Assembly (NCBI RefSeq): GCF_001421415.1
Contig: NZ_LMKH01000036.1
Coordinates: 196,611 to 260,610 of the forward strand
Origin: Sphingomonas sp. Leaf208
Lineage (GTDB): Bacteria; Pseudomonadota; Alphaproteobacteria; Sphingomonadales; Sphingomonadaceae
Direction of reading: 5' to 3'
Length of the DNA stretch: 64,000 nucleotides
Shown: piece by piece, positions 1-64,000 of the stretch
Numbering within the stretch: position 1 is the first letter of the stretch
Layout: each line of letters opens with the position of its first letter
Notes under the pieces: model-generated
Told to the model about the DNA's origin: nothing
Databases searched by the model: none
What the model saw: only the letters and a program-made list of their open reading frames with translations
Translations under genes and position numbers: made by a program

Positions 1-420
1 GTCGAAGCGGTCGAGGCGCGGCATTATCCCGACGCGCTGCGCACCGCTCGCCCTGTCCCGTTCGCGCGCAGCCTCGCGATGGGGCTACGCTCCGCTGCGC
101 GCGTCGTGCTCGTCAATCTGGTGATGGTGCCCGTCTACATCGCGCTGCTCGTCACCGGTGTCGGCACGGCGGCCGCGTTCTTCGTCGTCAACGGCTGGCT
201 GCTCGGGCGCGATCTGGGGGACATGGTGGCGGCGCGGCATATGGACGCGGCGGCGATGCGGGGCTGGCGTGCGACGACGAAGGGGAGGCGGTTCGTGCTG
301 GGGCTTGCGAACACCGGGCTGTTCGTGGTTCCGGTCCTCAACATCACCGCGCCCGTGCTGGGGGCCGCGATAGCGACGCATTATTTCCACAGCCAGTATT
401 CTCGCAAAGGCCGACCATGA
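1..420 (+). CDS. EI24 domain-containing membrane protein (5' truncated by window edge)
   Basis: The reading frame is open from base 1, so only the C-terminal 139 residues are inside the window. They contain at least two hydrophobic spans (around VVLVNLVMVPVYIALLVTG and FVLGLANTGLFVVPVLNI) separated by a charged loop with GRDLGDMVAARH. This is the pattern of the EI24/CysZ-like family of inner-membrane proteins, whose bacterial role is poorly defined; CysZ itself carries sulfate. The ATG at 79 is internal, because residues before it (VEARHYPDALRTARPVPFAR) continue the family pattern. The stop overlaps the start of the following lipoprotein gene by 4 bp (ATGA), suggesting one transcript. The family call is fairly secure; the function is not. 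Confidence 0.75.
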   Translation, partial: VEAVEARHYPDALRTARPVPFARSLAMGLRSAARVVLVNLVMVPVYIALLVTGVGTAAAFFVVNGWLLGRDLGDMVAARHMDAAAMRGWRATTKGRRFVLGLANTGLFVVPVLNITAPVLGAAIATHYFHSQYSRKGRP

Positions 421-788
421 CGCGATTGACCACTATAGCCATCGCGCTGGCACTCGGTAGCGGACTGGCAGGCTGCGCCGCACCGATCGCGAAACCTGCG
501 GTCGGACGCCCGGCGATCCCGTATACGAGCGTCGGCCTGGAACGCGTGCTTGGCCAGGATGCCGCCGGCCTGACCAAGCTGTTCGGCCCACCCGACGCCG
601 ACGTCCGCGAGGGCAGCGCACGGAAGCTCCAGTTCCAGAGCGGGATCTGCGTGCTCGACGCGTATCTCTATCCCAAGGGGTCGGATGCCCCCCGCGTGAC
701 GTATCTCGACGCGCGAGAACCCGACGGGAGCACGATCGACCGTGCGAGTTGCGTCGCGGCGCTGACGCGACGGGAAGGCGGGAAGTAA
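417..788 (+). CDS. Small putative lipoprotein, function unknown
   Basis: A 123-residue protein with an N-terminal signal and a lipobox ending LAGC around residue 20, so it should be lipid-anchored after signal peptidase II cleavage. The mature part contains VLGQDAAGLTKLFGPPDADVREG and KLQFQSGICVLDAYLYP. This resembles small outer-membrane lipoproteins of the SmpA/OmlA-like fold type, in which a short helical start with a G-P-P-D turn is followed by strands, but the resemblance is weak. It is translationally coupled to the EI24 gene by a 4-bp overlap. No enzyme motif is visible. Confidence that it is a real gene is high; nothing firm can be said about its role. Confidence 0.75.
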   Translation: MTRLTTIAIALALGSGLAGCAAPIAKPAVGRPAIPYTSVGLERVLGQDAAGLTKLFGPPDADVREGSARKLQFQSGICVLDAYLYPKGSDAPRVTYLDAREPDGSTIDRASCVAALTRREGGK

Positions 789-934
789 AGCACGGTCGCG
801 CAGTAGGCTTGCACTTCTGCGGTCAACGCATCCGATAAAGATTAACCGCGCTGACCTCGTCGATGGGCAACGGGAGCGCGAGATCGGTTCACCGTGCCGT
901 CGCGTGAAGCGATCGCATACGACCCGCCGACACT

Positions 935-1237
935 ATGGACGCACGCTCCATCACGCCGCACGACGGTGATCCACCCGGGGGGCCGGAGTCAGTGATCGTG
1001 TTGAAGACCATGTGGAATATGCCCGCAAAGGTAGTGCGCGAGCATGCAGCGAACGAAGAGGACATCGGCAAGTCCGTCGCCAGCGGATCTTTGCAAGAGA
1101 TGGTTCGGGCATTCGATGGGTATGACGACGTCGAAGCGGCGGACCTGATCATTCAGTGCGCGGGCCGCGACCGACCGATCACCTGGGACGAAATCCGGGA
1201 CCTTCGGCGTATCGAGGCCCAGAGCGCGGGAGACTGA
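935..1237 (+). CDS. Hypothetical protein, 100 aa
   Basis: Predicted soluble, acidic 100-residue protein with no signal peptide or membrane span. Third codon positions are strongly G/C biased across the whole frame, as in neighbouring genes, which supports coding. The opposite-strand frames lack that pattern. No clear Shine-Dalgarno precedes the ATG at 935; in-frame ATG codons near 1010 could be the real start. The region SGSLQEMVRAFDGYDDVEAADLIIQC looks like a helical core. I do not recognise a family. Confidence 0.5.
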   Translation: MDARSITPHDGDPPGGPESVIVLKTMWNMPAKVVREHAANEEDIGKSVASGSLQEMVRAFDGYDDVEAADLIIQCAGRDRPITWDEIRDLRRIEAQSAGD

Positions 1238-1318
1238 CACGCGTCAATATCCCGCTCGTCATGGACTTGGTGCGACGGAGCGTTATGGCGCCTGGAGACC
1301 CGATAGCGAAAGACGATC

Positions 1319-1540
1319 ATGGCAACGACCGTAATTACCCCGAGCGGCCCCGGCGCGATGGAAGCCGGCCTGATTCTCGACGAAGACGGCCAGCGCTTCG
1401 TCGTGCTGACATTCAAGGAACCGGGGGGCGAGCCGACGCTGGTCACCTTCACGGTTCCGATTTTCCAGCATTATGTCGAGCATCTTGTTCGCACCGCCGC
1501 ATCGGCTGACGATGAGGCGAACTGGGGCATTCCCGGCTGA
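1319..1540 (+). CDS. Hypothetical protein, 73 aa
   Basis: Predicted 73-residue protein with alternating hydrophobic residues (AGLILDEDGQRFVVLTF, PTLVTFTVPIFQHYVEHL), suggesting a small beta-sheet domain ending in a helix. Codon use matches the neighbours. It lies downstream of the 100-residue hypothetical gene with an 81-bp gap and converges on egtD. No signal peptide and no recognised family. Confidence 0.6.
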   Translation: MATTVITPSGPGAMEAGLILDEDGQRFVVLTFKEPGGEPTLVTFTVPIFQHYVEHLVRTAASADDEANWGIPG

Positions 1541-1579
1541 GTCTAGGCGGCGGGCAACTCGTCCGGAACAGGCCCAGCC

Positions 1580-2557
1580 TCAGGGCGCTGGCCGCTCCAC
1601 CTGAGCTTCGGCCAGATACACGCCGAACAAACCTTCGGTATCGGTCCATGCCGCCACCGGCGTCCATCCGCCCGACCGCAGGAGGATCCGCGCATCCCGT
1701 GCGCCATATTTGTGGCTGTTCTCGGTGTGAATCGTCTCACCCACGGTCATCTCGAACGATCGCCCGTCAATGGTGAACGCGACGTCGCGCACCGCCTCCA
1801 GATGCATTTCGATCCGAGCGCGATCATCGTTCCACACAGCCTTGTGCCGGAACGCGTCGACCGGGATGTCGCCGTCCAGTTCGCGGTTGATCCGCTCTAG
1901 CAGGTTCAAGTTAAACGCCGCCGTCACGCCCTGCGCATCGTCATACGCGGGCACTAGCACGTCCTCGCTTTTGATCCGGTCCATCCCGATCAGCAGCATC
2001 GCGCCCACGCCAAGCGAAGACCGCATCGCGCGCAGCAGGTCGACCGCCATCAACGGGATCATGTTGCCGATCGTCGATCCCGGAAAGAACCCGAGCTTGG
2101 GCGTATCCGCGATCGTCTTCGGCAAGCTCAGGGGCCGCATGAAGTCCGCCTCGAACGGCAGCACCAGTAGGTCGGGGAACTGATCGCCCAGCACCTTCGA
2201 CGACTCGCGCAGGAAATCCCCCGAGATGTCGATCGGCACGTATACCGACGGCGCTACGGCATCGAGAAGGATCGGCGTCTTGGTCGACGATCCCGAGCCG
2301 AACTCGACGACCGCACGCCCTCCGCCTGCAAGCGTCGCGACTTCAGGGCACGCGGTCTCAAGAATCGAGCGCTCGGTCCGCGTCGGATAATATTCCGGCA
2401 GATCGGTGATCTTCTCGAACAGCTCCGAGCCGCGCCGGTCGTAGAACCACCGCGCCGGGATTGCCCGCGGCCGCCGCGCAAGGCCGTCCAGCACGTCCGC
2501 ACGGAATTGCGGGTCGGCAAGCATCTGCTGGCCGTCCTCGATCTCAGGCTTCAACAT
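1580..2557 (-). CDS. egtD: L-histidine N(alpha)-methyltransferase EgtD
   Basis: EgtD trimethylates the alpha-amino group of histidine with S-adenosylmethionine, giving hercynine, the first step of ergothioneine synthesis in the cytosol. The 325-residue length is normal for the family. Residues 30-45 (RAIPARWFYDRRGSELFE) and the SAM-binding loop VVEFGSGSSTKT at about 83-94 are typical, followed by FFPGSTIGN and the C-terminal GWTPVAAWTDTEGLFGVYLAE. The start is the ATG at 2557, which overlaps the egtB stop by one base (TGATG). The much longer upstream extension of this frame only reads through egtB in another frame. Expected to be co-transcribed with and coupled to egtB. Assignment is very secure. 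Confidence 0.95.
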   Translation of the reverse strand: MLKPEIEDGQQMLADPQFRADVLDGLARRPRAIPARWFYDRRGSELFEKITDLPEYYPTRTERSILETACPEVATLAGGGRAVVEFGSGSSTKTPILLDAVAPSVYVPIDISGDFLRESSKVLGDQFPDLLVLPFEADFMRPLSLPKTIADTPKLGFFPGSTIGNMIPLMAVDLLRAMRSSLGVGAMLLIGMDRIKSEDVLVPAYDDAQGVTAAFNLNLLERINRELDGDIPVDAFRHKAVWNDDRARIEMHLEAVRDVAFTIDGRSFEMTVGETIHTENSHKYGARDARILLRSGGWTPVAAWTDTEGLFGVYLAEAQVERPAP

Positions 2558-3825
2558 CACATATCTTTCGCGAGACGCACACCGGTGAACTGCCACCGTT
2601 GGTGCGGATAGAAGAAATTGCGGTAGCTCGCGCGTGCATGGCCGCGTGGCGTCGCACAGCTGCCACCGCGCAGGATGAACTGTGAACTCATGAACTTGCC
2701 GTTGTATTCGCCAACGGCACCGGCCGCGGTCACGAAACCGGGATACGGACGGTACGCGCTGCCGGTCCACTCCCATACGTCGCCGAAGAACGCCGGGCCA
2801 TTCGTCGCAGGCCGAGGCTCGACCGGACCCGCCACGTCCATCTGGTTGCCGCCGTTCGCGTCGTGCGTAGCGGCCGCAGCCTCCCATTCGAACTCGGTCG
2901 GCAACCTTGCGCCAGCCCAGCTCGCATACGCATCCGCCTCGAAGAAGCTCACATGCGTCACTGGCGCGGCAGGATCGATCGCGCGTCGGCCGTCGAGCCC
3001 GAACCGCGTCCAGCCCGCCTCGCCCTGCTCCCAATACAGCGGCGCGACGATGCCCTCGGCCTTCACCCACGCCCAGCCATCCGCCAGCCAATGCCGCGCT
3101 TCGGTGTAGCCGCCATCGGCAATGAACGCCGCCCACTGGCCGTTCGTCACGGTACGGTCCGCGATCGCATGCGGTACCAGCAGGGCGGCGTGACGCGGTC
3201 CCTCGCAATCGAATGCGAACCCATCGCCGTCATGCCCGACCTCGACGATCCCGCTCTCGCGCGCGATCCACCCGATCGGCCCCGGCATCTCGACCGGCAC
3301 TTTCCGCGGCGCCGGCCACATCGCCGGCTCCAGCGGGTTCTCGGAAAACATGTGGAGGATGTCGGTCACCAGCAGCTCCTGGTGCTGCTCCTCGTGATGA
3401 CACCCAAGCGCCACCAGCGCCTGCGCATCCGCCGATAACTCAGACAGCGCATCGAGCAGCGCCGCATCGACATGCGCGCGGTACGCCCGCACTTCGTCAA
3501 GCGACGGCCGCGTCACCATCCCGCGTCGATCGCGCGCGTGGCGTCGCCCCTCGGCCTCGTAATAGCTGTTGAACAGAAACGGAAAACGCTCGTCGTGGAG
3601 CGCGTAACCGGCGACATGATCGCGCAATACGAACGTCTCAAAGAACCAAGTCGTATGCGCCAGATGCCACTTGGTCGGCGACGCATCGTCCATCGATTGC
3701 ACCGTCGCGTCCGCATCCGACAGCGGCGCGGCAAGCGCCAGCGACAGCGCGCGTACGGCGGAGAAACGCTCGCTCAGATCCGACGAAGGAGCGGGGGTGA
3801 GATCGGGACGAATAGGCTGCGGCAT
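2557..3825 (-). CDS. egtB: Ergothioneine biosynthesis sulfoxide synthase EgtB
   Basis: EgtB is a non-haem iron(II) enzyme that uses O2 to join hercynine to a thiol (gamma-glutamylcysteine or cysteine) as a sulfoxide. The 422-residue protein has an N-terminal DinB-like domain with iron-ligand candidates in WHLAHTTWF (His54/His57) and the HX3HXE motif in HHEEQHQE (His144, His148, Glu150). A C-terminal FGE-sulfatase-type domain follows, with [25 protein letters not shown] and [22 protein letters not shown]. First gene of the egtB-egtD pair. No egtA, egtC or egtE lies nearby, so the thiol donor and the final C-S lyase must come from elsewhere. Confidence 0.95.
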
Positions 3826-3873
3826 CGGTTATCCTTCAATGCGTCGCCCAGTACCGCAACGCGCGAACGCCGA

Positions 3874-4458
3874 TCACGCCTGCGCGCGCGTAGCCCCCGG
3901 TCGCCATAGAACGTCGCCGGCCCCGTTTTGGTTCACTACGCGCGACGCCACGAACAGGAAATCGGATAGCCGGTTAACATACGCTAATGCCTCGGGATTC
4001 AACGGCATATCGTGCGTCGCCGCGACTGCGGATCGCTCCGCGCGACGCGAAATCGCCCGCGCCAGATGCAGCGCGGCGGCCTGCGGCGATCCGCCCGGCA
4101 GGATGAAACTGCGCAACGGCGCGAGGTGCGCGTTCATCGCATCGATCTCGCGCTCGAGTCGCTCGACCTGCGCCGGCACGATCCGCAGCACCATCTCCGA
4201 CGGTGCAAATCCGTCGTCGGTTGCAGGCGTCGCAAGGTCGGCACCAAGATCGAACAGGTCGTTCTGGATCCGCTCCAGCGCAGCGGCGAGCGGATCATCG
4301 CCAAGCGCCACCACCGCCACTCCGATCGCGGAGTTCGCCTCGTCGACATCGCCGATCGCCTGCATCAGCGCGCTGGCTTTCGACATGCGCGAGCCGTCGA
4401 CCAGCCCCGTCGTGCCGTCGTCACCCGTTCGCGTGTAGATCTTGTTGAGCTTGACCAT
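3874..4458 (-). CDS. Cob(I)yrinic acid a,c-diamide / cob(I)alamin adenosyltransferase, PduO type
   Basis: Transfers the 5'-deoxyadenosyl group of ATP to cob(I)alamin, forming coenzyme B12. The 194-residue length fits the PduO/MMAB trimeric family. The ATP-binding N-terminus KIYTRTGDDGTTGLVDG (residues 5-21) is diagnostic, as are the central FILPGGSPQAAALHLARAI and the C-terminal RRAERSA...YVNRLSDFLFVASRVVNQ helix. The neighbouring HIG1 protein gene lies 148 bp downstream on the same strand, across a family H repeat. The enzyme supplies adenosylcobalamin to B12-dependent mutases elsewhere in the genome. Symbols in use vary (pduO, cobO, mmaB), so none is given. Confidence 0.92.
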   Translation of the reverse strand: MVKLNKIYTRTGDDGTTGLVDGSRMSKASALMQAIGDVDEANSAIGVAVVALGDDPLAAALERIQNDLFDLGADLATPATDDGFAPSEMVLRIVPAQVERLEREIDAMNAHLAPLRSFILPGGSPQAAALHLARAISRRAERSAVAATHDMPLNPEALAYVNRLSDFLFVASRVVNQNGAGDVLWRPGATRAQA

Positions 4459-4497
4459 CGGTCGATTCCTTCTGTCCGACCATGCAGTGCCACAAGT

Positions 4498-4583
4498 CCG
4501 TCACCCTAGCGAAAGCTGGAGTATCCCTCGTCGCTCGCGACATCCACCTGACATCGAGATCCCAGCTTGCGTTGGAATGACGG
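4498..4583. repeat. Inverted repeat, family H
   Basis: Imperfect inverted repeat in the gap between the adenosyltransferase and HIG1 genes. One arm reads CCGTCACCCTAGCGAAAGCT and the other CCCAGCTTGCGTTGGAATGA followed by CGG. Only one copy is in this window. It looks like a decayed palindromic repeat and may act as a transcript 3' hairpin. Confidence 0.6.
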
Positions 4584-4606
4584 TCATTAGGAAAGTGCGT
4601 TAGACT

Positions 4607-4837
4607 CTAGTTCCGTCCCGCCGCGAACAGGATCACGACGACGATCAGGATCGCCAGCGCCTGGAAGAAGATCCGCTGCTGCATCATCCGGTTCGATTTG
4701 AGCGACGCCGCGCTCGGGCCGTTGCCATCGCGGACCTGCGCCGTGCCCTCCTGCAGGAACGACACGACGCCCCGCACCAGGGCCACGACGGTCGCGATCA
4801 TCGCCGCGATCAGGAGGATGACGAGGAATGTGTTCAT
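4607..4837 (-). CDS. HIG1 domain-containing twin-transmembrane protein
   Basis: A 76-residue inner-membrane protein with two hydrophobic helices (LVILLIAAMIATVVALVRG at about 4-22 and ALAILIVVVILFAAG at about 60-74), linked by a polar loop containing SLKSNRMMQQRIFFQ. The loop carries the conserved N-R-M-M...R...Q signature of the HIG1 family. Eukaryotic members are respiratory supercomplex factors; the alphaproteobacterial versions are thought to associate with the respiratory chain. It lies upstream of the B12 adenosyltransferase on the same strand, which I recall as a common alphaproteobacterial pairing. Confidence 0.85.
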   Translation of the reverse strand: MNTFLVILLIAAMIATVVALVRGVVSFLQEGTAQVRDGNGPSAASLKSNRMMQQRIFFQALAILIVVVILFAAGRN

Positions 4838-4920
4838 GAAGGGAATGTAAGCGCACCGGATGCTGCTAGCAATGGCCGTAGCAGTGTTGCGGAACCCTTC
4901 GTGATGCGCGCAAATGCTGC

Positions 4921-5271
4921 ATGTTATACTTGACGCTGAAAGCCTTGATTTCCGGCATTCTTATCGCCGCCGCCTCGGAGATCGCCAAGCGCTATCCCGG
5001 CTTTGGCGCGCTGGTCGCCTCGCTGCCATTGGTGTCGGTGCTAGGCATGATCTGGCTCTGGCGCGACAAACCTGATCCACGGACGATGGCCGCGCACGCC
5101 GGCGCGACCTTCTGGTACGTCCTGCCATCCCTGCCGATGTTCCTGCTGATCCCGGCACTGCTCCGCCACGGCGCGCCGTTCTGGGTATCGCTGGTGGCGG
5201 GGTGCGTGCTGACGATCGCGCTGTATGCGGCGATGACGTGGGCCGCGCCAAGGCTGGGGATCGAGCTTTAG
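4921..5271 (+). CDS. DUF3147 family membrane protein
   Basis: A 116-residue inner-membrane protein with four predicted hydrophobic helices. The signature AAASEIAKRYPGFGALVASLPLVS and the W-L-W-R-D-K segment after the second helix match DUF3147. Function is unknown. It is transcribed divergently from the HIG1/adenosyltransferase pair and is followed by a repeat cluster, so it is probably monocistronic. Confidence 0.85.
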   Translation: MLYLTLKALISGILIAAASEIAKRYPGFGALVASLPLVSVLGMIWLWRDKPDPRTMAAHAGATFWYVLPSLPMFLLIPALLRHGAPFWVSLVAGCVLTIALYAAMTWAAPRLGIEL

Positions 5272-5292
5272 CGCACCCACTCCAAGCAAGAG

Positions 5293-5400
5293 CACCACCC
5301 CGGCGAAGGCCGGGGCCCAATTGGGAAGGCCGAGGTAACGAAGCGATAAGCCTCATCATCACCGTCCCCCAACTGGGCCCCGGCCTTCGCCGGGGTGGTG
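5293..5400. repeat. Paired palindromic repeat, family A
   Basis: Two inverted arms of the GC-rich element with core CCCCGGCGAAGGCCGGGG. The left arm runs into GCCCAATTGGGAAGG and the right arm is its mirror ending GGGGTGGTG, about 50 bp apart. Similar complete or partial copies occur at 12869, 13089, 18735, 25122, 36159, 59663 and 63929. The layout resembles REP/BIME elements. With the family B copy at 5434 it fills the 299-bp gap between DUF3147 and gluQRS. Confidence 0.9.
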
Positions 5401-5433
5401 GCACGTTACAGGCGTCGTACCCTGCTACTCTAA

Positions 5434-5490
5434 TGTTTCCCCGCGAAGGCGGGGATCCAGGCTGGGCTCCCGCCTTCGCGGGAGAACAAG
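5434..5490. repeat. Palindromic repeat, family B
   Basis: A roughly 57-bp inverted repeat: TGTTTCCCCGCGAAGGCGGG, a short spacer with CCAGGCTGGG, then CTCCCGCCTTCGCGGGAG and AACAAG. Family B copies commonly lie beside family A copies. The stem could act as a 3' end for either flanking transcript. Confidence 0.9.
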
Positions 5491-5570
5491 GAGGCACGGG
5501 TTACGATCCGTTTCCCGCCACACCTTGCTTGATCAACACGCTCACGATCAGCAGCGCAAGCCAATCGCCA

Positions 5571-6401
5571 TCACCCGCTCCGTACCCGAGCCGCCAACGC
5601 CACCCCATCCTCACCACCATCACGCATCTCAGCCAGCGACAAAGCCCCATCCCGCTTGGCCAGCCGCCGCCCCGCCGCATCTACCACCAGCGGATGATGA
5701 TGATACGCCGGTACCGGCAACCCTAGCAAAGCCTGCAACACCCGGTGCACGTCCGTCGCCGCGAACAGGTCCACCCCGCGCACCACGTCCGTCACGCCCT
5801 GCGCCGCATCGTCGAGCGTCACCGCCAGATGATAGCTCGCCGGCGCATCCTTCCGCGCCAGCACGACATCCCCCTGCGCAAGCGGATCCGCAACGACGGT
5901 CCCGGCGATCGCATCATGCCACGCAAGCACGCCGGTAACCGCCACAGCCTTCGCCATGTCGAGCCGCCAGCAATGCGCCAGATGCATCCGCGCAGCGACC
6001 TCCTCCGCGCTCAGACCGCGACAAATCCCCGGATAGACCGGCCCGACATCCCCCTGCGGCGCCGACGCGCTCGCCGCGATCTCCGCCCGCGTACAGAAAC
6101 AGGGGTAAACCAGCCCGCGCGCCTTCAGCCGCTCCAGCGCAGCGTCATACGTAGCCAGCCGCTCCGACTGGAACACCAGCGAATCCCAACGAAGCCCAAG
6201 CCACGCCAGATCCTCCAAAATCCCCGCGACGAATTCAGGCCGACTCCGCGTTCCATCGATGTCCTCGATCCGCAGCAGGAACCGCCCGCCCCGCTCCCGC
6301 GCATAGTCATGCGCGCGGATCGCCGACACCGCGTGGCCCAGATGCAACCGCCCGGTCGGGCTCGGCGCGAACCGCGTTACGACCGGTCCGTCGCTCACCA
6401 C
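5571..6401 (-). CDS. gluQRS: tRNA glutamyl-Q(34) synthetase GluQRS
   Basis: Attaches glutamate to the queuosine base at position 34 of tRNA-Asp. The 276-residue protein is the truncated glutamyl-tRNA synthetase paralogue lacking the anticodon-binding domain. It has the class I HIGH motif as HLGH (RFAPSPTGRLHLGHAVSA), the E-D-I-D-G-T-R loop, a zinc site (C-F-C-T near residue 110 with Y-P-G-I-C further on), the V-R-G-V-D-L segment and a KMSKS-equivalent RLAKRDG. Monocistronic and bounded by repeats on its 3' side. Assignment secure. Confidence 0.93.
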   Translation of the reverse strand: MVSDGPVVTRFAPSPTGRLHLGHAVSAIRAHDYARERGGRFLLRIEDIDGTRSRPEFVAGILEDLAWLGLRWDSLVFQSERLATYDAALERLKARGLVYPCFCTRAEIAASASAPQGDVGPVYPGICRGLSAEEVAARMHLAHCWRLDMAKAVAVTGVLAWHDAIAGTVVADPLAQGDVVLARKDAPASYHLAVTLDDAAQGVTDVVRGVDLFAATDVHRVLQALLGLPVPAYHHHPLVVDAAGRRLAKRDGALSLAEMRDGGEDGVALAARVRSG

Positions 6402-6490
6402 GCTTGACCGACCGCTACGCGCCGTGCTGTCATGGCGGTGTCATCGCTGTCGTCCATAGGGCGCTCTGCGAAGCCTGAGTGGGAGGAGCC

Positions 6491-7057
6491 GTGTTTCACC
6501 CCGATCTGATGCGTCATCCGGATGGTTGTCCGGCGCTCGTGCTGAATGCCGACTACACGCCGCTTTCCTACTATCCGCTCAGTGTCTGGCCGTGGCAAAC
6601 CGCGGTCAAGGCTGTCTTCCTCGACCGTGTCGACATCGTTGCCACTTACGAACGCGAAGTCCGCAGCGCCAATTTCGCGCTGAAGCTGCCCTCGGTGATC
6701 GCGCTCAAGCAGTTCGTCCGACCGTCGCAATTTCCCGCCTTCACCCGCTTCAACCTGTTCCTGCGCGACAAGTTCACCTGCCAATATTGCGGCAAGCTGC
6801 GCGATCTCACCTTCGACCATGTCGTCCCCCGCGCGCAAGGCGGTCGTACCACGTGGGAGAACGTCGTCACCGCCTGCTCGCCCTGCAACCTCAAAAAGGG
6901 CGGTCGCACGCCGAAACAGGCGGCGATGCCGCTGCATATCGAGGCGATCCGCCCGACCAACTGGCACCTTCAGGAACACGGCCGCAGCTTCCCGCCCAAC
7001 TACCTGCACGACACGTGGCACGACTGGCTCTATTGGGACATCGAACTCGAGGCCTGA
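6491..7057 (+). CDS. HNH endonuclease
   Basis: A 188-residue protein with a central HNH nuclease fold: CQYCGK zinc knuckle, LTFDHVVPRAQGG carrying the catalytic His, then NVVTACSPCNLKKGGRTP. The N-terminal part PALVLNADYTPLSYYPLSVW matches the widespread chromosomal HNH family found in most alphaproteobacteria, whose substrate is unknown. I chose the GTG at 6491 behind GGGAGGAG; the spacing is short, and GTG at 6479 or ATG at 6509 are alternatives. It is not linked to phage or restriction genes here. Confidence 0.88.
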   Translation: MFHPDLMRHPDGCPALVLNADYTPLSYYPLSVWPWQTAVKAVFLDRVDIVATYEREVRSANFALKLPSVIALKQFVRPSQFPAFTRFNLFLRDKFTCQYCGKLRDLTFDHVVPRAQGGRTTWENVVTACSPCNLKKGGRTPKQAAMPLHIEAIRPTNWHLQEHGRSFPPNYLHDTWHDWLYWDIELEA

Positions 7058-7082
7058 CGGCATCGATACGACGGGAGATTCT

Positions 7083-7457
7083 ATGCAGGTGAAACTGGTA
7101 GCGGCGCTCGCCGCGACGGGAATTCTGGTGTCCGCGTGCGGCAACAAGGATGAGCAGCGCGCGCAGGCTGACGCCAATGCGGTCGGCTTCGTGCCGCCCT
7201 CGGTAACCTCGCGGCTCGATTTCGGCGCCAGCATGGAACGCCGCTTTCGCACGCTCGACCGCAACGGCGACGATCGCGTCGCCAAGGACGAACTGCCCTC
7301 GCCCAACGCGCGCATCAAAGCATTCGACCGCAACAAGGACGGCGTCATTACCGCGATCGAATGGAGCGAAGGCACGCTCGCCTGGTTCGACAGGATGGAC
7401 CTGAACCACGACGGCACGGTGACGTCGGAAGAGCGGGCGGAGTCGCGTAAGCGCTGA
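7083..7457 (+). CDS. EF-hand domain lipoprotein
   Basis: A 124-residue exported protein. The N-terminus MQVKLVAALAATGILVSAC ends in a lipobox, so it should be lipid-anchored. Three EF-hand-type calcium loops follow: DRNGDDRVAKDE, DRNKDGVITAIE and DLNHDGTVTSEE, each with acidic residues at positions 1, 3, 5 and 12. Such proteins bind Ca2+ in the periplasm, and their role is unknown. An ATG at 7083 follows GGGAG at a good distance, 25 bp after the HNH stop, so the two may be co-transcribed. Confidence 0.85.
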   Translation: MQVKLVAALAATGILVSACGNKDEQRAQADANAVGFVPPSVTSRLDFGASMERRFRTLDRNGDDRVAKDELPSPNARIKAFDRNKDGVITAIEWSEGTLAWFDRMDLNHDGTVTSEERAESRKR

Positions 7458-7562
7458 TCTCCGCAACAATGTGTCGTGTAACGCTCTAGACAAGCGACTA
7501 TTTAAGCGTGACGCGTGGTGTTCATAGTTGACCTAAACCCTGCCGCAGCGCAGCAGGGAAAC

Positions 7563-10238
7563 ATGGCTAGCCTCCCCGCAATCGCGAACAATTCCGACAT
7601 CCGATTCCTCGGCAAACTGCTCGGCGACGTCATCCGCGCCTATGGCGGTGAACGTCTGTTCGAGGCGACCGAGACGATCCGAAAGGCGTCGGTCGAGCGC
7701 CACCGCGACGTGTCCGAAGGCAAGGCGCGCGACGACCGCGCGGTCGACCTCAGCCTCGAAAAGCTCAGTCTCGACGAGACGCTCGACTTCGTTCGCGGGT
7801 TCATGCTGTTCTCGATGCTCGCCAATCTCGCCGAGGACCGCCAGGGCATCGCCGCGGAAGACGGCGCCGATCTCGCCTCCGCGATCGCCCAGCTCGAATC
7901 CGAAGGCATCGACCGCACCCAGATCCGCACGCTGCTCGACCACGCGCTGATCGCCCCCGTGCTCACCGCGCACCCGACCGAAGTGCGGCGCAAGAGCATG
8001 ATCGATCACCGCAACCGCATCGCCGAGCTGATGGGCCTGCGCGATCTCGGCCGCGACACGACGCCCGACGGCGACAGCGTCGACGACGCGATCCTCCGCC
8101 AGATCGCTTTGCTCTGGCAAACCCGCGTCCTGCGCCGCGACCGCCTCTACGTCACCGACGAGGTCGACACCGCGCTCAGCTACCTGCGCGACGTGTTCCT
8201 TCCCGCGCTCCCCGCGCTCTACCAGCGCTGGGACCGCGCGCTCGGCGAACGCACGCCTAGCTTTCTCCGCCCCGGCAGCTGGATCGGCGGCGATCGCGAC
8301 GGCAACCCGTACGTCACCGCAGATTCGCTCAAGACCGCGCTGGCAAAGGCGAGCGAAGCCGTCCTCGGCTATTATTGCGACGCGGTGCACGCGCTCGGCG
8401 CCGAGCTCTCGATCTCGACCGAACACGCCCCCGCCGATGCCGCGGTGCAGGCGCTCGCCGACGCCAGCGGCGATAATGCCGCCAGCCGCAGCGACGAGCC
8501 CTATCGCCGCGCGCTCTCCGGCATCTACGCCCGGCTGTCCGCGACGCACGACGCGCTCACGGGGAAGCACTCCCCCCGCCCCGGCCGTCTCGTTGGCGAG
8601 CCCTATGCCAACCCCGCCGACTTCCGCGCCGACCTCGTCACGCTCGCGCATGGCCTGGGCATCGCGCTGAAGACCGGCGGCGCGCTCGGTCGGCTGATCC
8701 GCGCGGTCGAGACGTTCGGCTTCCACCTCGCCACCTTGGACCTTCGCCAGAACAGCGCCGTCCACGAACGCGTCGTCGCCGAACTGCTCCAGGTCGCCGG
8801 CGTAGAAGACGAGTACCTCGCGCTCGACGAAGACGCGCGCGTCGCGCTGCTCCGGCGCGAACTCGCCAATGCCCGCCCGCTCACCTCGCGCTTCGCCGAA
8901 TATTCGGAGGAAACCGCCGGCGAACTTGCGATCGTTCAGGCCGCCGCCGACGCGCACGCCGCCTACGGCCCGGCGTGCATCACCAACTACATCGTCTCGA
9001 TGGCGCAATCGGTCAGCGACCTGCTCGAAGTGAACCTCCTGCTCAAGGAAGCCGGCCTCTATCGCCCCGGCGAAACCCCGACCGCGGCGATCATGGCGGT
9101 CCCGCTGTTCGAGACGATCGGCGATCTCGAAGCCGCCCCCGCCGTCATGACCGCCTGGTTCGCGCTCCCCGAGATCGCCACCATCTCCAAGGCGCGCGGC
9201 CATCAGGAAGTGATGATCGGCTATTCGGACAGCAACAAGGACGGGGGATATCTCACCTCCACCTGGCAGCTCTCGAAAGCCTCGACCGCACTCAAACCCG
9301 TCTTCGCAAAGGCTGGCGTCGGCATGCAGCTGTTCCACGGCCGCGGCGGCGCGGTCGGGCGCGGCGGCGGCTCGGCGTTCCGCGCAATCCGCGCGCAGCC
9401 CTCGGGCACCGTCCAGGGCCGCATCCGCATCACCGAGCAAGGCGAAGTCATCGCCGCCAAATACGGCACGCGCGACGCCGCGATGACCAATCTCGAAGCG
9501 ATCGCGTCGGCCACGTTGCTCGCGAGCCTCGAACCCGAACGCCTGTCGAACGCCGACAACGCAAGCTTCTCAGCCGCAATGGACACGCTCAGCGACACCG
9601 CATTCCACAGCTACCGCGACCTGGTCTACGGTACGGAGGGTTTCCGCACCTTCTTCCGCCAGATGACCCCGATCGCCGAAATCGCCGGCCTCAAGATCGG
9701 CAGCCGCCCCGCCAGCCGCACCAAGTCCGACCGCATCGAAGACCTCCGCGCGATCCCCTGGGTGTTCAGCTGGGCGCAGGCGCGCGTCATGCTCCCCGGC
9801 TGGTACGGGGTAGGCCGTGCGATCGCCGATTTCGAGGACAAGGCGCTGTTGAAGGACATGGCGCAAGGCTGGCCGCTCTTCGCCTCCGCGCTGGCGAACC
9901 TGGAGATGGTGCTCGCCAAGTCCGACATCGGCATCGCCGAACGCTATGCCGGGCTGGTCGAGGACGGCAAGCTCCGCGAGATCTTCACCACGATCCGCGA
10001 CGGCTGGCACCAGACACACGACGGACTTTTGCAGGTCACCGGCCAGTCCCGCCTACTCGAAAAGCACCCCGCCCTAGACGCCTCGATCCGCCTCCGCCTC
10101 CCCTATATCGAGCCGCTAAACCTCCTCCAGATCGAACTGATCAAACGCCGCCGAGCAGGCGAGGACGACCCCCGCATCGGCGAAGGCATCCTCCTATCCA
10201 TCAACGCCATCGCCACCGCCCTGCGAAACAGCGGCTAA
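7563..10238 (+). CDS. ppc: Phosphoenolpyruvate carboxylase
   Basis: Carboxylates phosphoenolpyruvate to oxaloacetate with bicarbonate, an anaplerotic reaction feeding the TCA cycle. The 891-residue protein carries the usual signatures: VLTAHPTEVRRKS (catalytic His, about residue 135), GSWIGGDRDGNP (about 240), the glycine-rich catalytic loop FHGRGGAVGRGGG (about 593), AIPWVFSWAQ and the C-terminal EPLNLLQIELIKRRR. I start at the ATG at 7563, after CAGCAGGGAAAC; a GTG 48 bp upstream would add 16 residues not typical of the family. It is followed immediately by a family C repeat. A 635-codon antisense frame over it is a codon-bias shadow. Confidence 0.97.
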   Translation: MASLPAIANNSDIRFLGKLLGDVIRAYGGERLFEATETIRKASVERHRDVSEGKARDDRAVDLSLEKLSLDETLDFVRGFMLFSMLANLAEDRQGIAAEDGADLASAIAQLESEGIDRTQIRTLLDHALIAPVLTAHPTEVRRKSMIDHRNRIAELMGLRDLGRDTTPDGDSVDDAILRQIALLWQTRVLRRDRLYVTDEVDTALSYLRDVFLPALPALYQRWDRALGERTPSFLRPGSWIGGDRDGNPYVTADSLKTALAKASEAVLGYYCDAVHALGAELSISTEHAPADAAVQALADASGDNAASRSDEPYRRALSGIYARLSATHDALTGKHSPRPGRLVGEPYANPADFRADLVTLAHGLGIALKTGGALGRLIRAVETFGFHLATLDLRQNSAVHERVVAELLQVAGVEDEYLALDEDARVALLRRELANARPLTSRFAEYSEETAGELAIVQAAADAHAAYGPACITNYIVSMAQSVSDLLEVNLLLKEAGLYRPGETPTAAIMAVPLFETIGDLEAAPAVMTAWFALPEIATISKARGHQEVMIGYSDSNKDGGYLTSTWQLSKASTALKPVFAKAGVGMQLFHGRGGAVGRGGGSAFRAIRAQPSGTVQGRIRITEQGEVIAAKYGTRDAAMTNLEAIASATLLASLEPERLSNADNASFSAAMDTLSDTAFHSYRDLVYGTEGFRTFFRQMTPIAEIAGLKIGSRPASRTKSDRIEDLRAIPWVFSWAQARVMLPGWYGVGRAIADFEDKALLKDMAQGWPLFASALANLEMVLAKSDIGIAERYAGLVEDGKLREIFTTIRDGWHQTHDGLLQVTGQSRLLEKHPALDASIRLRLPYIEPLNLLQIELIKRRRAGEDDPRIGEGILLSINAIATALRNSG

Positions 10239-10242
10239 ATCT

Positions 10243-10350
10243 GCTCCCCTCCCGCCTGCGGGAGGGGTCGGGGGAGGGCGTGCCCCACCGACCGGACGCC
10301 AGTACGTACGTCGCGCCCTCCCCTAACCCCTCCCGCAAGCGGAAGGGGGA
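10243..10350. repeat. Inverted repeat, family C
   Basis: Two arms, CTCCCCTCCCGCCTGCGGGA with GGGG after it and CCCTCCCGCAAGCGGAAGGG, flank a roughly 60-bp centre containing GGGGGAGGGCGTG and its mirror CGCCCTCCCCTAACC. It lies between the convergent ppc and thioesterase genes and abuts the thioesterase stop codon. A second copy lies at 61895. Confidence 0.9.
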
Positions 10351-10743
10351 TTACGAGTAAAACGGCGCAGCGACATCCTCGCGCACCCGCATCAACCGCC
10401 CAGTCGCGCGGTCGAGCAAAGCCCAAGTGGTCACCGCCTGCAGCTTCACCTTCCCATCATCCCCGACGAACCGCACATGCCGATCGAACCGAGCCCCCTT
10501 AGGAGCCCCCTCGACCCAAGTCTCACCAACGACGGTCTCCCCCGCAACGACACTCCCGCGGTAATCGATCTCATGCCGCGTCACGACCCACACATACGCC
10601 AGCTTGTGCTCGGCCGGCGCCACAGCCTCCCAATGCGCAGTCGCGATGGCCTGGATCCACTGCACCCAGACCGCATTGTTCACATGCCCAAGCTCATCGA
10701 TATCCGCGTCCTGCGCCGTGATCGAGAGCGTGAACCGGCTCAC
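10351..10743 (-). CDS. Acyl-CoA thioesterase, 4HBT/hot-dog family
   Basis: A 130-residue single hot-dog protein. The motif DIDELGHVNNAVWVQW (residues 12-27) is the 4-hydroxybenzoyl-CoA/YbgC-type active-site signature, with a catalytic acid and an N-N-A-V turn. It is followed by HEIDYRGSVVAGETV and a basic C-terminus. It probably hydrolyses acyl-CoA in the cytosol; the substrate is not known. It starts at the GTG at 10743, which overlaps the oligopeptidase B stop by 4 bp (GTGA), so it is coupled to that gene. The TAA stop lies at the very edge of a family C repeat. Confidence 0.88.
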   Translation of the reverse strand: MSRFTLSITAQDADIDELGHVNNAVWVQWIQAIATAHWEAVAPAEHKLAYVWVVTRHEIDYRGSVVAGETVVGETWVEGAPKGARFDRHVRFVGDDGKVKLQAVTTWALLDRATGRLMRVREDVAAPFYS

Positions 10744-12794
10744 CCCGCGACGCCCAGCTGCCACAGCACGAACGCGTGTTCCTCCGCGCCCTCCCGCAGC
10801 GATTCGAACCGCCCCGACTTGCCGCCATGCCCCGCGCCCATGTTGGTCTTGAGCAGCAGCACATTGTCGTCGGTCTTCATCAACCGAAGCTTGGCCGCCC
10901 ACTTCGCCGGCTCCCAATACGTGACGCGCGGATCGTTCAACCCGCCGCTGATGAACATCGGCGGATAAGCCTGCGCCTTGACGTTGTCGTACGGCGAATA
11001 CGATCGGATCAGCGCGAACGCCGCCTCGTCCTCGATCGGATTGCCCCACTCCGGCCACTCGCCCGGCGTCAGCGGCAAGCTCTCGTCGAGCATCGTGTTC
11101 AGGACGTCGACGAACGGCACATCGGCGATAACCGCCCCCCACAGCTCGGGATCGGAATTGACCACCGCCCCCATCAGCTCGCCGCCAGCGGACCGCCCCG
11201 CGATCGCGATCTTCCCCGCCGACGTCCACTGCGCGTCGACCAGCGCCTTCGCCACATCGACGAAATCGTTGAACGTGTTCGCGCGCTTCTCCAGCTTACC
11301 ATCCAAATACCATTGCTGGCCCAGATCATCGCCGCCGCGGATATGCGCGATCGCATACGCGAACCCGCGATCGAGCAAGCTCATCCGCCCGGTCGAGAAG
11401 CCCGGCGGGACCGCATAGCCGTACGCACCATAGGCATAGAGGAACAAAGGCGCCGACCCATCGCGCACGAACCCGGCCGGATACACGATCGAGACCGGGA
11501 TCTCCGTCCCGTCCCGCGCGGTAATCTTGAGCCGCTCGGTCGCGTATTTCGCCGCGTCATACCCGCTCGGGATTTCCTGCACCTTGAGCATCGTCCGCTC
11601 ACCGGTATCGACGTCATAGTCGTACACCGTCCCCGGCGTGACCATCGACTCATACCCCAGCCGCAACACCGTCATGTCGTATTCGGGATTGTCCCCCAGC
11701 CCGGCGACATAGCTCGCCTCGGGGAAGTCGATCCGCTTGCCCTCGGTCGGCGTCTCGTACCGGTGGATCGCGATCTGATCCAAGCCGTCCTCGCGCCCAT
11801 CGACGACGAAGAAGTCCTGATAGCACTCCACGCCCGTCATATAGAAATGCGGCGAGGCCGGGATCAGCTCGCTCCACGCATCCGGCTCCTCGACCAGCGC
11901 GGTGCACAGCCGAAAATTCGGATCGACGTCGTTGGTATGGATGAACAGCGTCCCGTCATGCTCGTCGACATCATATTCGCGACCCACCTTCCGCGCCGAC
12001 ACGAGGATCGGCACCGCCAAAGGCTCGTGCGCCGGCAGCAGATACAGCTCGCTGGTCACATGATCGCTGGTGGCGATCACGATCCATTTCCGCGAACTCG
12101 TCTCGCCGACCCCGACGCGGAAGCCCTCGTCCTCCTCGTGGAACAGCACGACGTCCTCGGAGATCGGCGTCCCCAACCGGTGGAACCGCGCATTGTCCGT
12201 CCGCCACTGCTCGTTCGCCAACCCGTACAGGAAGCCCGCATCGTCCGCGGTCCAGACGATCTCGCTGAGCATCCCCGGGATCACGTCGGGCAGATGCTCG
12301 CCGGTATCCAGGTCCTTGACCCGAACCTCGAACCGCTCGCTCCCATTGTCGTCGATCGCATAGGCGAGATAGCGCCCGTCATTGCTGACCGAGAACGCGC
12401 CGAGCCGGAAATACTCATGCCCCTCCGCCAGCGCCGGCTCGTCGAGCAACAGCTCGTCGTCACCGCCCGCAACGGGCTTCCGCCACCATTTCTTATACTG
12501 CCCGCCGGTCTCGTACGCGGTCCAGTAGAGCCAGTCGCCATCCTTCTGCGGCACCGAGGATTCATCCTCCTTGATGCGCGCCTTCATCTCTTCGTAGATC
12601 GTATCGACCAGCGCAGTGTGCGGCGCCATCTGCTCCTCGAAATACACATTCTCGGCCGCCAGATACGCCAGCACGTCGGCGTCATCGACCTCCGGATAGT
12701 TCGGATCCTTCAGCCACGCATACGGATCCTCGATCGTCACGCCATGCGTGGTGAAGCTGTGCGGGCGCTGTTCGGCGATGGGGGGCGTGGTCAT
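10740..12794 (-). CDS. ptrB: S9 family peptidase, oligopeptidase B
   Basis: A 684-residue cytosolic serine oligopeptidase expected to cleave short peptides after Arg or Lys. An N-terminal beta-propeller (DPYAWLKDPNYPEV at the start, YWTAYETGGQYKKWWRKP, DDNGSERFEVRVKDLDTGE) caps a C-terminal alpha/beta hydrolase. The nucleophile Ser lies in GRSAGGELMG (about 533), the acid in SGGLNDPRV (about 620) and the His in GAGHGGKSGRF (about 656). The acidic specificity residues cannot be verified by eye. First gene of a two-gene unit with the thioesterase. Confidence 0.93.
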   Translation of the reverse strand: MTTPPIAEQRPHSFTTHGVTIEDPYAWLKDPNYPEVDDADVLAYLAAENVYFEEQMAPHTALVDTIYEEMKARIKEDESSVPQKDGDWLYWTAYETGGQYKKWWRKPVAGGDDELLLDEPALAEGHEYFRLGAFSVSNDGRYLAYAIDDNGSERFEVRVKDLDTGEHLPDVIPGMLSEIVWTADDAGFLYGLANEQWRTDNARFHRLGTPISEDVVLFHEEDEGFRVGVGETSSRKWIVIATSDHVTSELYLLPAHEPLAVPILVSARKVGREYDVDEHDGTLFIHTNDVDPNFRLCTALVEEPDAWSELIPASPHFYMTGVECYQDFFVVDGREDGLDQIAIHRYETPTEGKRIDFPEASYVAGLGDNPEYDMTVLRLGYESMVTPGTVYDYDVDTGERTMLKVQEIPSGYDAAKYATERLKITARDGTEIPVSIVYPAGFVRDGSAPLFLYAYGAYGYAVPPGFSTGRMSLLDRGFAYAIAHIRGGDDLGQQWYLDGKLEKRANTFNDFVDVAKALVDAQWTSAGKIAIAGRSAGGELMGAVVNSDPELWGAVIADVPFVDVLNTMLDESLPLTPGEWPEWGNPIEDEAAFALIRSYSPYDNVKAQAYPPMFISGGLNDPRVTYWEPAKWAAKLRLMKTDDNVLLLKTNMGAGHGGKSGRFESLREGAEEHAFVLWQLGVAG

Positions 12795-12868
12795 GCCGGT
12801 GTGTTAGCCGGGCGGAGGGTGGAAGCCAAACGCTGCGGCGTTGCAGGCGTGACGGCCGACCCAGCCAA

Positions 12869-12975
12869 CACCACCCCGGCGAAGGCCGGGGCCCAATTGG
12901 AAAGGTTGCACTAACTGCGCGCAATCCTCCGTTATTGCCGTCCCCCAATTGGGCCCCGGCCTTCGCCGGGGTGGT
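12869..12975. repeat. Paired palindromic repeat, family A
   Basis: A full two-arm family A element in the 622-bp gap between oligopeptidase B and pepP. Arms read CCACCCCGGCGAAGGCCGGG and its mirror, separated by about 45 bp. Confidence 0.9.
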
Positions 12976-13002
12976 ACAAAACTTCGGTGGCGCCCCTAAC
13001 TC

Positions 13003-13059
13003 TGTTTCCCCGCGAAGGCGGGGACCCAGACTGGGCTCCCGCCTTCGCGGGAGAACAAG
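13003..13059. repeat. Palindromic repeat, family B
   Basis: Family B stem-loop, TGTTTCCCCGCGAAGGCGGG pairing with CTCCCGCCTTCGCGGGAG, placed 28 bp after the family A element, in the same A-then-B order as at 5293-5490. Confidence 0.9.
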
Positions 13060-13088
13060 CAGCAGGAACGCGCGATAGCAGCTAAGAA

Positions 13089-13166
13089 CACCACCCCGGC
13101 GGAGGCCGGGGCCCAGTTGGCAAGGTCACCGTAACGAAGCGCGGTCCTCCGCCATCACCGCTCCGA
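13089..13166. repeat. Partial family A repeat (left arm only)
   Basis: One arm with CCCCGGCGGAGGCCGGGG and the normal spacer sequence (CAAGGTC...GTAACGAAGCG) but without a recognisable right arm. The remainder of the gap, 13167-13416, has no gene or repeat that I can see and should hold the pepP promoter. Confidence 0.75.
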
Positions 13167-13416
13167 CTAGCCACGTCCTACCTCGGGAAAATGGTCGAAA
13201 GTACCGGCCAACGCTGCAAGCGCATTCCCTCCCCCGCCCGCGCCCGCTGTCCTACCCATCTGCTTTCTGTCACAACCCCCGGCATGACCGTGACCGCCCG
13301 ATCCACACCCCTATCCATACCGTCGCGCCCGTCCCCCACGCCCACCGGATGCCTGTATTGAAACCTCGCCAGCGTCTGCACTTTCTATACTTCACTTTTG
13401 ACGAGAGACCGAACCG

Positions 13417-15225
13417 ATGACCCCGACCGCCCGCTTAGCCGACCGCCTCGTGGCCCTCCGCGCCCAGCTAACCGCCGATGATCTCGACGGTTTCGTCATC
13501 CCGCTCACCGACGAACACATGAGCGAATATGTCGGCGGCTACGCGCAGCGCCTCGCCTGGCTCACCGGCTTCGGCGGCTCGGCCGGCACCGCGGTCGTCC
13601 TCGCCGACCGCGCCGCGATCTTCACCGACGGTCGCTACACGATCCAGGTCCGCGAACAGGTCGACGGCGCGCAGTGGGACTATGCCGACGTCCCCCAGAC
13701 CAGCCCCGCCGCCTGGCTCGCCAAGCATGCCCCCGAAGGCGGCCGCATCGGCTACGACCCGTGGCTCCACACCGGCACCTGGGTCGCGGAAGCCACCACG
13801 GGCCTCGCCGACCGCAGCGCGACTCTGGTAGCGGTCGACACCAACCCCATCGACGCGATCTGGACCGACCGCCCCGCCCCCTCCCCCGCCAAGCTGACCG
13901 TCCAGCCCGACCAGTTCACCGGCGCATCCTCCGCCGAAAAGCGCGCGAAGATCGCCGACTGGCTCTCCGAGCAGAACGCGGACGCGGTCGTCCTCACGGC
14001 GCTGGACTCTATCGCGTGGGCGCTCAACGTCCGTGGCGGCGACGTCGACCACACCCCCGTCGCGCTGTCCTATGCGATCGTCGGCGCGGACGGCACGACC
14101 GACCTGTTCGTCGCCCCCGACAAGCTCGACGACGCGGTCCGCCAGCATCTCGGCAACGCCGTCCGCCTCCACGACCGCACCGCCTTCGCCGCCGCCCTCG
14201 CGACCTATGCCGGCAAACGCGTCGCCGCCGATCCAGAACGCGCGGTCGCCGCGATCACGCAAGCGCTGCAGGCGGGCGGCGCGAAGATCCTGCCGCTGCG
14301 CGATCCGGTCGTGCTCGCCAAGGCGATCAAGAACCCCGTCGAGATAAGCGGCCACCGTGCCGCCTCCGCACGCGACGGCGCCGCACTCGCGCGTTTCCTG
14401 CGTTGGGTCGAAAGCGAATGCGTGAAGGGGGGGCAAACCGAACTCAGCGCCGCCGCCAAGCTGCTCGCCTTCCGCGAACAGACCGGCCTGCTGAAGGATA
14501 CCTCGTTCGACACGATCTCCGCCACCGGTCCGCACGGCGCGAGCCCGCATTACCATGTCACCGAGGAGTCGAGCGCGCCGATCGAACCCGGCCAGCTCTA
14601 CCTGATCGACTCCGGCGGCCAATATGCCGACGGCACCACCGACGTGACGCGCGTCATGCCGATCGGCGAACCGACCGAAGAGATGCGCGACCGCTTCACG
14701 CGTGTCCTGAAGGGCCATATCGGCATCGCCACCGCGGTCTTCCCCGACGGCACGATGGGTGGCCAGATCGATGCGTTCGCGCGCCGTCCGCTATGGGAAG
14801 CTGGCCTCGATTTCGCGCACGGCACCGGTCACGGCATCGGCGCGTATCTCGCGGTGCACGAGGGTCCGCAGCGGATTGCCTCGCCCAATTATCCCGGCGG
14901 CGCGGCGATGGAGCCCCTGCGTGCCGGCATGATGCTGTCGAACGAGCCCGGCTACTACAAGGCGGGTGAATACGGCATCCGCATCGAGAATCTGATCCTG
15001 ATCGAACCGCGCGCCATTCCCGGCGCCGACCGGGAGATGCTGGGCTTCGAGACGCTCACCTTCTGCCCGATAGAACGCACGCTGATCGAGCCGGCGTTGC
15101 TGACGACCGAAGAGCGCCAATGGGTCGACGACTATCATGCACAGGTGCTGGCGGTCCTGACCCCGGAAATGACCGACGCGGCGGATCGCGCCTGGCTCAC
15201 CGCCAAATGCGCGCGATTGTCTTAA
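13417..15225 (+). CDS. pepP: Aminopeptidase P family protein (Xaa-Pro aminopeptidase, M24B)
   Basis: A 602-residue cytosolic dinuclear-metal peptidase that removes an N-terminal residue before proline. Two creatinase-like N-terminal domains (residues about 10-310; LTGFGGSAGTAVVLADRAAIFTDGRY) precede the pita-bread domain. Its metal ligands are visible: the two Asp in DSGGQYADGTTDVTR (about 398-408), His in HGTGHGIGAYLAVHEGP (about 471), Glu in NEPGYYKAGEYGIRIEN (about 511 and 525). A C-terminal extension (residues about 540-602) matches the long form of the family, similar to eukaryotic cytosolic APP1. Monocistronic. Confidence 0.93.
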   Translation: MTPTARLADRLVALRAQLTADDLDGFVIPLTDEHMSEYVGGYAQRLAWLTGFGGSAGTAVVLADRAAIFTDGRYTIQVREQVDGAQWDYADVPQTSPAAWLAKHAPEGGRIGYDPWLHTGTWVAEATTGLADRSATLVAVDTNPIDAIWTDRPAPSPAKLTVQPDQFTGASSAEKRAKIADWLSEQNADAVVLTALDSIAWALNVRGGDVDHTPVALSYAIVGADGTTDLFVAPDKLDDAVRQHLGNAVRLHDRTAFAAALATYAGKRVAADPERAVAAITQALQAGGAKILPLRDPVVLAKAIKNPVEISGHRAASARDGAALARFLRWVESECVKGGQTELSAAAKLLAFREQTGLLKDTSFDTISATGPHGASPHYHVTEESSAPIEPGQLYLIDSGGQYADGTTDVTRVMPIGEPTEEMRDRFTRVLKGHIGIATAVFPDGTMGGQIDAFARRPLWEAGLDFAHGTGHGIGAYLAVHEGPQRIASPNYPGGAAMEPLRAGMMLSNEPGYYKAGEYGIRIENLILIEPRAIPGADREMLGFETLTFCPIERTLIEPALLTTEERQWVDDYHAQVLAVLTPEMTDAADRAWLTAKCARLS

Positions 15226-15231
15226 GGGCGG

Positions 15232-15369
15232 TCAACTAGAGGAATCATCCTTGGTCGCAGGCGCCGCCCCGACGGCGCGCGCCTGCGCCTTCCTGCGCCG
15301 CAGGTTCTCGCGCAGCGCTGCGGCCATGCGTTCGGCCTTCTCCGCCGCCTTTCGATCCCGATCATCCAT
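15232..15369 (-). CDS. Small basic/charged protein, 45 aa
   Basis: A 45-codon frame reading MDDRDRKAAEKAERMAAALR, then ENLRRRKAQARA and an acidic tail KDDSSS. It is rich in Ala, Arg, Lys and Glu, with charges spaced for an amphipathic helix. Codon third positions are G/C biased. It converges on pepP, with only 6 bp between the stops, and is transcribed away from tRNA-Thr. I recall similar short charged proteins in sphingomonad genomes, but no function is known. Confidence 0.6.
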   Translation of the reverse strand: MDDRDRKAAEKAERMAAALRENLRRRKAQARAVGAAPATKDDSSS

Positions 15370-15458
15370 AAATATGCCTTACATTGCGGCGCGGTGCCTT
15401 GACAATGATCCCGCCCTCGTCTCTTAGCCCCACTCCGCCGGCAGCGATGCCAGCGAGT

Positions 15459-15533
<75 letters not shown>

Positions 15534-15620
15534 TTTTCTTCCTGTATGTCACCGTGACGACCATTCCCTGCGGGGACACCGACTTCCGTCGGGGTCCGTA
15601 TTGACGCTTCCGCGAACGTT

Positions 15621-16721
15621 CTAGAGCCCGAGTTCGGCCATCGTCACAACGCGGTGCTCGCGAGCGCTGATCTCGGCGGCGGTGCCGATCGCGACGGCGC
15701 GCAGGCCGTCCTCCGCGGTGACTTGGACCGGCCCCTCCCCGCGGACCGCTGCGGCAAACGCAGCGTGCTGGTAGTAGGTCGCGCCTTCGTGTGAGCCGGC
15801 CGCCTTGGCAGCGGGGTCTACGACGACGTGGGTACGCTCGACCTGCTTCGCGTTCAGGAAGCCGACACGGGGGGAATAGACCAGTTCACCCGCCGGGATC
15901 AGCACGTCGAGGCGGGCGGCATCACCGGTGGCGGACATCTCCTCCTGGTTCTCGGCACCGTCGGCGAACATGCTGAGGTCGAGCATCGCGCGCACGCCGT
16001 TGGCGAAGTCGACAGTTGTGAAGCTGTTGTCGATGATGTCTGGGCGTTGGCCGTCATAGCGTTCGTCGAGATGGTTCACGTCCATCGCGCCCGAGCAGTA
16101 TACGCGGACCGCTTCCGAGCCGACGATCAGCCGCATCAGGTCGAAGAAATGGCAGCATTTCTCGACCATCGTGCCGCCGGTGTTGGCGGAGAAGCGGTTC
16201 CAGTCACCGACCTTGGGCAGGAACGGGAAGCGGTGTTCGCGGATCGAGAGCATCTGGAGCCGGCCGACGCGGCCTGCGCGCACCTGATCGATGAACGCGG
16301 CGGCGGGGGGCATGAAGCGATATTCCATGCCGGTCCAGAACGGCTTTGCGTGAGTGGCAGCGCGCTCGACGATCCACCGCGCATCGTCGATCGTCGTCGC
16401 CAACGGCTTCTCGCAGAGGATCGCGGCGTCCATGGCGAACAGCCGTTCCAGCACGTCGCGGTGCGTGTTGTTGGGCGAGGCGATGACGATCGCGTCGACG
16501 TCGGCGCCCTTCGCGAACGCCTCGACCGTGTCGAACCGTGCGACATCGGCGGCGCGGTCGCCGAGCGCTTCGCCCAGTGCATCTGTCGCCCAATCGATCG
16601 AGGTCGCGACCGGATCGGCGATCGCCACGATCTCAGCACCGGGCAAGATCGCCAGGTTGCGAAGGTGTTCGACGCCCATCATGCCCGTTCCGACGACGCC
16701 GTATCTGATCGTGGCTACCAA
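15621..16721 (-). CDS. Gfo/Idh/MocA family oxidoreductase
   Basis: A 366-residue NAD(P)-dependent sugar-type oxidoreductase. The Rossmann start YGVVGTGMMGVEHLRN (residues 7-22), the conserved CEKPLATTIDDAR near residue 105 and the C-terminal alpha/beta domain with FSANTGGTMVEKCCHFFDLMR are typical. Family members oxidise inositols or sugars, and some are NAD+-dependent glycosidases, including sulfoquinovosidases of family GH188. It is divergent from the aldo/keto reductase with only 30 bp between starts, so the two share a promoter region. Because its neighbours resemble SmoB and SmoC, a role in sulfoquinovoside breakdown is possible; that is inference. Confidence 0.88.
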   Translation of the reverse strand: MVATIRYGVVGTGMMGVEHLRNLAILPGAEIVAIADPVATSIDWATDALGEALGDRAADVARFDTVEAFAKGADVDAIVIASPNNTHRDVLERLFAMDAAILCEKPLATTIDDARWIVERAATHAKPFWTGMEYRFMPPAAAFIDQVRAGRVGRLQMLSIREHRFPFLPKVGDWNRFSANTGGTMVEKCCHFFDLMRLIVGSEAVRVYCSGAMDVNHLDERYDGQRPDIIDNSFTTVDFANGVRAMLDLSMFADGAENQEEMSATGDAARLDVLIPAGELVYSPRVGFLNAKQVERTHVVVDPAAKAAGSHEGATYYQHAAFAAAVRGEGPVQVTAEDGLRAVAIGTAAEISAREHRVVTMAELGL

Positions 16722-16751
16722 GCTGTCATTCCCTATGCCATGGCCGCCTGC

Positions 16752-17645
16752 ATGACGACGATCCGCCTTTCCAACGACCTTCGCCCGCTCGGCAAGAGCG
16801 AAATCCTTGTTTCACCGATAGCCTGGGGCATGTGGCGGCTGGCCGGAGAGGTCGCCCCGGTCCACGCCATGATCGAGGCGGCCTTGGGGGCCGGGATCAA
16901 CTTCTTCGATACCGCCGATATCTATGGCTGCGACGTGCCCGCCGGGTTCGGCTCGGCGGAGGAACTGTTCGGGCGTGCGCTGGCCGAAGACCGGTCATTG
17001 CGTGCGAAAATGGTGATCGCGACCAAGGCGGGCATTCGTCCCGGCATCCCGTATAATTCGAGCGCGACGTATCTTGCCGATGCGCTCGACGCGTCGCTGA
17101 CGCGGATCGACCTCGAGCAGGTCGACCTGTACCAGATCCACCGTCGTGACTTCCTGACGCATCCGCAGGAGGTGGCCGAAACGCTGACCCGGATGGTCGA
17201 GGCGGGCAAGATCCGCAGCATCGGTGTCTCGAACTACAGCGTGGACGAGTTCGACGCGTTGCAGGCTTTCCTCGGCCAGCCGATCGTCAGCACGCAGCCC
17301 GAGTTCTCGCCGCTGCGCACTGCGCCGCTGTTCGACGGGACGCTCGACCACGCGATGCGGCTCGATGTCGCGGTGATGGCGTGGTCGCCGCTCGGGGGCG
17401 GACGGCTGGCGCAGGGCGATCATCCAGCGGCCAAGCTGCTGGCCGAGCATGGCGCGCGCTACGACGTCGATGCGGCAACCGCGACGCTCGCGTGGATCAT
17501 GGCGCATCCGGCGCGGATCATTCCGATCGTCGGCTCGCAGAATCCGGCGCGGATCGCGGCGTCGGCGGATGCATACGAGGTCGAGTGGACGCGGGCCGAA
17601 TGGTATGGCGTGCTACAGGCCGGGATGGGCGAGAATTTGCCATGA
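16752..17645 (+). CDS. Aldo/keto reductase
   Basis: A 297-residue (alpha/beta)8-barrel NADPH oxidoreductase. The tetrad is visible: Asp and Tyr in NFFDTADIYG (about 50-58), Lys in VIATKAG (about 88) and His in YQIHRRD (about 127). GVSNYSVDEF and the cofactor-binding end IIPIVGSQNPARI follow. The ATG at 16752 is chosen; one at 16740 would add four residues. The stop overlaps the next gene by 4 bp (ATGA), so the two are co-translated. In the sulfoquinovose monooxygenase pathway the AKR SmoB reduces 6-oxo-glucose made by the SsuD-like SmoC, and this pair has the same make-up. The substrate here is not proven. Confidence 0.9.
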   Translation: MTTIRLSNDLRPLGKSEILVSPIAWGMWRLAGEVAPVHAMIEAALGAGINFFDTADIYGCDVPAGFGSAEELFGRALAEDRSLRAKMVIATKAGIRPGIPYNSSATYLADALDASLTRIDLEQVDLYQIHRRDFLTHPQEVAETLTRMVEAGKIRSIGVSNYSVDEFDALQAFLGQPIVSTQPEFSPLRTAPLFDGTLDHAMRLDVAVMAWSPLGGGRLAQGDHPAAKLLAEHGARYDVDAATATLAWIMAHPARIIPIVGSQNPARIAASADAYEVEWTRAEWYGVLQAGMGENLP

Positions 17646-18709
17646 GCGACTTGCCTCCCTGCGAAATCAGCTGGTTCTCGGCGCTGTGCGACGACGATTA
17701 CGAGTTTCTCGGCGTGCCCGACGCGGCGCTGAAATCGAGCTGGGAGCATTGCCGCGACATCGTCGTGCAGGCGGAAACCGCGGGGTATGACAATATCCTG
17801 TTGCCGTCGGGCTATGCGCTGGGGATCGACACGACCGCGTTCGCCGCGGGGATTGCGCCGATGCTGAAGCGGTTGCGACTGCTGATGGCGGTGCGGATCG
17901 GCGAGAGCTGGCCGCCGCAGCTTGCGCGCCAGATCGCGACGATCGACCGGATGCTCGGCGGGCGCCTGGCGATCAACATCATTTCGAGCGACCTGCCGGG
18001 CGAGAAGCTCGAGAGCGCGCCGCGGTACGCGCGCACGGTCGAGGCGATGCACATCCTGCGAACGTTGCTCGACGGCAAGCCGCTCGATCATGACGGCGCA
18101 TTCTGGAAGCTGAAGGTCGATCCGCCTCGGGTGACGACGGTGTCGGGGACGTGTCCGGCGTTGTATTTCGGGGGGCTGTCGGAGGCTGCGCGCGATGCGG
18201 CGGCGACCAATGCCGACGTGTATCTGATGTGGCCGGATACGATCGATGCCGTGCGCGCGATCGTCGCGGATTTGCGGTCGCGAGCGGCGAAACACGGCCG
18301 CACGCTTAAGTTCGGCTACCGCGTCCATGTCGTCGTCCGCGAGAGCGAGGCCGAAGCCCGCGCTGCCGCCGACCGGCTACTCTCGAAGCTCGACGATGCC
18401 GAGGGTCGTGCGATCCGGGAGCTCTCGCTGGATTCGCAGTCGGCCGGCGTGCGGCGTCAGGCCGAGCTGCGCGAAGGATCGGACGACGGCTATGCGGAGG
18501 CGAACCTCTGGACCGGGATCGGCCGCGCCCGCTCGGGCTGCGGCGCGGCGATCGTCGGCGATCCGGATCAGGTACTGGCGAAACTGAACGCGTACCGGGC
18601 GGAGGGGATCAATGCGTTTGTTCTCTCCGGGTATCCGCATGCGGCCGAGGCGGATCTGTTTGCGCGGCATGTGTTGCCGCGGATCGAGCATGGGCCTTTG
18701 GTGATCTGA
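17642..18709 (+). CDS. LLM class flavin-dependent oxidoreductase, SsuD (alkanesulfonate monooxygenase)-like
   Basis: A 355-residue bacterial-luciferase-type barrel that should use FMNH2 and O2. It follows the SsuD pattern closely: WFSALCDDDYEFLG at the start, LARQIATIDRMLGGRLAINI, PALYFGGLSEAARD, FGYRVHVVVRESEAEA, ANLWTGIGRARSGCGAAIVG and INAFVLSGYPHAAEA. SsuD relatives split C-S bonds of alkanesulfonates, and SmoC does so with sulfoquinovose. Translation is coupled to the aldo/keto reductase by a 4-bp overlap. No flavin reductase partner lies nearby. Family assignment is strong; the sulfonate substrate is inferred. Confidence 0.9.
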   Translation: MSDLPPCEISWFSALCDDDYEFLGVPDAALKSSWEHCRDIVVQAETAGYDNILLPSGYALGIDTTAFAAGIAPMLKRLRLLMAVRIGESWPPQLARQIATIDRMLGGRLAINIISSDLPGEKLESAPRYARTVEAMHILRTLLDGKPLDHDGAFWKLKVDPPRVTTVSGTCPALYFGGLSEAARDAAATNADVYLMWPDTIDAVRAIVADLRSRAAKHGRTLKFGYRVHVVVRESEAEARAAADRLLSKLDDAEGRAIRELSLDSQSAGVRRQAELREGSDDGYAEANLWTGIGRARSGCGAAIVGDPDQVLAKLNAYRAEGINAFVLSGYPHAAEADLFARHVLPRIEHGPLVI

Positions 18710-18734
18710 GCAACTCGACCCCTCCAACAATCGA

Positions 18735-18838
18735 CCACCCCGGCGAAGGCCGGGGCCCAATTGGGGGACGGTAGTAACGTAGGGCGGTCTGTCGTTACTG
18801 GGGACTTTCCGATTGGGCCCCGGCCTCCGCCGGGGTGG
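18735..18838. repeat. Paired palindromic repeat, family A
   Basis: A two-arm family A element with cores CCCCGGCGAAGGCCGGGG and CCCCGGCCTCCGCCGGGG, just after the SsuD-like gene. With the next element it occupies much of the 347-bp gap before the MFS gene; 18933-19056 shows no gene and should hold the MFS promoter. Confidence 0.9.
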
Positions 18839-18873
18839 CATTGGGTTGGCGATGCCCTTTCCCCGTCCCCCTC

Positions 18874-18932
18874 CTTGTTCTCCCGCGAAGGCGGGAGCCC
18901 AGTCTGGATCCCCGCCTTCGCGGGGAAACAAG
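18874..18932. repeat. Palindromic repeat, family B (inverted orientation)
   Basis: Family B stem-loop starting CTTGTTCTCCCGCGAAGGCG and ending CCCCGCCTTCGCGGGGAAAC. It is in the opposite orientation to the copies at 5434 and 13003, showing that the family inserts either way. Confidence 0.9.
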
Positions 18933-19056
18933 CGTGCTCGAAGGAGATGGCCGCGAAGCCAATCCGGAGTGAGCCCTACCCCCTGCAACCAAATAACCGG
19001 CTCCGCGAAGAGAAACTGGCTAGCCTCCCCGCCACGCTCGTCCATGCTAAGCGCGT

Positions 19057-20304
19057 ATGACCCAGCCTACCAAGACCGTCGCGCAACTCAGCGCTCGCGC
19101 CCGCGCGCTGTTGTTCGCGCTCGTCGTCACCGCCGGTATCCTCAACCTCGTCGACCGCCAGATCATTTCCGTCCTGAAGCCGATCATCGCCGCCGATCTC
19201 GGCTGGAGCGACGATGATTACGGGACGCTTGCCGCATGGTTCCAGGGCGGCGCGGCGTTCGCGTTCCTGTTCACCGGGTGGATCGTCGACAAGCTCGGCG
19301 TCAAATGGGCGAACCCGATCGGCGTCGCGGCGTGGAGCGTCGCGGCGATGGCGCATGGCTGGGCGCGGTCGATGACCGAGTTCGTGATGATCCGAGTTAG
19401 CTTAGGCGCGACCGAGGCGATGGGGACACCGACCGGCATCAAGACGATCGCGTCGGTGCTGCCCAAGAACTGGCGATCGAGCGGGTTCGGCGCGACCAAC
19501 GCCGCCAACAGCATCGGCGCGATCCTGGCCCCGCTGGCGATCCCAGGTGTCGCGTTGCTGGTCGGGTGGCGCGGGACCTTCGTGGCGGCAGGTGCGCTCG
19601 GGCTGGTGTGGGCGGCGGTATGGCTGGTCGCGACGAGGCGCGTGACTTTCTCCCCGCCCCGTCCGGTCGAGACGGACACCGCTCCCCTCATCGAGTACGG
19701 TCCGATCCTGCGCAACCGCCAGACCTGGGCGATCGCGGTCGCCAAGATCCTGTCGGACGCGACGTGGTGGCTGTTGCTGTTCTGGCTGCCGGACTTCTTC
19801 CACCGGCAATACGGGCTGACCGGCGTCGCGCTCGGCGTGCCGCTCGCCATTGCCTATGGTGGCGCGGCGGTCGGATCGTTGCTCGGCGGCGGCGTTTCGA
19901 CGCGGTTGCTGAGTCTTGGCTACAGCGTCAACGCGGTGCGCAAAGGCATCTTGCTGGTCGCCGCGCTGTGCGTCCTGCCGATCCCGCTGGTGCTGTACGC
20001 AGGCAATTACGCGCTAACGATCGGGCTCATGGCACTGACGCTCGCCGCACATCAGGCATTCTCGACCAATCTCTTCGCGCTGATCGCCGATGTCGTGCCA
20101 CAGGCCAAGCTCGGCCGCGTGACCGCATTCGGATCGTTCAGCGGCAATGTCGGCGGCATGGTGATCGCCAAGGTCGCGGGGCTCGTGCTCACCGCAGGGC
20201 TCGGCTATCTGCCGTTGTTCCTGTTCGCGAGCGTCTCGTACCTGCTCGCGATCGGGTGGATCCAGCTGCTGCTGCCGGTGCTGCGACCAGTCGAGCCGCG
20301 CTAA
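19057..20304 (+). CDS. MFS transporter (anion:cation symporter / hexuronate-like)
   Basis: A 415-residue inner-membrane protein with about 12 hydrophobic helices. The first helix ends NLVDRQIISVLKPIIAADLG, the loop 2-3 region has GWIVDKLGVKWANPIG, and helix 5 holds IKTIASVLPKNWRSSGFGATNAANSIGAI. This pattern is typical of the ACS branch that imports hexuronates and related organic anions. It lies between the SsuD-like gene and the TonB receptor, all on the same strand, and would carry the receptor's substrate across the inner membrane. An anionic sugar such as sulfoquinovose would be compatible. The gap of 347 bp to the gene upstream suggests its own promoter. Confidence 0.88.
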   Translation: MTQPTKTVAQLSARARALLFALVVTAGILNLVDRQIISVLKPIIAADLGWSDDDYGTLAAWFQGGAAFAFLFTGWIVDKLGVKWANPIGVAAWSVAAMAHGWARSMTEFVMIRVSLGATEAMGTPTGIKTIASVLPKNWRSSGFGATNAANSIGAILAPLAIPGVALLVGWRGTFVAAGALGLVWAAVWLVATRRVTFSPPRPVETDTAPLIEYGPILRNRQTWAIAVAKILSDATWWLLLFWLPDFFHRQYGLTGVALGVPLAIAYGGAAVGSLLGGGVSTRLLSLGYSVNAVRKGILLVAALCVLPIPLVLYAGNYALTIGLMALTLAAHQAFSTNLFALIADVVPQAKLGRVTAFGSFSGNVGGMVIAKVAGLVLTAGLGYLPLFLFASVSYLLAIGWIQLLLPVLRPVEPR

Positions 20305-20390
20305 AGCTGACACGACGCGGCGCAATGCCGTTCTTTATACCCATCGTCAGAATGGGAATTAAAAGACGCTATCATTTCGGGAGGGAAACC

Positions 20391-22724
20391 ATGCTCTATC
20401 CACGCACCCAGCGCAGTCTCGCGCTACTTGCCGGCACCGCCATGGCCGCGCTCGCCATGCCGGCCTTTGCGCAGGAAGCGCCCACACCCGCTACGCTCGC
20501 ACCCGTCCCCACCCCCGCCCCGGTTGCGCAGAGCGACGAGGTGATCGTCACCGCGCGCTATCGCAACGAGACACTCCAGTCGGTGCCGATCGCGATCACC
20601 GCGGTCAGCGGTCAGTCGCTCGCCGAGCGCCAGTTGAACACGGTCGAGAACATCGCCGCGACGATTCCGTCGGTCGGCTTCCGCAGCGGCGCGTCGAACA
20701 AGGATCGCACGATCTTCATCCGCGGCGTCGGTACGATCACGACCTCGCCCGGCGTCGAGCCATCAGTATCGACCGTGCTCGACGGCGTCGTCCTCACCCG
20801 CCCCGGCCAGTCGACGCTCGACCTCGGCGAAGTCGAGCGGATCGAGGTGTTGCGCGGGCCGCAGGGCACGTTGTTCGGCAAGAACGCCTCGGCGGGCGTG
20901 GTCAACATCGTCACCCGCAACCCGAGCGACGAATTCCGCGCGTTCGGCGAGGCGGGCATCACCTCCGACGAGGAATACCGGATCAAGGCCGGCATCTCGG
21001 GCGCGCTCGTCCCCGGCAAGGTGCAGGCGCTGATCGGCGGGCTGTACGACGACTATAAGGGCAACGTCCGCAACGTCGCGCGCAACCAGGACGTCAACGG
21101 CTATCGACGCTATGGCGCGCGCGGCAAGCTGGTCGTCACGCCGTCGGACGACCTGAAGTTCACGATCATCGGCGATTACCTCCACTCGCACGATACCACC
21201 CCGACCAGCGTCTATGCGGCCACCAGCCGCACGGCGTATCCCACCGGTGTCGTCACCAATTCGCCCGACCTCGCCGCCGCGCTGGGTGCAAGCGGGATCG
21301 TCGCGGGACCGAGCAATCGCCGGACCAACAACAATTCGATCACCGACGTGAAGGACGAGAATTACGGCGGGTCGGTCACCGGCGAACTCGCGCTTGGCGA
21401 TTACCACATCACCTCGATCACCGGTTGGCGGCAATGGCTCAACAACCAGCGCCAGGACTACGACAGCGTCGCCGCGCTCTCGACCGCGTTCCCGTCGGGA
21501 CAGGACGCAGGCAGCGTCGACACCAAGCAATTCTCCGAGGAACTGCGCCTCACCTCGCCCAAGGGTGGCCTGATTGATTACGTCGTCGGCGCCTATTACC
21601 TCCACGCGACGAACGACGAGCGGTACCAGCGCACGCTGACCTCACTCGCGGCCGGCGGCGCGCAAACGACGACCACGGGCGTCGCGAACTACGGCATCAC
21701 CAACGACAATTACGCACTGTTCGGTGAGGCGAACGTCAATTTCACGCCGAAATTCCGCGGTATTGCCGGCTATCGCTCGACCTGGGACAGCCTCGACTTC
21801 TACCACGTCCGCACCTCGACCGCGGATCCGCTCAATACCGGCGCGGCAGCGCTCGACCGGCCCGGGGTCCGCGCGTATCACAACGCGACCGGCGGGATCG
21901 ACAAGCGCGGCGACAGTTATCGCCTCGGGCTCCAGTATGATCTCGGCGAGCATGCGCAGACCTATTTCACGTACTCGCACGGCTATAAGGGGCCGGCGTA
22001 CAACGTGTATTTTAACATGCGCTCGCTCAACGCGACGACGCCGCTGGATGAAGTGCCGCTGAGCCCGGAGACGTCCAATTCGTACGAGGTCGGGCTGAAG
22101 GGCAGTACTGCGAACCGTGCGCTGAGCTACAGCTTGGCGGCGTTCACGACCAATTTCGACGGGTATCAGGCGAGCTTCAACGACGTCGTCGCGGGGGCGC
22201 AGGTCAGCCGGCTGATCAACGCCGGATCGGTACGCTCGCGCGGGGTCGAGGCGGACGTAACGCTGCGCCCGACCAAGGGCCTGACGCTCGACATCTCCGC
22301 CGCCTATACCGATGCGACGGTGCGCAACTTCCTCTGCCCGACCGGCGCGCCGACGAGCTGCAACATCAACGGCCAGCCGCTCCCCTATGCGCCGAAGATC
22401 AAGTTGTACGAGAATGCGGCGTACAAGTTCGGGCTGACCGATACGCTGGCGCTGGAACTCCAGACCGACGTCACGTTCAGCAGCAAGGTGCAATATTCGC
22501 TCGCAGAGACGCCGAGCACGATCCAGCCTTCGTACGCGATCTGGAACGCGAGCGTCGCGGTGCTGAGCGATACGTCCGGCTGGCAGCTGCGCGCGTATGT
22601 GAAGAACCTGACGAACACGTCCTATTCGTCGTTCCTCACCGCGGGCACGTTTGCGGGCACGGTGCGGTTCGTGCCGCGCGACGACAAGCGCTATGCCGGG
22701 CTGCTGCTGCGCAAGGACTTCTGA
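20391..22724 (+). CDS. TonB-dependent receptor
   Basis: A 777-residue outer-membrane barrel receptor for active import. It has a signal peptide (to about residue 29, AFAQ), a TonB-box-like DEVIVTARYRNE (about 48), a plug domain with LAERQLNTVENIAATIPSVG and RIEVLRGPQGTLFGKNASAG, then a long beta-barrel that ends in the usual terminal Phe (RKDF). The start at 20391 follows GGGAGGGAAACC. Plug sequences of this type are common in sphingomonad receptors for plant or aromatic compounds. Its position after the MFS gene links it to the 15.6-22.7 kb catabolic locus. The ligand is unknown. Confidence 0.93.
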   Translation: MLYPRTQRSLALLAGTAMAALAMPAFAQEAPTPATLAPVPTPAPVAQSDEVIVTARYRNETLQSVPIAITAVSGQSLAERQLNTVENIAATIPSVGFRSGASNKDRTIFIRGVGTITTSPGVEPSVSTVLDGVVLTRPGQSTLDLGEVERIEVLRGPQGTLFGKNASAGVVNIVTRNPSDEFRAFGEAGITSDEEYRIKAGISGALVPGKVQALIGGLYDDYKGNVRNVARNQDVNGYRRYGARGKLVVTPSDDLKFTIIGDYLHSHDTTPTSVYAATSRTAYPTGVVTNSPDLAAALGASGIVAGPSNRRTNNNSITDVKDENYGGSVTGELALGDYHITSITGWRQWLNNQRQDYDSVAALSTAFPSGQDAGSVDTKQFSEELRLTSPKGGLIDYVVGAYYLHATNDERYQRTLTSLAAGGAQTTTTGVANYGITNDNYALFGEANVNFTPKFRGIAGYRSTWDSLDFYHVRTSTADPLNTGAAALDRPGVRAYHNATGGIDKRGDSYRLGLQYDLGEHAQTYFTYSHGYKGPAYNVYFNMRSLNATTPLDEVPLSPETSNSYEVGLKGSTANRALSYSLAAFTTNFDGYQASFNDVVAGAQVSRLINAGSVRSRGVEADVTLRPTKGLTLDISAAYTDATVRNFLCPTGAPTSCNINGQPLPYAPKIKLYENAAYKFGLTDTLALELQTDVTFSSKVQYSLAETPSTIQPSYAIWNASVAVLSDTSGWQLRAYVKNLTNTSYSSFLTAGTFAGTVRFVPRDDKRYAGLLLRKDF

Positions 22725-22757
22725 CCTAGCCCGGAATCCACCTCTGCTGATGTCGTT

Positions 22758-22791
22758 GCGGCTGGACCGACTCCTTCGGTCGACAAGCCGC
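22758..22791 (+). terminator. Hairpin downstream of the TonB receptor
   Basis: GCGGCT pairs with AGCCGC, and inside it GACCGA with TCGGTC closes a CTCCT loop. It begins 33 bp after the receptor stop. There is no clear T-run, so it may be only a 3'-end stabiliser. Confidence 0.45.
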
Positions 22792-22858
22792 TGTAATTGC
22801 GGCGCCATGCGGTACGCGCGTTCTTCCTATCGGCCGCGTTTTACCACATGGTGCCCGT

Positions 22859-23317
22859 ATGCCGACGATACCCGCCGTCTCGACGATCGCCCAGACGATC
22901 CAGCTTTCGCTAGCGCCCGTATTCATGCTGGCGGGTATCGGCCAGTTACTGAACGTGCTTGCCGGCCGCCTGTCGCGGGTGATCGACCGTGCGCGAAAGC
23001 TGGAACACCTCCACGCGAGCAGCACCGGGCCGGAGCATGTCCGCTTCGTCTGGGAACTGCGCCTGCTCGACCGCCGGATGACGATCATCAACGCGGCGCT
23101 GTTCCTCGCGGTCTCCAGCGCGATCATGACGTGTATCCTGATCGCGCTGCTGTTCATCGCCGAACTCGCGAAGCTGCATTTCGGGACGTACGTGGCCGTG
23201 TGCTTCATTCTCGCGATGATCCTGCTGATCGCGGCGCTGATCTCGTTCATCTTCGAGGTGCGGATTTCGCTCCGCGCATTTCGTATCCGCCCCGAATTGC
23301 TGAGGCCTCTGCCATGA
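22859..23317 (+). CDS. DUF2721 domain-containing membrane protein
   Basis: A 152-residue inner-membrane protein with three hydrophobic helices. The N-terminal IQLSLAPVFMLAGIGQLLNVLAGRLSRVIDRARKLE is the DUF2721 signature: a first helix followed by a charged R-x-D-R-x-R cytoplasmic loop. Two long hydrophobic helices follow. Function unknown. Its stop overlaps the start of the DUF4345 gene by 4 bp, so the two form a translationally coupled pair. Confidence 0.88.
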   Translation: MPTIPAVSTIAQTIQLSLAPVFMLAGIGQLLNVLAGRLSRVIDRARKLEHLHASSTGPEHVRFVWELRLLDRRMTIINAALFLAVSSAIMTCILIALLFIAELAKLHFGTYVAVCFILAMILLIAALISFIFEVRISLRAFRIRPELLRPLP

Positions 23318-23736
23318 CCGGCTCGATCGAGAAGCGCCTGTTGCAGGCCGTGATTGCGGTGGCGTGCCTGTTGCCGCTGATCGTCGGCGGCCAGGGTATC
23401 CTGCACGGCCCTGCGCCGTTCGGGCATCTAGCCGATGTGCCGAGGGATCTCGACAGCCATTTCCGGTATATCTCGGGGATATTCTTCGCGACAGGTCTCG
23501 GGTTCGTGAGTTGCATTCCGAATATCGAGCGCAAGGGGCCGCGGTTCCGGCTGCTCGGCGGGCTGATCTTCGTCGGGGGCGTGTCGCGACTGATATCGTT
23601 GATCGCGGTCGGCGTGCCATCGCGGGGCCATGTCCTTGGCTTAGGCATGGAGACGATCGTCGTGCCGTTGCTGATGCTGTGGCAATGGAATTTCGCACGG
23701 CGGAATTTCGCGCGGCGGAACGCATTGCGCGCTTGA
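23314..23736 (+). CDS. DUF4345 family membrane protein
   Basis: A 140-residue protein with four hydrophobic segments; the HFRYISGIFFATGLGF and FLGGL/ISRLISLI-like stretches match DUF4345, a small family of four-helix membrane proteins of unknown function. The ATG at 23314 overlaps the DUF2721 stop (ATGA). The C-terminus is basic, with a direct repeat (NFARRNFARRN). The pair sits between a TonB receptor and an MBL hydrolase and has no visible link to either. Confidence 0.82.
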   Translation: MTGSIEKRLLQAVIAVACLLPLIVGGQGILHGPAPFGHLADVPRDLDSHFRYISGIFFATGLGFVSCIPNIERKGPRFRLLGGLIFVGGVSRLISLIAVGVPSRGHVLGLGMETIVVPLLMLWQWNFARRNFARRNALRA

Positions 23737-23798
23737 TCTGAACGATGATCGCCAGCGTGCGTTAGGGCGACATCCAATCCCATGCAGACAGGAACGCC

Positions 23799-24977
23799 GT
23801 GACGAGACTATTGAAGATCGTCGGCGGTGCGATCCTGTTGCTGGTCGTGATCGGTGCGCTGATCGTGACGATCGTGCCGCAATTCCTCGACCGGATCTAT
23901 TATCGCGGGTCGGCGTCGAGCCATTTCGACGGTGCGCGGTTCTTCAATCCCGACGGCGACGCAGATACCAAGCAGATCCAGCCCAAGGGTAGCGGCGGTG
24001 GCCGTGCGAGCTTCTTCTGGAAGTATTTCACGGGCAGCGATGGCCGGCCTGCGTGGCCCACGTCGGTCGCGGTGAACCGCGTCGCACCGCCGGCCCAGGT
24101 CGAGGGCGAGCGGATGGTCGTGACGTGGGTCGGCCATGCCAGCGTGTTGATCCAGACGCAGGGGCTCAACATCCTCACCGATCCGGTCTGGGCGGAGAAG
24201 GCCGGGCCGCTGGGCACGGGGCCGCGTCGTGTCGCCGAGCCGGGGATCGCGTTCGATGCGCTGCCCAGGATCGACCTCGTGCTGGTCAGCCACAATCACT
24301 ACGACCATCTCGACAAGGCGACGCTGAAGCGGCTCTGGCAGCGCGATCGGCCGCGGATCGTCACGAGTTTGGGCAATGACAGCGTGATCGGCCAGACCGG
24401 CGCGCAGGCGACCGCGCTCGACTGGGGGCAGCGGGTGACCATCAAGCCCGGCGTCGCTGTCGTCGTCACGCGCAACCACCATTGGGGCAGCCGCTGGTTC
24501 ACCGATCGCAACCGCGCCTTGTGGTCGAGCTTCGTCGTGACGCTGCCGGGCGGGAACGTGTTCTTTGCGGGCGATACCGGCATGGGCGACGGCCAATGGC
24601 CGGTCGAAGCGGCGGCGCTCGGGCCGGTCCGGCTGGCGCTGATCCCGATCGGTGCGTTCCGATTCGTCGATGGGCAGATGGAATCGGGCAGCCATATCGG
24701 GCCGGTCGATGCGGTCGAAGTATATCGCCGGCTCGGCGCGGCGCACGCGATCCCAATCCACTGGGGGACGTTCCGACTGTCGTTCGAGGGGTATGACACG
24801 CCACCGAAGCTGCTGGCGGCGGCGATGCGGTGTACGGGGCAGACTGGGTTCGAGCCCGTGGCGATCGGGCGGCCGGTGGAGGTTGCTGGGTATGTGAAGC
24901 CGGCAGCGGTTACGCCGATGCCGCGGGAGGCTTTGCTTAAATGCCTCGATACGCCACAGGTTCGCGCGCTCCGCTAA
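23799..24977 (+). CDS. MBL fold metallo-hydrolase, NAPE-PLD-like
   Basis: A 392-residue protein with an N-terminal hydrophobic helix (residues about 8-28), probably a membrane anchor or uncleaved signal. A metallo-beta-lactamase domain follows. The zinc site is visible in VSHNHYDHLD (HxHxDH, about 166-173), with further ligands in NHHWGS and FAGDTG. WVGHASVLIQTQGLNILTDPVW before the zinc motif is typical of the NAPE-PLD/UlaG branch, which hydrolyses phosphodiesters. The start is the GTG at 23799. The substrate is unknown; a phospholipid-type substrate is only a family-based guess. Confidence 0.85.
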   Translation: MTRLLKIVGGAILLLVVIGALIVTIVPQFLDRIYYRGSASSHFDGARFFNPDGDADTKQIQPKGSGGGRASFFWKYFTGSDGRPAWPTSVAVNRVAPPAQVEGERMVVTWVGHASVLIQTQGLNILTDPVWAEKAGPLGTGPRRVAEPGIAFDALPRIDLVLVSHNHYDHLDKATLKRLWQRDRPRIVTSLGNDSVIGQTGAQATALDWGQRVTIKPGVAVVVTRNHHWGSRWFTDRNRALWSSFVVTLPGGNVFFAGDTGMGDGQWPVEAAALGPVRLALIPIGAFRFVDGQMESGSHIGPVDAVEVYRRLGAAHAIPIHWGTFRLSFEGYDTPPKLLAAAMRCTGQTGFEPVAIGRPVEVAGYVKPAAVTPMPREALLKCLDTPQVRALR

Positions 24978-25029
24978 ATTCTCCGTCACCCCGAAGCTGT
25001 TCGTCGGGTATCCTCTTCAAGCTAGTAAG

Positions 25030-25088
25030 CTTGTTTCCCCGCGAAGGCGGGAACCCAGACTGGGCTCCCGCCTTCGCGGGAGAACAAG
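25030..25088. repeat. Palindromic repeat, family B
   Basis: Family B stem-loop, CTTGTTTCCCCGCGAAGGCG ... CTCCCGCCTTCGCGGGAG, in the 291-bp gap between the convergent MBL and VOC genes. Confidence 0.9.
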
Positions 25089-25121
25089 GAGGATGAAGGG
25101 TAACGCCGGCCACACATCCGA

Positions 25122-25227
25122 CCACCCCGGCGAAGGCCGGGGCCCAGTTGGAAAGGTCGCAGTAACGGAAGACCGCGTTAAGTTAGCGACGTTCCCCAAC
25201 TGGGCCCCGGCCTTCGCCGGGGAGGTG
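25122..25227. repeat. Paired palindromic repeat, family A
   Basis: A two-arm family A element directly after the family B copy (order B then A here), filling most of the convergent gap. The right arm ends CCGGGGAGGTG, a slightly altered end. Confidence 0.9.
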
Positions 25228-25268
25228 TACCCGCTCGGACGCGATAGGCGCCGAACACAGCCCGCGCT

Positions 25269-25655
25269 TTACCCCATCTTGAACACGCAAAGCTTGTTGC
25301 CGTCGGGATCGCGGAAATACGCGCCGTAGAAGCCCATTTCCTCGGGTCCACGCGTGCCGGCAGCGCCTTCGTCCGCGCCGCCGAGTTCGATCGCCTTGGC
25401 GTAGACCTGATCAACCTGCTCGCGCGAATCCGCTGCCAGCGCGACCATCGTGCCGTTGCCCGCAGTCGCGGCAGCGCCGTCATAGGGCTTGCCGATCACG
25501 AGCATCGGCTTGTCGGGGCCCGCGCCGTAGAAGGTCAACTGGCGGGCGTCGGGCATCTGCATGAGGCGCTTGCCGCCGACCGTCGCGAACAGCGCGTCGT
25601 AGAATGCCAGCGCCGAGTCGATGTCGTTGGTGCCGAGCGTCGCGTAACCGATCAT
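25269..25655 (-). CDS. VOC family protein (glyoxalase/bleomycin-resistance fold)
   Basis: A 128-residue protein with the N-terminal pattern MIGYATLGTNDIDSALAFYDALF and the C-terminal FRDPDGNKLCVFKMG. Together these give the paired beta-alpha-beta-beta-beta modules of the vicinal-oxygen-chelate fold, with metal-ligand candidates at the strand starts and in D-P-D-G-N-K-L. Such proteins range from glyoxalases to dioxygenases and binding proteins, so the reaction cannot be stated. A Shine-Dalgarno AGGAGAGACCC precedes the ATG. Monocistronic. Confidence 0.88.
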   Translation of the reverse strand: MIGYATLGTNDIDSALAFYDALFATVGGKRLMQMPDARQLTFYGAGPDKPMLVIGKPYDGAAATAGNGTMVALAADSREQVDQVYAKAIELGGADEGAAGTRGPEEMGFYGAYFRDPDGNKLCVFKMG

Positions 25656-25716
25656 GGGTCTCTCCTCTTATGATTGAGGAGCGATATCGACGGGTTGCGC
25701 GGGGGACGCAACTAGC

Positions 25717-25806
25717 TGCTCCCTCGCGAAGGCGGGGGTCCAGGCCCGAACCCTCCCGGCATTCGACGGTGCAGTAATCCCTGGGCCCCCGCGTTCGCGA
25801 AAGAAC
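25717..25806. repeat. Degenerate family B repeat
   Basis: GCTCCCTCGCGAAGGCGGGG and a distant mirror GGGCCCCCGCGTTCGCGAAA, separated by about 50 bp of unrelated sequence. It appears to be an old or long-centred copy between the VOC and fpr genes. Confidence 0.65.
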
Positions 25807-25821
25807 CAAAGCTTAACGCCA

Positions 25822-26652
25822 TCAGCCGACGAAGGCGCGCTCGATCACGAACGTACCCGGCTTCGAATTCGCGCCTTCCTCGAAGCCCTGCGCCTCGAGC
25901 ATCACAGCGAATTCCTTGATCATCTCGGTCGAACCACACAGCATCGCGCGGTCGGTCTCGGGGTTCAGCTTCTGATCGCCGCGCACCGGATGGCCGAACA
26001 ACGACGCATCCTCGATCAGCGCGCCGATCCGCCGCGTGGTGCGGAACGGCTCGCGCGTCACGGTCGGGATGTAGTGGAACTGAGTCTGCGCCTCGTCGGC
26101 GATCAGCGGGTCCTCCGCCAGCAGCCCAACCATCTCGTCGTGATAGGCGAGATCGCTCACGCGGCGCACGCTGTGCACGACGATCACCTGTTCATACGCA
26201 GCATAGACGTCGGGATCGCGCATCAGGCTGAGGAACGGCGCGAGGCCGGTGCCGGTCGAGAACATGAACAACCGCTTCCCCGGCAGCAGCGCGTCGAGCA
26301 CCAAAGTACCGGTCGGCTTCTTGCCGAGATACACCTCGTCGCCGGGCTGGATCAGCTGGAGCTTCGAGGTCAGCGGGCCGTCCTCCACCTTGATCGACAG
26401 GAACTCGAGCTCCTCCGAATAATGCGGCGATGCGATCGAATAGGCGCGCATGATCGGCTTGCCGCCTTCCTGCGGAAGACCGATCATCACGAACTCGCCC
26501 GAGCGGAAGCGGAACGTCGAGGGCCGCTCGATCGCGAAGCTGAACAGATGTTCGTTCCAGTGACGCACCCACAGCACCTTGGCGTTGAGGAACGCGGGGG
26601 TCTCGGGGATCAGCGCGGGCGCGCGGGTTGCTTCGACGGTCGGGGCGGTCAT
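25822..26652 (-). CDS. fpr: Ferredoxin--NADP(+) reductase
   Basis: A 276-residue FAD-dependent reductase that moves electrons between NADPH and ferredoxin or flavodoxin. The FAD motif RAYSIASPHY (about 93), the pyrophosphate-binding region, the NADP-binding FSTGTGLAPFLSLMRDP (about 145) and the C-terminal CGSTEMIKEF...FVIERAFVG are those of the bacterial Fpr class. I start at ATG 26652, giving MTAPTVEA; a longer frame to 26742 adds low-complexity residues. It is divergent from uvrB with a 166-bp promoter region. In bacteria this enzyme often serves redox stress or Fe-S enzyme reduction. Confidence 0.92.
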   Translation of the reverse strand: MTAPTVEATRAPALIPETPAFLNAKVLWVRHWNEHLFSFAIERPSTFRFRSGEFVMIGLPQEGGKPIMRAYSIASPHYSEELEFLSIKVEDGPLTSKLQLIQPGDEVYLGKKPTGTLVLDALLPGKRLFMFSTGTGLAPFLSLMRDPDVYAAYEQVIVVHSVRRVSDLAYHDEMVGLLAEDPLIADEAQTQFHYIPTVTREPFRTTRRIGALIEDASLFGHPVRGDQKLNPETDRAMLCGSTEMIKEFAVMLEAQGFEEGANSKPGTFVIERAFVG

Positions 26653-26818
26653 GCGTCTATTCCTTGGCCTGCGCGCTGGCGCTGGCGGATCGATGGCTTG
26701 CGAAACGGTCGCATTATGGGCGCGAGCCGGACGGGTCAACAACAGCTAAACTTGGCATCGGCCAAACAGGTCCCGTGGCCGTTGCCGACTCACCGTATGT
26801 TCCCCATATTCCCCCTCG

Positions 26819-29017
26819 ATGGCCATTCAGATCCGCACCAGTCTCGCCGAGCCCGAAACCGGCGAAAGCTTCGTCCCGCACCGCCCGACCGCGCGTCCCG
26901 ACAAGATCGAGGGCGGCAAGCGGTTCAACCTCGTCAGCGAATACGAACCCGCGGGCGACCAGCCGACCGCGATCGCCGAACTCGTCTCCGCGATCGGCGA
27001 CGGCGAGAAGGATCAGGTGCTGCTCGGCGTCACCGGCTCGGGCAAGACCTTCACGATGGCCAGCGTCATCAACCGCGTCCAGCGCCCCGCGCTGATCCTC
27101 GCGCCAAACAAGATCCTGGCCGCACAGCTATACGGCGAGATGAAATCGTTCTTCCCCGACAACGCGGTCGAATATTTCGTCAGCTATTACGATTATTACC
27201 AGCCCGAGGCGTATGTCGCGCGATCGGATACGTACATCGAGAAGGAATCGTCGACCAACGAGTCGATCGATCGGATGCGGCATTCCGCGACCCGCGCGCT
27301 GCTCGAACGCGACGACGTGATCATCGTCGCGTCGGTGTCGTGCCTGTACGGCATCGGCTCAGTCGAGACCTATTCGGCGATGATCTTCGACCTCAAGAAG
27401 GGCACGACGGTCGACCAGCGCGAGATCGTGCGAAAGCTCGTCGCGCTCCAGTACAAGCGCAACGACGCGGCGTTCCAGCGCGGCAATTTCCGCGTGAAGG
27501 GCGATACGCTCGAGATTTTCCCGTCGCATTACGAGGACAGCGCGTGGCGCATCTCGTTCTTCGGCGACGATATCGAGGAGATCATCGAGTTCGATCCGCT
27601 GACCGGCAAGAAGGTCGCGTCGCTGAACTCGGTGCGCGTGTACGCGAACTCGCACTACGTGACGCCCGGCCCGACGCTCAAGCAGGCGGGCGAGGCGATC
27701 AAGCACGAGCTGGCCGAGCGGCTGAAGGAGCTGGTGCTGGAGGGCAAGCTGCTGGAGGCGCAGCGGCTCGAGCAGCGCACCAACTTCGATCTTGAGATGA
27801 TCGCCGCGACCGGCTCCTGTGCGGGGATCGAGAATTACAGCCGCTTCTTGACCGGTCGCATGCCCGGCGAGCCACCACCCACGCTGTTCGAATATCTCCC
27901 CGACAACGCGCTGCTGTTCGTCGACGAGAGCCACGTCACGATCGGCCAGATCAACGGCATGTCGCGCGGCGATCACCGTCGCAAACTGACGCTCGCGGAG
28001 TATGGCTTCCGCCTGCCGAGCGCGATCGACAACCGCCCGCTGCGCTTAAACGAATGGGACGCGATGCGCCCGCCGACGACCTATGTCTCGGCAACCCCGG
28101 GCAGCTGGGAGATGGAGCAGACCGGCGGCGTGTTCGCCGAACAGGTCATCCGCCCGACCGGGCTGATCGATCCCCCCGTCGAGATCAAGCCGGTCGAGGA
28201 ACAGGTGCAGGACCTGATCGTCGAGGTCGGCAAAACGACCGCGCTTGGCTACCGCACCCTAGTCACCACCCTGACCAAGCGGATGGCCGAAGATCTGACC
28301 GAATACATGCACGAAGCGGGCATAAAAGTCCGCTACATGCACAGCGACGTCGAAACGCTGGAACGCATCGAACTTATCAGAGATCTCCGTCTGGGCGTCT
28401 ACGACGTCCTGATCGGCATCAACCTGTTGCGTGAGGGATTGGACATCCCCGAATGCGGGCTGGTCGCGATCCTCGATGCGGACAAGGAGGGCTTCCTGCG
28501 CTCCGAAACGTCGCTGATCCAGACGATCGGTCGCGCGGCGCGCAACGTCGACGGCCGCGTGATCCTGTATGCCGACCGCGTCACCGGATCGATGGAGCGC
28601 GCGATGAACGAAACGTCGCGCCGCCGCGAGAAGCAGGTCGCGTACAATACCGAGCACGGCATCACCCCGACGACGATCCGCCGCAACATCGGCGACATCA
28701 TCGCGCACGTCGCGAGCCAGGATCAGGTGACGATCCCGATCGACGAGGACCGTCCGCACATGGTCGGCCACAACCTGCGCGCGTACATCGAGGACCTCGA
28801 AAAGCAGATGCGCAAGGCGGCGTCGGATTTGGAGTTCGAAACGGCCGGGCGATTGCGCGACGAGATCCGCCAACTGGAGAACGAGGAACTCGGCCTGCCG
28901 GTCGACCAGCAGAAGGCGCCGGTCATGGGTCGCTCTAACGAGGGCAAGCCGGGCACGCGAAAAACGCGTTACGGCAAGAGCCAGAAGATGCGGATGGGGG
29001 GCTCACGGTCGCGGTGA
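26819..29017 (+). CDS. uvrB: Excinuclease ABC subunit UvrB
   Basis: The damage-verifying helicase-like subunit of nucleotide excision repair. The 732-residue protein has Walker [13 protein letters not shown] (about 66), the beta-hairpin region [13 protein letters not shown], the DESH box in [13 protein letters not shown], helicase motifs [13 protein letters not shown] and QTIGRAARN, and a C-terminal UVR domain ([25 protein letters not shown], about 655-685). It carries a short N-terminal and a basic C-terminal extension ([15 protein letters not shown]), as is usual in alphaproteobacteria. Whether a LexA box controls it was not resolved by eye. Confidence 0.97.
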
Positions 29018-29028
29018 TCGCGGACGTC

Positions 29029-29057
29029 ACCGGTGCGGGCAACTTACCCGCACCGGT
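29029..29057. terminator. Bidirectional hairpin between uvrB and the PRC-barrel gene
   Basis: A perfect 11-bp inverted repeat, ACCGGTGCGGG and CCCGCACCGGT, with a 7-nt loop (CAACTTA). It sits exactly in the 51-bp gap between two convergent genes, so it probably ends both transcripts. There is no T-run on either side. Confidence 0.75.
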
Positions 29058-29068
29058 CGAAGTGGAGC

Positions 29069-29446
29069 TTAACTGACGACGAGGTCCTCGCTGTTCGACC
29101 CGTAATAGCTTGCCACACGGTCGGCATAGGCCTGGTCGAACACCGGTGCGTTGTTCGCCCAACTGGGGCCGCCTTCCAGAACGCGCTTGTCGATCGTGAC
29201 CACGTAGAGGTCGCGGACGGCGTCGAACTGGAGCAGCGAGAACGGCAGCGGGTAGAAGCTCTTGCCCATGCCGAGGAAGCCGCCGAGGCTGAGCACGGCA
29301 TGCGTGACGCGGCCGGTGCCCTTGTGGACCATGAACGCGTGGACCGAGCCGACATTGTCGCCGTCGCGGCTCTCGACCTTCATCGTGCCGGAGATGTTCG
29401 ACTGGACGAGCAGCTGGGTCGGCGTCTGGGCGGCGGTATCGGACAT
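29069..29446 (-). CDS. PRC-barrel domain-containing protein
   Basis: A 125-residue soluble protein with one PRC-barrel: VESRDGDNVGSVHAFMVHKG, THAVLSLGGFLGMGKSFYPLPFSLL and YVVTIDKRVLE. The barrel is shared by photosynthetic reaction-centre subunit H and RimM, but standalone versions in sphingomonads have no defined role and are often linked to general stress or envelope functions. The ATG at 29446 follows AGGAGAACGTTC. It converges on uvrB. Confidence 0.85.
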   Translation of the reverse strand: MSDTAAQTPTQLLVQSNISGTMKVESRDGDNVGSVHAFMVHKGTGRVTHAVLSLGGFLGMGKSFYPLPFSLLQFDAVRDLYVVTIDKRVLEGGPSWANNAPVFDQAYADRVASYYGSNSEDLVVS

Positions 29447-29558
29447 GAACGTTCTCCTGATTTCTTCCGTCGCTGAACCGGTATCACCGTGCGGCGGTTC
29501 CCGGCTAGCGCGCTTCGTCGTACTTGAGCGACTGCCGGGCGTGCCGCATAGCGATGCG

Positions 29559-30140
29559 ATGCGCACTCCGTCCCCTCACCTCGTCGGCTTGCGATCGCTT
29601 GCCCACCCTCTCGTCCTAGCGCGGCTTGCCGGTCTGGCGACGCTCGCGTCGATCGCGGGCTGCGTGCCGCCACCGCGGGCCGAAGCGCCGCCCCCGCCGC
29701 GTACCGTGGCCCCGCCCGCTGCTCCGGCACCGCGCCCGGTACCGATTGCTGCGGATTGGCGCGACTGGCCGTATTCGCCGGGGACGTGGGTGTATCGCCG
29801 CGATGCGCGCGGTTCGATCGCGTTGTTCGGGCCTGCCAATGCCGATGCGTCGCTGACGGTGCGCTGCGACACGGCTGCACGCCAGGTCTATCTGTCGCGC
29901 GCGGGGAGCACGCCGACGCCGCTGACGATCCGCACGTCGAGCGTGACGCGGGCCGTCTCCGTACAGCCGACCGGAGGCACGCCGCCTTATGTCGCGGCCT
30001 CACTGATGCCGAACGATTCGTTGCTGGAGGCGATGGGGTTCAGTCGCGGGCGGTTCGTCGTCCAGCAGGCCGGACTGCCGCCGCTCGTCGTGCCCGCCTG
30101 GGCCGAGATCGAACGCGTCACCGAGGATTGCCGCGGCTGA
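29559..30140 (+). CDS. Putative lipoprotein, function unknown
   Basis: A 193-residue exported protein. The signal peptide ends in a lipobox (ASIAGC, about residue 34), then a proline/alanine-rich linker (PPPRTVAPPAAPAPRPVP) leads into a small beta-rich domain containing GTWVYRRDARGSIALFGP, LTVRCDTAARQVYLSRAG and the C-terminal ERVTEDCRG. Two Cys in the mature domain could form a disulfide. The start is the ATG at 29559; the longer frame upstream only overlaps the PRC-barrel gene antisense. No recognised domain. Confidence 0.7.
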   Translation: MRTPSPHLVGLRSLAHPLVLARLAGLATLASIAGCVPPPRAEAPPPPRTVAPPAAPAPRPVPIAADWRDWPYSPGTWVYRRDARGSIALFGPANADASLTVRCDTAARQVYLSRAGSTPTPLTIRTSSVTRAVSVQPTGGTPPYVAASLMPNDSLLEAMGFSRGRFVVQQAGLPPLVVPAWAEIERVTEDCRG

Positions 30141-30263
30141 TTTCGTTGAACCGGCAGTCGCACAGGATTGACCGAAAACTTCCGTAAAACAAGGCTTGTA
30201 TCGCAGGCGCGGTCGGCACACATTGGCGTTGCGGTCAGGCTTGGCCGCGTTGTTTCAACAAGC

Positions 30264-30278
30264 GAAAGGAGGTGATCC
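30264..30278 (+). promoter_or_regulatory. Unusually long Shine-Dalgarno sequence
   Basis: GAAAGGAGGTGATCC is complementary over 15 nt to the usual bacterial 16S rRNA 3' end (GGATCACCTCCTTTC). The GGAGG core lies 7 nt before the ATG at 30280. Ordinary genes here have 4-6 matching bases, so this is an extreme ribosome-binding site. Confidence 0.8.
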
Positions 30279-30279
30279 G

Positions 30280-30336
30280 ATGTCTCATGGTTCAGCAGTG
30301 AGTTCGGTTCGGTTCGTTCGGGGGACGCACCGCTAA
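30280..30336 (+). CDS. 18-residue micro-ORF
   Basis: Encodes MSHGSAVSSVRFVRGTHR and stops at TAA (30334-30336). The peptide is basic, with three Arg and two His. Reasons to believe it is translated are the exceptional Shine-Dalgarno at ideal spacing and the terminator-bounded transcript around it. Length gives no statistical support. It could be a true microprotein, a leader peptide or a ribosome-loading site within a regulatory RNA. Confidence 0.5.
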   Translation: MSHGSAVSSVRFVRGTHR

Positions 30337-30446
30337 GTCCGCCGGTCCGCGTGGGGAGTATCCTCTCCCAGTCAACACGTGGTCCATAGGATAGGCGGTA
30401 CGCATGGTCCTCCGGGCTGGAGCTCTCCGGCCGCTGACCATGTCAG

Positions 30447-30488
30447 GAGGCTGTCGGTTCGTCGTGAGACGATCCGGCAGCCTCTTTT
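30447..30488 (+). terminator. Intrinsic terminator
   Basis: Stem GAGGCTG with CAGCCTC, continued inward by CGG/CCG and TCGTC/GACGA around a GTGA loop, followed directly by TTTTCGTTT. This is the clearest classical Rho-independent terminator in the window. Confidence 0.85.
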
Positions 30489-30702
30489 CGTTTGTGAGAA
30501 CTACGGGGCGTGGTGGCATGCTGTGCTTGGGGCAAACTCATTGCCCGGCCCGCGCCGCCTAATGTGAGGCCAGTTCCAGACTCCACAGCACTACGTACTT
30601 GATCGGTTAAGTTTTGCGGCATTGTATGGCCGAAACTATCCAGAGATTCCGGGACGTTTGGCACGCCGCCGTCCGTGACAGATCGAAGGGGCAGTTCACG
30701 TC

Positions 30703-30760
30703 TTTGTTCTCCCGCGAAGGCGGGAGCCCAGTCTGGATCCCCGCCTTCGCGGGGAAACAT
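30703..30760. repeat. Palindromic repeat, family B
   Basis: Family B stem-loop, TTTGTTCTCCCGCGAAGGCG ... CCCCGCCTTCGCGGGGAAAC. Together with the structured transcript above it accounts for most of the 684-bp gap 30141-30824; 30489-30702 shows nothing recognisable. Confidence 0.88.
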
Positions 30761-30824
30761 GCTGGTTCAGGTACACACGCTGCGCTTTGCTCCGTAGAGG
30801 CGTCGGCTGCCCAAGACCGCCGCC

Positions 30825-31310
30825 CTACAGGAACGACTTCGCCCGGTTAAGGACTATGCTGCACATCCGCGTCTTCACCTGCCCGCCGAGATCGTCGAGT
30901 GAAAACGCCTGGCCGTTCGGCGCCTGCACTTCGCCTTCCTGTCCCGCGGCATAGCCCGGCGACGTCTGCACGCCCTGACGTCCGGTCAGACGCTGGAGGA
31001 TCGACTGCGCGCCGGTGGCCGGGGCCTTTGCGCTGGCCGCTCGTGACGCAGCATTCCGCCCGCCAGTTAAGGCGCCAAGTGCACCGCCTTGCCCGAGCAG
31101 ATTGTTCTTCAGGCAATAGCCGAGCAATCCGGCAGCATTGCCCGCGCCGATCGATCCGACGTTCGGCAACGCGCCACCGAGCAGACCGCCGAGTCCCCCG
31201 AGGCTGCCCAAGCCACCCTGCGTCGACGCCGATTGTGGCGCGGTGGTCTGGGCCGAGGCCGTGGTTGCGAGGGCGAAGGCTGCGACGAGGGCGATTGCGG
31301 TCTTGGGCAT
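30825..31310 (-). CDS. DUF2501 domain-containing exported protein
   Basis: A 161-residue protein with a signal peptide (MPKTAIALVAAFALATTASA). A glycine/leucine-rich segment (GLGSLGGLGGLLGGALPNVG) leads into AAGLLGYCLKNNLLG, the core of DUF2501, a family that includes E. coli YjjA. The C-terminus FSLDDLGGQVKTRMCSIVLNRAKSFL contains a second Cys, so a disulfide with the YCLKN Cys is possible. The start is ATG 31310. Its role is unknown. Confidence 0.85.
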   Translation of the reverse strand: MPKTAIALVAAFALATTASAQTTAPQSASTQGGLGSLGGLGGLLGGALPNVGSIGAGNAAGLLGYCLKNNLLGQGGALGALTGGRNAASRAASAKAPATGAQSILQRLTGRQGVQTSPGYAAGQEGEVQAPNGQAFSLDDLGGQVKTRMCSIVLNRAKSFL

Positions 31311-31380
31311 GATGAGCGTGCTCCGATAAGGACGTATTACCAACAGGACTGGCCGGGGTGCGTTCCGAACTCGACTTCGT

Positions 31381-32055
31381 TCAGCCGCCCGCGAAGAACG
31401 CGTCGACCGATCCACGCTTGGCGCCCAACGCCGCCGCCACCCGTCGGCGGGCATCGTAATACACCAGCGCCGGCGCGGCCGGATCGGTCGTGCGAAGGCG
31501 GGCGGCCTCCGCGTCCGTCAGGCTGCTCTCGCGCGCAACATGATCCGCATACCCCTCCTGCTGCCAGGTCGGGAGCATAGCACTGCGCACTTCGCCAAGA
31601 TGGTTGGCGATCATGATGTGCGTCGTCTCGTGCGCGATCACGCCGGACAGCGTCCGAGTACCGCCGATCACACGACCGTTCGTCACGCGGTCGGCGGCGA
31701 CGTCGCTGCGGTTGAAAACGATCGCCGCACTGAAGGGCCGGCGGAATGCAAAGGCGCCCGGCGATTGGATCGCCAAAAGGCGCCACCGCCAGCCACCGTT
31801 CGTCAGGAACAACGACCGATCGAGCGAGCCGGTGTAGATCGGACTGGCGCGCAGCAACCCTTCCGCGCGCGCCAGTTCGCTGCCGATCCGCGGATCGATC
31901 GGACGCTCGGCATAGACGGTGACGGTGCCGACGTGCTGCTCATACGGAAACGCTAGCAACTGCGGCGCGTGGACGACTGCGACGGCAAGCAGAAGGAGGA
32001 AGGCCACGACCCACCGGACGGACCCCCGCCCCCTTCTGACTGCGCGCGTCGTCAT
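31381..32055 (-). CDS. Membrane-anchored HExxH metallopeptidase-like protein
   Basis: A 224-residue protein with one N-terminal hydrophobic helix (VRWVVAFLLLLAVAVVHAPQLL) that should anchor a periplasmic domain. That domain has a zincin motif HETTHIMIANHLG (His-Glu-x-x-His, about residue 141) and WQQEGYADHVA about 25 residues later, whose Glu is well placed as the third ligand of a gluzincin. AHETTHIM is preceded by the strand TRTLSGVI. The start is the ATG at 32055, overlapping the fumarase stop by 4 bp. Protease activity is an inference from the motif. Confidence 0.72.
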   Translation of the reverse strand: MTTRAVRRGRGSVRWVVAFLLLLAVAVVHAPQLLAFPYEQHVGTVTVYAERPIDPRIGSELARAEGLLRASPIYTGSLDRSLFLTNGGWRWRLLAIQSPGAFAFRRPFSAAIVFNRSDVAADRVTNGRVIGGTRTLSGVIAHETTHIMIANHLGEVRSAMLPTWQQEGYADHVARESSLTDAEAARLRTTDPAAPALVYYDARRRVAAALGAKRGSVDAFFAGG

Positions 32056-33569
32056 GCCGGCGTCAGCAAGCCTTCGCGCGCGATCTTCTCGCGCCACACC
32101 AACGGCGCGAGCTGGTGGACGTTCTCGCCCGCGGAATCGACCGCGACGGTCACCGGGAAGTCGCTGACCTCGAACTCGTAGATCGCTTCCATCCCGAGAT
32201 CGGCGAAGCCGACGACCTTCGATCCCTTGATCGCGCGCGCGACCAGATAGGCCGCGCCGCCGACCGCCATCAGATACGCCGACTTGGCCTCCGCGATTGC
32301 CTTGGTCGCATCGCCCCCACGCTCGGCCTTGCCGACCATTGCCAGCAGGCCCTGATCGAGCATCATCCGCGTGAACTTGTCCATCCGCGTCGCCGTCGTC
32401 GGCCCTGCAGGTCCGACGACTTCCTCGCCGACCGGATCGACCGGGCCGACGTAATAGATCACACGACCCTTGAAATCCACCGGCAGCGGCTCACCCGCAT
32501 CGAGCATGTCCTTGATCCGCTTGTGCGCCGCGTCACGCCCGGTCAGCATCTTGCCGTTGAGCAGCAGGCGGTCACCATGCTTCCACGTCTGCACGACGTC
32601 GGGCGTCAGCGTGTCGAGATCGACGCGGATCGCGGCCTTGTCGGGCGTCCAGTTGACGTCGGGCCATTCCTCCAGCTTCGGCGCCTCCAGATACACCGGG
32701 CCTGAGCCGTCGAGCACGAAATGCGCGTGGCGCGTGGCAGCACAGTTCGGGATCATCGCCACCGGCTTCGACGCGGCGTGCGTCGGCCAGTCGAAGATCT
32801 TCACGTCGAGGATGGTGGACAGTCCGCCCAGCCCCTGCGCGCCGATGCCGAGCGCGTTGACCTTGTCGTAGATCTCTATCCGCAGCGCCTCGATATCGTT
32901 CCTCGGGCCGCGCGCCTTCAGCTGCGCCATGTCGATTGACCCCATCAGCGACTGCTTGGCGAGGATCATCGACTTCTCGGCGGTGCCACCGATGCCAATG
33001 CCGAGCATGCCGGGTGGGCACCAGCCGGCGCCCATCTGCGGGATCATCTCGAGCACCCAATCGACGATCGAATCGCTCGGGTTCATCATCTTGAACTTCG
33101 ACTTGTTCTCGCTGCCGCCGCCCTTCGCCGCGACGTCGATCGAGACGGTGTTGCCCGGCACCATCTCGACATGCATCACGCTCGGCGTGTTGTCCTTGGT
33201 GTTGCGGCGGGTGAAGGCGGGGTCGGCGAGGATCGACGCACGCAGCTTGTTCTCGGGGTTGAGATAGGCTTTCCGCACGCCCTCATCGATCACTTCCTGG
33301 AGCGAGCGGGTCGACTCGAGGCGGCAGTCCTGGCCCCATTTGACGAAGATCGTGACGATGCCGGTGTCCTGGCAGATCGGGCGGTGACCCTCCGCGCACA
33401 TCCGGCTGTTGGTGAGGATCTGCGCGATCGCATCCTTGGCGGCGGGCGATTGCTCGGCCTCGTACGCGACGCCCAAGGCGCGGATGTAATCCATCGGATG
33501 GTAGTAGCTGATGAACTGGAGTGCGTCGGCGACGCTTTCGATCAGGTCGGCTTCGGTGATGACGGTCAT
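32052..33569 (-). CDS. Fumarate hydratase, class I (Fe-S)
   Basis: Interconverts fumarate and L-malate in the TCA cycle. The 505-residue single-chain form has fused alpha and beta parts. The three Cys that hold the 4Fe-4S cluster are visible in RPICQDTGIVTIF (about 66), AGWCPPGMLGIGIGG (about 187) and IPNCAATRHAHF (about 276). The C-terminal part has FKGRVIYYVGPVDP, VVGPAGPTTATRMD and FEVSDFPVTVAVDS. It is the first gene of a unit with the HExxH protein. Oxygen-labile enzyme of the FumA/FumB class, present as the aerobic fumarase in many alphaproteobacteria. Confidence 0.94.
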   Translation of the reverse strand: MTVITEADLIESVADALQFISYYHPMDYIRALGVAYEAEQSPAAKDAIAQILTNSRMCAEGHRPICQDTGIVTIFVKWGQDCRLESTRSLQEVIDEGVRKAYLNPENKLRASILADPAFTRRNTKDNTPSVMHVEMVPGNTVSIDVAAKGGGSENKSKFKMMNPSDSIVDWVLEMIPQMGAGWCPPGMLGIGIGGTAEKSMILAKQSLMGSIDMAQLKARGPRNDIEALRIEIYDKVNALGIGAQGLGGLSTILDVKIFDWPTHAASKPVAMIPNCAATRHAHFVLDGSGPVYLEAPKLEEWPDVNWTPDKAAIRVDLDTLTPDVVQTWKHGDRLLLNGKMLTGRDAAHKRIKDMLDAGEPLPVDFKGRVIYYVGPVDPVGEEVVGPAGPTTATRMDKFTRMMLDQGLLAMVGKAERGGDATKAIAEAKSAYLMAVGGAAYLVARAIKGSKVVGFADLGMEAIYEFEVSDFPVTVAVDSAGENVHQLAPLVWREKIAREGLLTPA

Positions 33570-33722
33570 GCAGCGCCTTTACGGATACAGGTTTGCAGGC
33601 GTCTTAGCGGTGATCGTGCGATTTTTGAAGACGGGGTCGGTGCGGTGATCGGGGCGCAAACGGCCAAAGGTTACGATAAGGTCACACCAACGGCCCTGGC
33701 GTATCCGATGCCACCAAATAGA

Positions 33723-33760
33723 AAAGGCCGGGATGGCCTTCGCGCCACCCCGACCTTTCC
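33723..33760 (-). terminator. Intrinsic terminator downstream of the repeat-bearing lipoprotein gene
   Basis: Read on the minus strand, AAAGGTCGGGGTGG pairs with CCATCCCGGCCTTT around GCGCGAAGG, followed by TCTATTTGG. It lies 27 bp after the stop at 33787. Confidence 0.75.
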
Positions 33761-33786
33761 TAGTTATATCAGAGTCTTAGTGCGAT

Positions 33787-34581
33787 TTACATCGGTGGCG
33801 TCAGGCCGTCCTTGCCCACTGCGACCGACCTGGCGCCCTTGGAGCCCGGCGAGATGATCGCGAACAGCTTCTGGCCCTTAGCGAGGACGGTGCGCTCGGC
33901 TGGCTCGAACCGGACGATCGGCGTACCGACGGGAACGACGACCTGGGCCTTGCCGCCCTTGTACGAGATGCTCAGCTTGGTCTCGCCGGGCTTGCCTGCG
34001 TTGCCGGTAACGGTGCCGTTGGTCATGCCGCTCTGCTGCGCGACCGTGCCGTTCGTCATCGCGCTCTGGCCATCGACGGTGCCGTTGGTCATCGCGCTCT
34101 GCCCGTCGACGGTGCCGTTGGTCATGGCGCTCGAGCCGCTCATGCCGCCGCCTGCAGCCGCGACCGCGCCGGGGACGTCCCAGGGATAATGACCCTCGCC
34201 TGTGCCGCGCATCGCCTCGGGGAAGATGACCAGTTCGACCGCGCGCAACGCGTTGTCTGGACCGGTCGTCGCGGTGCCGATGAAGTCGCCGTCCTTGAGC
34301 GTCGACAGGTCGGACTTCACCACCCAGGCGAACTTGGTGTTGGGGTCGAGCGGCACGGTGGCCGACTTGCCGTCATAGGTCTGGACGGTCAGCGCGTCGG
34401 TGCCGATCGCGGTGATGACGCCGCGGACGCGGTTAACCGCCGGGGTCGCGCTCGCCGCGGCGCTGGTGTTGCCCATGGCGATGTTCGCGGTCGAGGTGTT
34501 CGAGTCCGTCGAAGTCGTCTGACCACAGCCGCCAAGGACCGCGACCACGCCACTCAGCAGCATCAGCTTTTTCGTCAACAT
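33787..34581 (-). CDS. Lipoprotein with tandem SAMTNGTVDGQ repeats
   Basis: A 264-residue exported protein with a lipobox (LGGC, residues 16-19). An N-terminal domain (RVRGVITAIGTDALTVQTYDG, GDFIGTATTGPDNALRAVELVIFPE) looks like an OB-fold of the DUF5666 kind. Then comes a tandem repeat of an 11-residue unit, about four copies (SAMTNGTVDGQ twice, SAMTNGTVAQQ, SGMTNGTVTGN), and a second beta-rich domain (VVVPVGTPIVRFEPAERTVLAKGQKLFA). The repeat is also tandem at DNA level (33 bp), so copy number may vary between strains. Function unknown. Confidence 0.75.
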   Translation of the reverse strand: MLTKKLMLLSGVVAVLGGCGQTTSTDSNTSTANIAMGNTSAAASATPAVNRVRGVITAIGTDALTVQTYDGKSATVPLDPNTKFAWVVKSDLSTLKDGDFIGTATTGPDNALRAVELVIFPEAMRGTGEGHYPWDVPGAVAAAGGGMSGSSAMTNGTVDGQSAMTNGTVDGQSAMTNGTVAQQSGMTNGTVTGNAGKPGETKLSISYKGGKAQVVVPVGTPIVRFEPAERTVLAKGQKLFAIISPGSKGARSVAVGKDGLTPPM

Positions 34582-34829
34582 CGCATCGGATCCTTCAGTT
34601 CTGCCGGCCTAGACGCCGACATGGTACCTGCGAACGGGTCGCGGACGGCCACGGTGGCGTGGTCGATGCTGCTCAACGTCCGACGGGAGAAACCGGACGC
34701 ATCGGTCCGATCGGATCACGCGATTGCGGCCCGTCCGCTTTTTCGAGTCAGACGTCGGCGGGGCGCAGCGCGGCGGGGGACACTTGGCCCTGTGAAGAGG
34801 CGACGGCCGGGACTGAGCCTATCGGCCCC

Positions 34830-35243
34830 TCACGATACCGGATGACCTCGCGCCATCAGCACGTCGATCTTGCTCTTGGGCATATTGATCAAGAGCCCGT
34901 TCTTGTTTTTTGCAAAGGAGGTGAAGTCTACCTCGACGCTACCGATCGCGCTCGACACCGTCGCAAAGCTTTTACCGACGGACTCGACTTTGCCGATCAC
35001 CAATCCCTTTGAATCGTGAACGTCCAGCCCCTGCCTAATTTCTCCCGGCAGCGTCGGAACAGGCCGCGTCGTCAATCGATTGGAGTCGGCAACGCCTACT
35101 TGGAACTCTTCGAAAACCCGCTGACGGTTTAAGTCTCCAGGACCGCTGTTGTTCGGCCCCGCTCCCGCGCCCGCTTGTTGAGCCTGTACTCCGGCCGCCG
35201 ATGCGATGATTGAGACGATCATACCAAGCAGGACTCTACGCAT
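34830..35243 (-). CDS. Exported hypothetical protein, low-GC
   Basis: A 137-residue protein with a signal peptide (MRRVLLGMIVSIIASAAGVQA). The mature part contains GLDVHDSKGLVIGKVESVGKSFATV and FTSFAKNKNGLLINMPKSKIDVLMA, similar in outline to a PRC-barrel-like fold: a D-S-K-G turn between strands. Base composition and codon use are less G/C biased than in neighbours (codons such as TTT, AAA and AAT appear), suggesting recent arrival. Unknown function. Confidence 0.65.
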   Translation of the reverse strand: MRRVLLGMIVSIIASAAGVQAQQAGAGAGPNNSGPGDLNRQRVFEEFQVGVADSNRLTTRPVPTLPGEIRQGLDVHDSKGLVIGKVESVGKSFATVSSAIGSVEVDFTSFAKNKNGLLINMPKSKIDVLMARGHPVS

Positions 35244-35415
35244 TTCTTCCTCCCCTAAACATTTTATACTTTCAGCTTATCCTGATTGCGAGCTAACGAC
35301 AATACTTGGCTATTGCCGCCGCCGAGTTGGCGAGACTTGGTATTGCCCCACCCCAAAGCGGAAAGGCTGCTTTCCACCACTTTCCGACATTCCCTCACTC
35401 GCGTATTCTGTCGCC

Positions 35416-36198
35416 ATGCGCGATATCCAGAACATTGTAATCCTGACGGGCGCGGGCGTTTCCGCCGAGTCCGGCGTCCCCACATTTCGCTCTAAAGGCG
35501 GCGTAACCTATTGGGATGTTTACGAAAGCGATCTGGCTCCAAAAAGCTATAGGATCGAGGATGTTTGCACGCCCGAGGCGCTCGCGGCGGATCCGGAACT
35601 GGTGCACCGGTTCTACGATCTGCGGCGCACGGCTCTGGCGACGGTCGAGCCTAACGCCGCGCACCACGCGCTGGCGCGGCTGGATGCGGCTTGGAAGGGC
35701 GAGTTGCTGATCGTTACGCAGAATGTCGATGACCTGCACGAGCGGGTGGGGGCGACGCGGATGCTGCATATGCATGGTGAGTTGTTGTCGGCGCTGTGTG
35801 CCGTTTGTGGGGCGCGTGAGCCTTGGTCGGGGGCATTGCCGGAGGGGTCGGTGTGCGACGCGTGCGGGGCCGCGGCGTTGCGGCCGGACATCGTGTTCTT
35901 TGGCGAGATGCCGTACCAGATGGAGCGGATCGAGGCCGCGCTGGCGAAGGCCGATCTGTTCGTTTCGATCGGAACTTCGGGCGCGGTGTATCCGGCGGCG
36001 GGGTTCGTGCAGACCGCGGCGTATCATGGGGCGCGGACGCTGGAGCTGAACCTCGATCCTTCGATGGGGAGCGTGTTTTTCGAGCAGACGCGGATTGGCG
36101 CGGCGGGGGTGTTGGTGCCGGCTTGGGTTGATGAGGTGCTGGGCTCGTTACCTGGCATCCACCCCGGCGGAGGCCGGGGCCCAGTTGGGAATGCCTGA
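35416..36198 (+). CDS. cobB: NAD-dependent protein deacylase, SIR2 family
   Basis: Removes acetyl or succinyl groups from lysines, consuming NAD+. The 260-residue protein has the NAD loop TGAGVSAESGVPTFRS (about 11-26), TQNVDDLHERVG (about 98), the catalytic His in HMHGEL (about 116), a Cys4 zinc site (CAVCGA and CDACGA) and GTSGAVYPAAGF. The Y and R of the class III acyl pocket may be in the YDLRRTAL region, so desuccinylase activity is possible. The start is ATG 35416. The last about 14 residues (HPGGGRGPVGNA) and the stop codon are encoded by a family A repeat. Confidence 0.92.
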   Translation: MRDIQNIVILTGAGVSAESGVPTFRSKGGVTYWDVYESDLAPKSYRIEDVCTPEALAADPELVHRFYDLRRTALATVEPNAAHHALARLDAAWKGELLIVTQNVDDLHERVGATRMLHMHGELLSALCAVCGAREPWSGALPEGSVCDACGAAALRPDIVFFGEMPYQMERIEAALAKADLFVSIGTSGAVYPAAGFVQTAAYHGARTLELNLDPSMGSVFFEQTRIGAAGVLVPAWVDEVLGSLPGIHPGGGRGPVGNA

Positions 36199-36262
36199 GT
36201 AACGGAGCGCTGTCCGTCGTGACGACCGTCCCCCAACTGGGCCCCGGCCTTCGCCGGGGTGG
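36159..36262. repeat. Paired palindromic repeat, family A, overlapping the cobB 3' end
   Basis: A two-arm family A element whose left arm (CCACCCCGGCGGAGGCCGGG) lies inside the cobB reading frame. The sirtuin stop TGA at 36196-36198 is in the spacer between the arms. Confidence 0.92.
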
Positions 36263-36305
36263 TTGTGGGGCGGGCGCGGGTTGGTGCTGACCTAGGGTGG
36301 AAAGA

Positions 36306-36362
36306 TTGTTCTCCCGCGAAGGCGGGAGTCCAGTCTGGGCCCCCGCCTTCGCGGGGGAACAG
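36306..36362. repeat. Palindromic repeat, family B
   Basis: Family B stem-loop (TTGTTCTCCCGCGAAGGCGG ... CCCGCCTTCGCGGGGGAACA), between the family A element and the era stop. The A-B pair separates the convergent cobB and era genes. Confidence 0.9.
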
Positions 36363-36377
36363 TCTTTTGGACGAGGG

Positions 36378-37301
36378 TTAGTCGACCCAGTCGAGGCCCA
36401 TGTCGCGGTAGACTTCGCGGTCTTCGTCCCAGCCGGGTTTTACCTTTACGTGCAGGTAGAGATGCACGGGCTTGCCGGTGATCGAGGCGAGTTCAATGCG
36501 GGAGCGGGCGCCGATTTCCTTGATGCGGACACCGCCCTTGCCGAGCACGATCGCGCGCTGCGTGGGGCGTTCGACGAGGATCTGCTGGTGGATTTCCAAC
36601 GAGCCGTCCTGGCGTTCGATATACTGCTCGGTCTCGATCGTGCTCGCATAGGGCAGCTCGGCGTGGAGCTGGAGATAGAGCTGTTCGCGCGTGACCTCGG
36701 AGGCCAGTGCGCGCTCGGTCGAGTCGGAGACCTGGTCCTCGGGGTAGTGCCACGGACCTTCTGGCATCGCCTTGGCGAGCTGCGTCTTGAAGTGGGCGAG
36801 GCCGTCGCCGGTGCCGGCGCTGATGAAGAACGTCTCGGCGAAGGGGAGCAGCGCGTTCAGTTTCTCGGCGTGGATCAGCAGCTTGGTCTTGTCGGCGAGA
36901 TCGACCTTGTTGAGGATAAGCCAGATTGGCTCGGTCCGGCCGACCAGCGATTCGACGATCGTGGTGACCTTGCCGCCGATCCCGCCCTTGGCGTCGACCA
37001 CCAGCGCGATGATGTCGGAGCCTTCCGCGCCACCCCAGGCGGCGGCGACCATCGCGCGGTCGAAGCGGCGCTTGGGCTCGAAGATGCCGGGGGTGTCGAC
37101 GAGCAGGATCTGCGTGTCGCCTTCGATCGCGACGCCCATCAGTTTCGCACGCGTCGTTTGTGCCTTGGGGCTGACGATCGCGACCTTCTGGCCGACGAGC
37201 GCGTTGACGAGCGTCGACTTGCCCGCGTTCGGCGCGCCGACGATGGCGACTAGGCCGCAATGCTTGGGGGCGGAGATTTCAGGCGTGGTAGGTTCGGTCA
37301 C
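36378..37301 (-). CDS. era: GTPase Era
   Basis: An essential GTPase that binds the 3' end of 16S rRNA and helps assemble the 30S subunit. The 307-residue protein has G1 GAPNAGKST (about 21), G3 DTPGIFEPKRRFDRAM (about 74), G4 NKVD (about 134) and a C-terminal KH domain with IVLGKGGVRIKEIGARSRIELA and VHLYLHVKVKPGW. It follows rnc and lepB on the same strand in the usual order lepB-rnc-era, but 272 bp with a family F repeat separate rnc from era, so it may have its own promoter. Confidence 0.97.
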   Translation of the reverse strand: MTEPTTPEISAPKHCGLVAIVGAPNAGKSTLVNALVGQKVAIVSPKAQTTRAKLMGVAIEGDTQILLVDTPGIFEPKRRFDRAMVAAAWGGAEGSDIIALVVDAKGGIGGKVTTIVESLVGRTEPIWLILNKVDLADKTKLLIHAEKLNALLPFAETFFISAGTGDGLAHFKTQLAKAMPEGPWHYPEDQVSDSTERALASEVTREQLYLQLHAELPYASTIETEQYIERQDGSLEIHQQILVERPTQRAIVLGKGGVRIKEIGARSRIELASITGKPVHLYLHVKVKPGWDEDREVYRDMGLDWVD

Positions 37302-37423
37302 TTAGGCTCTTTTCGGCATCGGGATATTCGGAGGCCATCATACAGACAAAACGCCCTCGCGTCATTCCCGCCAAACTGCGGCCTCACTCGCCGGCGCGTC
37401 GGGTGCAGTCCGAGAAGGAGAAA

Positions 37424-37567
37424 TGGTTCACGCGGAGGCGCGGAGATGGTGTGGATGGGGCTCGCGCCGTCTGCGATCATGCGCCGCCGATTATCTCGGA
37501 GGCGTTCGGGGCAAGGCCGGAGTTCCAATCGGACCGCCTCCGCGGCTCCGCGTCTCCGCGTGAACCA
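37424..37567. repeat. Long-armed inverted repeat, family F
   Basis: TGGTTCACGCGGAGGCGCGG and its mirror GCGTCTCCGCGTGAACCA lie about 105 bp apart, with an inner CTCCGCGGCTCCGCG. Only copy in the window. It lies between rnc and era, ending 6 bp from the rnc stop. Confidence 0.85.
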
Positions 37568-37573
37568 ACCTTC

Positions 37574-38236
37574 TTAGCCGAGCTTCTCGAGCAGTGCCTT
37601 GGCCGCAGCGGTCTCGGCTTCCTGTTTGCTGGAGCCCGTCGCGGTCGCTTCGGCGAGTTTGCCGACTGACACCAGCATCGTGAATTTGGGGGCGTGGCCG
37701 GGGCCGGTGCGTTCTACGATGGTGTATTCGGGGGGCTTACGGTTGTGGGCGGCGGCCCATTCCTGGAGCGCGGACTTGGGGTGTTGCGGGGCCTTTGCGC
37801 CGGCTTGCACCCTGTCGCCCCAGGCGCCACGGACGAACTTGCGCGCGGCGTCTAGGCCGGCTTCCTGGTACCACGCGCCGATCAGCGCTTCCATCACGTC
37901 GCCGAGCACGTTGTCGCTGTCGCTGGCGCCGTCGTCGCGGGCCTGCTTGCCGAGTTTGAGGTGCGCGCGGACGCCGAGTTCTCGCGCGACGTCGGCGCAG
38001 ACCGGGCCGGTGACGAGTGCGTTGAGGCGTTTCGACAGCGAACCCTCGGGATCGGTCGCGAACAGTTCGTAGAGCCACTCGGCGATGATCAGGCCGAGGA
38101 CGCGGTCGCCGAGGAACTCAAGACGCTCATAGTTCGCCGCGGCCTGGCTGCCGTGCGTGAGGGCGCGCTCATAGGGGGCGAGGTTGGTCGGTGCGCGGCC
38201 GAAGAGCGTCTTCAGCCAGCTGGCGAGATCGCTCAA
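37574..38236 (-). CDS. rnc: Ribonuclease III
   Basis: Cuts double-stranded RNA, including the rRNA precursor stems. The 220-residue protein has the catalytic signature ERLEFLGDRVLGLI (about 40-53), the second acidic cluster GDVMEALIGAWY (about 110), and a C-terminal dsRNA-binding domain (PKSALQEWAAAHNRKPPEYTIVERTGPGHAPKF). The start is a TTG at 38236, within the lepB stop region (overlap TTTTGAGC); no ATG or GTG is available near the conserved N-terminus. Translational coupling to lepB is likely and would offset the weak start. Confidence 0.95.
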   Translation of the reverse strand: MSDLASWLKTLFGRAPTNLAPYERALTHGSQAAANYERLEFLGDRVLGLIIAEWLYELFATDPEGSLSKRLNALVTGPVCADVARELGVRAHLKLGKQARDDGASDSDNVLGDVMEALIGAWYQEAGLDAARKFVRGAWGDRVQAGAKAPQHPKSALQEWAAAHNRKPPEYTIVERTGPGHAPKFTMLVSVGKLAEATATGSSKQEAETAAAKALLEKLG

Positions 38237-39042
38237 AAGCCTTCCCCGATACGGCTCCAGCGCGCGGCACTGACCCAGGTCCACGGCTTCAGCCATTCGG
38301 CATCGCCGTCGGTCGAGAAGAAGTTGACGACCGCCTTGCCCTCGACGTTCTCGAGCGGGACGTAGCCCATGCCCTGCGGCGCGGGGAAGCGGCTGTCGCC
38401 GCTGTCGTCGCGGTTGTCGCCCATCACGAAGATGTGGCCGGCGGGGATCGTGTAGAGCCCGGTGTCGTCGCGGTCGGGGAGTTCGGCCTGGTCGAGGACT
38501 TCGTAGCTGCGCCCGCCGGGAAGCGTTTCGCGAAAGCGGGGGTAGCGGCAGATCTGGACGTTCGCGACGACGTCGACGTACGGCGCGCCGCATTTCTCGG
38601 CGTTGAAGTTCTCGGTCAGCGGGATCGTGAAGTCGGCGATGCGCAGCTTCGGGATCGCCTTGCCGTTGAGGTAGACGGTGCCCTGGCGCATCTGGATGGT
38701 CTCGCCGGGGAGGCCGATGACGCGCTTGATGACGTCGTGGTCGAGCACTTCGGGTGCGCGGAAGACGACGACGTCGCCGCGGGTCGGGGTGCTGCCGAAG
38801 ATGCGGCCGGGGATCAGCGGGATACCGGCGGGGAGCGACCAGCGCGAATAGCCGTAGTTCCACTTCGACACGAAGAGATAGTCGCCGATCAGCAGCCGGG
38901 GCAGCATCGACTCGGACGGGATGCTGAACGGCGCGAAGATGAAGCTGCGCAGGATCAGCACGACCAGTGCGAGCTTCAGCAGGAAGCGGAAGGTTTCGCT
39001 TGTTTCGGAGCGTACGGGTTTGGTCTTCACGTCATTTGCCAT
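38233..39042 (-). CDS. lepB: Signal peptidase I
   Basis: Removes signal peptides from exported proteins at the outer face of the inner membrane. The 269-residue protein has a cytoplasmic start, one membrane helix (FLLKLALVVLILRSFIF), the Ser nucleophile in IPSESMLPRLLIGDYLFVSK (about 46-65), the general-base Lys in VIKRVIGLPGE (about 114) and GDNRDDSGDSR (about 211). The ATG at 39042 (MANDVKTK) is chosen; the longer frame to 39135 runs into the pgi promoter region. First gene of lepB-rnc, divergent from pgi. Confidence 0.96.
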   Translation of the reverse strand: MANDVKTKPVRSETSETFRFLLKLALVVLILRSFIFAPFSIPSESMLPRLLIGDYLFVSKWNYGYSRWSLPAGIPLIPGRIFGSTPTRGDVVVFRAPEVLDHDVIKRVIGLPGETIQMRQGTVYLNGKAIPKLRIADFTIPLTENFNAEKCGAPYVDVVANVQICRYPRFRETLPGGRSYEVLDQAELPDRDDTGLYTIPAGHIFVMGDNRDDSGDSRFPAPQGMGYVPLENVEGKAVVNFFSTDGDAEWLKPWTWVSAARWSRIGEGF

Positions 39043-39167
39043 CCGCGCGGGTTTGCTCAACCTGCGCCTATCGTCAAGCGTGTGCGGGATACGTGTCACC
39101 GAAAGAGCGTTGTCGCGGTCTCGCGCTTGCAGCATGACCGGCGCGCACGTCTATCCGGAGAAGTAGC

Positions 39168-40658
39168 ATGACCGCCGACTGGTCCAAGATCGAAGCCCTG
39201 CCCGCCACCAAGCTGACCGACCTGTTCGCGGCGGACTCGGAGCGCCTCTCGAAGCTGAGCCTCGATGTCGCGGGGATCCATTTCGACTGGTCGAAGACGC
39301 ATCTGACCACGGACATGGTCACCGCGTTCGAGGAAATGGCGAAGGCGCAGGACCTGTCGGGCAAGCGCCAGGCGCTGTTCTCGGGCGAGGTCGTCAACGT
39401 CACCGAGGGCCGCGCGGTCGAGCACACTGCCGAGCGCGGCGAGGGCAAGCCCGAGAGCGTCGCGATCGCGCAGGCGAGCCACCAGCGGATGCGGACGCTG
39501 ATCGATGCGATCGAGGCGGAGGCGCTGGGTCCGGTGCGGCATATCCTGCATGTCGGGATCGGTGGGTCGGCGCTGGGGCCGCAGTTGCTGGTCGATGCGC
39601 TGGGGCGTGACGACAAAAGGTACGACGTCGCGATCGTCGCCAATGTCGACGGCGTCGCGCTGGAGGACGTGTTCGCGAAGTTCGATCCGGCGGCGACTTT
39701 GCTGGTGGTTGCGTCGAAGACGTTCACCACGACCGAAACGCTGATGAACGCCGAAAGCGTGCTGCAGTGGATGACCGAGCATAATGTCGAGGATCCGTAT
39801 GGCCGCGTGATCGCGCTGACCGCGTCGCCCGAGAAGGCGATGGAATGGGGTGTCGACGAGACGCGTATCCTGCCGTTCGCGGAGAGCGTCGGCGGGCGGT
39901 ATTCGCTGTGGTCGACGATCGGATTCCCGGCGGCGATCGCGCTCGGGTGGGACCGGTTCGAGGAACTGCTCGAGGGTGCGGCCGAGATGGACCGGCATTT
40001 CCGGCTGTCGGCGCTCCACGAAAACGCGCCTGCGCTCGCGGCGTTCGCCGACCTGTATTACACGCAGATCCGCCATGCCGAGACGCGCGCCCCGTTCGCG
40101 TATGACGAGCGGTTGCGGTTGCTGCCGAGCTATCTCCAGCAGTTGGAGATGGAGTCGAACGGCAAGTCGGTGACGGTCGACGGGCAGCCGCTCGGGCGGC
40201 CGTCGGCGGCGATAACCTGGGGTGGGGTCGGCACCGAGGCGCAGCATGCGGTGTTCCAGCTGCTTCACCAAGGCACGCATCTCGTCCCGGTCGAGTTCAT
40301 CGCGGTGATCGAGCCGGGCGATACGTTGCCCGAGGAGCATCACCGGGCGCTGTTGCTGAATGCATTTGCGCAGGGTGCTGCGCTGATGGCGGGCAAGCAG
40401 GTCGAGGATCCGGCGCGGAGCTATTCGGGCGATCGGCCGTCTTCGACATTGCTGCTCGATGATCTGGATGCGCGGACGCTGGGCGCGCTGATCGCGTTTT
40501 ACGAGCACCGGGTGTTCGTGAATGGCGTGCTGTTGGGGATCAATTCGTTCGACCAGTTCGGGGTCGAACTGGGGAAGGAAATGGCGAAGGCTGCGGAGAA
40601 GGGCGGTCAGACGTTCGATCCTTCGACGGATGATCTTATCAAGCGCGCTTTTGGGTAA
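39168..40658 (+). CDS. pgi: Glucose-6-phosphate isomerase
   Basis: Interconverts glucose-6-phosphate and fructose-6-phosphate. The 496-residue length is a little shorter than E. coli Pgi (549). The SIS-domain signatures are present: HVGIGGSALGPQLLVDAL (about 126), VASKTFTTTETLMNA (about 183), SVGGRYSLWSTIGFPAAIAL (about 243), and the C-terminal active-site stretch FYEHRVFVNGVLLGINSFDQFGVELGK (about 444-470). An ATG at 39168 follows GGAGAAGTAGC. Transcribed divergently from lepB and monocistronic. In sphingomonads Pgi feeds the Entner-Doudoroff pathway and exopolysaccharide precursors. Confidence 0.97.
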   Translation: MTADWSKIEALPATKLTDLFAADSERLSKLSLDVAGIHFDWSKTHLTTDMVTAFEEMAKAQDLSGKRQALFSGEVVNVTEGRAVEHTAERGEGKPESVAIAQASHQRMRTLIDAIEAEALGPVRHILHVGIGGSALGPQLLVDALGRDDKRYDVAIVANVDGVALEDVFAKFDPAATLLVVASKTFTTTETLMNAESVLQWMTEHNVEDPYGRVIALTASPEKAMEWGVDETRILPFAESVGGRYSLWSTIGFPAAIALGWDRFEELLEGAAEMDRHFRLSALHENAPALAAFADLYYTQIRHAETRAPFAYDERLRLLPSYLQQLEMESNGKSVTVDGQPLGRPSAAITWGGVGTEAQHAVFQLLHQGTHLVPVEFIAVIEPGDTLPEEHHRALLLNAFAQGAALMAGKQVEDPARSYSGDRPSSTLLLDDLDARTLGALIAFYEHRVFVNGVLLGINSFDQFGVELGKEMAKAAEKGGQTFDPSTDDLIKRAFG

Positions 40659-40678
40659 TTCCGAGGGGAAACCTCTTT

Positions 40679-40759
40679 CTTGTTCCCCCGCGGAGGCGGG
40701 GGCCCAGGATACCACCCGCAGCGCTTGTGACCCTGGGCTCCCGCCTTCGCGGGAGAACT
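40679..40759. repeat. Family B repeat with extended centre
   Basis: CTTGTTCCCCCGCGGAGGCG and CTCCCGCCTTCGCGGGAGAA flank a centre of about 35 bp containing GGCCCAGGATACC...GTGACCCTGGGC. It follows pgi; a further GCGGGAGAACTGGAG is duplicated just after it (40748-40784). Confidence 0.88.
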
Positions 40760-40802
40760 GGAGGGCGCGGGAGAACTGGAGAGGCTGAGGCGTTACATCC
40801 TC

Positions 40803-41180
40803 ATGCCTCTAATCCTTGCCATCGCGCTTGCCGCCTCCCCCACCGTGGCGCAGATGAAGTGGGAGCGGCGCGTGTTGATCGTCTCCGCCCCGACCGCTGA
40901 TGATCCCTCACTCGCGGAGCAACGCCGCGTTCTCGCCGCTTGGAAGAGCAGCGCCGCCGCCCGCGATCTCACCGTTGTCGAAATCGTTGGGGACACGGTC
41001 CGTGGCGCGGGCGACCCAGCCGCAGCGCTCCGCCGCAAATATCGCCTCCCCGCCACCTTCACCGCGATCCTCATCGGCAAGGACGGTGGCGAGAAACTGC
41101 GCAGTGCCAAGCCCTTCCCCGCCGCCACGCTGGAGGCGACGATCGATGCGATGCCGATGCGCAAGGCGGGGCAGCGATAG
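40803..41180 (+). CDS. DUF4174 domain-containing protein
   Basis: A 125-residue exported protein with a short signal peptide (MPLILAIALAASPTVAQ). RRVLIVSAPTADDPSLAEQRRVLAAWKSSAAARDLTVVEIVGD and LRRKYRLPATFTAILIGKDGGEKL match DUF4174, a thioredoxin-like fold without the CxxC, common in periplasmic proteins. IGKDGGEKLR corresponds to the usual G-K-D-G-x-x-K turn. Function unknown. Confidence 0.85.
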   Translation: MPLILAIALAASPTVAQMKWERRVLIVSAPTADDPSLAEQRRVLAAWKSSAAARDLTVVEIVGDTVRGAGDPAAALRRKYRLPATFTAILIGKDGGEKLRSAKPFPAATLEATIDAMPMRKAGQR

Positions 41181-41289
41181 GCTGAGCCGATCAGCGTGAT
41201 CGCCGCGTCGGGGTTGCCGCCTCGAGCCCCCTGCCCCAGATGGCATGCAAAGCCGCTCGCCAGCGGCACGCGACCTACGAGGACTGCCC

Positions 41290-42663
41290 GTGACCGACAC
41301 CACATCCGCGACCGATACCCAATTCGACTATGACCTGTTCGTCATCGGCGCAGGCTCGGGTGGCACGCGTGCGTCGCGCGTCGCCGCAGCGCACGGTGCA
41401 CGCGTCGCGGTCGCCGAGGAATACCGGGTTGGTGGCACATGCGTCATCCGCGGGTGCGTGCCGAAGAAGTTGCTGATCTACGGCGCGCATTTCGCCGAGG
41501 ATCTGAAGGACGCCAAGCGGTTCGGCTGGCAAGTGCCCGACGATTGCGCGTTCAGCTGGCCGACGTTGCGCGACAACGTGATGGAGGAGGTCGACCGGAT
41601 CAACGGCGCGTACACGACCACGCTGCAGAACAACCATGTCGACATCATCCACCAGCGCGCGATCGTATCGGGGCCGAATGAAGTCACGCTCGCCGATGGC
41701 ACGACGAAGACCGCCGCGAAGATCCTGATCGCGGTCGGTGCGCATCCCTTGACCCCGGAGTTCCCCGGCTCGGAACACGGCATCACCTCGAACGAGGTGT
41801 TCCACCTCGACGACGTGCCGAAGCGCGTGCTGATCGCCGGCGCGGGCTATATCGCCAACGAGTTCGCGGGGATCTTCCACCAGTTCGGATCGCACGTTAC
41901 GCTCGTGAACCGCACCGACGTCATCCTGCGCGGCTATGACGAATCGATCCGCGACCGGCTGCTCCAGATCTCGATGAGCAAGGGCATCGATTTCCGCTTC
42001 AACGCGGCGTTCGAGAGCATCGAGAAGGACTCGGATGGCTGCCTGACGGTCAAGATGAGCGGGCATGAGCCGATCGTCGTCGATCTCGTGATGTTCGCGA
42101 CCGGTCGTTTGCCCAACACGAAGGGCCTCGGGCTCGAAACCGCGGGCGTCGAGATGGACGCGGCCGGCGCGGTGATCGTCGATGAGGACAACAAGTCGAG
42201 CTGCGCTTCGATCTTCGCGGTCGGTGACGTCACCAACCGGATCCAGCTGACCCCGGTCGCGATCCGCGAGGGGCAGGCGTTTGCGGACACGTTCTTCGGT
42301 GGCAAGCCGACACGCGTCGATTACGCCAACGTCCCCGCCGCGGTGTTCAGCCATCCGCCGATGGCTGGCGTTGGCATGACCGAGTCGCAGGCGCGGGAAG
42401 CACTTGGCTCGGTTAGGGTGTATTCGAGCGACTTCCGGCCGATGAAGAACGTGCTGGCGGGCCGTAACGAGCGTTCGCTGTACAAGATGATCTGCGATGG
42501 CGAGACCGACCGGGTCGTCGGCATCCACATGATCGGGCCGGACTGTCCGGAGATCCTGCAATCGGCTGCGGTGGCGGTGAAGGCGGGGCTTACCAAGGCC
42601 GATTTCGATGCGACGGTCGCGCTGCATCCGACGATGGCGGAAGAGCTTGTACTGATGAAGTAG
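41290..42663 (+). CDS. gor: Glutathione-disulfide reductase
   Basis: Reduces oxidised glutathione with NADPH. The 457-residue flavoprotein has the FAD motif LFVIGAGSGGTRASR (about 14), the redox disulfide GGTCVIRGCVPKK (about 50, Cys-x4-Cys), the NADPH motif VLIAGAGYIANEFAGIF (about 179), the FAD-binding FAVGDVTNRIQLTPVA, and the C-terminal HPTMAEEL with the catalytic His and Glu. The start is the GTG at 41290, with GAGG 10 bp before it; an ATG at 41245 lacks a Shine-Dalgarno. The N-terminal SGG and the NADPH loop support glutathione rather than lipoamide. Confidence 0.95.
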   Translation: MTDTTSATDTQFDYDLFVIGAGSGGTRASRVAAAHGARVAVAEEYRVGGTCVIRGCVPKKLLIYGAHFAEDLKDAKRFGWQVPDDCAFSWPTLRDNVMEEVDRINGAYTTTLQNNHVDIIHQRAIVSGPNEVTLADGTTKTAAKILIAVGAHPLTPEFPGSEHGITSNEVFHLDDVPKRVLIAGAGYIANEFAGIFHQFGSHVTLVNRTDVILRGYDESIRDRLLQISMSKGIDFRFNAAFESIEKDSDGCLTVKMSGHEPIVVDLVMFATGRLPNTKGLGLETAGVEMDAAGAVIVDEDNKSSCASIFAVGDVTNRIQLTPVAIREGQAFADTFFGGKPTRVDYANVPAAVFSHPPMAGVGMTESQAREALGSVRVYSSDFRPMKNVLAGRNERSLYKMICDGETDRVVGIHMIGPDCPEILQSAAVAVKAGLTKADFDATVALHPTMAEELVLMK

Positions 42664-42683
42664 GGCTCGACCCCGCTTCAAGC

Positions 42684-42740
42684 CTGTTCCTCCGCGCTGG
42701 CTAGAGCGCGGTCCGGGCCCCCGCCTTCGCGAGGGAACAT
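42684..42740. repeat. Degenerate family B repeat
   Basis: CTGTTCCTCCGCGCTGGCTA and a better-kept right arm CCCCGCCTTCGCGAGGGAAC, between convergent gor and the enoyl-CoA hydratase gene. Confidence 0.65.
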
Positions 42741-42742
42741 TT

Positions 42743-43534
42743 TCAGGTGCCGGTAAAGTTGCCCGGACGGCGCTCGCTGACGGCGCGGACACCTTCGGCG
42801 AAGTCGTTGGTCTTCTGCAACCAGGCCTGTTCGGCGAGTTCGTGATCGGTCTGTGACTGGACCAGCGCGAACAGGTCGCCGCGCATCGTCTTCCGCGTCG
42901 ATCCGACCGCGAGCGGCGCACCAGCCGCGATCTCCCTTGCGAGCGATAACGCCTCCGCTCGCAACTGGTCCGCGGGTACCACCGCTTCCGCCAGCCCCCA
43001 GGCCTCCGCCTGCTCGGCGCGGATACGACGCGCGGTCAGGGCCATCAGCAGCGCGCGCTGGCGACCGATCACGCGCTCCAACACCGCGGAGATACCGAAA
43101 CCGGGGTGGAAGCCGATCTGGACGAAGTTGGCGACGAACTTCGCATCGGGCGAGGCCACGCGAAAATCGGCGACCAGGGCGAGGCCAAGCCCCGCCCCGA
43201 CCGCCGCACCCTGGATCGCGGCGACGACCGGCGTCTCGACCGCGAACAGCTTGGCGGCGGCGACGTAGAACGGGTTGCGCTCGCCCTCGGTCCGGTCCGC
43301 GGCAACCGGATTGGCATTGACGAGATCCGCCCCCGCGCAGAACACCTTGCCTTCGGATTGCAGGACGATCGCGCGCACCTCGCGGTCGGCATCCGCGGCG
43401 GCGAACGCGGCGCCGATCGCCTCGATCAGCGCGAGATCGGCAAAGTTGTGCGGCGGCCGCGCGAACGTGACGATCGCGACATGCCCGTCTCGGATGACGT
43501 CGACGCCGGAAAAACCCGAGGGATCATTGGTCAT
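42743..43534 (-). CDS. Enoyl-CoA hydratase/isomerase family protein
   Basis: A 263-residue crotonase-fold protein that should hydrate or isomerise an acyl-CoA in beta-oxidation or a related path. The oxyanion-hole regions VFCAGADLVNAN (about 68) and AIQGAAVGAGLGLALVADFRVAS (about 105-127) are typical. At the usual second catalytic Glu position the sequence reads QIGFHPGFG (about 140), so the activity may differ from a classical hydratase. Start at ATG 43534 with GAGG seven bases before it; ATG 43546 would add four residues. Confidence 0.88.
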   Translation of the reverse strand: MTNDPSGFSGVDVIRDGHVAIVTFARPPHNFADLALIEAIGAAFAAADADREVRAIVLQSEGKVFCAGADLVNANPVAADRTEGERNPFYVAAAKLFAVETPVVAAIQGAAVGAGLGLALVADFRVASPDAKFVANFVQIGFHPGFGISAVLERVIGRQRALLMALTARRIRAEQAEAWGLAEAVVPADQLRAEALSLAREIAAGAPLAVGSTRKTMRGDLFALVQSQTDHELAEQAWLQKTNDFAEGVRAVSERRPGNFTGT

Positions 43535-43858
43535 CTTCGGCCTCATTACTGTCGAACGCGGCTAATATGGGCCGCAAACATGGATTGTGGCGATTATGAC
43601 ACGGACCGTCGCCGAATCCACGCCCGACGTCTTCCAGCCATTGGCAGAGTTCGAGAAGCGAGCGTAGAGCCTCGATCCCGGCAGCGCGACAAAGATCATG
43701 GCGCCGGGGCCGTCTTCATCGGGAGCGGCAACCGGAGAGGTCCAGGGCATGGGGTCGCGACCGTCGCGAGCAGCAGCATTCGGCACTGCCATCGGCAGGA
43801 CGGCCCCGATTGTGCCCAGCCATTTGCCGATCCCGTCCAACACAGGGGACTATTCGAC
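43535..43858. other. Gap upstream of the second TonB receptor, no gene seen
   Basis: This 324-bp gap has no convincing ORF, repeat or terminator. A 93-codon antisense frame (43562-43843) has unbiased codon use and no ribosome-binding site. It should contain divergent promoters for the hydratase and receptor genes. Confidence 0.5.
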
Positions 43859-46804
43859 ATGAAGACCATGATGGTCGCGGCGCTGCGCGCTGCGCTGGTG
43901 ACGACGACGATCCTCGGTTCGGCAGTCGCCCTGCCGACCACCGCGACCGCGCAGACGACGACCGCCGCGATCCGCGGACAGGTTCGTGATGCGGCGGGCG
44001 CGGCGGTGGCCGGCGCCACCGTGGTGGCGGTGAATACCAGCACCAACCAGACCTTCCGCGCCACGAGCAGCGCGAACGGCAGCTATATCCTCAACGGCCT
44101 GCGCCCGGCGCCCTACACGATCACGGTCACCGGACCGAACGGCGACGTCTCGGTGCAACGGATTTCGGTGGGCGTCGGACAATCGGCGACGCTCGACGCC
44201 GTCCTGGCCGCACCCGCGCCCGCGTCCACCACGCAGACGGACGCGACCACCGGCGGTGCTGCCAATGACGGCGGCGACATTGTCGTCACCGCCGGACGCC
44301 TGGTCGAGACGAAGACCTCCGAAGTCGCGACCAACGTCAGCCAGAACCAGATCCGCATCCTGCCGCAGGGCGATCGCAACTTCCTGACCTTCGCCGCGCT
44401 GGCCCCCGGCGTTCGCTACAACGACAGCGAGACCAATAAGGGCATCGTCGCCGGTGCCTCGCCCGCAAGCCAGGTCAACGTGTTCATCGACGGTACCAGC
44501 CTGAAGAGCCAGACGCTCGGCGGGATCGCCGGCCAGACCGACAGCCGGGGCAATCCGTTCGGCCAGCTCGCGGTCGGAGAGTTCCGCGTGCTGACGCAGA
44601 ACTACAAGGCGGAATACGAGCAGGCCGGGTCTGCCATCGTCACGGCGATCACCAAGTCGGGCACCAACGACTTCCACGGCGAGATGTTCGGCCAATATAC
44701 CGATCGCAGCCTGACCGCGGCCAACATCCTCGATCAGCGTGCTGATCGGGGCAAGCCGAAGTTCGAACGCAAGCAATACGGCATTTCGCTGGGTGGCCCG
44801 ATCATCAAGGACAAGCTCTTCTTCTTCGGCGCGTACGAAGGCAACGACCAGAACCGTGCATCGAGCGTGACGGTCGGCCAGCGCACACCGGAAAACCTCG
44901 CCCGGTTCGGCCAGTATGAAGGCACCTATGTCAGCCCGTATCGCGGCGATTTCTACTTCGGCAAACTGACCTTCACCCCCGACGAGCGCCAGGTGTTCGA
45001 CCTGTCGTTCAGCCGTCGCCAAGAGACCGACGTCTCGGGCTTCGGCGCCAATTTCGGCTCCGCCAACATCGCGTATTCGGCGGCGGTCAACAAGATCAAC
45101 AAGACCGACACCTATACCTATAAATGGACGTACACCGGCGACAGCTTCGTCAACGAAGCCAACCTGACGTATCTCGATGCGGTATATAATCCTTCCTCGC
45201 TGAACCCCGACGATCCAAGCTTCGAATATCAGGGCGTCATCACCTTCGGCGGCAAGGATTCGACGCAGCGGATCAGCCAGCAGAGCTATGTCCTGCGCGA
45301 CGACCTGACGTATAACGGACTGCAGAACCACGCGATCAAGGGCGGCCTGCGGTTCGCATTCCAAGATTACGATTTTACCAAGAACTTCTTCGTCCAGCCG
45401 CGCTACTTCTTCCAGAACGACGCGACCAAGGGACTCGATTTCAGCTTCCCGGCGCAGGCGCAGCTTGGTGTCGGCAACCCGCGGATCATCGCCTCCAATT
45501 CGCAGCTGGGCGCGTACATCCAGGACGATTGGGACGTCACCGACAAGCTACAGATCAACATCGGCCTGCGCTGGGACTACGAGAGCAATCTGTTCAACAA
45601 CAAATATCGCACCCCCGCAGCGGCGGTCGCGACGTTGAACGCCCTTCCGAGGACCGAGTATTTCGACCCGGCGAACTACATCACCGACGGCAGCGACCGC
45701 CCGACCCGCAAGGACATGTTCCAGCCGCGTATCGGCTTCAGCTACGATGTGAACGACGACCAGCGCACCGTGATCTTCGGCGGCTATGGCAAATATTTCG
45801 ATCGCAACGTGTTCAACAACACGCTCGACGAGCAATTCCGCCTGCAATACGCGACCGGCGTCTTCAATTTTTCGCGCGATGGGCAGCCGCGCGACGGGAA
45901 CCCGACCGTCCGGTGGGATCCGCAATATCTGACCCGCGACGGCCTGCTGGCCTTGCGCGCTACCGCACAGACCGGCCTGCCCGACCTGTTCGCGGTCAAG
46001 AACGACGCCAAGGCGCCGTCCACCGATCAGTTCAGCTTCGGCGTGCGCCAGAAGTTCGGCGTGTTCCGCGCGTCGGTGACCGGCTCGTACGTGCGCGGCC
46101 AGAACGGCTACACGCACCTGTTCGCGACGCGCAACGCAGATGGATCATGCTGCGACACGACGATCCCGCGGGCGAACGGCTTCGGCAACGTCCTGATCGG
46201 TTATGATGGCCTGCGGACGCGCTACAAGGCGCTGCTGGTGACGATCGACAAGGATTATACCGTCGCGTCGGGCTGGGGCTTCAATCTCGCCTATACGCTG
46301 TCGAAGGCCGAGCAGGACGGCGGAGACCTGTTCAGCCTCGATAAGCCGACGCCGGACCAATATGGCTGGCGGCCGATCGCCGACCAGGACGAGCGCCACC
46401 GGATCGTCCTGTCGGGCATCGCCGACCTGCCGCTGGGCTTCCAGTTCTCGACGTTGACGACGCTCGGCACGGGTACCGCGTTCCAGTTGCAGGACCAGTC
46501 GGCGGGGACCAGCGTCAACCAGCAGGTGATCCGGTCGCTGTACCGGCCGAAGAACTGCCTGGGCAGCGTGTTCGCGTTCTGCGAGGTCAATTTGACGCTG
46601 CAGAACAACATCAAGGTGTTCAACACGCACAATATCAACGTCGCGGTCGACCTGCTCAACGCGTTCAACAACAAGAATTACGGCGGTTATTCCGGATATC
46701 TGGGCGTTGGGCAGGCCTATTCGTTCGACCGCACCACCAACGCGCCGACCAACCTCCTGACCCTCCCGCGGCGGATCCAGTTCAGGGTTGGTTACAGGTT
46801 CTGA
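43859..46804 (+). CDS. TonB-dependent receptor with carboxypeptidase-regulatory-like N-terminal domain (Oar/SusC-like)
   Basis: A 981-residue outer-membrane receptor. After a signal peptide (to about residue 32) comes a CarboxypepD_reg-like beta-sandwich (TAAIRGQVRDAAGAAVAGATVVAVN ... SANGSYILNGLRPAPYTITV, about 34-115). A TonB-box-like GDIVVTAGR (about 140), a plug (FLTFAALAPGVRYNDSE, AEYEQAGSAIVTAITKSGTNDFHGE) and a barrel ending RVGYRF follow. This architecture is that of Oar and of the larger polysaccharide-linked receptors. The next gene, 75 bp on, is a GH144-type glucanase, so a beta-glucan oligosaccharide is a reasonable substrate guess. Confidence 0.93.
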   Translation: MKTMMVAALRAALVTTTILGSAVALPTTATAQTTTAAIRGQVRDAAGAAVAGATVVAVNTSTNQTFRATSSANGSYILNGLRPAPYTITVTGPNGDVSVQRISVGVGQSATLDAVLAAPAPASTTQTDATTGGAANDGGDIVVTAGRLVETKTSEVATNVSQNQIRILPQGDRNFLTFAALAPGVRYNDSETNKGIVAGASPASQVNVFIDGTSLKSQTLGGIAGQTDSRGNPFGQLAVGEFRVLTQNYKAEYEQAGSAIVTAITKSGTNDFHGEMFGQYTDRSLTAANILDQRADRGKPKFERKQYGISLGGPIIKDKLFFFGAYEGNDQNRASSVTVGQRTPENLARFGQYEGTYVSPYRGDFYFGKLTFTPDERQVFDLSFSRRQETDVSGFGANFGSANIAYSAAVNKINKTDTYTYKWTYTGDSFVNEANLTYLDAVYNPSSLNPDDPSFEYQGVITFGGKDSTQRISQQSYVLRDDLTYNGLQNHAIKGGLRFAFQDYDFTKNFFVQPRYFFQNDATKGLDFSFPAQAQLGVGNPRIIASNSQLGAYIQDDWDVTDKLQINIGLRWDYESNLFNNKYRTPAAAVATLNALPRTEYFDPANYITDGSDRPTRKDMFQPRIGFSYDVNDDQRTVIFGGYGKYFDRNVFNNTLDEQFRLQYATGVFNFSRDGQPRDGNPTVRWDPQYLTRDGLLALRATAQTGLPDLFAVKNDAKAPSTDQFSFGVRQKFGVFRASVTGSYVRGQNGYTHLFATRNADGSCCDTTIPRANGFGNVLIGYDGLRTRYKALLVTIDKDYTVASGWGFNLAYTLSKAEQDGGDLFSLDKPTPDQYGWRPIADQDERHRIVLSGIADLPLGFQFSTLTTLGTGTAFQLQDQSAGTSVNQQVIRSLYRPKNCLGSVFAFCEVNLTLQNNIKVFNTHNINVAVDLLNAFNNKNYGGYSGYLGVGQAYSFDRTTNAPTNLLTLPRRIQFRVGYRF

Positions 46805-46879
46805 TGCGTTAAGGACGGGCGACCCTTCCAGTCGCCCGCCTGACCTCATGGTCGTGGCGTACCCTGATCAGGAGTTCGG

Positions 46880-48328
46880 ATGCTCGATCGACGGCAGTTT
46901 CTCGGCACCGGGGCGATCTCGCTCGGTGGACTTACCGCGGGATGCACATCGGTCGGGCGGCCGCTGGTCAAGGCGATCGAGAGCGTTACAGGCACGGCGC
47001 CGCCAGAACCGCCGCCGTCCGCCAACCCGCTGATCGACAATCTGCAGGAGCGAGCTTTCCTGTATTTCTGGGACACGACCGACCCGGTCACCGGGCTGGC
47101 GCTCGATCGCTGGCCGACGCCGTCCTTCTCGTCGATCGCCGCGGTCGGCTTCGCGCTGACCGCCTATCCGATCGGCGTCGTCAACGGCTGGATCACGCGC
47201 GAACAGGCGCGCAAGCGGACGCTGGCGACGATGGAGTTCTTCGCGATCGCGCCGATGGGCCCCGAGCCGACCGGCAACAGCGGGTACAAGGGATTCTTCT
47301 ACCACTTTCTCGGCATCACCAAGGGCCAGCGGTTCGCGCGCGCGGAGCTGTCGACGATCGATACCGCGTTGCTGCTGGGCGGGATGCTGTTCGCGCAGAG
47401 TTGGTTCGACGGCGATCACCCCGAGGAACAGCGGATCCGCGCGCTGGCCGACCAGATCTACGGCGCGGTCGACTGGACGTGGATCACGCCGCGTGCGCCG
47501 TTCCTGTCGATGGGCTGGCATCCCGAGAACGGCTTCATCCCGAGCGACTGGAATATCTACAACGAGGGGATGCTGATGTATCTGCTCGCGCTGGGATCGC
47601 CGACGCATCCGCTGCCGCCATCGACATGGGCGGCGCTGACCGCGCAGTTCGAACCGTCGTGGCGCGGCGATCATCTCCATTATCCGCCGATGTTCGTGCA
47701 CCAGTACAGCCACGTCTGGGTCGATTTCCGCGGCATCCGCGACGCGTATATCGCGACCAAGGGCATCGATTATTTCGAGAACAGCAAGCGCGCGACGATC
47801 GCGCAGCGCGACTATGCGATCGCCAATGCGGGCGGGTTCGCGGGCTATGGCCCCGACATCTGGGGACTGACCGCGTGCGACGGGCCGGGCGATTTCAAGG
47901 CGACGATCGGCGGGCGGACGCGGGAGTTCTTCAGTTACTCCGAACGCGGGCCCGGCGCGCGCGACGACGGTACGCTCGCACCTACCGCTGCGGTCGGATC
48001 GATCGTGTTTGCGCCGGATCTCGTCATCCCCACGATCACCGCGATGCACGATCGATACGGCAAGGGGATCTACGGCAAATACGGGTTCTTCGACGCGTTC
48101 AACCCGACGCTGACCGAGATTGGCGAACCGCTGAAGCATGGCCGGATCGTGCCCGGCGTAGGCTGGGTCGACGTCGATTATCTCGGTATCGACCAGGGGC
48201 CGATCGTCGCGATGATCGAAAATTGGCGGACCGGCATGGTGTGGAACACGATGCGCCGGAACCCGCATATCCGACGCGGGCTGGACCGTGCGGGATTTAC
48301 CGGGGGATGGCTTGCGCGGGTGCCCTAA
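46880..48328 (+). CDS. Glucoamylase-family protein (GH144-type beta-1,2-glucanase candidate)
   Basis: A 482-residue exported (alpha/alpha)6-barrel glycosidase candidate. The N-terminus [21 protein letters not shown] combines a twin-arginine motif with a lipobox, suggesting Tat export and lipid anchoring. The catalytic domain begins [28 protein letters not shown], then [33 protein letters not shown] and [17 protein letters not shown] with acidic residues likely to be catalytic. This matches the DUF1793/glycoamylase (PF10091) group, whose characterised bacterial members are endo-beta-1,2-glucanases (GH144). It follows the TonB receptor in one unit. Confidence 0.87.
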
Positions 48329-48393
48329 GGTCTTTCCCCGAAGCTGGCGACCGTATAGATCTCGCGCATACCCGATCCTCGAAAGGTTCCAGC

Positions 48394-49590
48394 ATGCGTG
48401 AAGCCGCCATCGTCTCGACTGCCCGTACCGCTATCGGCAAGGCGTATCGTGGTGCGTTCAACGCGACCGAGGCGCCGGTGCTGGCGGGGCACGTGATGAA
48501 CGCGGTGGTCGAGCGCGCAGGGATCGATCCGGCGCGGATCGACGAGGTGTTCTGGGGGGTCGGCAATCAATGGGGTACGCAGGGCGGGAACGCCGGGCGG
48601 ATGGCAATCTTCGCGGGTGGGCTGCCGGAGTCGGTGCCGGCGTTCACGCTCGACCGGAAATGCGGGTCGGGGCTGACCGCGGTGGCGCTCGCGGCGCGGA
48701 CGATCATGTGCGACGAGGCGGATGTTGCGCTGGCCGGCGGAATGGAGTCGATCAGCTATACCGTGACGAAGGACGCGCCGCGCTTCGTCAATGCAAGCGT
48801 CGTGGCGAAGGAGCCGGCGGCGTATATCCCGATGATCGAGACGGCCGAGATCGTCGCGGAGAAATACGGGATCAGCCGTGAAGCGCAGGACGAGTATGCC
48901 GCGATGAGCCAGCAGCGTGCCGCCGCCGGGCTGGCGAGCGGTGCGTTCGCCGAGGAGATCGTGCCGATCACGGTCGAGAAGGCGCTGTACGACAAGCAGG
49001 GCGCGCATGCCGGGATCGAGAGCGTCACCTTGTCGCAGGACGAGGGTATTCGCGCGGGGACGACGCTGGAGGGATTGCGCGGGCTGAAGACGGTATGGCC
49101 GGGCGGCGAGTTCTCGGGGCCGGGATCGAGCGTGACGGCGGGCAATGCGAGCCAGCTTTCCGACGGCGCGTCGGCGCAACTGCTGATGGATCGCAGGACC
49201 GCGGAGGCCGAGGGCAAGGACATCCTCGGCATCCACCGCGGGTTCCAGGCGGCGGGTTGCAGCCCGGCGGAAATGGGCATCGGGCCGATCTTCGCAATTC
49301 CGAAACTGCTCGAGCGCGCGGGGTTGTCGGTCGGTGACATCGGGCTGTGGGAGCTGAACGAGGCGTTCGCGTCGCAGTGCCTGTATTGCCGCGATTTCCT
49401 CGGGATCGATCCGGAGAAGTACAACGTCAACGGCGGCGCGATCGCCGTGGGGCATCCGTTTGGGATGACCGGATCGCGGTTGGTCGGGCATGCGCTGATC
49501 GAGGGACGCAAGCGCGGGGTGCGCTATGTTGTCGTGTCGATGTGCACGGCGGGTGGCATGGGCGCGGCGGGGTTGTTCGAGATCGTTTGA
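48394..49590 (+). CDS. Acetyl-CoA C-acyltransferase (thiolase)
   Basis: A 398-residue thiolase that splits 3-ketoacyl-CoA or condenses acetyl-CoA units. The acyl-enzyme Cys lies in [18 protein letters not shown] (about 89), followed by [21 protein letters not shown] (about 325), [16 protein letters not shown] (His, about 357) and the second Cys in [16 protein letters not shown] (about 385) complete the site. The long loop between about 130 and 260 is typical. Degradative and biosynthetic thiolases cannot be told apart by eye. It is the last intact gene before the broken SDR. Confidence 0.93.
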
Positions 49591-49606
49591 TGCGGGCGCC
49601 GACCGG

Positions 49607-49682
49607 GGCGTGCCCTCACCCTTCCCACGGCGAAGATGCCGCGGGCCCCTTCCCTCTCCCCGATGGGAGAGGGGGTTGTTGC
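49607..49682. repeat. Inverted repeat, family E
   Basis: CCCTCACCCTTCCC and CCCTTCCCTCTCCC followed by GATGGGAGAGGGGG. It lies just after the thiolase stop and ends upstream of the SDR pseudogene. Single copy here. Confidence 0.6.
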
Positions 49683-49735
49683 CAAGACCTTGGCGGCGGC
49701 GCAGGTTCGCGGCTTCTCGGATGGGGAAGCGGGCT

Positions 49736-50512
49736 ATGACGACGGCATTGATCACCGGCGCATCGGCGGGGTTGGGCGAGGGTTTTGCGCGGGCGCTTGC
49801 GGCCAAGGGCAATGCGCTGATCCTGACGGCGCGTCGGGTCGATCGGTTGGAGGCGCTGGCGACCTAGCTGCGTGCGGCGCACGGCGTCACGGTGCATGTG
49901 TTTGCCGCCGATCTTGCGGATCAGGCTGGTCCGGACACGCTCATTGCGGCCATCGCAGCCGCCGCGTTGCCGGTCGACATACTCGTCAACAATGCCGGGT
50001 TCGGTGCGCGGGGGGATTTCGCGGAGCTCGATAGCGCGCTGCAACTGGGCATGATCGACCTGAATTGCCGTGCGCTGGTGGCGCTGACGCATGCCGTGCT
50101 GCCGCAGATGATCGCGCGCGGGTCTGGTGGGATCCTCAACCTTGCCTCGGTCGCGTCGTTCCAGCCGGGGCCGTGGATGGCGGTCTATTATGCGAGCAAG
50201 GCGTTCGTGCTGAGCTTTTCCGAGGCATTGCACGAGGAGGTGAAAGGCAAGGGCGTGCGCGTGGCGGCGCTGTGCCCCGGGCCTACGCGGACCGAGTTCG
50301 CCGATGTGGCGGGGCTTGGCGATACCGCGCTGTTCGAGCGACTGGCGAGCGATCCGGCGGCGGTCGTGCGTGACGGGTTGGCGGCGCTGGCGGCAAACCG
50401 CGCGGTGAAGGTATCGGGCGCGCTCAACTTCGCGATGGCCGAGGGGATACGGTTTACGCCACGGAGCATCGCACGGCGGATCGCGGGGTCGTTGCAGAAG
50501 GCTCGGGGGTAG
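49736..50512 (+). pseudogene. Short-chain dehydrogenase/reductase, interrupted by an in-frame TAG
   Basis: The frame starts at ATG 49736 ([20 protein letters not shown], with the TGxxxGxG cofactor motif), runs 43 codons and stops at TAG 49865-49867, then continues in the same frame as an intact SDR to 50512. The second part has the Asp of FAADLADQ, NNAGFGARG, LASVASFQPG and the YYASKAF catalytic Tyr-x3-Lys, ending with an SDR C-terminus. CAG to TAG (Gln to stop) is a one-base change. Without it the product would be 258 residues. The downstream part could start at ATG 49892 but would lack the cofactor loop. Pseudogene or sequencing error. Confidence 0.85.
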
Positions 50513-50517
50513 CCCCC

Positions 50518-51165
50518 ATGGTATTTGCGGCGATCACGATGCTGCTGTCGAACGCCGTCAGTCTCACGCCGCCACCAACCATTGCGGCGTCGTTGGCTGG
50601 GGCCGAGATCGACATCGCGTTCGTCGACGTGTGCCTTGAGACGCATCCTGCGCTTCGTGCGGAGGACTTTGCCAAGCGTAACACTCGATACGTCGCAGAA
50701 CGATCCAAGTCTGAAGGCGTCTGGGGACCACTTCGCGATTTGGAGGTCGAGGACGACGCGACAATCGCGCACCGGATCTGCCATCGCAACGAAGTTCGTG
50801 CGGCGCTGCACCGGATCGACGTAGCGCTCGATGCCCATGCCGCTGCCTTCAAATCCGCCACGCCGGGTATCGATCGAGGGCTGTGGATCGGATCGATGCA
50901 CGTCTGTGCCAAAGAAGTGCTGGACGCGATGATCGGCGGTGATCCGCCCGCGCTGTCGATCCGGCTGACGAAAGATGCCACTGCCGTGTTGGAGACGGTC
51001 ATCAGTCGGTCGATCGATACGCCGATCGCCATCCGTCTGGATGGGGCGGTGATCGCACGACCGGTTCCCTATGATCCCATCGCGTCGGGTCGCATGGCGA
51101 TCAGCGGACCGACCCGTGAGACTCTGGACCGCGTTCTGCGAGCGCTCAGGGTTCCCTGCCCTTAG
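50518..51165 (+). CDS. Exported hypothetical protein with SecD P1-head-like C-terminus
   Basis: A 215-residue protein with an N-terminal hydrophobic stretch (VFAAITMLLSNAVSLTPPPT), probably a signal sequence. The C-terminal 65 residues (ALSIRLTKDATAVLETVISR, TPIAIRLDGAVIARPVPYDP, SGRMAISGPTRETLDRVLRA) follow the pattern of the SecD/SecDF periplasmic P1 head, with a D-G-x-V-I-x-x-P strand, a G-x-x-x-I-S-G turn and a final helix. The central 100 residues contain four Cys and are unrecognised. No SecD membrane helices are present, so it is not an export motor. The start is uncertain; ATG at 50539 is possible. Confidence 0.6.
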   Translation: MVFAAITMLLSNAVSLTPPPTIAASLAGAEIDIAFVDVCLETHPALRAEDFAKRNTRYVAERSKSEGVWGPLRDLEVEDDATIAHRICHRNEVRAALHRIDVALDAHAAAFKSATPGIDRGLWIGSMHVCAKEVLDAMIGGDPPALSIRLTKDATAVLETVISRSIDTPIAIRLDGAVIARPVPYDPIASGRMAISGPTRETLDRVLRALRVPCP

Positions 51166-51172
51166 GCGATCG

Positions 51173-51394
51173 TCAGCCGACCATGCCGGTTATGGTGATC
51201 TGCCCGCCGCGATCGATGATCTCGCCGTCGACCATGCCGCTGACGAGCACCGTCGCGCCGGGTTCGACGATCAGCGTGCCGTCGATCATCCCGGCTATCT
51301 CGGCGGTGGCGCCGGCCGGGACGATCGCGGTGCCGTCGAGCATGCCCTCGAATTTACCCTCGATCGTCAGGTCTCCGCGGTGCATGCCCTTCAC
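51173..51394 (-). CDS. Small beta-solenoid protein, bactofilin-like
   Basis: A 73-residue protein built of roughly 18-residue repeats: GMLDGTAIVPAGATAEIA, GMIDGTLIVEPGATVLVS, GMVDGEIIDRGGQITIT and a final GMV. Each has a G-M-x-D-G turn followed by alternating hydrophobic residues, as in a right-handed beta-helix. The N-terminus MKGMHRGDLTIEGKFEG resembles the start of a bactofilin (polymer-forming cytoskeletal) repeat. It is shorter than ordinary bactofilins (100-200 residues). It lies 6 bp downstream of bkdB, so it may be the last gene of the BCKDH operon. Confidence 0.65.
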   Translation of the reverse strand: MKGMHRGDLTIEGKFEGMLDGTAIVPAGATAEIAGMIDGTLIVEPGATVLVSGMVDGEIIDRGGQITITGMVG

Positions 51395-51400
51395 GTGCGT

Positions 51401-52780
51401 TCAGTCGGCGAAGAGCAGGACGGGGGTTTCGAGGTACTTCTTGAGACCCTGGACGAAGCTTGCCGCGTCCCAGCCGTCGACGACGCGGTGGTCGCAGCTG
51501 ATCGACAGGTTCATCAGCTTGGCGCGGACTACTTCGTCGCCCTTGAAGACGGGGCGTTCGACGATCTTGTTGGGGCCGATGATCGCGACTTCGGGGCGGT
51601 TGATGACCGGGGTCGTGGCGATGCCGCCGAGCGGGCCGAGCGAGGTTACCGTGATCGTGCCGCCGCCCATCTCGCTGGGGGCGAGCTTGCCGGCGCGCGC
51701 GGCTTCGGCGAGGCGGGTGATCTCGGTGGCGAGCTGCCAGACGTTGCGGTCCTGTGCGTCGCGGATCACGGGGACGGTGAGCCCGGCGTCGGTCTGTGCG
51801 GCCATGCCGAGATGGATGGCGCCGTGCCGCGTGACCACGCCGGCCTCGTCGTCGTAGCGCGCGTTGAGCATCGGGAAGTCGGGGATCGTCTTGCAGATCG
51901 CGACGATCATCAGCGGCAGCATCGTCAGCTTGGGGCGGCCGCCGCGGTTGGCATTGAGGTCGGCGCGCATCGCTTCGAGCGCGGTGACGTCGATCTCGTC
52001 GACATAGGTGAAGTGCGGGATCGCGCGCTTCGATGCAGCCATGTTCTCGGCGATGCGGCGGCGCATGCCGATGACTTTGATGGGCTGGTCTTCGCGGGCG
52101 CGGCTGGCGTGCGGGGCGTGGTAGCCTTCGCCCGAGCCGTAGCGGAGGTAGGCGTCGAGATCGGCGTGGCGGACTCGGTCGGAGTCGGTTTTTACCGAGG
52201 CTAGGTCGATACCGAGATCGCGGGCGCGGGCGCGGACTGCGGGGGATGCGAGCGCGTGCGCCTTATCCTCCCCGGTACGGGGAGGGGGACCATCCGCAGG
52301 ATGGTGGAGGGGGGCTTCCACGGGCGGAGCGGCCTGCGGGAACATGCCCACCGGCGCAGTATCTGCCACCGGCGGGGTCGTTTGCGGCACGCCCCCTCCA
52401 CCCCCGGCTTCGCCGGCGGTCCCCCTCCCCGTTTCGGGGAGGATCTCGACGCCCGGGTTCTCTGCTTCGTATTGTTCGGCGGTTTCGGCCTGGGCCGAGG
52501 TCAGCGGCGCGGCGACGACTTCGTCCGCGGCGTCCACTGCGTCCGTCTCGATCACCACGAGCGAGGCGCCGATCGACACCTGGTCGCCGACTTCGCCCGC
52601 GAGTTCGACGACGATGCCGGTCACCGGCGATTCCATCTCGACGGTGGCCTTGTCGGTCATCATGTCGGCGATCGGCGAATCCTCCTCGACGCGGTCGCCG
52701 ATGGCGACGTGCCAAGCGACGATCTCGGCCTCGGAGATGCCTTCGCCGATGTCCGGCAGCTTGAAGGTGAAGCGGGCCAT
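51401..52780 (-). CDS. bkdB: Dihydrolipoamide acyltransferase, E2 of branched-chain alpha-keto acid dehydrogenase
   Basis: The 459-residue core of the BCKDH complex. Domains: N-terminal lipoyl domain (residues 1-80, lipoylated Lys in MTDKATVEME), a long Pro/Ala-rich linker (about 81-175), the peripheral-subunit-binding domain (ASPAVRARARDLGIDLASVK, about 178), and the catalytic domain with YVDEIDVTALEAMR, GGGTITVTSLGPLGGIATTP and the active-site SCDHRVVDGWDAA (His and Asp). The start at ATG 52780 overlaps the E1 beta stop by one base (TAATG). About 61 codons of the linker coincide with two inverted-repeat arms (52264-52446). E3 must be encoded elsewhere. Confidence 0.94.
   Translation of the reverse strand: MARFTFKLPDIGEGISEAEIVAWHVAIGDRVEEDSPIADMMTDKATVEMESPVTGIVVELAGEVGDQVSIGASLVVIETDAVDAADEVVAAPLTSAQAETAEQYEAENPGVEILPETGRGTAGEAGGGGGVPQTTPPVADTAPVGMFPQAAPPVEAPLHHPADGPPPRTGEDKAHALASPAVRARARDLGIDLASVKTDSDRVRHADLDAYLRYGSGEGYHAPHASRAREDQPIKVIGMRRRIAENMAASKRAIPHFTYVDEIDVTALEAMRADLNANRGGRPKLTMLPLMIVAICKTIPDFPMLNARYDDEAGVVTRHGAIHLGMAAQTDAGLTVPVIRDAQDRNVWQLATEITRLAEAARAGKLAPSEMGGGTITVTSLGPLGGIATTPVINRPEVAIIGPNKIVERPVFKGDEVVRAKLMNLSISCDHRVVDGWDAASFVQGLKKYLETPVLLFAD
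52264..52446. repeat. Inverted repeat, family D, inside the bkdB coding sequence
   Basis: Left arm TATCCTCCCCGGTACGGGGA with ACCATCCGCAGGATGGTGGA, right arm CCCCCTCCACCCCCGGCTTC ... CCCCTCCCCGTTTCGGGGAG. Both arms are in frame with bkdB and encode part of the linker. Such elements are normally intergenic. Confidence 0.8.
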
Positions 52781-53847
52781 TATGCGTCCTTCATGATCTT
52801 TTTCAGGGCTTCGCCGATGCGAACCGGCCCCGGGAAATAGGCCCATTCGAGGCTGTGCGGGTACGGCGTGTCGAACCCGGTCACGCGCTCGATCGGCGCC
52901 TCGAGATGGTAGAAACAGCGTTCCTGGACGATCGCCGACAGCTCGGCGCCGAACCCGCTGGTGCGTGTCGCCTCGTGGACGATCATGCAGCGACCGGTCT
53001 TCTTCACCGACGCCTCGATCGTCTCGATGTCGAGCGGAACAAGCGTGCGCAAGTCGACGATCTCGGCGTCGATGCCGGCCTCGGCGACGACGGCTGCGCA
53101 GACATGGACCATCGTGCCGTAGGCAAGGATGGTGAGCGCCTCGCCCGCACGGACGATCTTCGCCTTGCCGAGCTCGATCTTGTAGTAGCCGGTCGGGACT
53201 TCGCCTGCGGGGTGCTTCGACCAGTTCTGCGACGGGCGATCCCAGTATCCGTCGAACGGGCCGTTATAGATGCGCTTGGGCTCGAAGAAGAGCGTCGGAT
53301 CATTGTCCTCGATCGCGGCGATCAGCAGGCCCTTGGCGTCATAGGGCGTCGACGGGATCACCGTCTTGATGCCGGACATGTGGGTGAAGAGCCCCTCCGG
53401 CGACTGACTGTGCGTCTGGCCGCCGAAGATGCCGCCGCCGAACGGCGAACGCACCGTGATCGGCGAGGTGAACTCGCCGGCGGAACGATAGCGCAGACGC
53501 GCGGCTTCGGAGACGAGCTGGTCGAGCGCGGGGTAGATATAATCCGCGAACTGGATTTCGGGGACCGGGCGCAGGCCGTACGCACCCATCCCGACCGCGA
53601 CGCCGATGATGCCGCATTCGGTGATCGGGGTGTCGAACACGCGGGTCTTGCCGTGCTTGGCCTGAAGGCCGGCGGTCGCGCGGAAGACGCCGCCGAAATA
53701 GCCGACGTCCTCGCCCATGACGATCACGTCGGGGTCGCGCTCCATCATGATATCCATGGCGGAGTTGATCGCCTGGATCATGTTCATGCGGGTGGTGGGC
53801 TCGGCGTCCGTTGCCTCGGACTCGGGTGCCTCGATCATGTCGCTCAT
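52780..53847 (-). CDS. bkdA2: Branched-chain alpha-keto acid dehydrogenase E1 beta subunit
   Basis: The 355-residue beta chain of the thiamine-diphosphate E1. Signatures are MNMIQAINSAMDIMMERDP, VIVMGEDVGYFGGVFRATAG (the Glu that activates TPP), FDTPITECGIIGVAVGMGAYG, RSPFGGGIFGGQTHSQSPEG and the transketolase C-domain EIVDLRTLVPLDIETIEASVKKTGR. The GGGIFGGQTHSQSPE segment is typical of the branched-chain, not the pyruvate, enzyme. The start is ATG 53847, overlapping the E1 alpha stop by 4 bp (ATGA). The genes are arranged alpha-beta-E2 with overlaps, ensuring stoichiometric expression. Confidence 0.94.
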   Translation of the reverse strand: MSDMIEAPESEATDAEPTTRMNMIQAINSAMDIMMERDPDVIVMGEDVGYFGGVFRATAGLQAKHGKTRVFDTPITECGIIGVAVGMGAYGLRPVPEIQFADYIYPALDQLVSEAARLRYRSAGEFTSPITVRSPFGGGIFGGQTHSQSPEGLFTHMSGIKTVIPSTPYDAKGLLIAAIEDNDPTLFFEPKRIYNGPFDGYWDRPSQNWSKHPAGEVPTGYYKIELGKAKIVRAGEALTILAYGTMVHVCAAVVAEAGIDAEIVDLRTLVPLDIETIEASVKKTGRCMIVHEATRTSGFGAELSAIVQERCFYHLEAPIERVTGFDTPYPHSLEWAYFPGPVRIGEALKKIMKDA

Positions 53848-55139
53848 GCCTTGCGATCCCATGGGCGGCCGCTGGCCGTTTCTTCGTCGAGCATTTGCTG
53901 GCGCTGCTCCTTCAGATGCCAAGGCAGTTCCTCGAATACGCCGTCGAACAGCGATTCGAGCGGCTGGTGCAGGCCGTGGCCGAGGATGCCGTTCTTCTCG
54001 GCTTCCTTCTGCGCAGCCTTGACCTGCTCGGCGAGTTCCTTGTCCTGCGCGGCGTGGCGCTCCTCGTCCCATTCGCCGATCGCGATGAGGTGGTCCTTGA
54101 GACGCTTGATCGGGTCGCCGAGTGGCCAGGCATTGGGTTCGCCTTCGCTACGATACTGGCCGGGATCGTCGGAGGTCGAATGGCCCTCCGCGCGGTAGGT
54201 GAAGTGCTCGATCAGCGTCGGGCCCTGGTTGGTGCGCGCGCGTTCGGCGGCCCATTCGGTCGCGGCGTAGACCGCCAGCGCATCGTTGCCGTCGACCCGA
54301 AGTCCGGCGATGCCGTAGCCGACCGCGCGCGCCGCGAACGTCGTCGCCTCGGCACCCGCGAACCCGGAGAAGCTGGAGATCGCCCACTGGTTGTTGACGA
54401 CGTTGAAGATCACCGGCGCGCGGTAGACCGCGGCGAACGTGCAGGCCGAGTGGAAGTCGCCCTCCGCGGTCGAGCCTTCGCCGCACCACGTCGCGGCGAT
54501 GCGCGTGTCGCCCTTGGCAGCGGAGGCCATCGCCCAGCCGACCGCCTGCGGATACTGGGTCGTCAGGTTGCCCGAGATCGAGAAGAACCCGGCTTCCTTG
54601 ACCGAATACATGATCGGCAGCTGCTTGCCGCCGAGCCGGTCCGCGGTGTTCGAATAGATCTGGTTCATCATGTCGACGAGGCTCCAGCCCCGTGCGATCA
54701 GCAGCCCCTGCTGGCGATACGAGGGGAAGCACATGTCCTCGTAATCGAGCGCGTACGCCGCCGCGACCGCGACCGCCTCCTCGCCGAGCGCCTTCATGTA
54801 GAAGCTGGTCTTGCCCTGGCGCTGTGCGCGGAACATGCGTTCGTCGAACGCGCGGAGCAGCGCCATGCTGCGCAACATGCGGCGCATCACGTCAGGCGAC
54901 AGCTTGGGGTCCCAGGGGCCGACCGCGTTGCCGTCGTCATCGAGCACGCGGACCAACGTATAGGCGAGATCGATAAAGTCGGACGCCTTGTCGGCGGTGT
55001 CGGGGCGGCGCGCCTCGCCAGCGGGCGGCACGTCGACTTCGGCGAAGTCCACCGCGTCGCCGGGGCGGAACTTCGGCTCGGGGATATGCAGCGTAAGTGG
55101 CTGCAAATTGGCGCGCGGATGCTCGCTTGCCATCGTCAT
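53844..55139 (-). CDS. bkdA1: Branched-chain alpha-keto acid dehydrogenase E1 alpha subunit
   Basis: The 431-residue alpha chain that decarboxylates the 2-oxo acids from Val, Leu and Ile with thiamine diphosphate. FYMKALGEEAVAVAAAYALD, FPSYRQQGLLIARG, the TPP motif WCGEGSTAEGDFHSACTFAA...VNNQWAIS (about 219-255) and the Ser-containing phosphorylation-loop-like TYRAEGHSTSDDP are the standard landmarks. The N-terminal 60 residues are longer than in E1p, as usual for the BCKDH alpha chain. First gene of the bkd operon; ATG 55139 follows GGAGATGGA. The 132-bp gap upstream holds the promoter. Confidence 0.94.
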   Translation of the reverse strand: MTMASEHPRANLQPLTLHIPEPKFRPGDAVDFAEVDVPPAGEARRPDTADKASDFIDLAYTLVRVLDDDGNAVGPWDPKLSPDVMRRMLRSMALLRAFDERMFRAQRQGKTSFYMKALGEEAVAVAAAYALDYEDMCFPSYRQQGLLIARGWSLVDMMNQIYSNTADRLGGKQLPIMYSVKEAGFFSISGNLTTQYPQAVGWAMASAAKGDTRIAATWCGEGSTAEGDFHSACTFAAVYRAPVIFNVVNNQWAISSFSGFAGAEATTFAARAVGYGIAGLRVDGNDALAVYAATEWAAERARTNQGPTLIEHFTYRAEGHSTSDDPGQYRSEGEPNAWPLGDPIKRLKDHLIAIGEWDEERHAAQDKELAEQVKAAQKEAEKNGILGHGLHQPLESLFDGVFEELPWHLKEQRQQMLDEETASGRPWDRKA

Positions 55140-55271
55140 TCCATCTCCATGAGGCCGCTGTGACCGCGGAACACTCTTACCGAGGCTTGTTATTAAATTT
55201 CAACGCAGATTGCGAGGGGGAGTTGCGCATTCACGATGTGCCGCGCGGATTTTTCTCCCCCTCCGCAGAAT

Positions 55272-56291
55272 TTAGCCGCCGACGGTCTGCTCGATCACGC
55301 CGAAGATCGGATGGCGCTTGTCGTCCTCCGCCCAGATACGGACGACGTCGCCCTGCTTGAGGAACGGCGTGACGGGCTTGCCACCCTTGATGGTTTCGAT
55401 CGTCCGCACTTCGGCGAGGCAGGAATAGCCGACGCCGCCCTCGGCAACCGACTTGCCCGGACCGCCATCGGCACCGCGGTTCGAGACAGTGCCCGAGCCG
55501 ACGATCGTCCCCGCGCCCAGCTTCCGGGTCTTGGCGGCGTGGGCGACGAGCGTACCGAAGTCGAACGTCATGTCCTCGCCGGCCTCGGCGCGACCGAGCG
55601 GCTGGCCGTTGAGGTCGACCATCAGTTTCCGATGCAGCTTGCCGTCCTTCCACCAGTCGCCGAGCGAGTCGGGGGTGACGAAGACGGGCGAGAACGCGCT
55701 GGCCGGCTTCGACTGGAAGAAGCCGAAGCCCTTGCCGAGTTCGCCGGGGATCAGGTTGCGCAAGGACACGTCGTTGGTCAGCCCGACCAGCAGGATCGCC
55801 GCCAACGCCTCGTTGCGACTCGCGCCGAGCGGCACGTCGCCGGTGACAACGACCACCTCGGCCTCCATGTCGCAACCCCAGGACTCGTCAGCGAGCGGGA
55901 TCGGATCGCGCGGACCCAGGAACCCGTCCGAGCCGCCTTGGTACATCAGCGGGTCATGCCAGAAACTGTCGGGCATCTCCGCCGCGCGCGCCTGTCGCAC
56001 GAGCGCAACATGATTCACGTATGCCGAGCCATCCGCCCATTGATACGCCCGTGGCAGAGGCGACTCGGCGTCATGCTCGTGGAAGCGGCGCATCGGGATC
56101 ATCTCGTGCTCGAGATCGGTCGACAAATTCTTGAGGTCGATCGAAAGCCGGTCCCAGTCGTCGAGCGCGGCCTGCAGCGTCGGCGCGATGTGGCTCGCAT
56201 CGGCATACCAGGCGAGGTCGTTGGAGACGACCACGAGCTTGCCGTCTCGTCCACGGATGGTGTCGGGATGCTTCAGGCTGGCCAGTTTCAT
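55272..56291 (-). CDS. Fumarylacetoacetate hydrolase family protein
   Basis: A 339-residue cytosolic Mg2+/Ca2+-dependent hydrolase of the FAH superfamily. Metal ligands are recognisable in EAEVVVVTGDVP (E-x-E, about 142) and LTNDVSLRNLIPGELGKGFGFFQSKPASAFSPVFVTP, with GTVSNRGADGGPGKS near the end. The length and N-terminal region (KLASLKHPDTIRGRDGKLVVV) match the branch that includes true fumarylacetoacetase-like proteins in Tyr or homogentisate degradation. No hmgA or maiA lies nearby, so the substrate is open. It lies upstream of the bkd operon on the same strand, 132 bp away. Confidence 0.88.
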   Translation of the reverse strand: MKLASLKHPDTIRGRDGKLVVVSNDLAWYADASHIAPTLQAALDDWDRLSIDLKNLSTDLEHEMIPMRRFHEHDAESPLPRAYQWADGSAYVNHVALVRQARAAEMPDSFWHDPLMYQGGSDGFLGPRDPIPLADESWGCDMEAEVVVVTGDVPLGASRNEALAAILLVGLTNDVSLRNLIPGELGKGFGFFQSKPASAFSPVFVTPDSLGDWWKDGKLHRKLMVDLNGQPLGRAEAGEDMTFDFGTLVAHAAKTRKLGAGTIVGSGTVSNRGADGGPGKSVAEGGVGYSCLAEVRTIETIKGGKPVTPFLKQGDVVRIWAEDDKRHPIFGVIEQTVGG

Positions 56292-56442
56292 GGGGCGGAT
56301 CCTCTATATGTTTGTACGCATCCTACGCCCGTGACGGAGTTCAAGTCGAGCATGCCGCGTGCAGCAAACCTGATTTTGGTAAGAGCGGAGCCAATGTCGA
56401 CCTGATAGGTTCGAACTTGCGTAACGGTCGAGGAAGGTAAGC

Positions 56443-56673
56443 ATGCCCAGATACTTCTTCGATATCGACAACCATAAACACGTCAACGACGACGACGGCA
56501 CGAATCTGGCGGACGACGAGGAAGCACGCGTCCAGGCGGTTATCTTCGCAGGTGATTATCTCAGCGATCATCCGGGGATCGCACGCGACGGCGCTCGGTT
56601 CAGCGTAGCCGTCCGGAACGAGGCGGGCAGCGTTCTGCTCACGGTCACGGTGACGATCGACGAAACGAGCTAG
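56443..56673 (+). CDS. DUF6894 family small protein
   Basis: A 76-residue soluble acidic protein. MPRYFFDIDNHKHVNDDDGTNLADDEEA and the C-terminal SVAVRNEAGSVLLTVTVTIDET are the DUF6894 signature (M-P-R-Y-F-F-D ... D-x-x-G-x-x-L). These proteins are abundant in Rhizobiales and Sphingomonadales, with no established function. The ATG is preceded by GAGGAAGGTAAGC. Divergent from the FAH gene with a 151-bp promoter region. Confidence 0.85.
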   Translation: MPRYFFDIDNHKHVNDDDGTNLADDEEARVQAVIFAGDYLSDHPGIARDGARFSVAVRNEAGSVLLTVTVTIDETS

Positions 56674-56850
56674 CCGAACGGCTGGCCTCGTTTTTCGCCA
56701 CGGTCCCGGCAATCGGGCGCATAAATGTCATAACATGGGTTTTGTCGGCACGGTCAATCCTGGGATAAGGTGCGTATTGTTGCAACGCGCTATTCCAGAG
56801 AGGGTGACAGCGAGAAACGAGTGCTCCTGCACTGGATGCGGAGAGTGCAC

Positions 56851-57585
56851 GTGGATATCTCCACCGTGACTGAGAAGGTGTTACGGAAGTTCGAATCGCG
56901 GATGGCGATGGGTGCGGACGATCGCGCGCAGATCGCGGCCTTGCCGTTCAAGGTGCGGACGATCGATGCGTCGACCTATATGCTGCGCGAGGGCCAGCGT
57001 CCGACGCGGTGCGCTTTCATTCTCGAGGGGCTGGCCTATCGGCAGAAGCTGACGCCGAACGGCGAGCGCGAGATCGTGTCGATCCTGATGCCGGGCGAGT
57101 TCGTCGATCTGCAGAACCTGTTCCTCGATGAGTCCGATCATGACATCCAGGCACTGACGCGGCTGACGCTCGCCGAAGTGCCGATCGCGGCATTGCGTCT
57201 TTTCATCGAGGCGTGTCCGGCGGCGGGCCAGGCGTTGTGGATCGATGCGCTGGTCGAGTCGTCGATTCACCGCGAGTGGCTGCTAAATGTCGGACGGCGC
57301 AATGCGCGGAGCCGGCTGGCGCATTTGCTGTGTGAATTTTCGGTGCGGTTCCAGAAATCGACGCTTGCCGATGCGATGGCGTATGAGTTGCCGATGACGC
57401 AGGAGCAGTTGGGCGATGCGCTTGGGCTCACCCCCGTACACGTCAATCGCGTGCTGAAATCGCTCGAGACCGACGGCCTGATCGCGCGCAAGAAGCGCCA
57501 GGTGAGCGTGATCGACTGGCCCCGCCTGCGCGATGCCGCCGAGTTCAACGAGCGCTATCTGCACCTCGGCCAGATCCGCCGCTGA
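56851..57585 (+). CDS. Crp/Fnr family transcriptional regulator
   Basis: A 244-residue regulator with an N-terminal cyclic-nucleotide-type effector domain (residues about 15-130; TYMLREGQRPTRCAFILEGLAYRQKL and IVSILMPGEFVDLQNLFL) and a C-terminal winged helix (HLLCEFSVRFQK, YELPMTQEQLGDALGLTPVHVNRVLKSLETDGLIARKKRQ). There is no N-terminal Cys cluster, so it is not an oxygen-sensing Fnr; it resembles the sphingomonad and rhizobial group with unknown ligand. I chose GTG 56851 behind GGAGAG; an in-frame start at 56770 would add 27 residues. No target genes can be named. Confidence 0.88.
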   Translation: MDISTVTEKVLRKFESRMAMGADDRAQIAALPFKVRTIDASTYMLREGQRPTRCAFILEGLAYRQKLTPNGEREIVSILMPGEFVDLQNLFLDESDHDIQALTRLTLAEVPIAALRLFIEACPAAGQALWIDALVESSIHREWLLNVGRRNARSRLAHLLCEFSVRFQKSTLADAMAYELPMTQEQLGDALGLTPVHVNRVLKSLETDGLIARKKRQVSVIDWPRLRDAAEFNERYLHLGQIRR

Positions 57586-57810
57586 CCCCGCCATGGGTGC
57601 AAAAAGGGGCGAAGGTTGACTTTTCGACCGTGATACGCCAGATGGCCGCTATCGAGGCGTAATGCAGCGTGATTGGACCCTAGCCGGTCTTAGCTCCGCC
57701 TCGGTCGTTTCCAACGGGCTTCCCTTTTCACGCGGGGTGTCAAAACACCACCGCCCCTCGCGCGTCCTTGTGTGGATTCGCGAGCCCGGCATCTATTTGA
57801 GAGACTATTC

Positions 57811-59250
57811 ATGTCATTTGCAAACCTCGGCCTCGCCGAGCCGCTCGTCCGTGCGCTCGAAGCCAAGGGCTATACCGAGCCGACGCCGATCCAGGCCCAG
57901 TCGATCCCGATCCTACTCGAAGGCGGCGATCTGCTCGGCATCGCGCAGACCGGCACCGGCAAGACCGCGGCGTTCGTGCTGCCGTCGATCCAGCGCCTGA
58001 CCGAAACCCAGAAGCGCGTCCTGCCGACGCATTGCCGCATGCTGGTGCTCGCGCCGACGCGCGAACTTGCCAGCCAGATCGCCGACAGCGCCCGCGCCTA
58101 CGGCCAGTTCAGCAAGATGTCGGTGACGACCGTGTTCGGCGGCACCAGCATCAACAAGAACCGCCAGGACCTGAGCCGCGGCGTCGACATCCTCGTCGCC
58201 ACGCCGGGCCGCCTGATCGACCTGATCGAGCAGGGCTTCTGCAACCTGTCGATGATCGAGATCCTCGTGCTCGACGAGGCCGACCAGATGATGGACCTCG
58301 GCTTCATCCACGCGCTGAAGAAGATCGTTCGCATGCTGCCGAAGAAGCGCCAGACTCTGTTCTTCTCGGCGACGATGCCGGTCGCGATCCGCGAGCTGGC
58401 CAGCCAGTTCCTGCTCGACCCGAAGACGGTGTCGGTGAAGCCGGCTGCGACGACTGCCGAGCGCGTCGACCAGTATGTCACCTTCTGCAACCAGTCGGAA
58501 AAGCAGGCGCTGCTGACGATCACGCTGGCCGATCCGGCGATCGACCGTGCGCTCGTGTTCACGCGCACCAAGCATGGCGCGGACCGCGTCGTGAAGCTGC
58601 TCGCCGGCAACGGCATCGCCTCAAACGCGATCCACGGCAACAAGAGCCAGGGCCAGCGCGAGCGGGCACTCGGCGAGTTCAAGCAGGGAAAGGTCAAGGT
58701 CCTGATCGCGACCGACATCGCCGCACGCGGCATCGACGTCTCGGGCGTTTCGCACGTCATCAACTTCGAGCTGCCGAACGTCGCCGAGCAGTATGTCCAC
58801 CGCATCGGCCGTACCGCGCGTGCGGGCGCCAGCGGCATCGCCGTCGCGTTCTGCGCGGATGACGAGAAGGCCTACCTGCGCGACATCGAGCGGATCACCC
58901 GCCAGAAGGTCCAGGTCCGGTCGCTGCCGGACGATTTCGTCAACCTGTCGAACCAGATCAAGCAGACGCGCGTGAAGACGATGGGCGCCGACCCCGAGGT
59001 CCGGATCGACCGTCCGCGCGATCCGGCACGTCCGCGCGCGACGCATTCGCCGCGGGCGACCGGGACGACCGGTCGCAACTATGCGGGTGCGAGCCGTGGT
59101 GGCCAGGGTGGCGGCGGCGGTCAGGGCGGCGGCGGTCGTCCGCAGGGCGGTGGTCGTCCCGGCGGCCAGGGCGGCGGTGGCCGTCCGGCTGGCGGCGGCG
59201 GTGGTGGCCGTGGTCCGAGCCGCGGCGCGGGCCCGAGCTCGGCACGCTAA
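57811..59250 (+). CDS. DEAD/DEAH box RNA helicase (RhlE-like)
   Basis: A 479-residue ATP-dependent RNA helicase. Motifs in order are Q motif PTPIQAQSIPILLEGG, I AQTGTGKT, Ia APTRELA, Ib TPGRLID, II DEAD (VLDEADQMMDLGF), III SAT, IV VFTRTKHGADRVVKLL, V TDIAARGIDV and VI HRIGRTARAG. A basic linker is followed by a glycine/arginine-rich tail (about 425-479, many GGG and RPGG units) that should bind RNA. The start is ATG 57811 (MSFANLGL). A 225-bp gap upstream includes a CGCGGGGTG/CACC hairpin and may be a long 5' leader, as in cold-induced helicase genes. Confidence 0.94.
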   Translation: MSFANLGLAEPLVRALEAKGYTEPTPIQAQSIPILLEGGDLLGIAQTGTGKTAAFVLPSIQRLTETQKRVLPTHCRMLVLAPTRELASQIADSARAYGQFSKMSVTTVFGGTSINKNRQDLSRGVDILVATPGRLIDLIEQGFCNLSMIEILVLDEADQMMDLGFIHALKKIVRMLPKKRQTLFFSATMPVAIRELASQFLLDPKTVSVKPAATTAERVDQYVTFCNQSEKQALLTITLADPAIDRALVFTRTKHGADRVVKLLAGNGIASNAIHGNKSQGQRERALGEFKQGKVKVLIATDIAARGIDVSGVSHVINFELPNVAEQYVHRIGRTARAGASGIAVAFCADDEKAYLRDIERITRQKVQVRSLPDDFVNLSNQIKQTRVKTMGADPEVRIDRPRDPARPRATHSPRATGTTGRNYAGASRGGQGGGGGQGGGGRPQGGGRPGGQGGGGRPAGGGGGGRGPSRGAGPSSAR

Positions 59251-59307
59251 GGAGCATTCGTTCGCCTCGCGGGTTTGGTGTAGACCGGTCCCGCGAGGAG
59301 AATGCTC

Positions 59308-59574
59308 ATGGACGTTTCCACTACACCTGTCGCCGAACGCGTCGCGCGCGTGCTGGCGGGACAGCGTATCAGCGCGAATGCCGGCGGCGATGCCGAGTCG
59401 GCGTCGCGGCTGATCGACGCGGCGTGGGCGGATTATCTGCCCGATGCGCTGGCGGTGCTGAAGACGCTGCGCGAGCCTGACAGAGCGATGGCGGCGGCGG
59501 GCGATCCTGCGGTGTGGGAGGCGATGATCCTAGCGGGGATAAAGGGCGCCAAGCCGGTGACGGTGGTCCTCTAA
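59308..59574 (+). CDS. Hypothetical protein, 88 aa
   Basis: An 88-residue alpha-helical protein: ERVARVLAGQRISANAGGDAESASRLIDAAWADYLPDALAVLKTLREP...VWEAMILAGIKG. The pattern of small residues and a W-x-x-Y-L-P-D segment suggests a helical bundle. GAGGAG (59295-59300) lies 7 bp before ATG 59308 and only 1 bp before ATG 59302, so 59308 is the preferred start. It follows the helicase gene by 57 bp. No recognised family. Confidence 0.65.
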   Translation: MDVSTTPVAERVARVLAGQRISANAGGDAESASRLIDAAWADYLPDALAVLKTLREPDRAMAAAGDPAVWEAMILAGIKGAKPVTVVL

Positions 59575-59577
59575 AAA

Positions 59578-59636
59578 CTTGTTTCCCCGCGAAGGCGGGG
59601 ACCCAGTCTGGGCACCCGCCTTCGCGGGTGAACAAA
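59578..59636. repeat. Palindromic repeat, family B
   Basis: Family B stem-loop, CTTGTTTCCCCGCGAAGGCG ... CACCCGCCTTCGCGGGTGAA, just after the hypothetical gene. The stem has a compensated change (CACCCGC with GCGGGTG), which supports selection for pairing. Confidence 0.9.
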
Positions 59637-59662
59637 ATGGAGGCGACGCACCGGCCCATATA

Positions 59663-59770
59663 CACCACCCCGGCGAAGGCCGGGGCCCAGTTGGCAAGGC
59701 CGGCGTAACGAAGCGCCTTCATCCGTTACAATCGTCCCCCAACTGGGCCCCGGCCTTCGCCGGGGTGGTG
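59663..59770. repeat. Paired palindromic repeat, family A
   Basis: A two-arm family A element directly after the B copy, ending 26 bp from the nitroreductase stop. The order is B then A, as at 25030-25227. Confidence 0.92.
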
Positions 59771-59795
59771 CGCCGTTACGTCGTGACGGCTTGAA

Positions 59796-60464
59796 TCAGA
59801 CGATCACCGTCAGCCATTCCACTTCGTCCGCGCGCTCTGTGCGCAACGCATTGGCAGGCGCGCTTTTGTCCTCGTAGCCGATCGCCACGCCGCAAAAGAG
59901 CACGCGGTCTTCGGGCAGATCCAAGACCCTCCCGACCGTCTCCGGATACATCGCCCAGCATTCCTGCGGGCAGGTGGCGAGACCGGCGTCTACCGCGAGC
60001 AGCATTAGGTTTTGCAGGTACACGCCGAGGTCCGACCATTGCGGCGGGCCCATGCGGCGGTCGACTGTGCAGAAATAGGCGGCGGGGGCGCCGAAGAATT
60101 CGAAGTTCCGAGCGAACCATTTGTACCGCGCCGGCCTGTCGTCGCGGGGGATGCCGATGTGCGCGTACATCGCTTCGCCGACGGCGTAGCGGCGGTCTCG
60201 TTATGGGGCGGCAAGGTCGCGAGGGTAGACGTCGTAGGCTGGGGTTTCGTCGGTTGCGCCGGTGACGATCTTTTCAGCCATGATGGCCTTGAGCCCGGTC
60301 ATGGCGTCGCCTTGGACAATGGCGATGTGCCAAGGTTGGAGGTTGCCGCCGGTTGCTGCCCGGGAAGCTTTTATCGCGAGGTCGCGGAGGAGTGCGGGAT
60401 CGACGGGGGTGTCGAGGAAGCCTCGGACGGAGCGGCGAGCGGCTATGGCTTCGGTCACGTCCAT
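59796..60464 (-). pseudogene. Nitroreductase family protein, interrupted by an in-frame TAA
   Basis: The frame starts at ATG 60464 behind AGGAGAAACCC. It reads MDVTEAIAARRSVRGFLDTP ... SRAATGGNLQPWHIAIVQGD (FMN-binding Arg and the S-x-x-N-x-Q-P-W motif), stops at TAA (60201-60203) after residue 87, then continues in frame through RDRRYAVGEAMYAHIGIPRDD, DLGVYLQNLMLLAVDAGLATCPQECW to a normal C-terminus. Restored length is 222 residues, usual for the family. The codon is expected to be Tyr (TAC or TAT), so one base change explains it. The second half alone lacks the flavin site. Confidence 0.85.
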
Positions 60465-60489
60465 GGGTTTCTCCTAAATACCCCCCTCT

Positions 60490-60558
60490 CCGTTCGCCCT
60501 GAGCGAAGTCGAAGGGCATGAGACTCAGGGTGCTTCGACTTCGCTCAGCACGAACGGA
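60490..60558. repeat. Inverted repeat, family G
   Basis: CGTTCGCCCTGAGCGAAGTC with its mirror GACTTCGCTCAGCACGAACG around a 20-bp centre. This is a very widespread type of intergenic element in proteobacteria. It lies between hslU and the nitroreductase remnant. Confidence 0.88.
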
Positions 60559-60585
60559 TGGGGGGAAGGTTTGCCTTCCCCCCAT
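60558..60585 (-). terminator. Hairpin downstream of hslU
   Basis: TGGGGGGAAGG pairs with CCTTCCCCCCA around a 4-nt loop, 4 bp after the hslU stop codon. It has a strong stem but no T-run, as it runs directly into the family G repeat. Confidence 0.65.
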
Positions 60586-60588
60586 TAG

Positions 60589-61884
60589 TTACAGCACGAA
60601 CCGGCTCAGGTCGGTGTTGCGGGCGATTTCCTTCAGCTGGCTGTCGACATAGGCGCCGTCGATGACGAGGTTCGAGCCGCCGCGGTCCTCCGCGTTGTAG
60701 CTTACCTCCTCGAGCAGCTTCTCCATCACCGTCTGCAAACGCCGTGCGCCGATGTTCTCAATCTCCGAATTCACTTCGGCGGCGATGCGCGCGATTGCGG
60801 CGATGCCGTCTTCGGTGAACTCGATGCCGACGCCTTCGGTGGCGATCAGCGCCTTGTATTGCAGCGGCAGCGACGCCTTCGTGTCGGACAGGATCGCGAC
60901 GAAATCAGCTTCGGTGAGGCCCTTCAGTTCGACGCGGATCGGCAGGCGGCCCTGGAGTTCGGGGAGCAGGTCGCTCGGCTTGGCGACGTGGAACGCGCCC
61001 GAGGCGATGAAGAGGATGTGGTCGGTCTTCATCGGGCCGTACTTGGTCGCAACCGTCGTACCCTCAATTAGCGGGAGCAGGTCACGCTGGACGCCTTCCC
61101 GGCTGATCGAACCGCCGCGGCCATCCGCGACTGCGATCTTGTCGATCTCGTCGAGGAAGACGATGCCGTTGGCTTCGGCGTCGGCCAAGGCCGCGCGGCT
61201 GACCTCGTCCTGGTCGAGGCGCTTGTCGGCCTCTTCCTCGACGAGCTTGTCCCACGCCGCGTGCACGGTGAGCTTCCGGCGCTTCAACTGCTGGCCGCCG
61301 CCGAACGACTTCATCATCTCGCCGAGATTGATCATCTGCGGCGCGCCGCCGGGGATCTCGAACGGCGTGGTCGGCGCCTGCTCGACCTCGATCTCGACTT
61401 CGGCGTTATTGAGATGGCCGTCGAGGAAGCGCTGCTTGAAGCTCTCGCGCGTCGCTTCACTCGCGTTCTTGCCGGTGAGCGCGTCGAGCAGGCGCGACAT
61501 AGCTGCCTCCTCTGCCTTGTCCTTGACGGCGACGCGACGGCGTTCCTTTTCGAGGCGGATGGCTTCCTCGACGAGGTCGCGGGCGATCTGTTCGACGTCG
61601 CGGCCGACATAGCCGACCTCGGTGAACTTGGTTGCCTCGACCTTCACGAACGGCGCGTCGGCGAGCTTGGCGAGGCGGCGGCTGATCTCGGTCTTGCCGC
61701 AGCCGGTCGGTCCGATCATCAGGATGTTCTTGGGCGTGACCTCGTCGCGGAGGTCTTCGCTGAGCTGCTGACGGCGCCAGCGGTTGCGCATCGCGACGGC
61801 GACCGCGCGTTTCGCGGCGGCCTGGCCGATGATGTGGGCGTCGAGCGCGGCGACGATGGCCTTTGGGGTGAGCTGGTCGTTCAT
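60589..61884 (-). CDS. hslU: ATP-dependent protease ATPase subunit HslU
   Basis: The AAA+ unfoldase of the HslVU (ClpYQ) protease. The 431-residue protein has [20 protein letters not shown] at the start, Walker [20 protein letters not shown] (about 57-75), the pore loop EVGYVGRD (about 90), an inserted I domain (about 110-240), Walker [13 protein letters not shown] (about 245), and the C-terminal DLSRFVL that docks into HslV. The start is ATG 61884; the longer frame upstream translates the repeat between hslV and hslU. Second gene of hslV-hslU. Confidence 0.97.
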
Positions 61885-61894
61885 TTTGTTACCT

Positions 61895-62003
61895 TCTCCC
61901 CTCCCGCTCGGGAGGGGTCGGGGGAGGGCGTGGCCGCAGCGGAAGGCGTGGGTGGGGTGTATTTCAGCCCCTCCCTTAACCCCTCCCGCAAGCGGGAGGG
62001 GGA
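61895..62003. repeat. Inverted repeat, family C
   Basis: CTCCCCTCCCGCTCGGGAGG and CCCTCCCGCAAGCGGGAGGG flank GGGGGAGGGCGTGGCC and the mirror CCCTCCCTTAACC. It separates hslV from hslU and abuts the hslV stop codon. Confidence 0.9.
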
Positions 62004-62567
62004 TTACGTGGTCGAATCCATCGTTTCGACCGTGAGGCGGTCGTTGGTGTAGACGCAGAGCTCGGACGCTATGCCCATCGCCTTGCGGCACAACACCTCG
62101 GCGTCGGTCTCGTATTCGACCAGCGCTCGGGCCGCGGCGAGCGCGTAGTTGCCGCCGGAGCCGATCGCGGCGACGCCGTTCTCGGGTTCGAGGACATCGC
62201 CGTTGCCGGTGAGGATCAGCGTGACGTCCTTGTCGGCGACGATCATCATCGCTTCGAGGTTGCGGAGGAACTTGTCGGTGCGCCAGTCCTTGGCGAGCTC
62301 AACCGCGGCGCGCAGGAGTTGGCCCTGGTGCGCTTCGAGTTTGCGTTCGAGGCGTTCGAACAAGGTGAACGCGTCGGCGGTCGCGCCGGCGAATCCGCCG
62401 ATGACGCTGCCGTCGCCGAGGCGGCGGACCTTGCGCGCGTTGGGTTTCATGACGGTCTGGCCCATCGAGACCTGGCCGTCGCCGATCACGACGACCTTGC
62501 CGCCGCGGCGGACCGAGAGGATCGTGGTGCCGTGCCATGTCGGCATGGCGTGGGGGTCGTTGCTCAT
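62004..62567 (-). CDS. hslV: ATP-dependent protease subunit HslV
   Basis: The threonine protease ring of HslVU. The 187-residue precursor has an N-terminal propeptide ending WHG, with Thr-Thr-I-L-S-V-R-R exposed after processing (T14 is the nucleophile). [22 protein letters not shown] (Lys33-equivalent), [17 protein letters not shown] and [14 protein letters not shown] follow, with the standard end [15 protein letters not shown]. The start is ATG 62567. First gene of the pair, with hslU 119 bp downstream across a family C repeat. Probably heat-shock (RpoH) controlled; I did not identify the promoter. Confidence 0.96.
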
Positions 62568-62621
62568 AGGCGCGATGTAGGGTTTGGTTTTGGGGGTGCA
62601 ACGCCTGTGCCTGAACGCGCG

Positions 62622-62790
62622 CCGTTCGTGTCGGCTGACCTCCCGTTCGTGTCGTCCATCGTCCCGAGTAGCGATCGAGCTTGTCGAGAGCGCGTATCGA
62701 GGGATTGAGGTTGCGCGTGTCACCTGTACCTCGATACGCGCCCTCGATACGCCCGAGGGGGCTACTCGGTCGCTACTCGGCACGAACGGA
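62622..62790. repeat. Inverted repeat, family G variant
   Basis: GCCGTTCGTGTCGGCTGACC, CCCGAGTAGCGATCGAGC and GCGCGTATCGAGG on the left are mirrored by CCTCGATACGCGC, CTACTCGGTCGCTACTCGG and CACGAACGG on the right. A third CACGAACGG lies at 62831-62839. It occupies most of the 278-bp gap between hslV and the holin gene. Confidence 0.75.
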
Positions 62791-62845
62791 AAGGGGAGTG
62801 CGAGCGGCATGACGTGCAAGTAGGATCTCGGCACGAACGGTATTC

Positions 62846-63103
62846 CTACCGCCCCTTCCCCCATTCCCGCGCGACCGTGTAGCCGAGATAGCCGGTGCCG
62901 AAGAGCGCGTAGAGGGGTTCGGGGATCGCGTTGAGATACGCCGCCATGCCGGCCGCGACCGCTTGCACCATCTGCGGGCGGACGGCGGCGATCAGGCCTG
63001 CGGGGATCGCACCGAGCAGCAATGTGTACATCACGTAGAGGAACGTTGGCCGAGCGCGGGTGATCCAGGGGTCTGGTGCTGGATCAAGGGGTTGCGGGGT
63101 CAT
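62846..63103 (-). CDS. Holin-like membrane protein
   Basis: An 85-residue protein with two or three hydrophobic helices ([21 protein letters not shown], about 21-41, and [33 protein letters not shown], about 45-77) and a charged tail REWGKGR. Its size and layout fit a phage-type holin of the 3TM class. It is the next gene downstream of the GH108 endolysin. Such pairs occur as remnants of prophage and as lysis modules of gene transfer agents. It would permeabilise the inner membrane for the endolysin. Confidence 0.75.
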
Positions 63104-63167
63104 TGGCTGTCTCCGGCAATCTGGAAGTGCACAAAGTTCACACGCTGGGAGCGTTTTCGCAGGGGCC

Positions 63168-63704
63168 TCAGGTGCGGTTGGCGAGCCAGCCGTAGAGGAA
63201 GGCTTCGTTGGCGGGACGGGTCTCGGCCAGCGCGACGTAGCGTTCGCCTTGGAGGGCCTCGATCGCTTTCAGGAGCACGGTTTCGCCGCCGGGTTTGCGG
63301 CGGGCTAGGAAGGAGTCGAGCGCGGTGAGCGTGGCGGGGCCGATGCGGCCGTCCAGGATCATGTCCGGGTAGTCGGTGGCGCCGCGGTTGAGCGCATTGA
63401 GCGCACGCTGGAGGAAGGTGGTGGCGACTGCGGGGCCCATGTTAATGCCGGTGTCGAAGAGTTCTTCGGCGATTTTCGGGGCTCGGGGGGCGATCTGGTC
63501 GAAGGCCGGGCGGGTCCAGTAGAGGCGGTGGTAGATGGTTTCCGCCTGGTCGCGGGGAAAATTGCGCATGTCTCCGGGGTAGCCGTTGGTGCGGGCTACG
63601 CTTTCCGTGATGCCGTAGCGGGTGGGGCCGCCTCGGTCTGCGGGGTGGTTCGAGTAGCCGCCTTCGCGGTCAATGACGGCGTCGATTAGGTGGTCGATGG
63701 TCAT
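63168..63704 (-). CDS. Glycoside hydrolase family 108 N-acetylmuramidase (endolysin)
   Basis: A 178-residue peptidoglycan hydrolase. The catalytic start MTIDHLIDAVIDREGGYSNHPADRGGPTRYGIT carries the E-G-G-Y catalytic Glu (about 14). Then come TIYHRLYWTRPAFDQI, LFDTGINMGPAVATTFLQRALNAL and a C-terminal peptidoglycan-binding segment (DGRIGPATLTALDSFLAR). There is no signal peptide, so it needs the downstream holin to reach the wall. The ATG at 63704 follows GGGAGCCACATC. No capsid, terminase or tail genes are in the window. Confidence 0.9.
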   Translation of the reverse strand: MTIDHLIDAVIDREGGYSNHPADRGGPTRYGITESVARTNGYPGDMRNFPRDQAETIYHRLYWTRPAFDQIAPRAPKIAEELFDTGINMGPAVATTFLQRALNALNRGATDYPDMILDGRIGPATLTALDSFLARRKPGGETVLLKAIEALQGERYVALAETRPANEAFLYGWLANRT

Positions 63705-63815
63705 GATGTGGCTCCCGCCCTGTTTGGGGGTGGAGCGAACCATATTGGTTCGCTGTAGGACAGGGGATTCTTGGCGGGTCATGCCCTGCATCGTTCCCTC
63801 ACTTCCGCTCTCTAC

Positions 63816-63898
63816 CGTTCCCCCGCGGAGGCGGGGGGCCAGGGTTACGGCGGACGCCGCTCGTGATTCCTGGGCTCCCGCTTTCGCGGGAGAACAAA
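63816..63898. repeat. Family B repeat with extended centre
   Basis: CGTTCCCCCGCGGAGGCGGG and CTCCCGCTTTCGCGGGAGAA flank about 40 bp, as in the copy at 40679. Confidence 0.85.
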
Positions 63899-63928
63899 AA
63901 AGGGAGCCCGGCCCATCCGGTCAGATCG

Positions 63929-64000
63929 CACCTCCCCGGCGGCGGCCGGGGTCCAGTTGGGGAACGGTGCTGAGGGAGGGAGGCGCTTCGTTACCTCTGA
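63929..64000. repeat. Partial family A repeat at the window end
   Basis: CACCTCCCCGGCGGCGGCCGG followed by TCCAGTTGGGGAACGG and CGCTTCGTTACCTC: a left arm and spacer cut by the window edge. It is more diverged than the other copies. Confidence 0.7.

Follow-up and report, generated by a model that had tools for sequence, protein, structure and literature searches.

Positions 30264–30488 of the window, by which we mean the whole analysed stretch of 64,000 nucleotides, place a long complement of the 16S rRNA 3' end directly before an ORF of 18 codons, and raise the question of what such a locus is for. The initial annotation had considered three options, namely a highly translated microprotein gene, a leader whose real output is the structured 3' part, and an RNA that titrates or senses 30S subunits. 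We approached the question from the parts of the locus, their distribution and their variation among relatives.

Ribosome-binding site and locus layout

All parts of the element lie on the + strand. The ribosome-binding site (RBS) GAAAGGAGGTGATCC (30264–30278), the Shine-Dalgarno (SD) core GGAGG within it (30268–30272) and the ATG (30280–30282) that opens the 18-codon ORF MSHGSAVSSVRFVRGTHR (30280–30336, with a TAA stop at 30334–30336) were read directly, and the short ORF initially noted behind the RBS was thereby confirmed. A pattern search did not locate the 16S 3' end in this draft genome (the pattern was found in three of ten genomes searched). In four relatives (L399–L402) this end reads ...GGCTGGATCACCTCCTTTCTAAGG, also written ...GGATCACCTCCTTTCTAAGG, and on these grounds GAAAGGAGGTGATCC forms 15 contiguous Watson-Crick pairs with the 16S tail. 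The 4.7-Mb genome has one exact copy of GAAAGGAGGTGATCC, no site at one mismatch and five at two mismatches; each of ten relatives has one copy of the exact 15-mer, and a second occurrence in four of them is the 16S end. Because the exact copy is unique in this genome and in the relatives, the match is not due to chance, and the complementarity proposed initially holds. Its proposed distance of 7 nt from the ATG is correct for the SD core, which ends 7 nt upstream, but not for the 15-nt match, which ends 1 nt upstream. An antisense or fragment of the 16S gene was ruled out, as the match spans just 15 nt and is followed by a start codon and helix P1 (see below). The 30S binding site together with the start is the stretch most conserved at sequence level, although for the RBS this is partly circular, the loci having been found via the RBS. 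In sub-lineages L056, L057, L062, L067, L085 and L096, GGTGACCGATG replaces GGTGATCCGATG; the stretch ahead of the start is one base shorter there, and the match to the 16S end is reduced.

Upstream, a promoter-like TTGTAT-N17-CACATT (30196–30224) is predicted, and a cTTG-N17-CATnTT-like pair was seen by eye, uncounted, at roughly the same place in many relatives; a simple scan found no sigma-70 consensus promoter. A short hairpin TGCGGTCAGGCTTGGCCGCG at 30230–30249, upstream of the RBS, was reported by the terminator scan, and by eye an Erythrobacter-like group has a GGTGAAACGGCGG-like stretch in its place. The element ends in an intrinsic terminator (30447–30488) with an 11-bp lower stem (30447–30457/30474–30484) followed by TTTT; the stem (30447–30484) and TTTT are visible by eye and in the predicted fold, and were not picked up by a simple terminator scan. 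The predicted fold of 30240–30492 has an energy of −125.5 kcal/mol (z = −5.7), a value as low as which was reached by none of 200 shuffles.

The gene upstream on the same strand (29559–30140, start chosen by us) is lipoprotein-like and gave no Pfam family, and the next downstream ORF with a family match (DUF2501, 30825–31310) lies on the other strand, in agreement with the initial remark that no larger gene is attached. A regulated gene downstream on the same transcript, as a leader or attenuator would have, was not found at the window locus. Crude ORF calls placed the next ORF of relatives on the same strand in 75 cases and on the other strand in 51. A homologue of the lipoprotein-like gene lies within ~4.5 kb at 77 of 140 related loci, and uvrB lies upstream in 34 of 177 loci (132 of which hold at least 3.5 kb of upstream sequence); a fixed operon with uvrB was ruled out, and the two counts together support common descent of the locus and argue against a fixed operon partner. 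A single upstream gene at 96 of 140 loci was dropped as a candidate, since the clustering had chained different genes together.

Distribution and relation to RF01867

By BLAST with 30190–30500, 181 of the 199 family genomes contain the element, or 173 of 187 when only those of good quality are counted, which excludes a strain-specific feature and bears out the conservation outside the strain on which the initial proposal depended. The exact core is present in at least 119 stretches of the named genome collection, and the 80 exact-core loci listed carry names that we take to be those of Sphingomonadales, save four with broader MAG labels. Within the order, a covariance model built from 49 window-type sequences matched 61 of 147 genomes, every one of them a member of the window's own family. 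Across the class it matched 58 of 385 genomes at E ≤ 0.01, five of which belong to that family; several of the weaker class-level matches extend hardly beyond the 5' block. The class-level loci that were read have the same layout and different P1 sequences.

At curated Rfam cut-offs, tRNA was the only match in the window and none fell on the element. Against the RF01867 (CC2171) model the window copy scored 28.6 bits, where 75 are required at gathering. The same genome holds a second copy on contig 9 (99047–99200) that scored 62.8 bits and a third on contig 20 (12546–12697), with its start region altered to ATGATTCAT, that scored 53.0 bits. Window-type intermediates lie at 58.4 (L077), 54.1 (L064), 47.9 (L025), 40.6 (L011), 39.8 (L009) and 34.6 bits (L010), and the window-type model in turn recovers the CATTGTC-type loci L103–L105 at 35–38 bits. 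Since the intermediate scores bridge the gap, we conclude from these sequence comparisons that the window element is a divergent relative of RF01867, homologous through intermediates and by Rfam's own criterion not a member. The initial statement that no named family matches is in part wrong, RF01867 being a named relative, albeit one whose cut-off the window copy does not reach (28.6 versus 75 bits).

The third copy (L384; G000 contig 20, 12200–13050) lies on a 15.9-kb contig, carries GAAAGAGGTGATCGAATGATTCAT, in which the RBS is weakened and the second codon changed, and has kept P1; it may be decaying or plasmid-borne. A mobile element was rejected as an explanation of the group: no phage record matched, and the one plasmid match lay on an Azospirillum replicon, where an ORF of 58 aa is annotated as 'hypothetical protein'. 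In L103 and L104, which belong to one genus, the CC2171-like RNA is followed directly by the SRP RNA (RF00169).

The window element and CC2171 have in common the RBS GAAAGGAGGUGAUCC with AUG or GUG followed by UCU CAU, a helix between codons 3–5 and the bases before the terminator, and the terminator hairpin. Accordingly, the window copy contains the 5' block of RF01867 (16S-complementary RBS, start codon, UCU CAU), the terminator hairpin adjoining the closing helix, and both strands of the closing helix itself. The 3' strand is retained by all 204 window-type sequences, but the helix does not appear in the fold predicted for the window copy. The two differ in the sequence of the helix (CATGGTTCAGC/GCTGACCATG in the window, CATTGTC/GACAATG in CC2171) and in an extra variable arm at the stop codon of the window element. 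Rfam classes RF01867 as sRNA, and the available part of its entry mentions no ORF.

The CC2171 family is much wider than its cut-off shows, since at E ≤ 0.01 the RF01867 model matched 183 of 199 genomes of the family, only four of them above the cut-off. Matches near E = 0.01–0.1 include false ones (5 of 14 control genomes matched at 0.1, two at 0.01 and one, Caulobacter, at 0.001). At E ≤ 0.001, 85 of 385 class genomes were matched (80 of 380 outside the window's family), 13 above the cut-off, and 300 of the 385 sampled gave no match; among the class-level loci found with the window-type model, L108, L127, L128 and L133 pass the cut-off. The group is thus spread over the class but patchy, or elsewhere too divergent for the RF01867 model. 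A relative has been seen as a transcript: the available part of a study of Mesorhizobium huakuii labels the RNA-seq transcript MH_s33 as RF01867 (CC2171), with a second coordinate pair, of 215 nt, that we read as the RNA-seq product (PMC5596092). In the part of the Rfam 15 paper at hand, RF01867 is tabulated among the families with improved structures, with one more covarying pair (PMC11701678). Literature searches, including those under CC2171 and RF01867, found no functional study of a CC2171-type RNA.

Reading frame, peptide and paired regions

Variation was followed in 204 distinct window-type sequences, pooled from several searches and restricted to those with no more than two differences in the 5' core. 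Because of this filter, codons 1–5 and the start of codon 6 are conserved partly by selection of the set; the 3' block, codon 9 and the stop are outside its selection criteria. The first in-frame stop follows codon 18 in 186 of the 204 sequences and codons 15–21 in the remainder, and all three stop codons occur as codon 19 (TAA 114, TGA 56, TAG 17). The two alternative frames gave 46 and 37 outcomes (no stop being counted as one outcome), with at most 28 and 18 sequences per outcome, respectively. By this comparison the reading frame is under selection.

The peptide does not share this conservation. In codons 7–18, pN/pS is 2.0 (2157 close pairs; 1.04 and 0.43 in the shifted frames), which does not indicate the purifying selection on amino acids expected of a functional microprotein, and the synonymous-only change in the ORF that the initial annotation had suggested looking for did not appear. 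Codon 9 is TCG in 186 of 186 sequences, its silent site as fixed as the rest, and in L091 a 4-nt insert shifts the frame relative to the conserved AGGTCGG block, which is nonetheless retained. Among more distant relatives the peptides at such RBSs are unrelated between lineages. The residues of codons 3–6 change along with the P1 sequence. As these codons supply one strand of that helix, the start of the ORF is best accounted for at the RNA level. With frame and stop conserved and the peptide not, a sequence-specific microprotein is disfavoured in this lineage.

Two further patterns were seen near such ORFs. A GAGCARCCTY-like block near the ORF end is kept in distant relatives in two frames, as EQP (L344, L347, L348, L352, L356, L361, L366, L367, L373, L378, L382) or as SNL/SSL (L357, L362, L379, L381), and is for that reason probably an RNA element, perhaps a small hairpin. 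In some lineages (L129, L130, L346, L372 and L391, the last on the Azospirillum thermophilum plasmid NZ_CP029356.1, 468826–469002), the same kind of RBS precedes an ORF of 55–58 aa with a signal-peptide-like start and then a Cys...His stretch (e.g. ADCSTTHSA, AECSTSHQA), possibly, to judge from its sequence, a genuine small protein that is secreted and makes use of this type of leader.

The long-range helix P1, with one bulged base, joins codons 3–6 (CATGGTTCAGC, 30286–30296) to the bases just before the terminator (GCTGACCATG, 30433–30442, 4 nt upstream of the terminator stem), and its 5' strand is within reach of an initiating ribosome. It is part of the consensus fold and absent from the predicted fold of the window copy. 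Of the 204 sequences, whose selection took account of the 5' end alone, 202 carry the exact 3' strand and all carry it with at most one change; when the downstream sequence was shuffled, the 3' block with up to two changes occurred in 27 of 204. Other P1 types occur across the class, among them CATTGTC/GACAATG, CATTGCC/GGCAATG, CATCG/CGATG, CATGAAT/ATTCATG, ATGAGATT/AATCTCAT, GTGAG/CTCAC and GTGAT/ATCAC.

P1 was tested across the class in 98 sequences, which remained of 113 rows after five with an ORF >45 aa and ten without a rule-defined terminator had been dropped; 24 of the 98 are copies from the window's own family and 74 lie outside it. An unanchored test found P1 in 66 of 98, compared with 43 of 98 for control ORF nucleotides +21 to +32 and 272 of 1960 swaps. 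Because this test was weak, the ORF control being nearly as good, an anchored test was made, with the 5' end at +7 to +9, the 3' end beside the terminator, at least four Watson-Crick pairs and the 3' ends permuted 1000 times. Anchored P1 was found in 68 of 98 sequences (permuted mean 29.8, maximum 44), in 31 of 58 without the CATTG type (mean 10.5, maximum 19) and in 46 of 74 outside the window's family (mean 16.1, maximum 26); an anchored P1 of four Watson-Crick pairs was absent from 30 of the 98.

Inside the window's family P1 hardly varies and consequently gives no covariation signal. Double changes there affect 7 of 11 pairs of P2 and 11 of 13 pairs of the terminator, the stem of which covaries across relatives. 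Over the 40 pairs of the structure, 135 double-change cells were counted, compared with 43.2 after shuffling (none of 500 shuffles as high); a weaker measure, which asks only how many pairs show at least one double change, gave 18, a value reached by 9 of 500 shuffles. The covarying stem pairs sought by the initial annotation were thus recovered in P2 and the terminator and, for P1, by the class-wide test.

P2, which rests on covariation and the window fold, pairs CGGGGGAC (30319–30326) with GTCCTCCG (30407–30414) and surrounds a hairpin at the stop codon. This ORF-end arm (30327–30403; GCACCGC with GCGGTACGC), drawn from the fold and the relatives' sequences, contains the stop codon and a lineage-specific insert. 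Block 2 (30302–30307), placed by the consensus fold and the covariation analysis, is GTTCGG in the window and GGTCGG in most relatives; it can pair with 30427–30432 as an extension of P1, with one mismatch in the window copy. The consensus fold includes P1 with this extension (GGTCGG/CCGGCC). Alternatively the CCGGCC strand can form the local hairpin P3 (GGCTGG/CCGGCC, 30415–30432), which is seen in the window fold and excludes the extension. At its lowest energy the window copy is predicted to form P3 together with a hairpin that covers the RBS, and not P1, to which a probability of 0.01 is assigned. Over the 204 sequences, forcing P1 has a median cost of 1.5 kcal/mol (≤3 in 129) and its probability has a median of 0.17 (≥0.5 in 75), and two folds of similar energy are computed for many relatives. 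These predicted energies, which ignore ribosomes, magnesium and folding during transcription, allow a bistable RNA, are not proof of one and favour the P1-open form for the window copy.

Possible roles and known systems

We propose that the locus encodes a stand-alone small RNA of ~220–260 nt, a member of a divergent Sphingomonadaceae branch of CC2171, which would act as a ribosome-gated riboregulator; this is a tentative reading, to which we give a probability of roughly 0.4. Sequence comparison establishes the RBS, frame, stop, P1, P2 and terminator, and from there we infer transcription at this locus, translation, the switch and all downstream effects. The clearest outside partner implied by conservation would be the 30S subunit. 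The leader would offer it a near-perfect landing site, and a 30S or 70S on the start codon, covering ~15 nt downstream, would have to open P1, with which 30S loading would compete. Translation of the short ORF would melt P2 and stop inside the arm of P2. With few ribosomes loading, P1 and its extension would close the RNA; with ribosomes loading, the 3' strand would be released and P3 would form instead. The peptide would be a by-product and the read-out the RNA fold, and hence stability, processing or partner binding.

A ribosome-gated RNA is suggested because conservation falls on a 30S contact in the sequence, on a ribosome-opened helix in the structure, and on start, frame and stop in the code. 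We counted in its favour the kept frame and stop with a free peptide, the class-wide anchoring of P1, the covariation of P2 and the terminator, the location of the most conserved sequence at the 30S site and start, the frame-shifted block of L091, the P1 cost of at most 3 kcal/mol in 129 of 204 sequences and the transcript MH_s33. Counted against it were the P1-free lowest-energy fold of the window copy, the 30 of 98 class-level sequences lacking P1, the patchy distribution, the 10 of 113 rows without a rule-defined terminator, and the 55–58-aa ORFs, which point to a protein product in their lineages. Of the options considered initially, the leader with a structured-RNA output and the 30S-titrating or -sensing RNA fit best combined.

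More generally, CC2171-like RNAs might be old alphaproteobacterial riboregulators with the ribosome as ligand, in which the fold would report the ease of 30S initiation and the clearance of a dummy frame, and the ORF would be selected for being read and not for its content. This extension we consider doubtful. By the comparisons made here, a family catalogued as sRNA carries a reading frame whose stop is conserved and whose peptide varies freely. Were the ribosome its ligand, such an RNA would let the cell gauge its initiation capacity directly, in bacteria most of whose genes are without a strong SD; in Caulobacter, 24.6% of CDSs are given as having an SD in the available part of one study (PMC4117421). 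A single short RNA with a single helix and a single start codon would also be a clean experimental handle.

Of the other explanations, a trans-acting base-pairing sRNA, the structured part of which would pair with mRNAs and the ORF of which would be incidental or part of a dual function, is unlikely. It would suit the locus's own promoter-like and terminator elements, the Rfam typing of CC2171 and the dual-function sRNAs of Sinorhizobium described in the accessible part of PMC10117765, but beyond the RBS and block 2 we saw no unpaired stretch kept across lineages, and the loops of P1, P2 and P3 change freely. That the 15-bp duplex instead holds 30S subunits, lowering global initiation or storing subunits, is quite unlikely. 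A complementarity that exceeds an ordinary SD and is unique in the genome speaks for such titration, as does a CAACAA-like leader seen by eye in many relatives; it would, however, need no conserved start, frame, stop or P1, and an RNA from a single-copy locus could presumably titrate ribosomes only at extreme abundance.

That the locus yields a small mRNA under very strong translation, with the 18-aa peptide as its product, is distinctly unlikely. Two predicted ncRNAs of Caulobacter were found translated, although which ones is not stated in the available part of the source (PMC4117421). Arginine is common at codons 8, 14, 17 and 18 of the window-type ORFs, and the 55–58-aa ORFs of some lineages show that such an RBS can precede a longer, signal-peptide-like frame. 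The microprotein suggested initially thus keeps its frame and stop (186 of 204) but loses its conserved peptide: to the pN/pS of 2.0 and the unrelated peptides of other lineages are added the equally fixed silent site of codon 9 (codons 1–6 being part of the selection) and the RNA block kept by frame-shifted L091. Very unlikely, finally, is an inert mRNA with 5'–3' closure in the style of type I toxins, in which P1 would silence the full-length form and 3' trimming would activate translation: P1 joins the start region to pre-terminator bases as in the long-distance pairing of such mRNAs, but by eye the 18-aa peptides of the lineage are not hydrophobic or toxin-like.

The type I toxin mRNAs hok and aapA1 have long-distance 5'–3' pairing in which the start region is paired with the 3' end. 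The window element has this pairing in common with them, and differs in having no toxin-like peptide and an extreme SD. The ribosome-gated riboregulator that we prefer also invites comparison with attenuators, in which translation decides the fold. According to the available part of PMC10117765, the dual-function Sinorhizobium attenuator RNA rnTrpL, with its peptide peTrpL, is leaderless, and it differs further from the window element, which has no attenuated downstream gene and an unconserved peptide; like the window element, it is a small RNA that contains a short ORF and a terminator.
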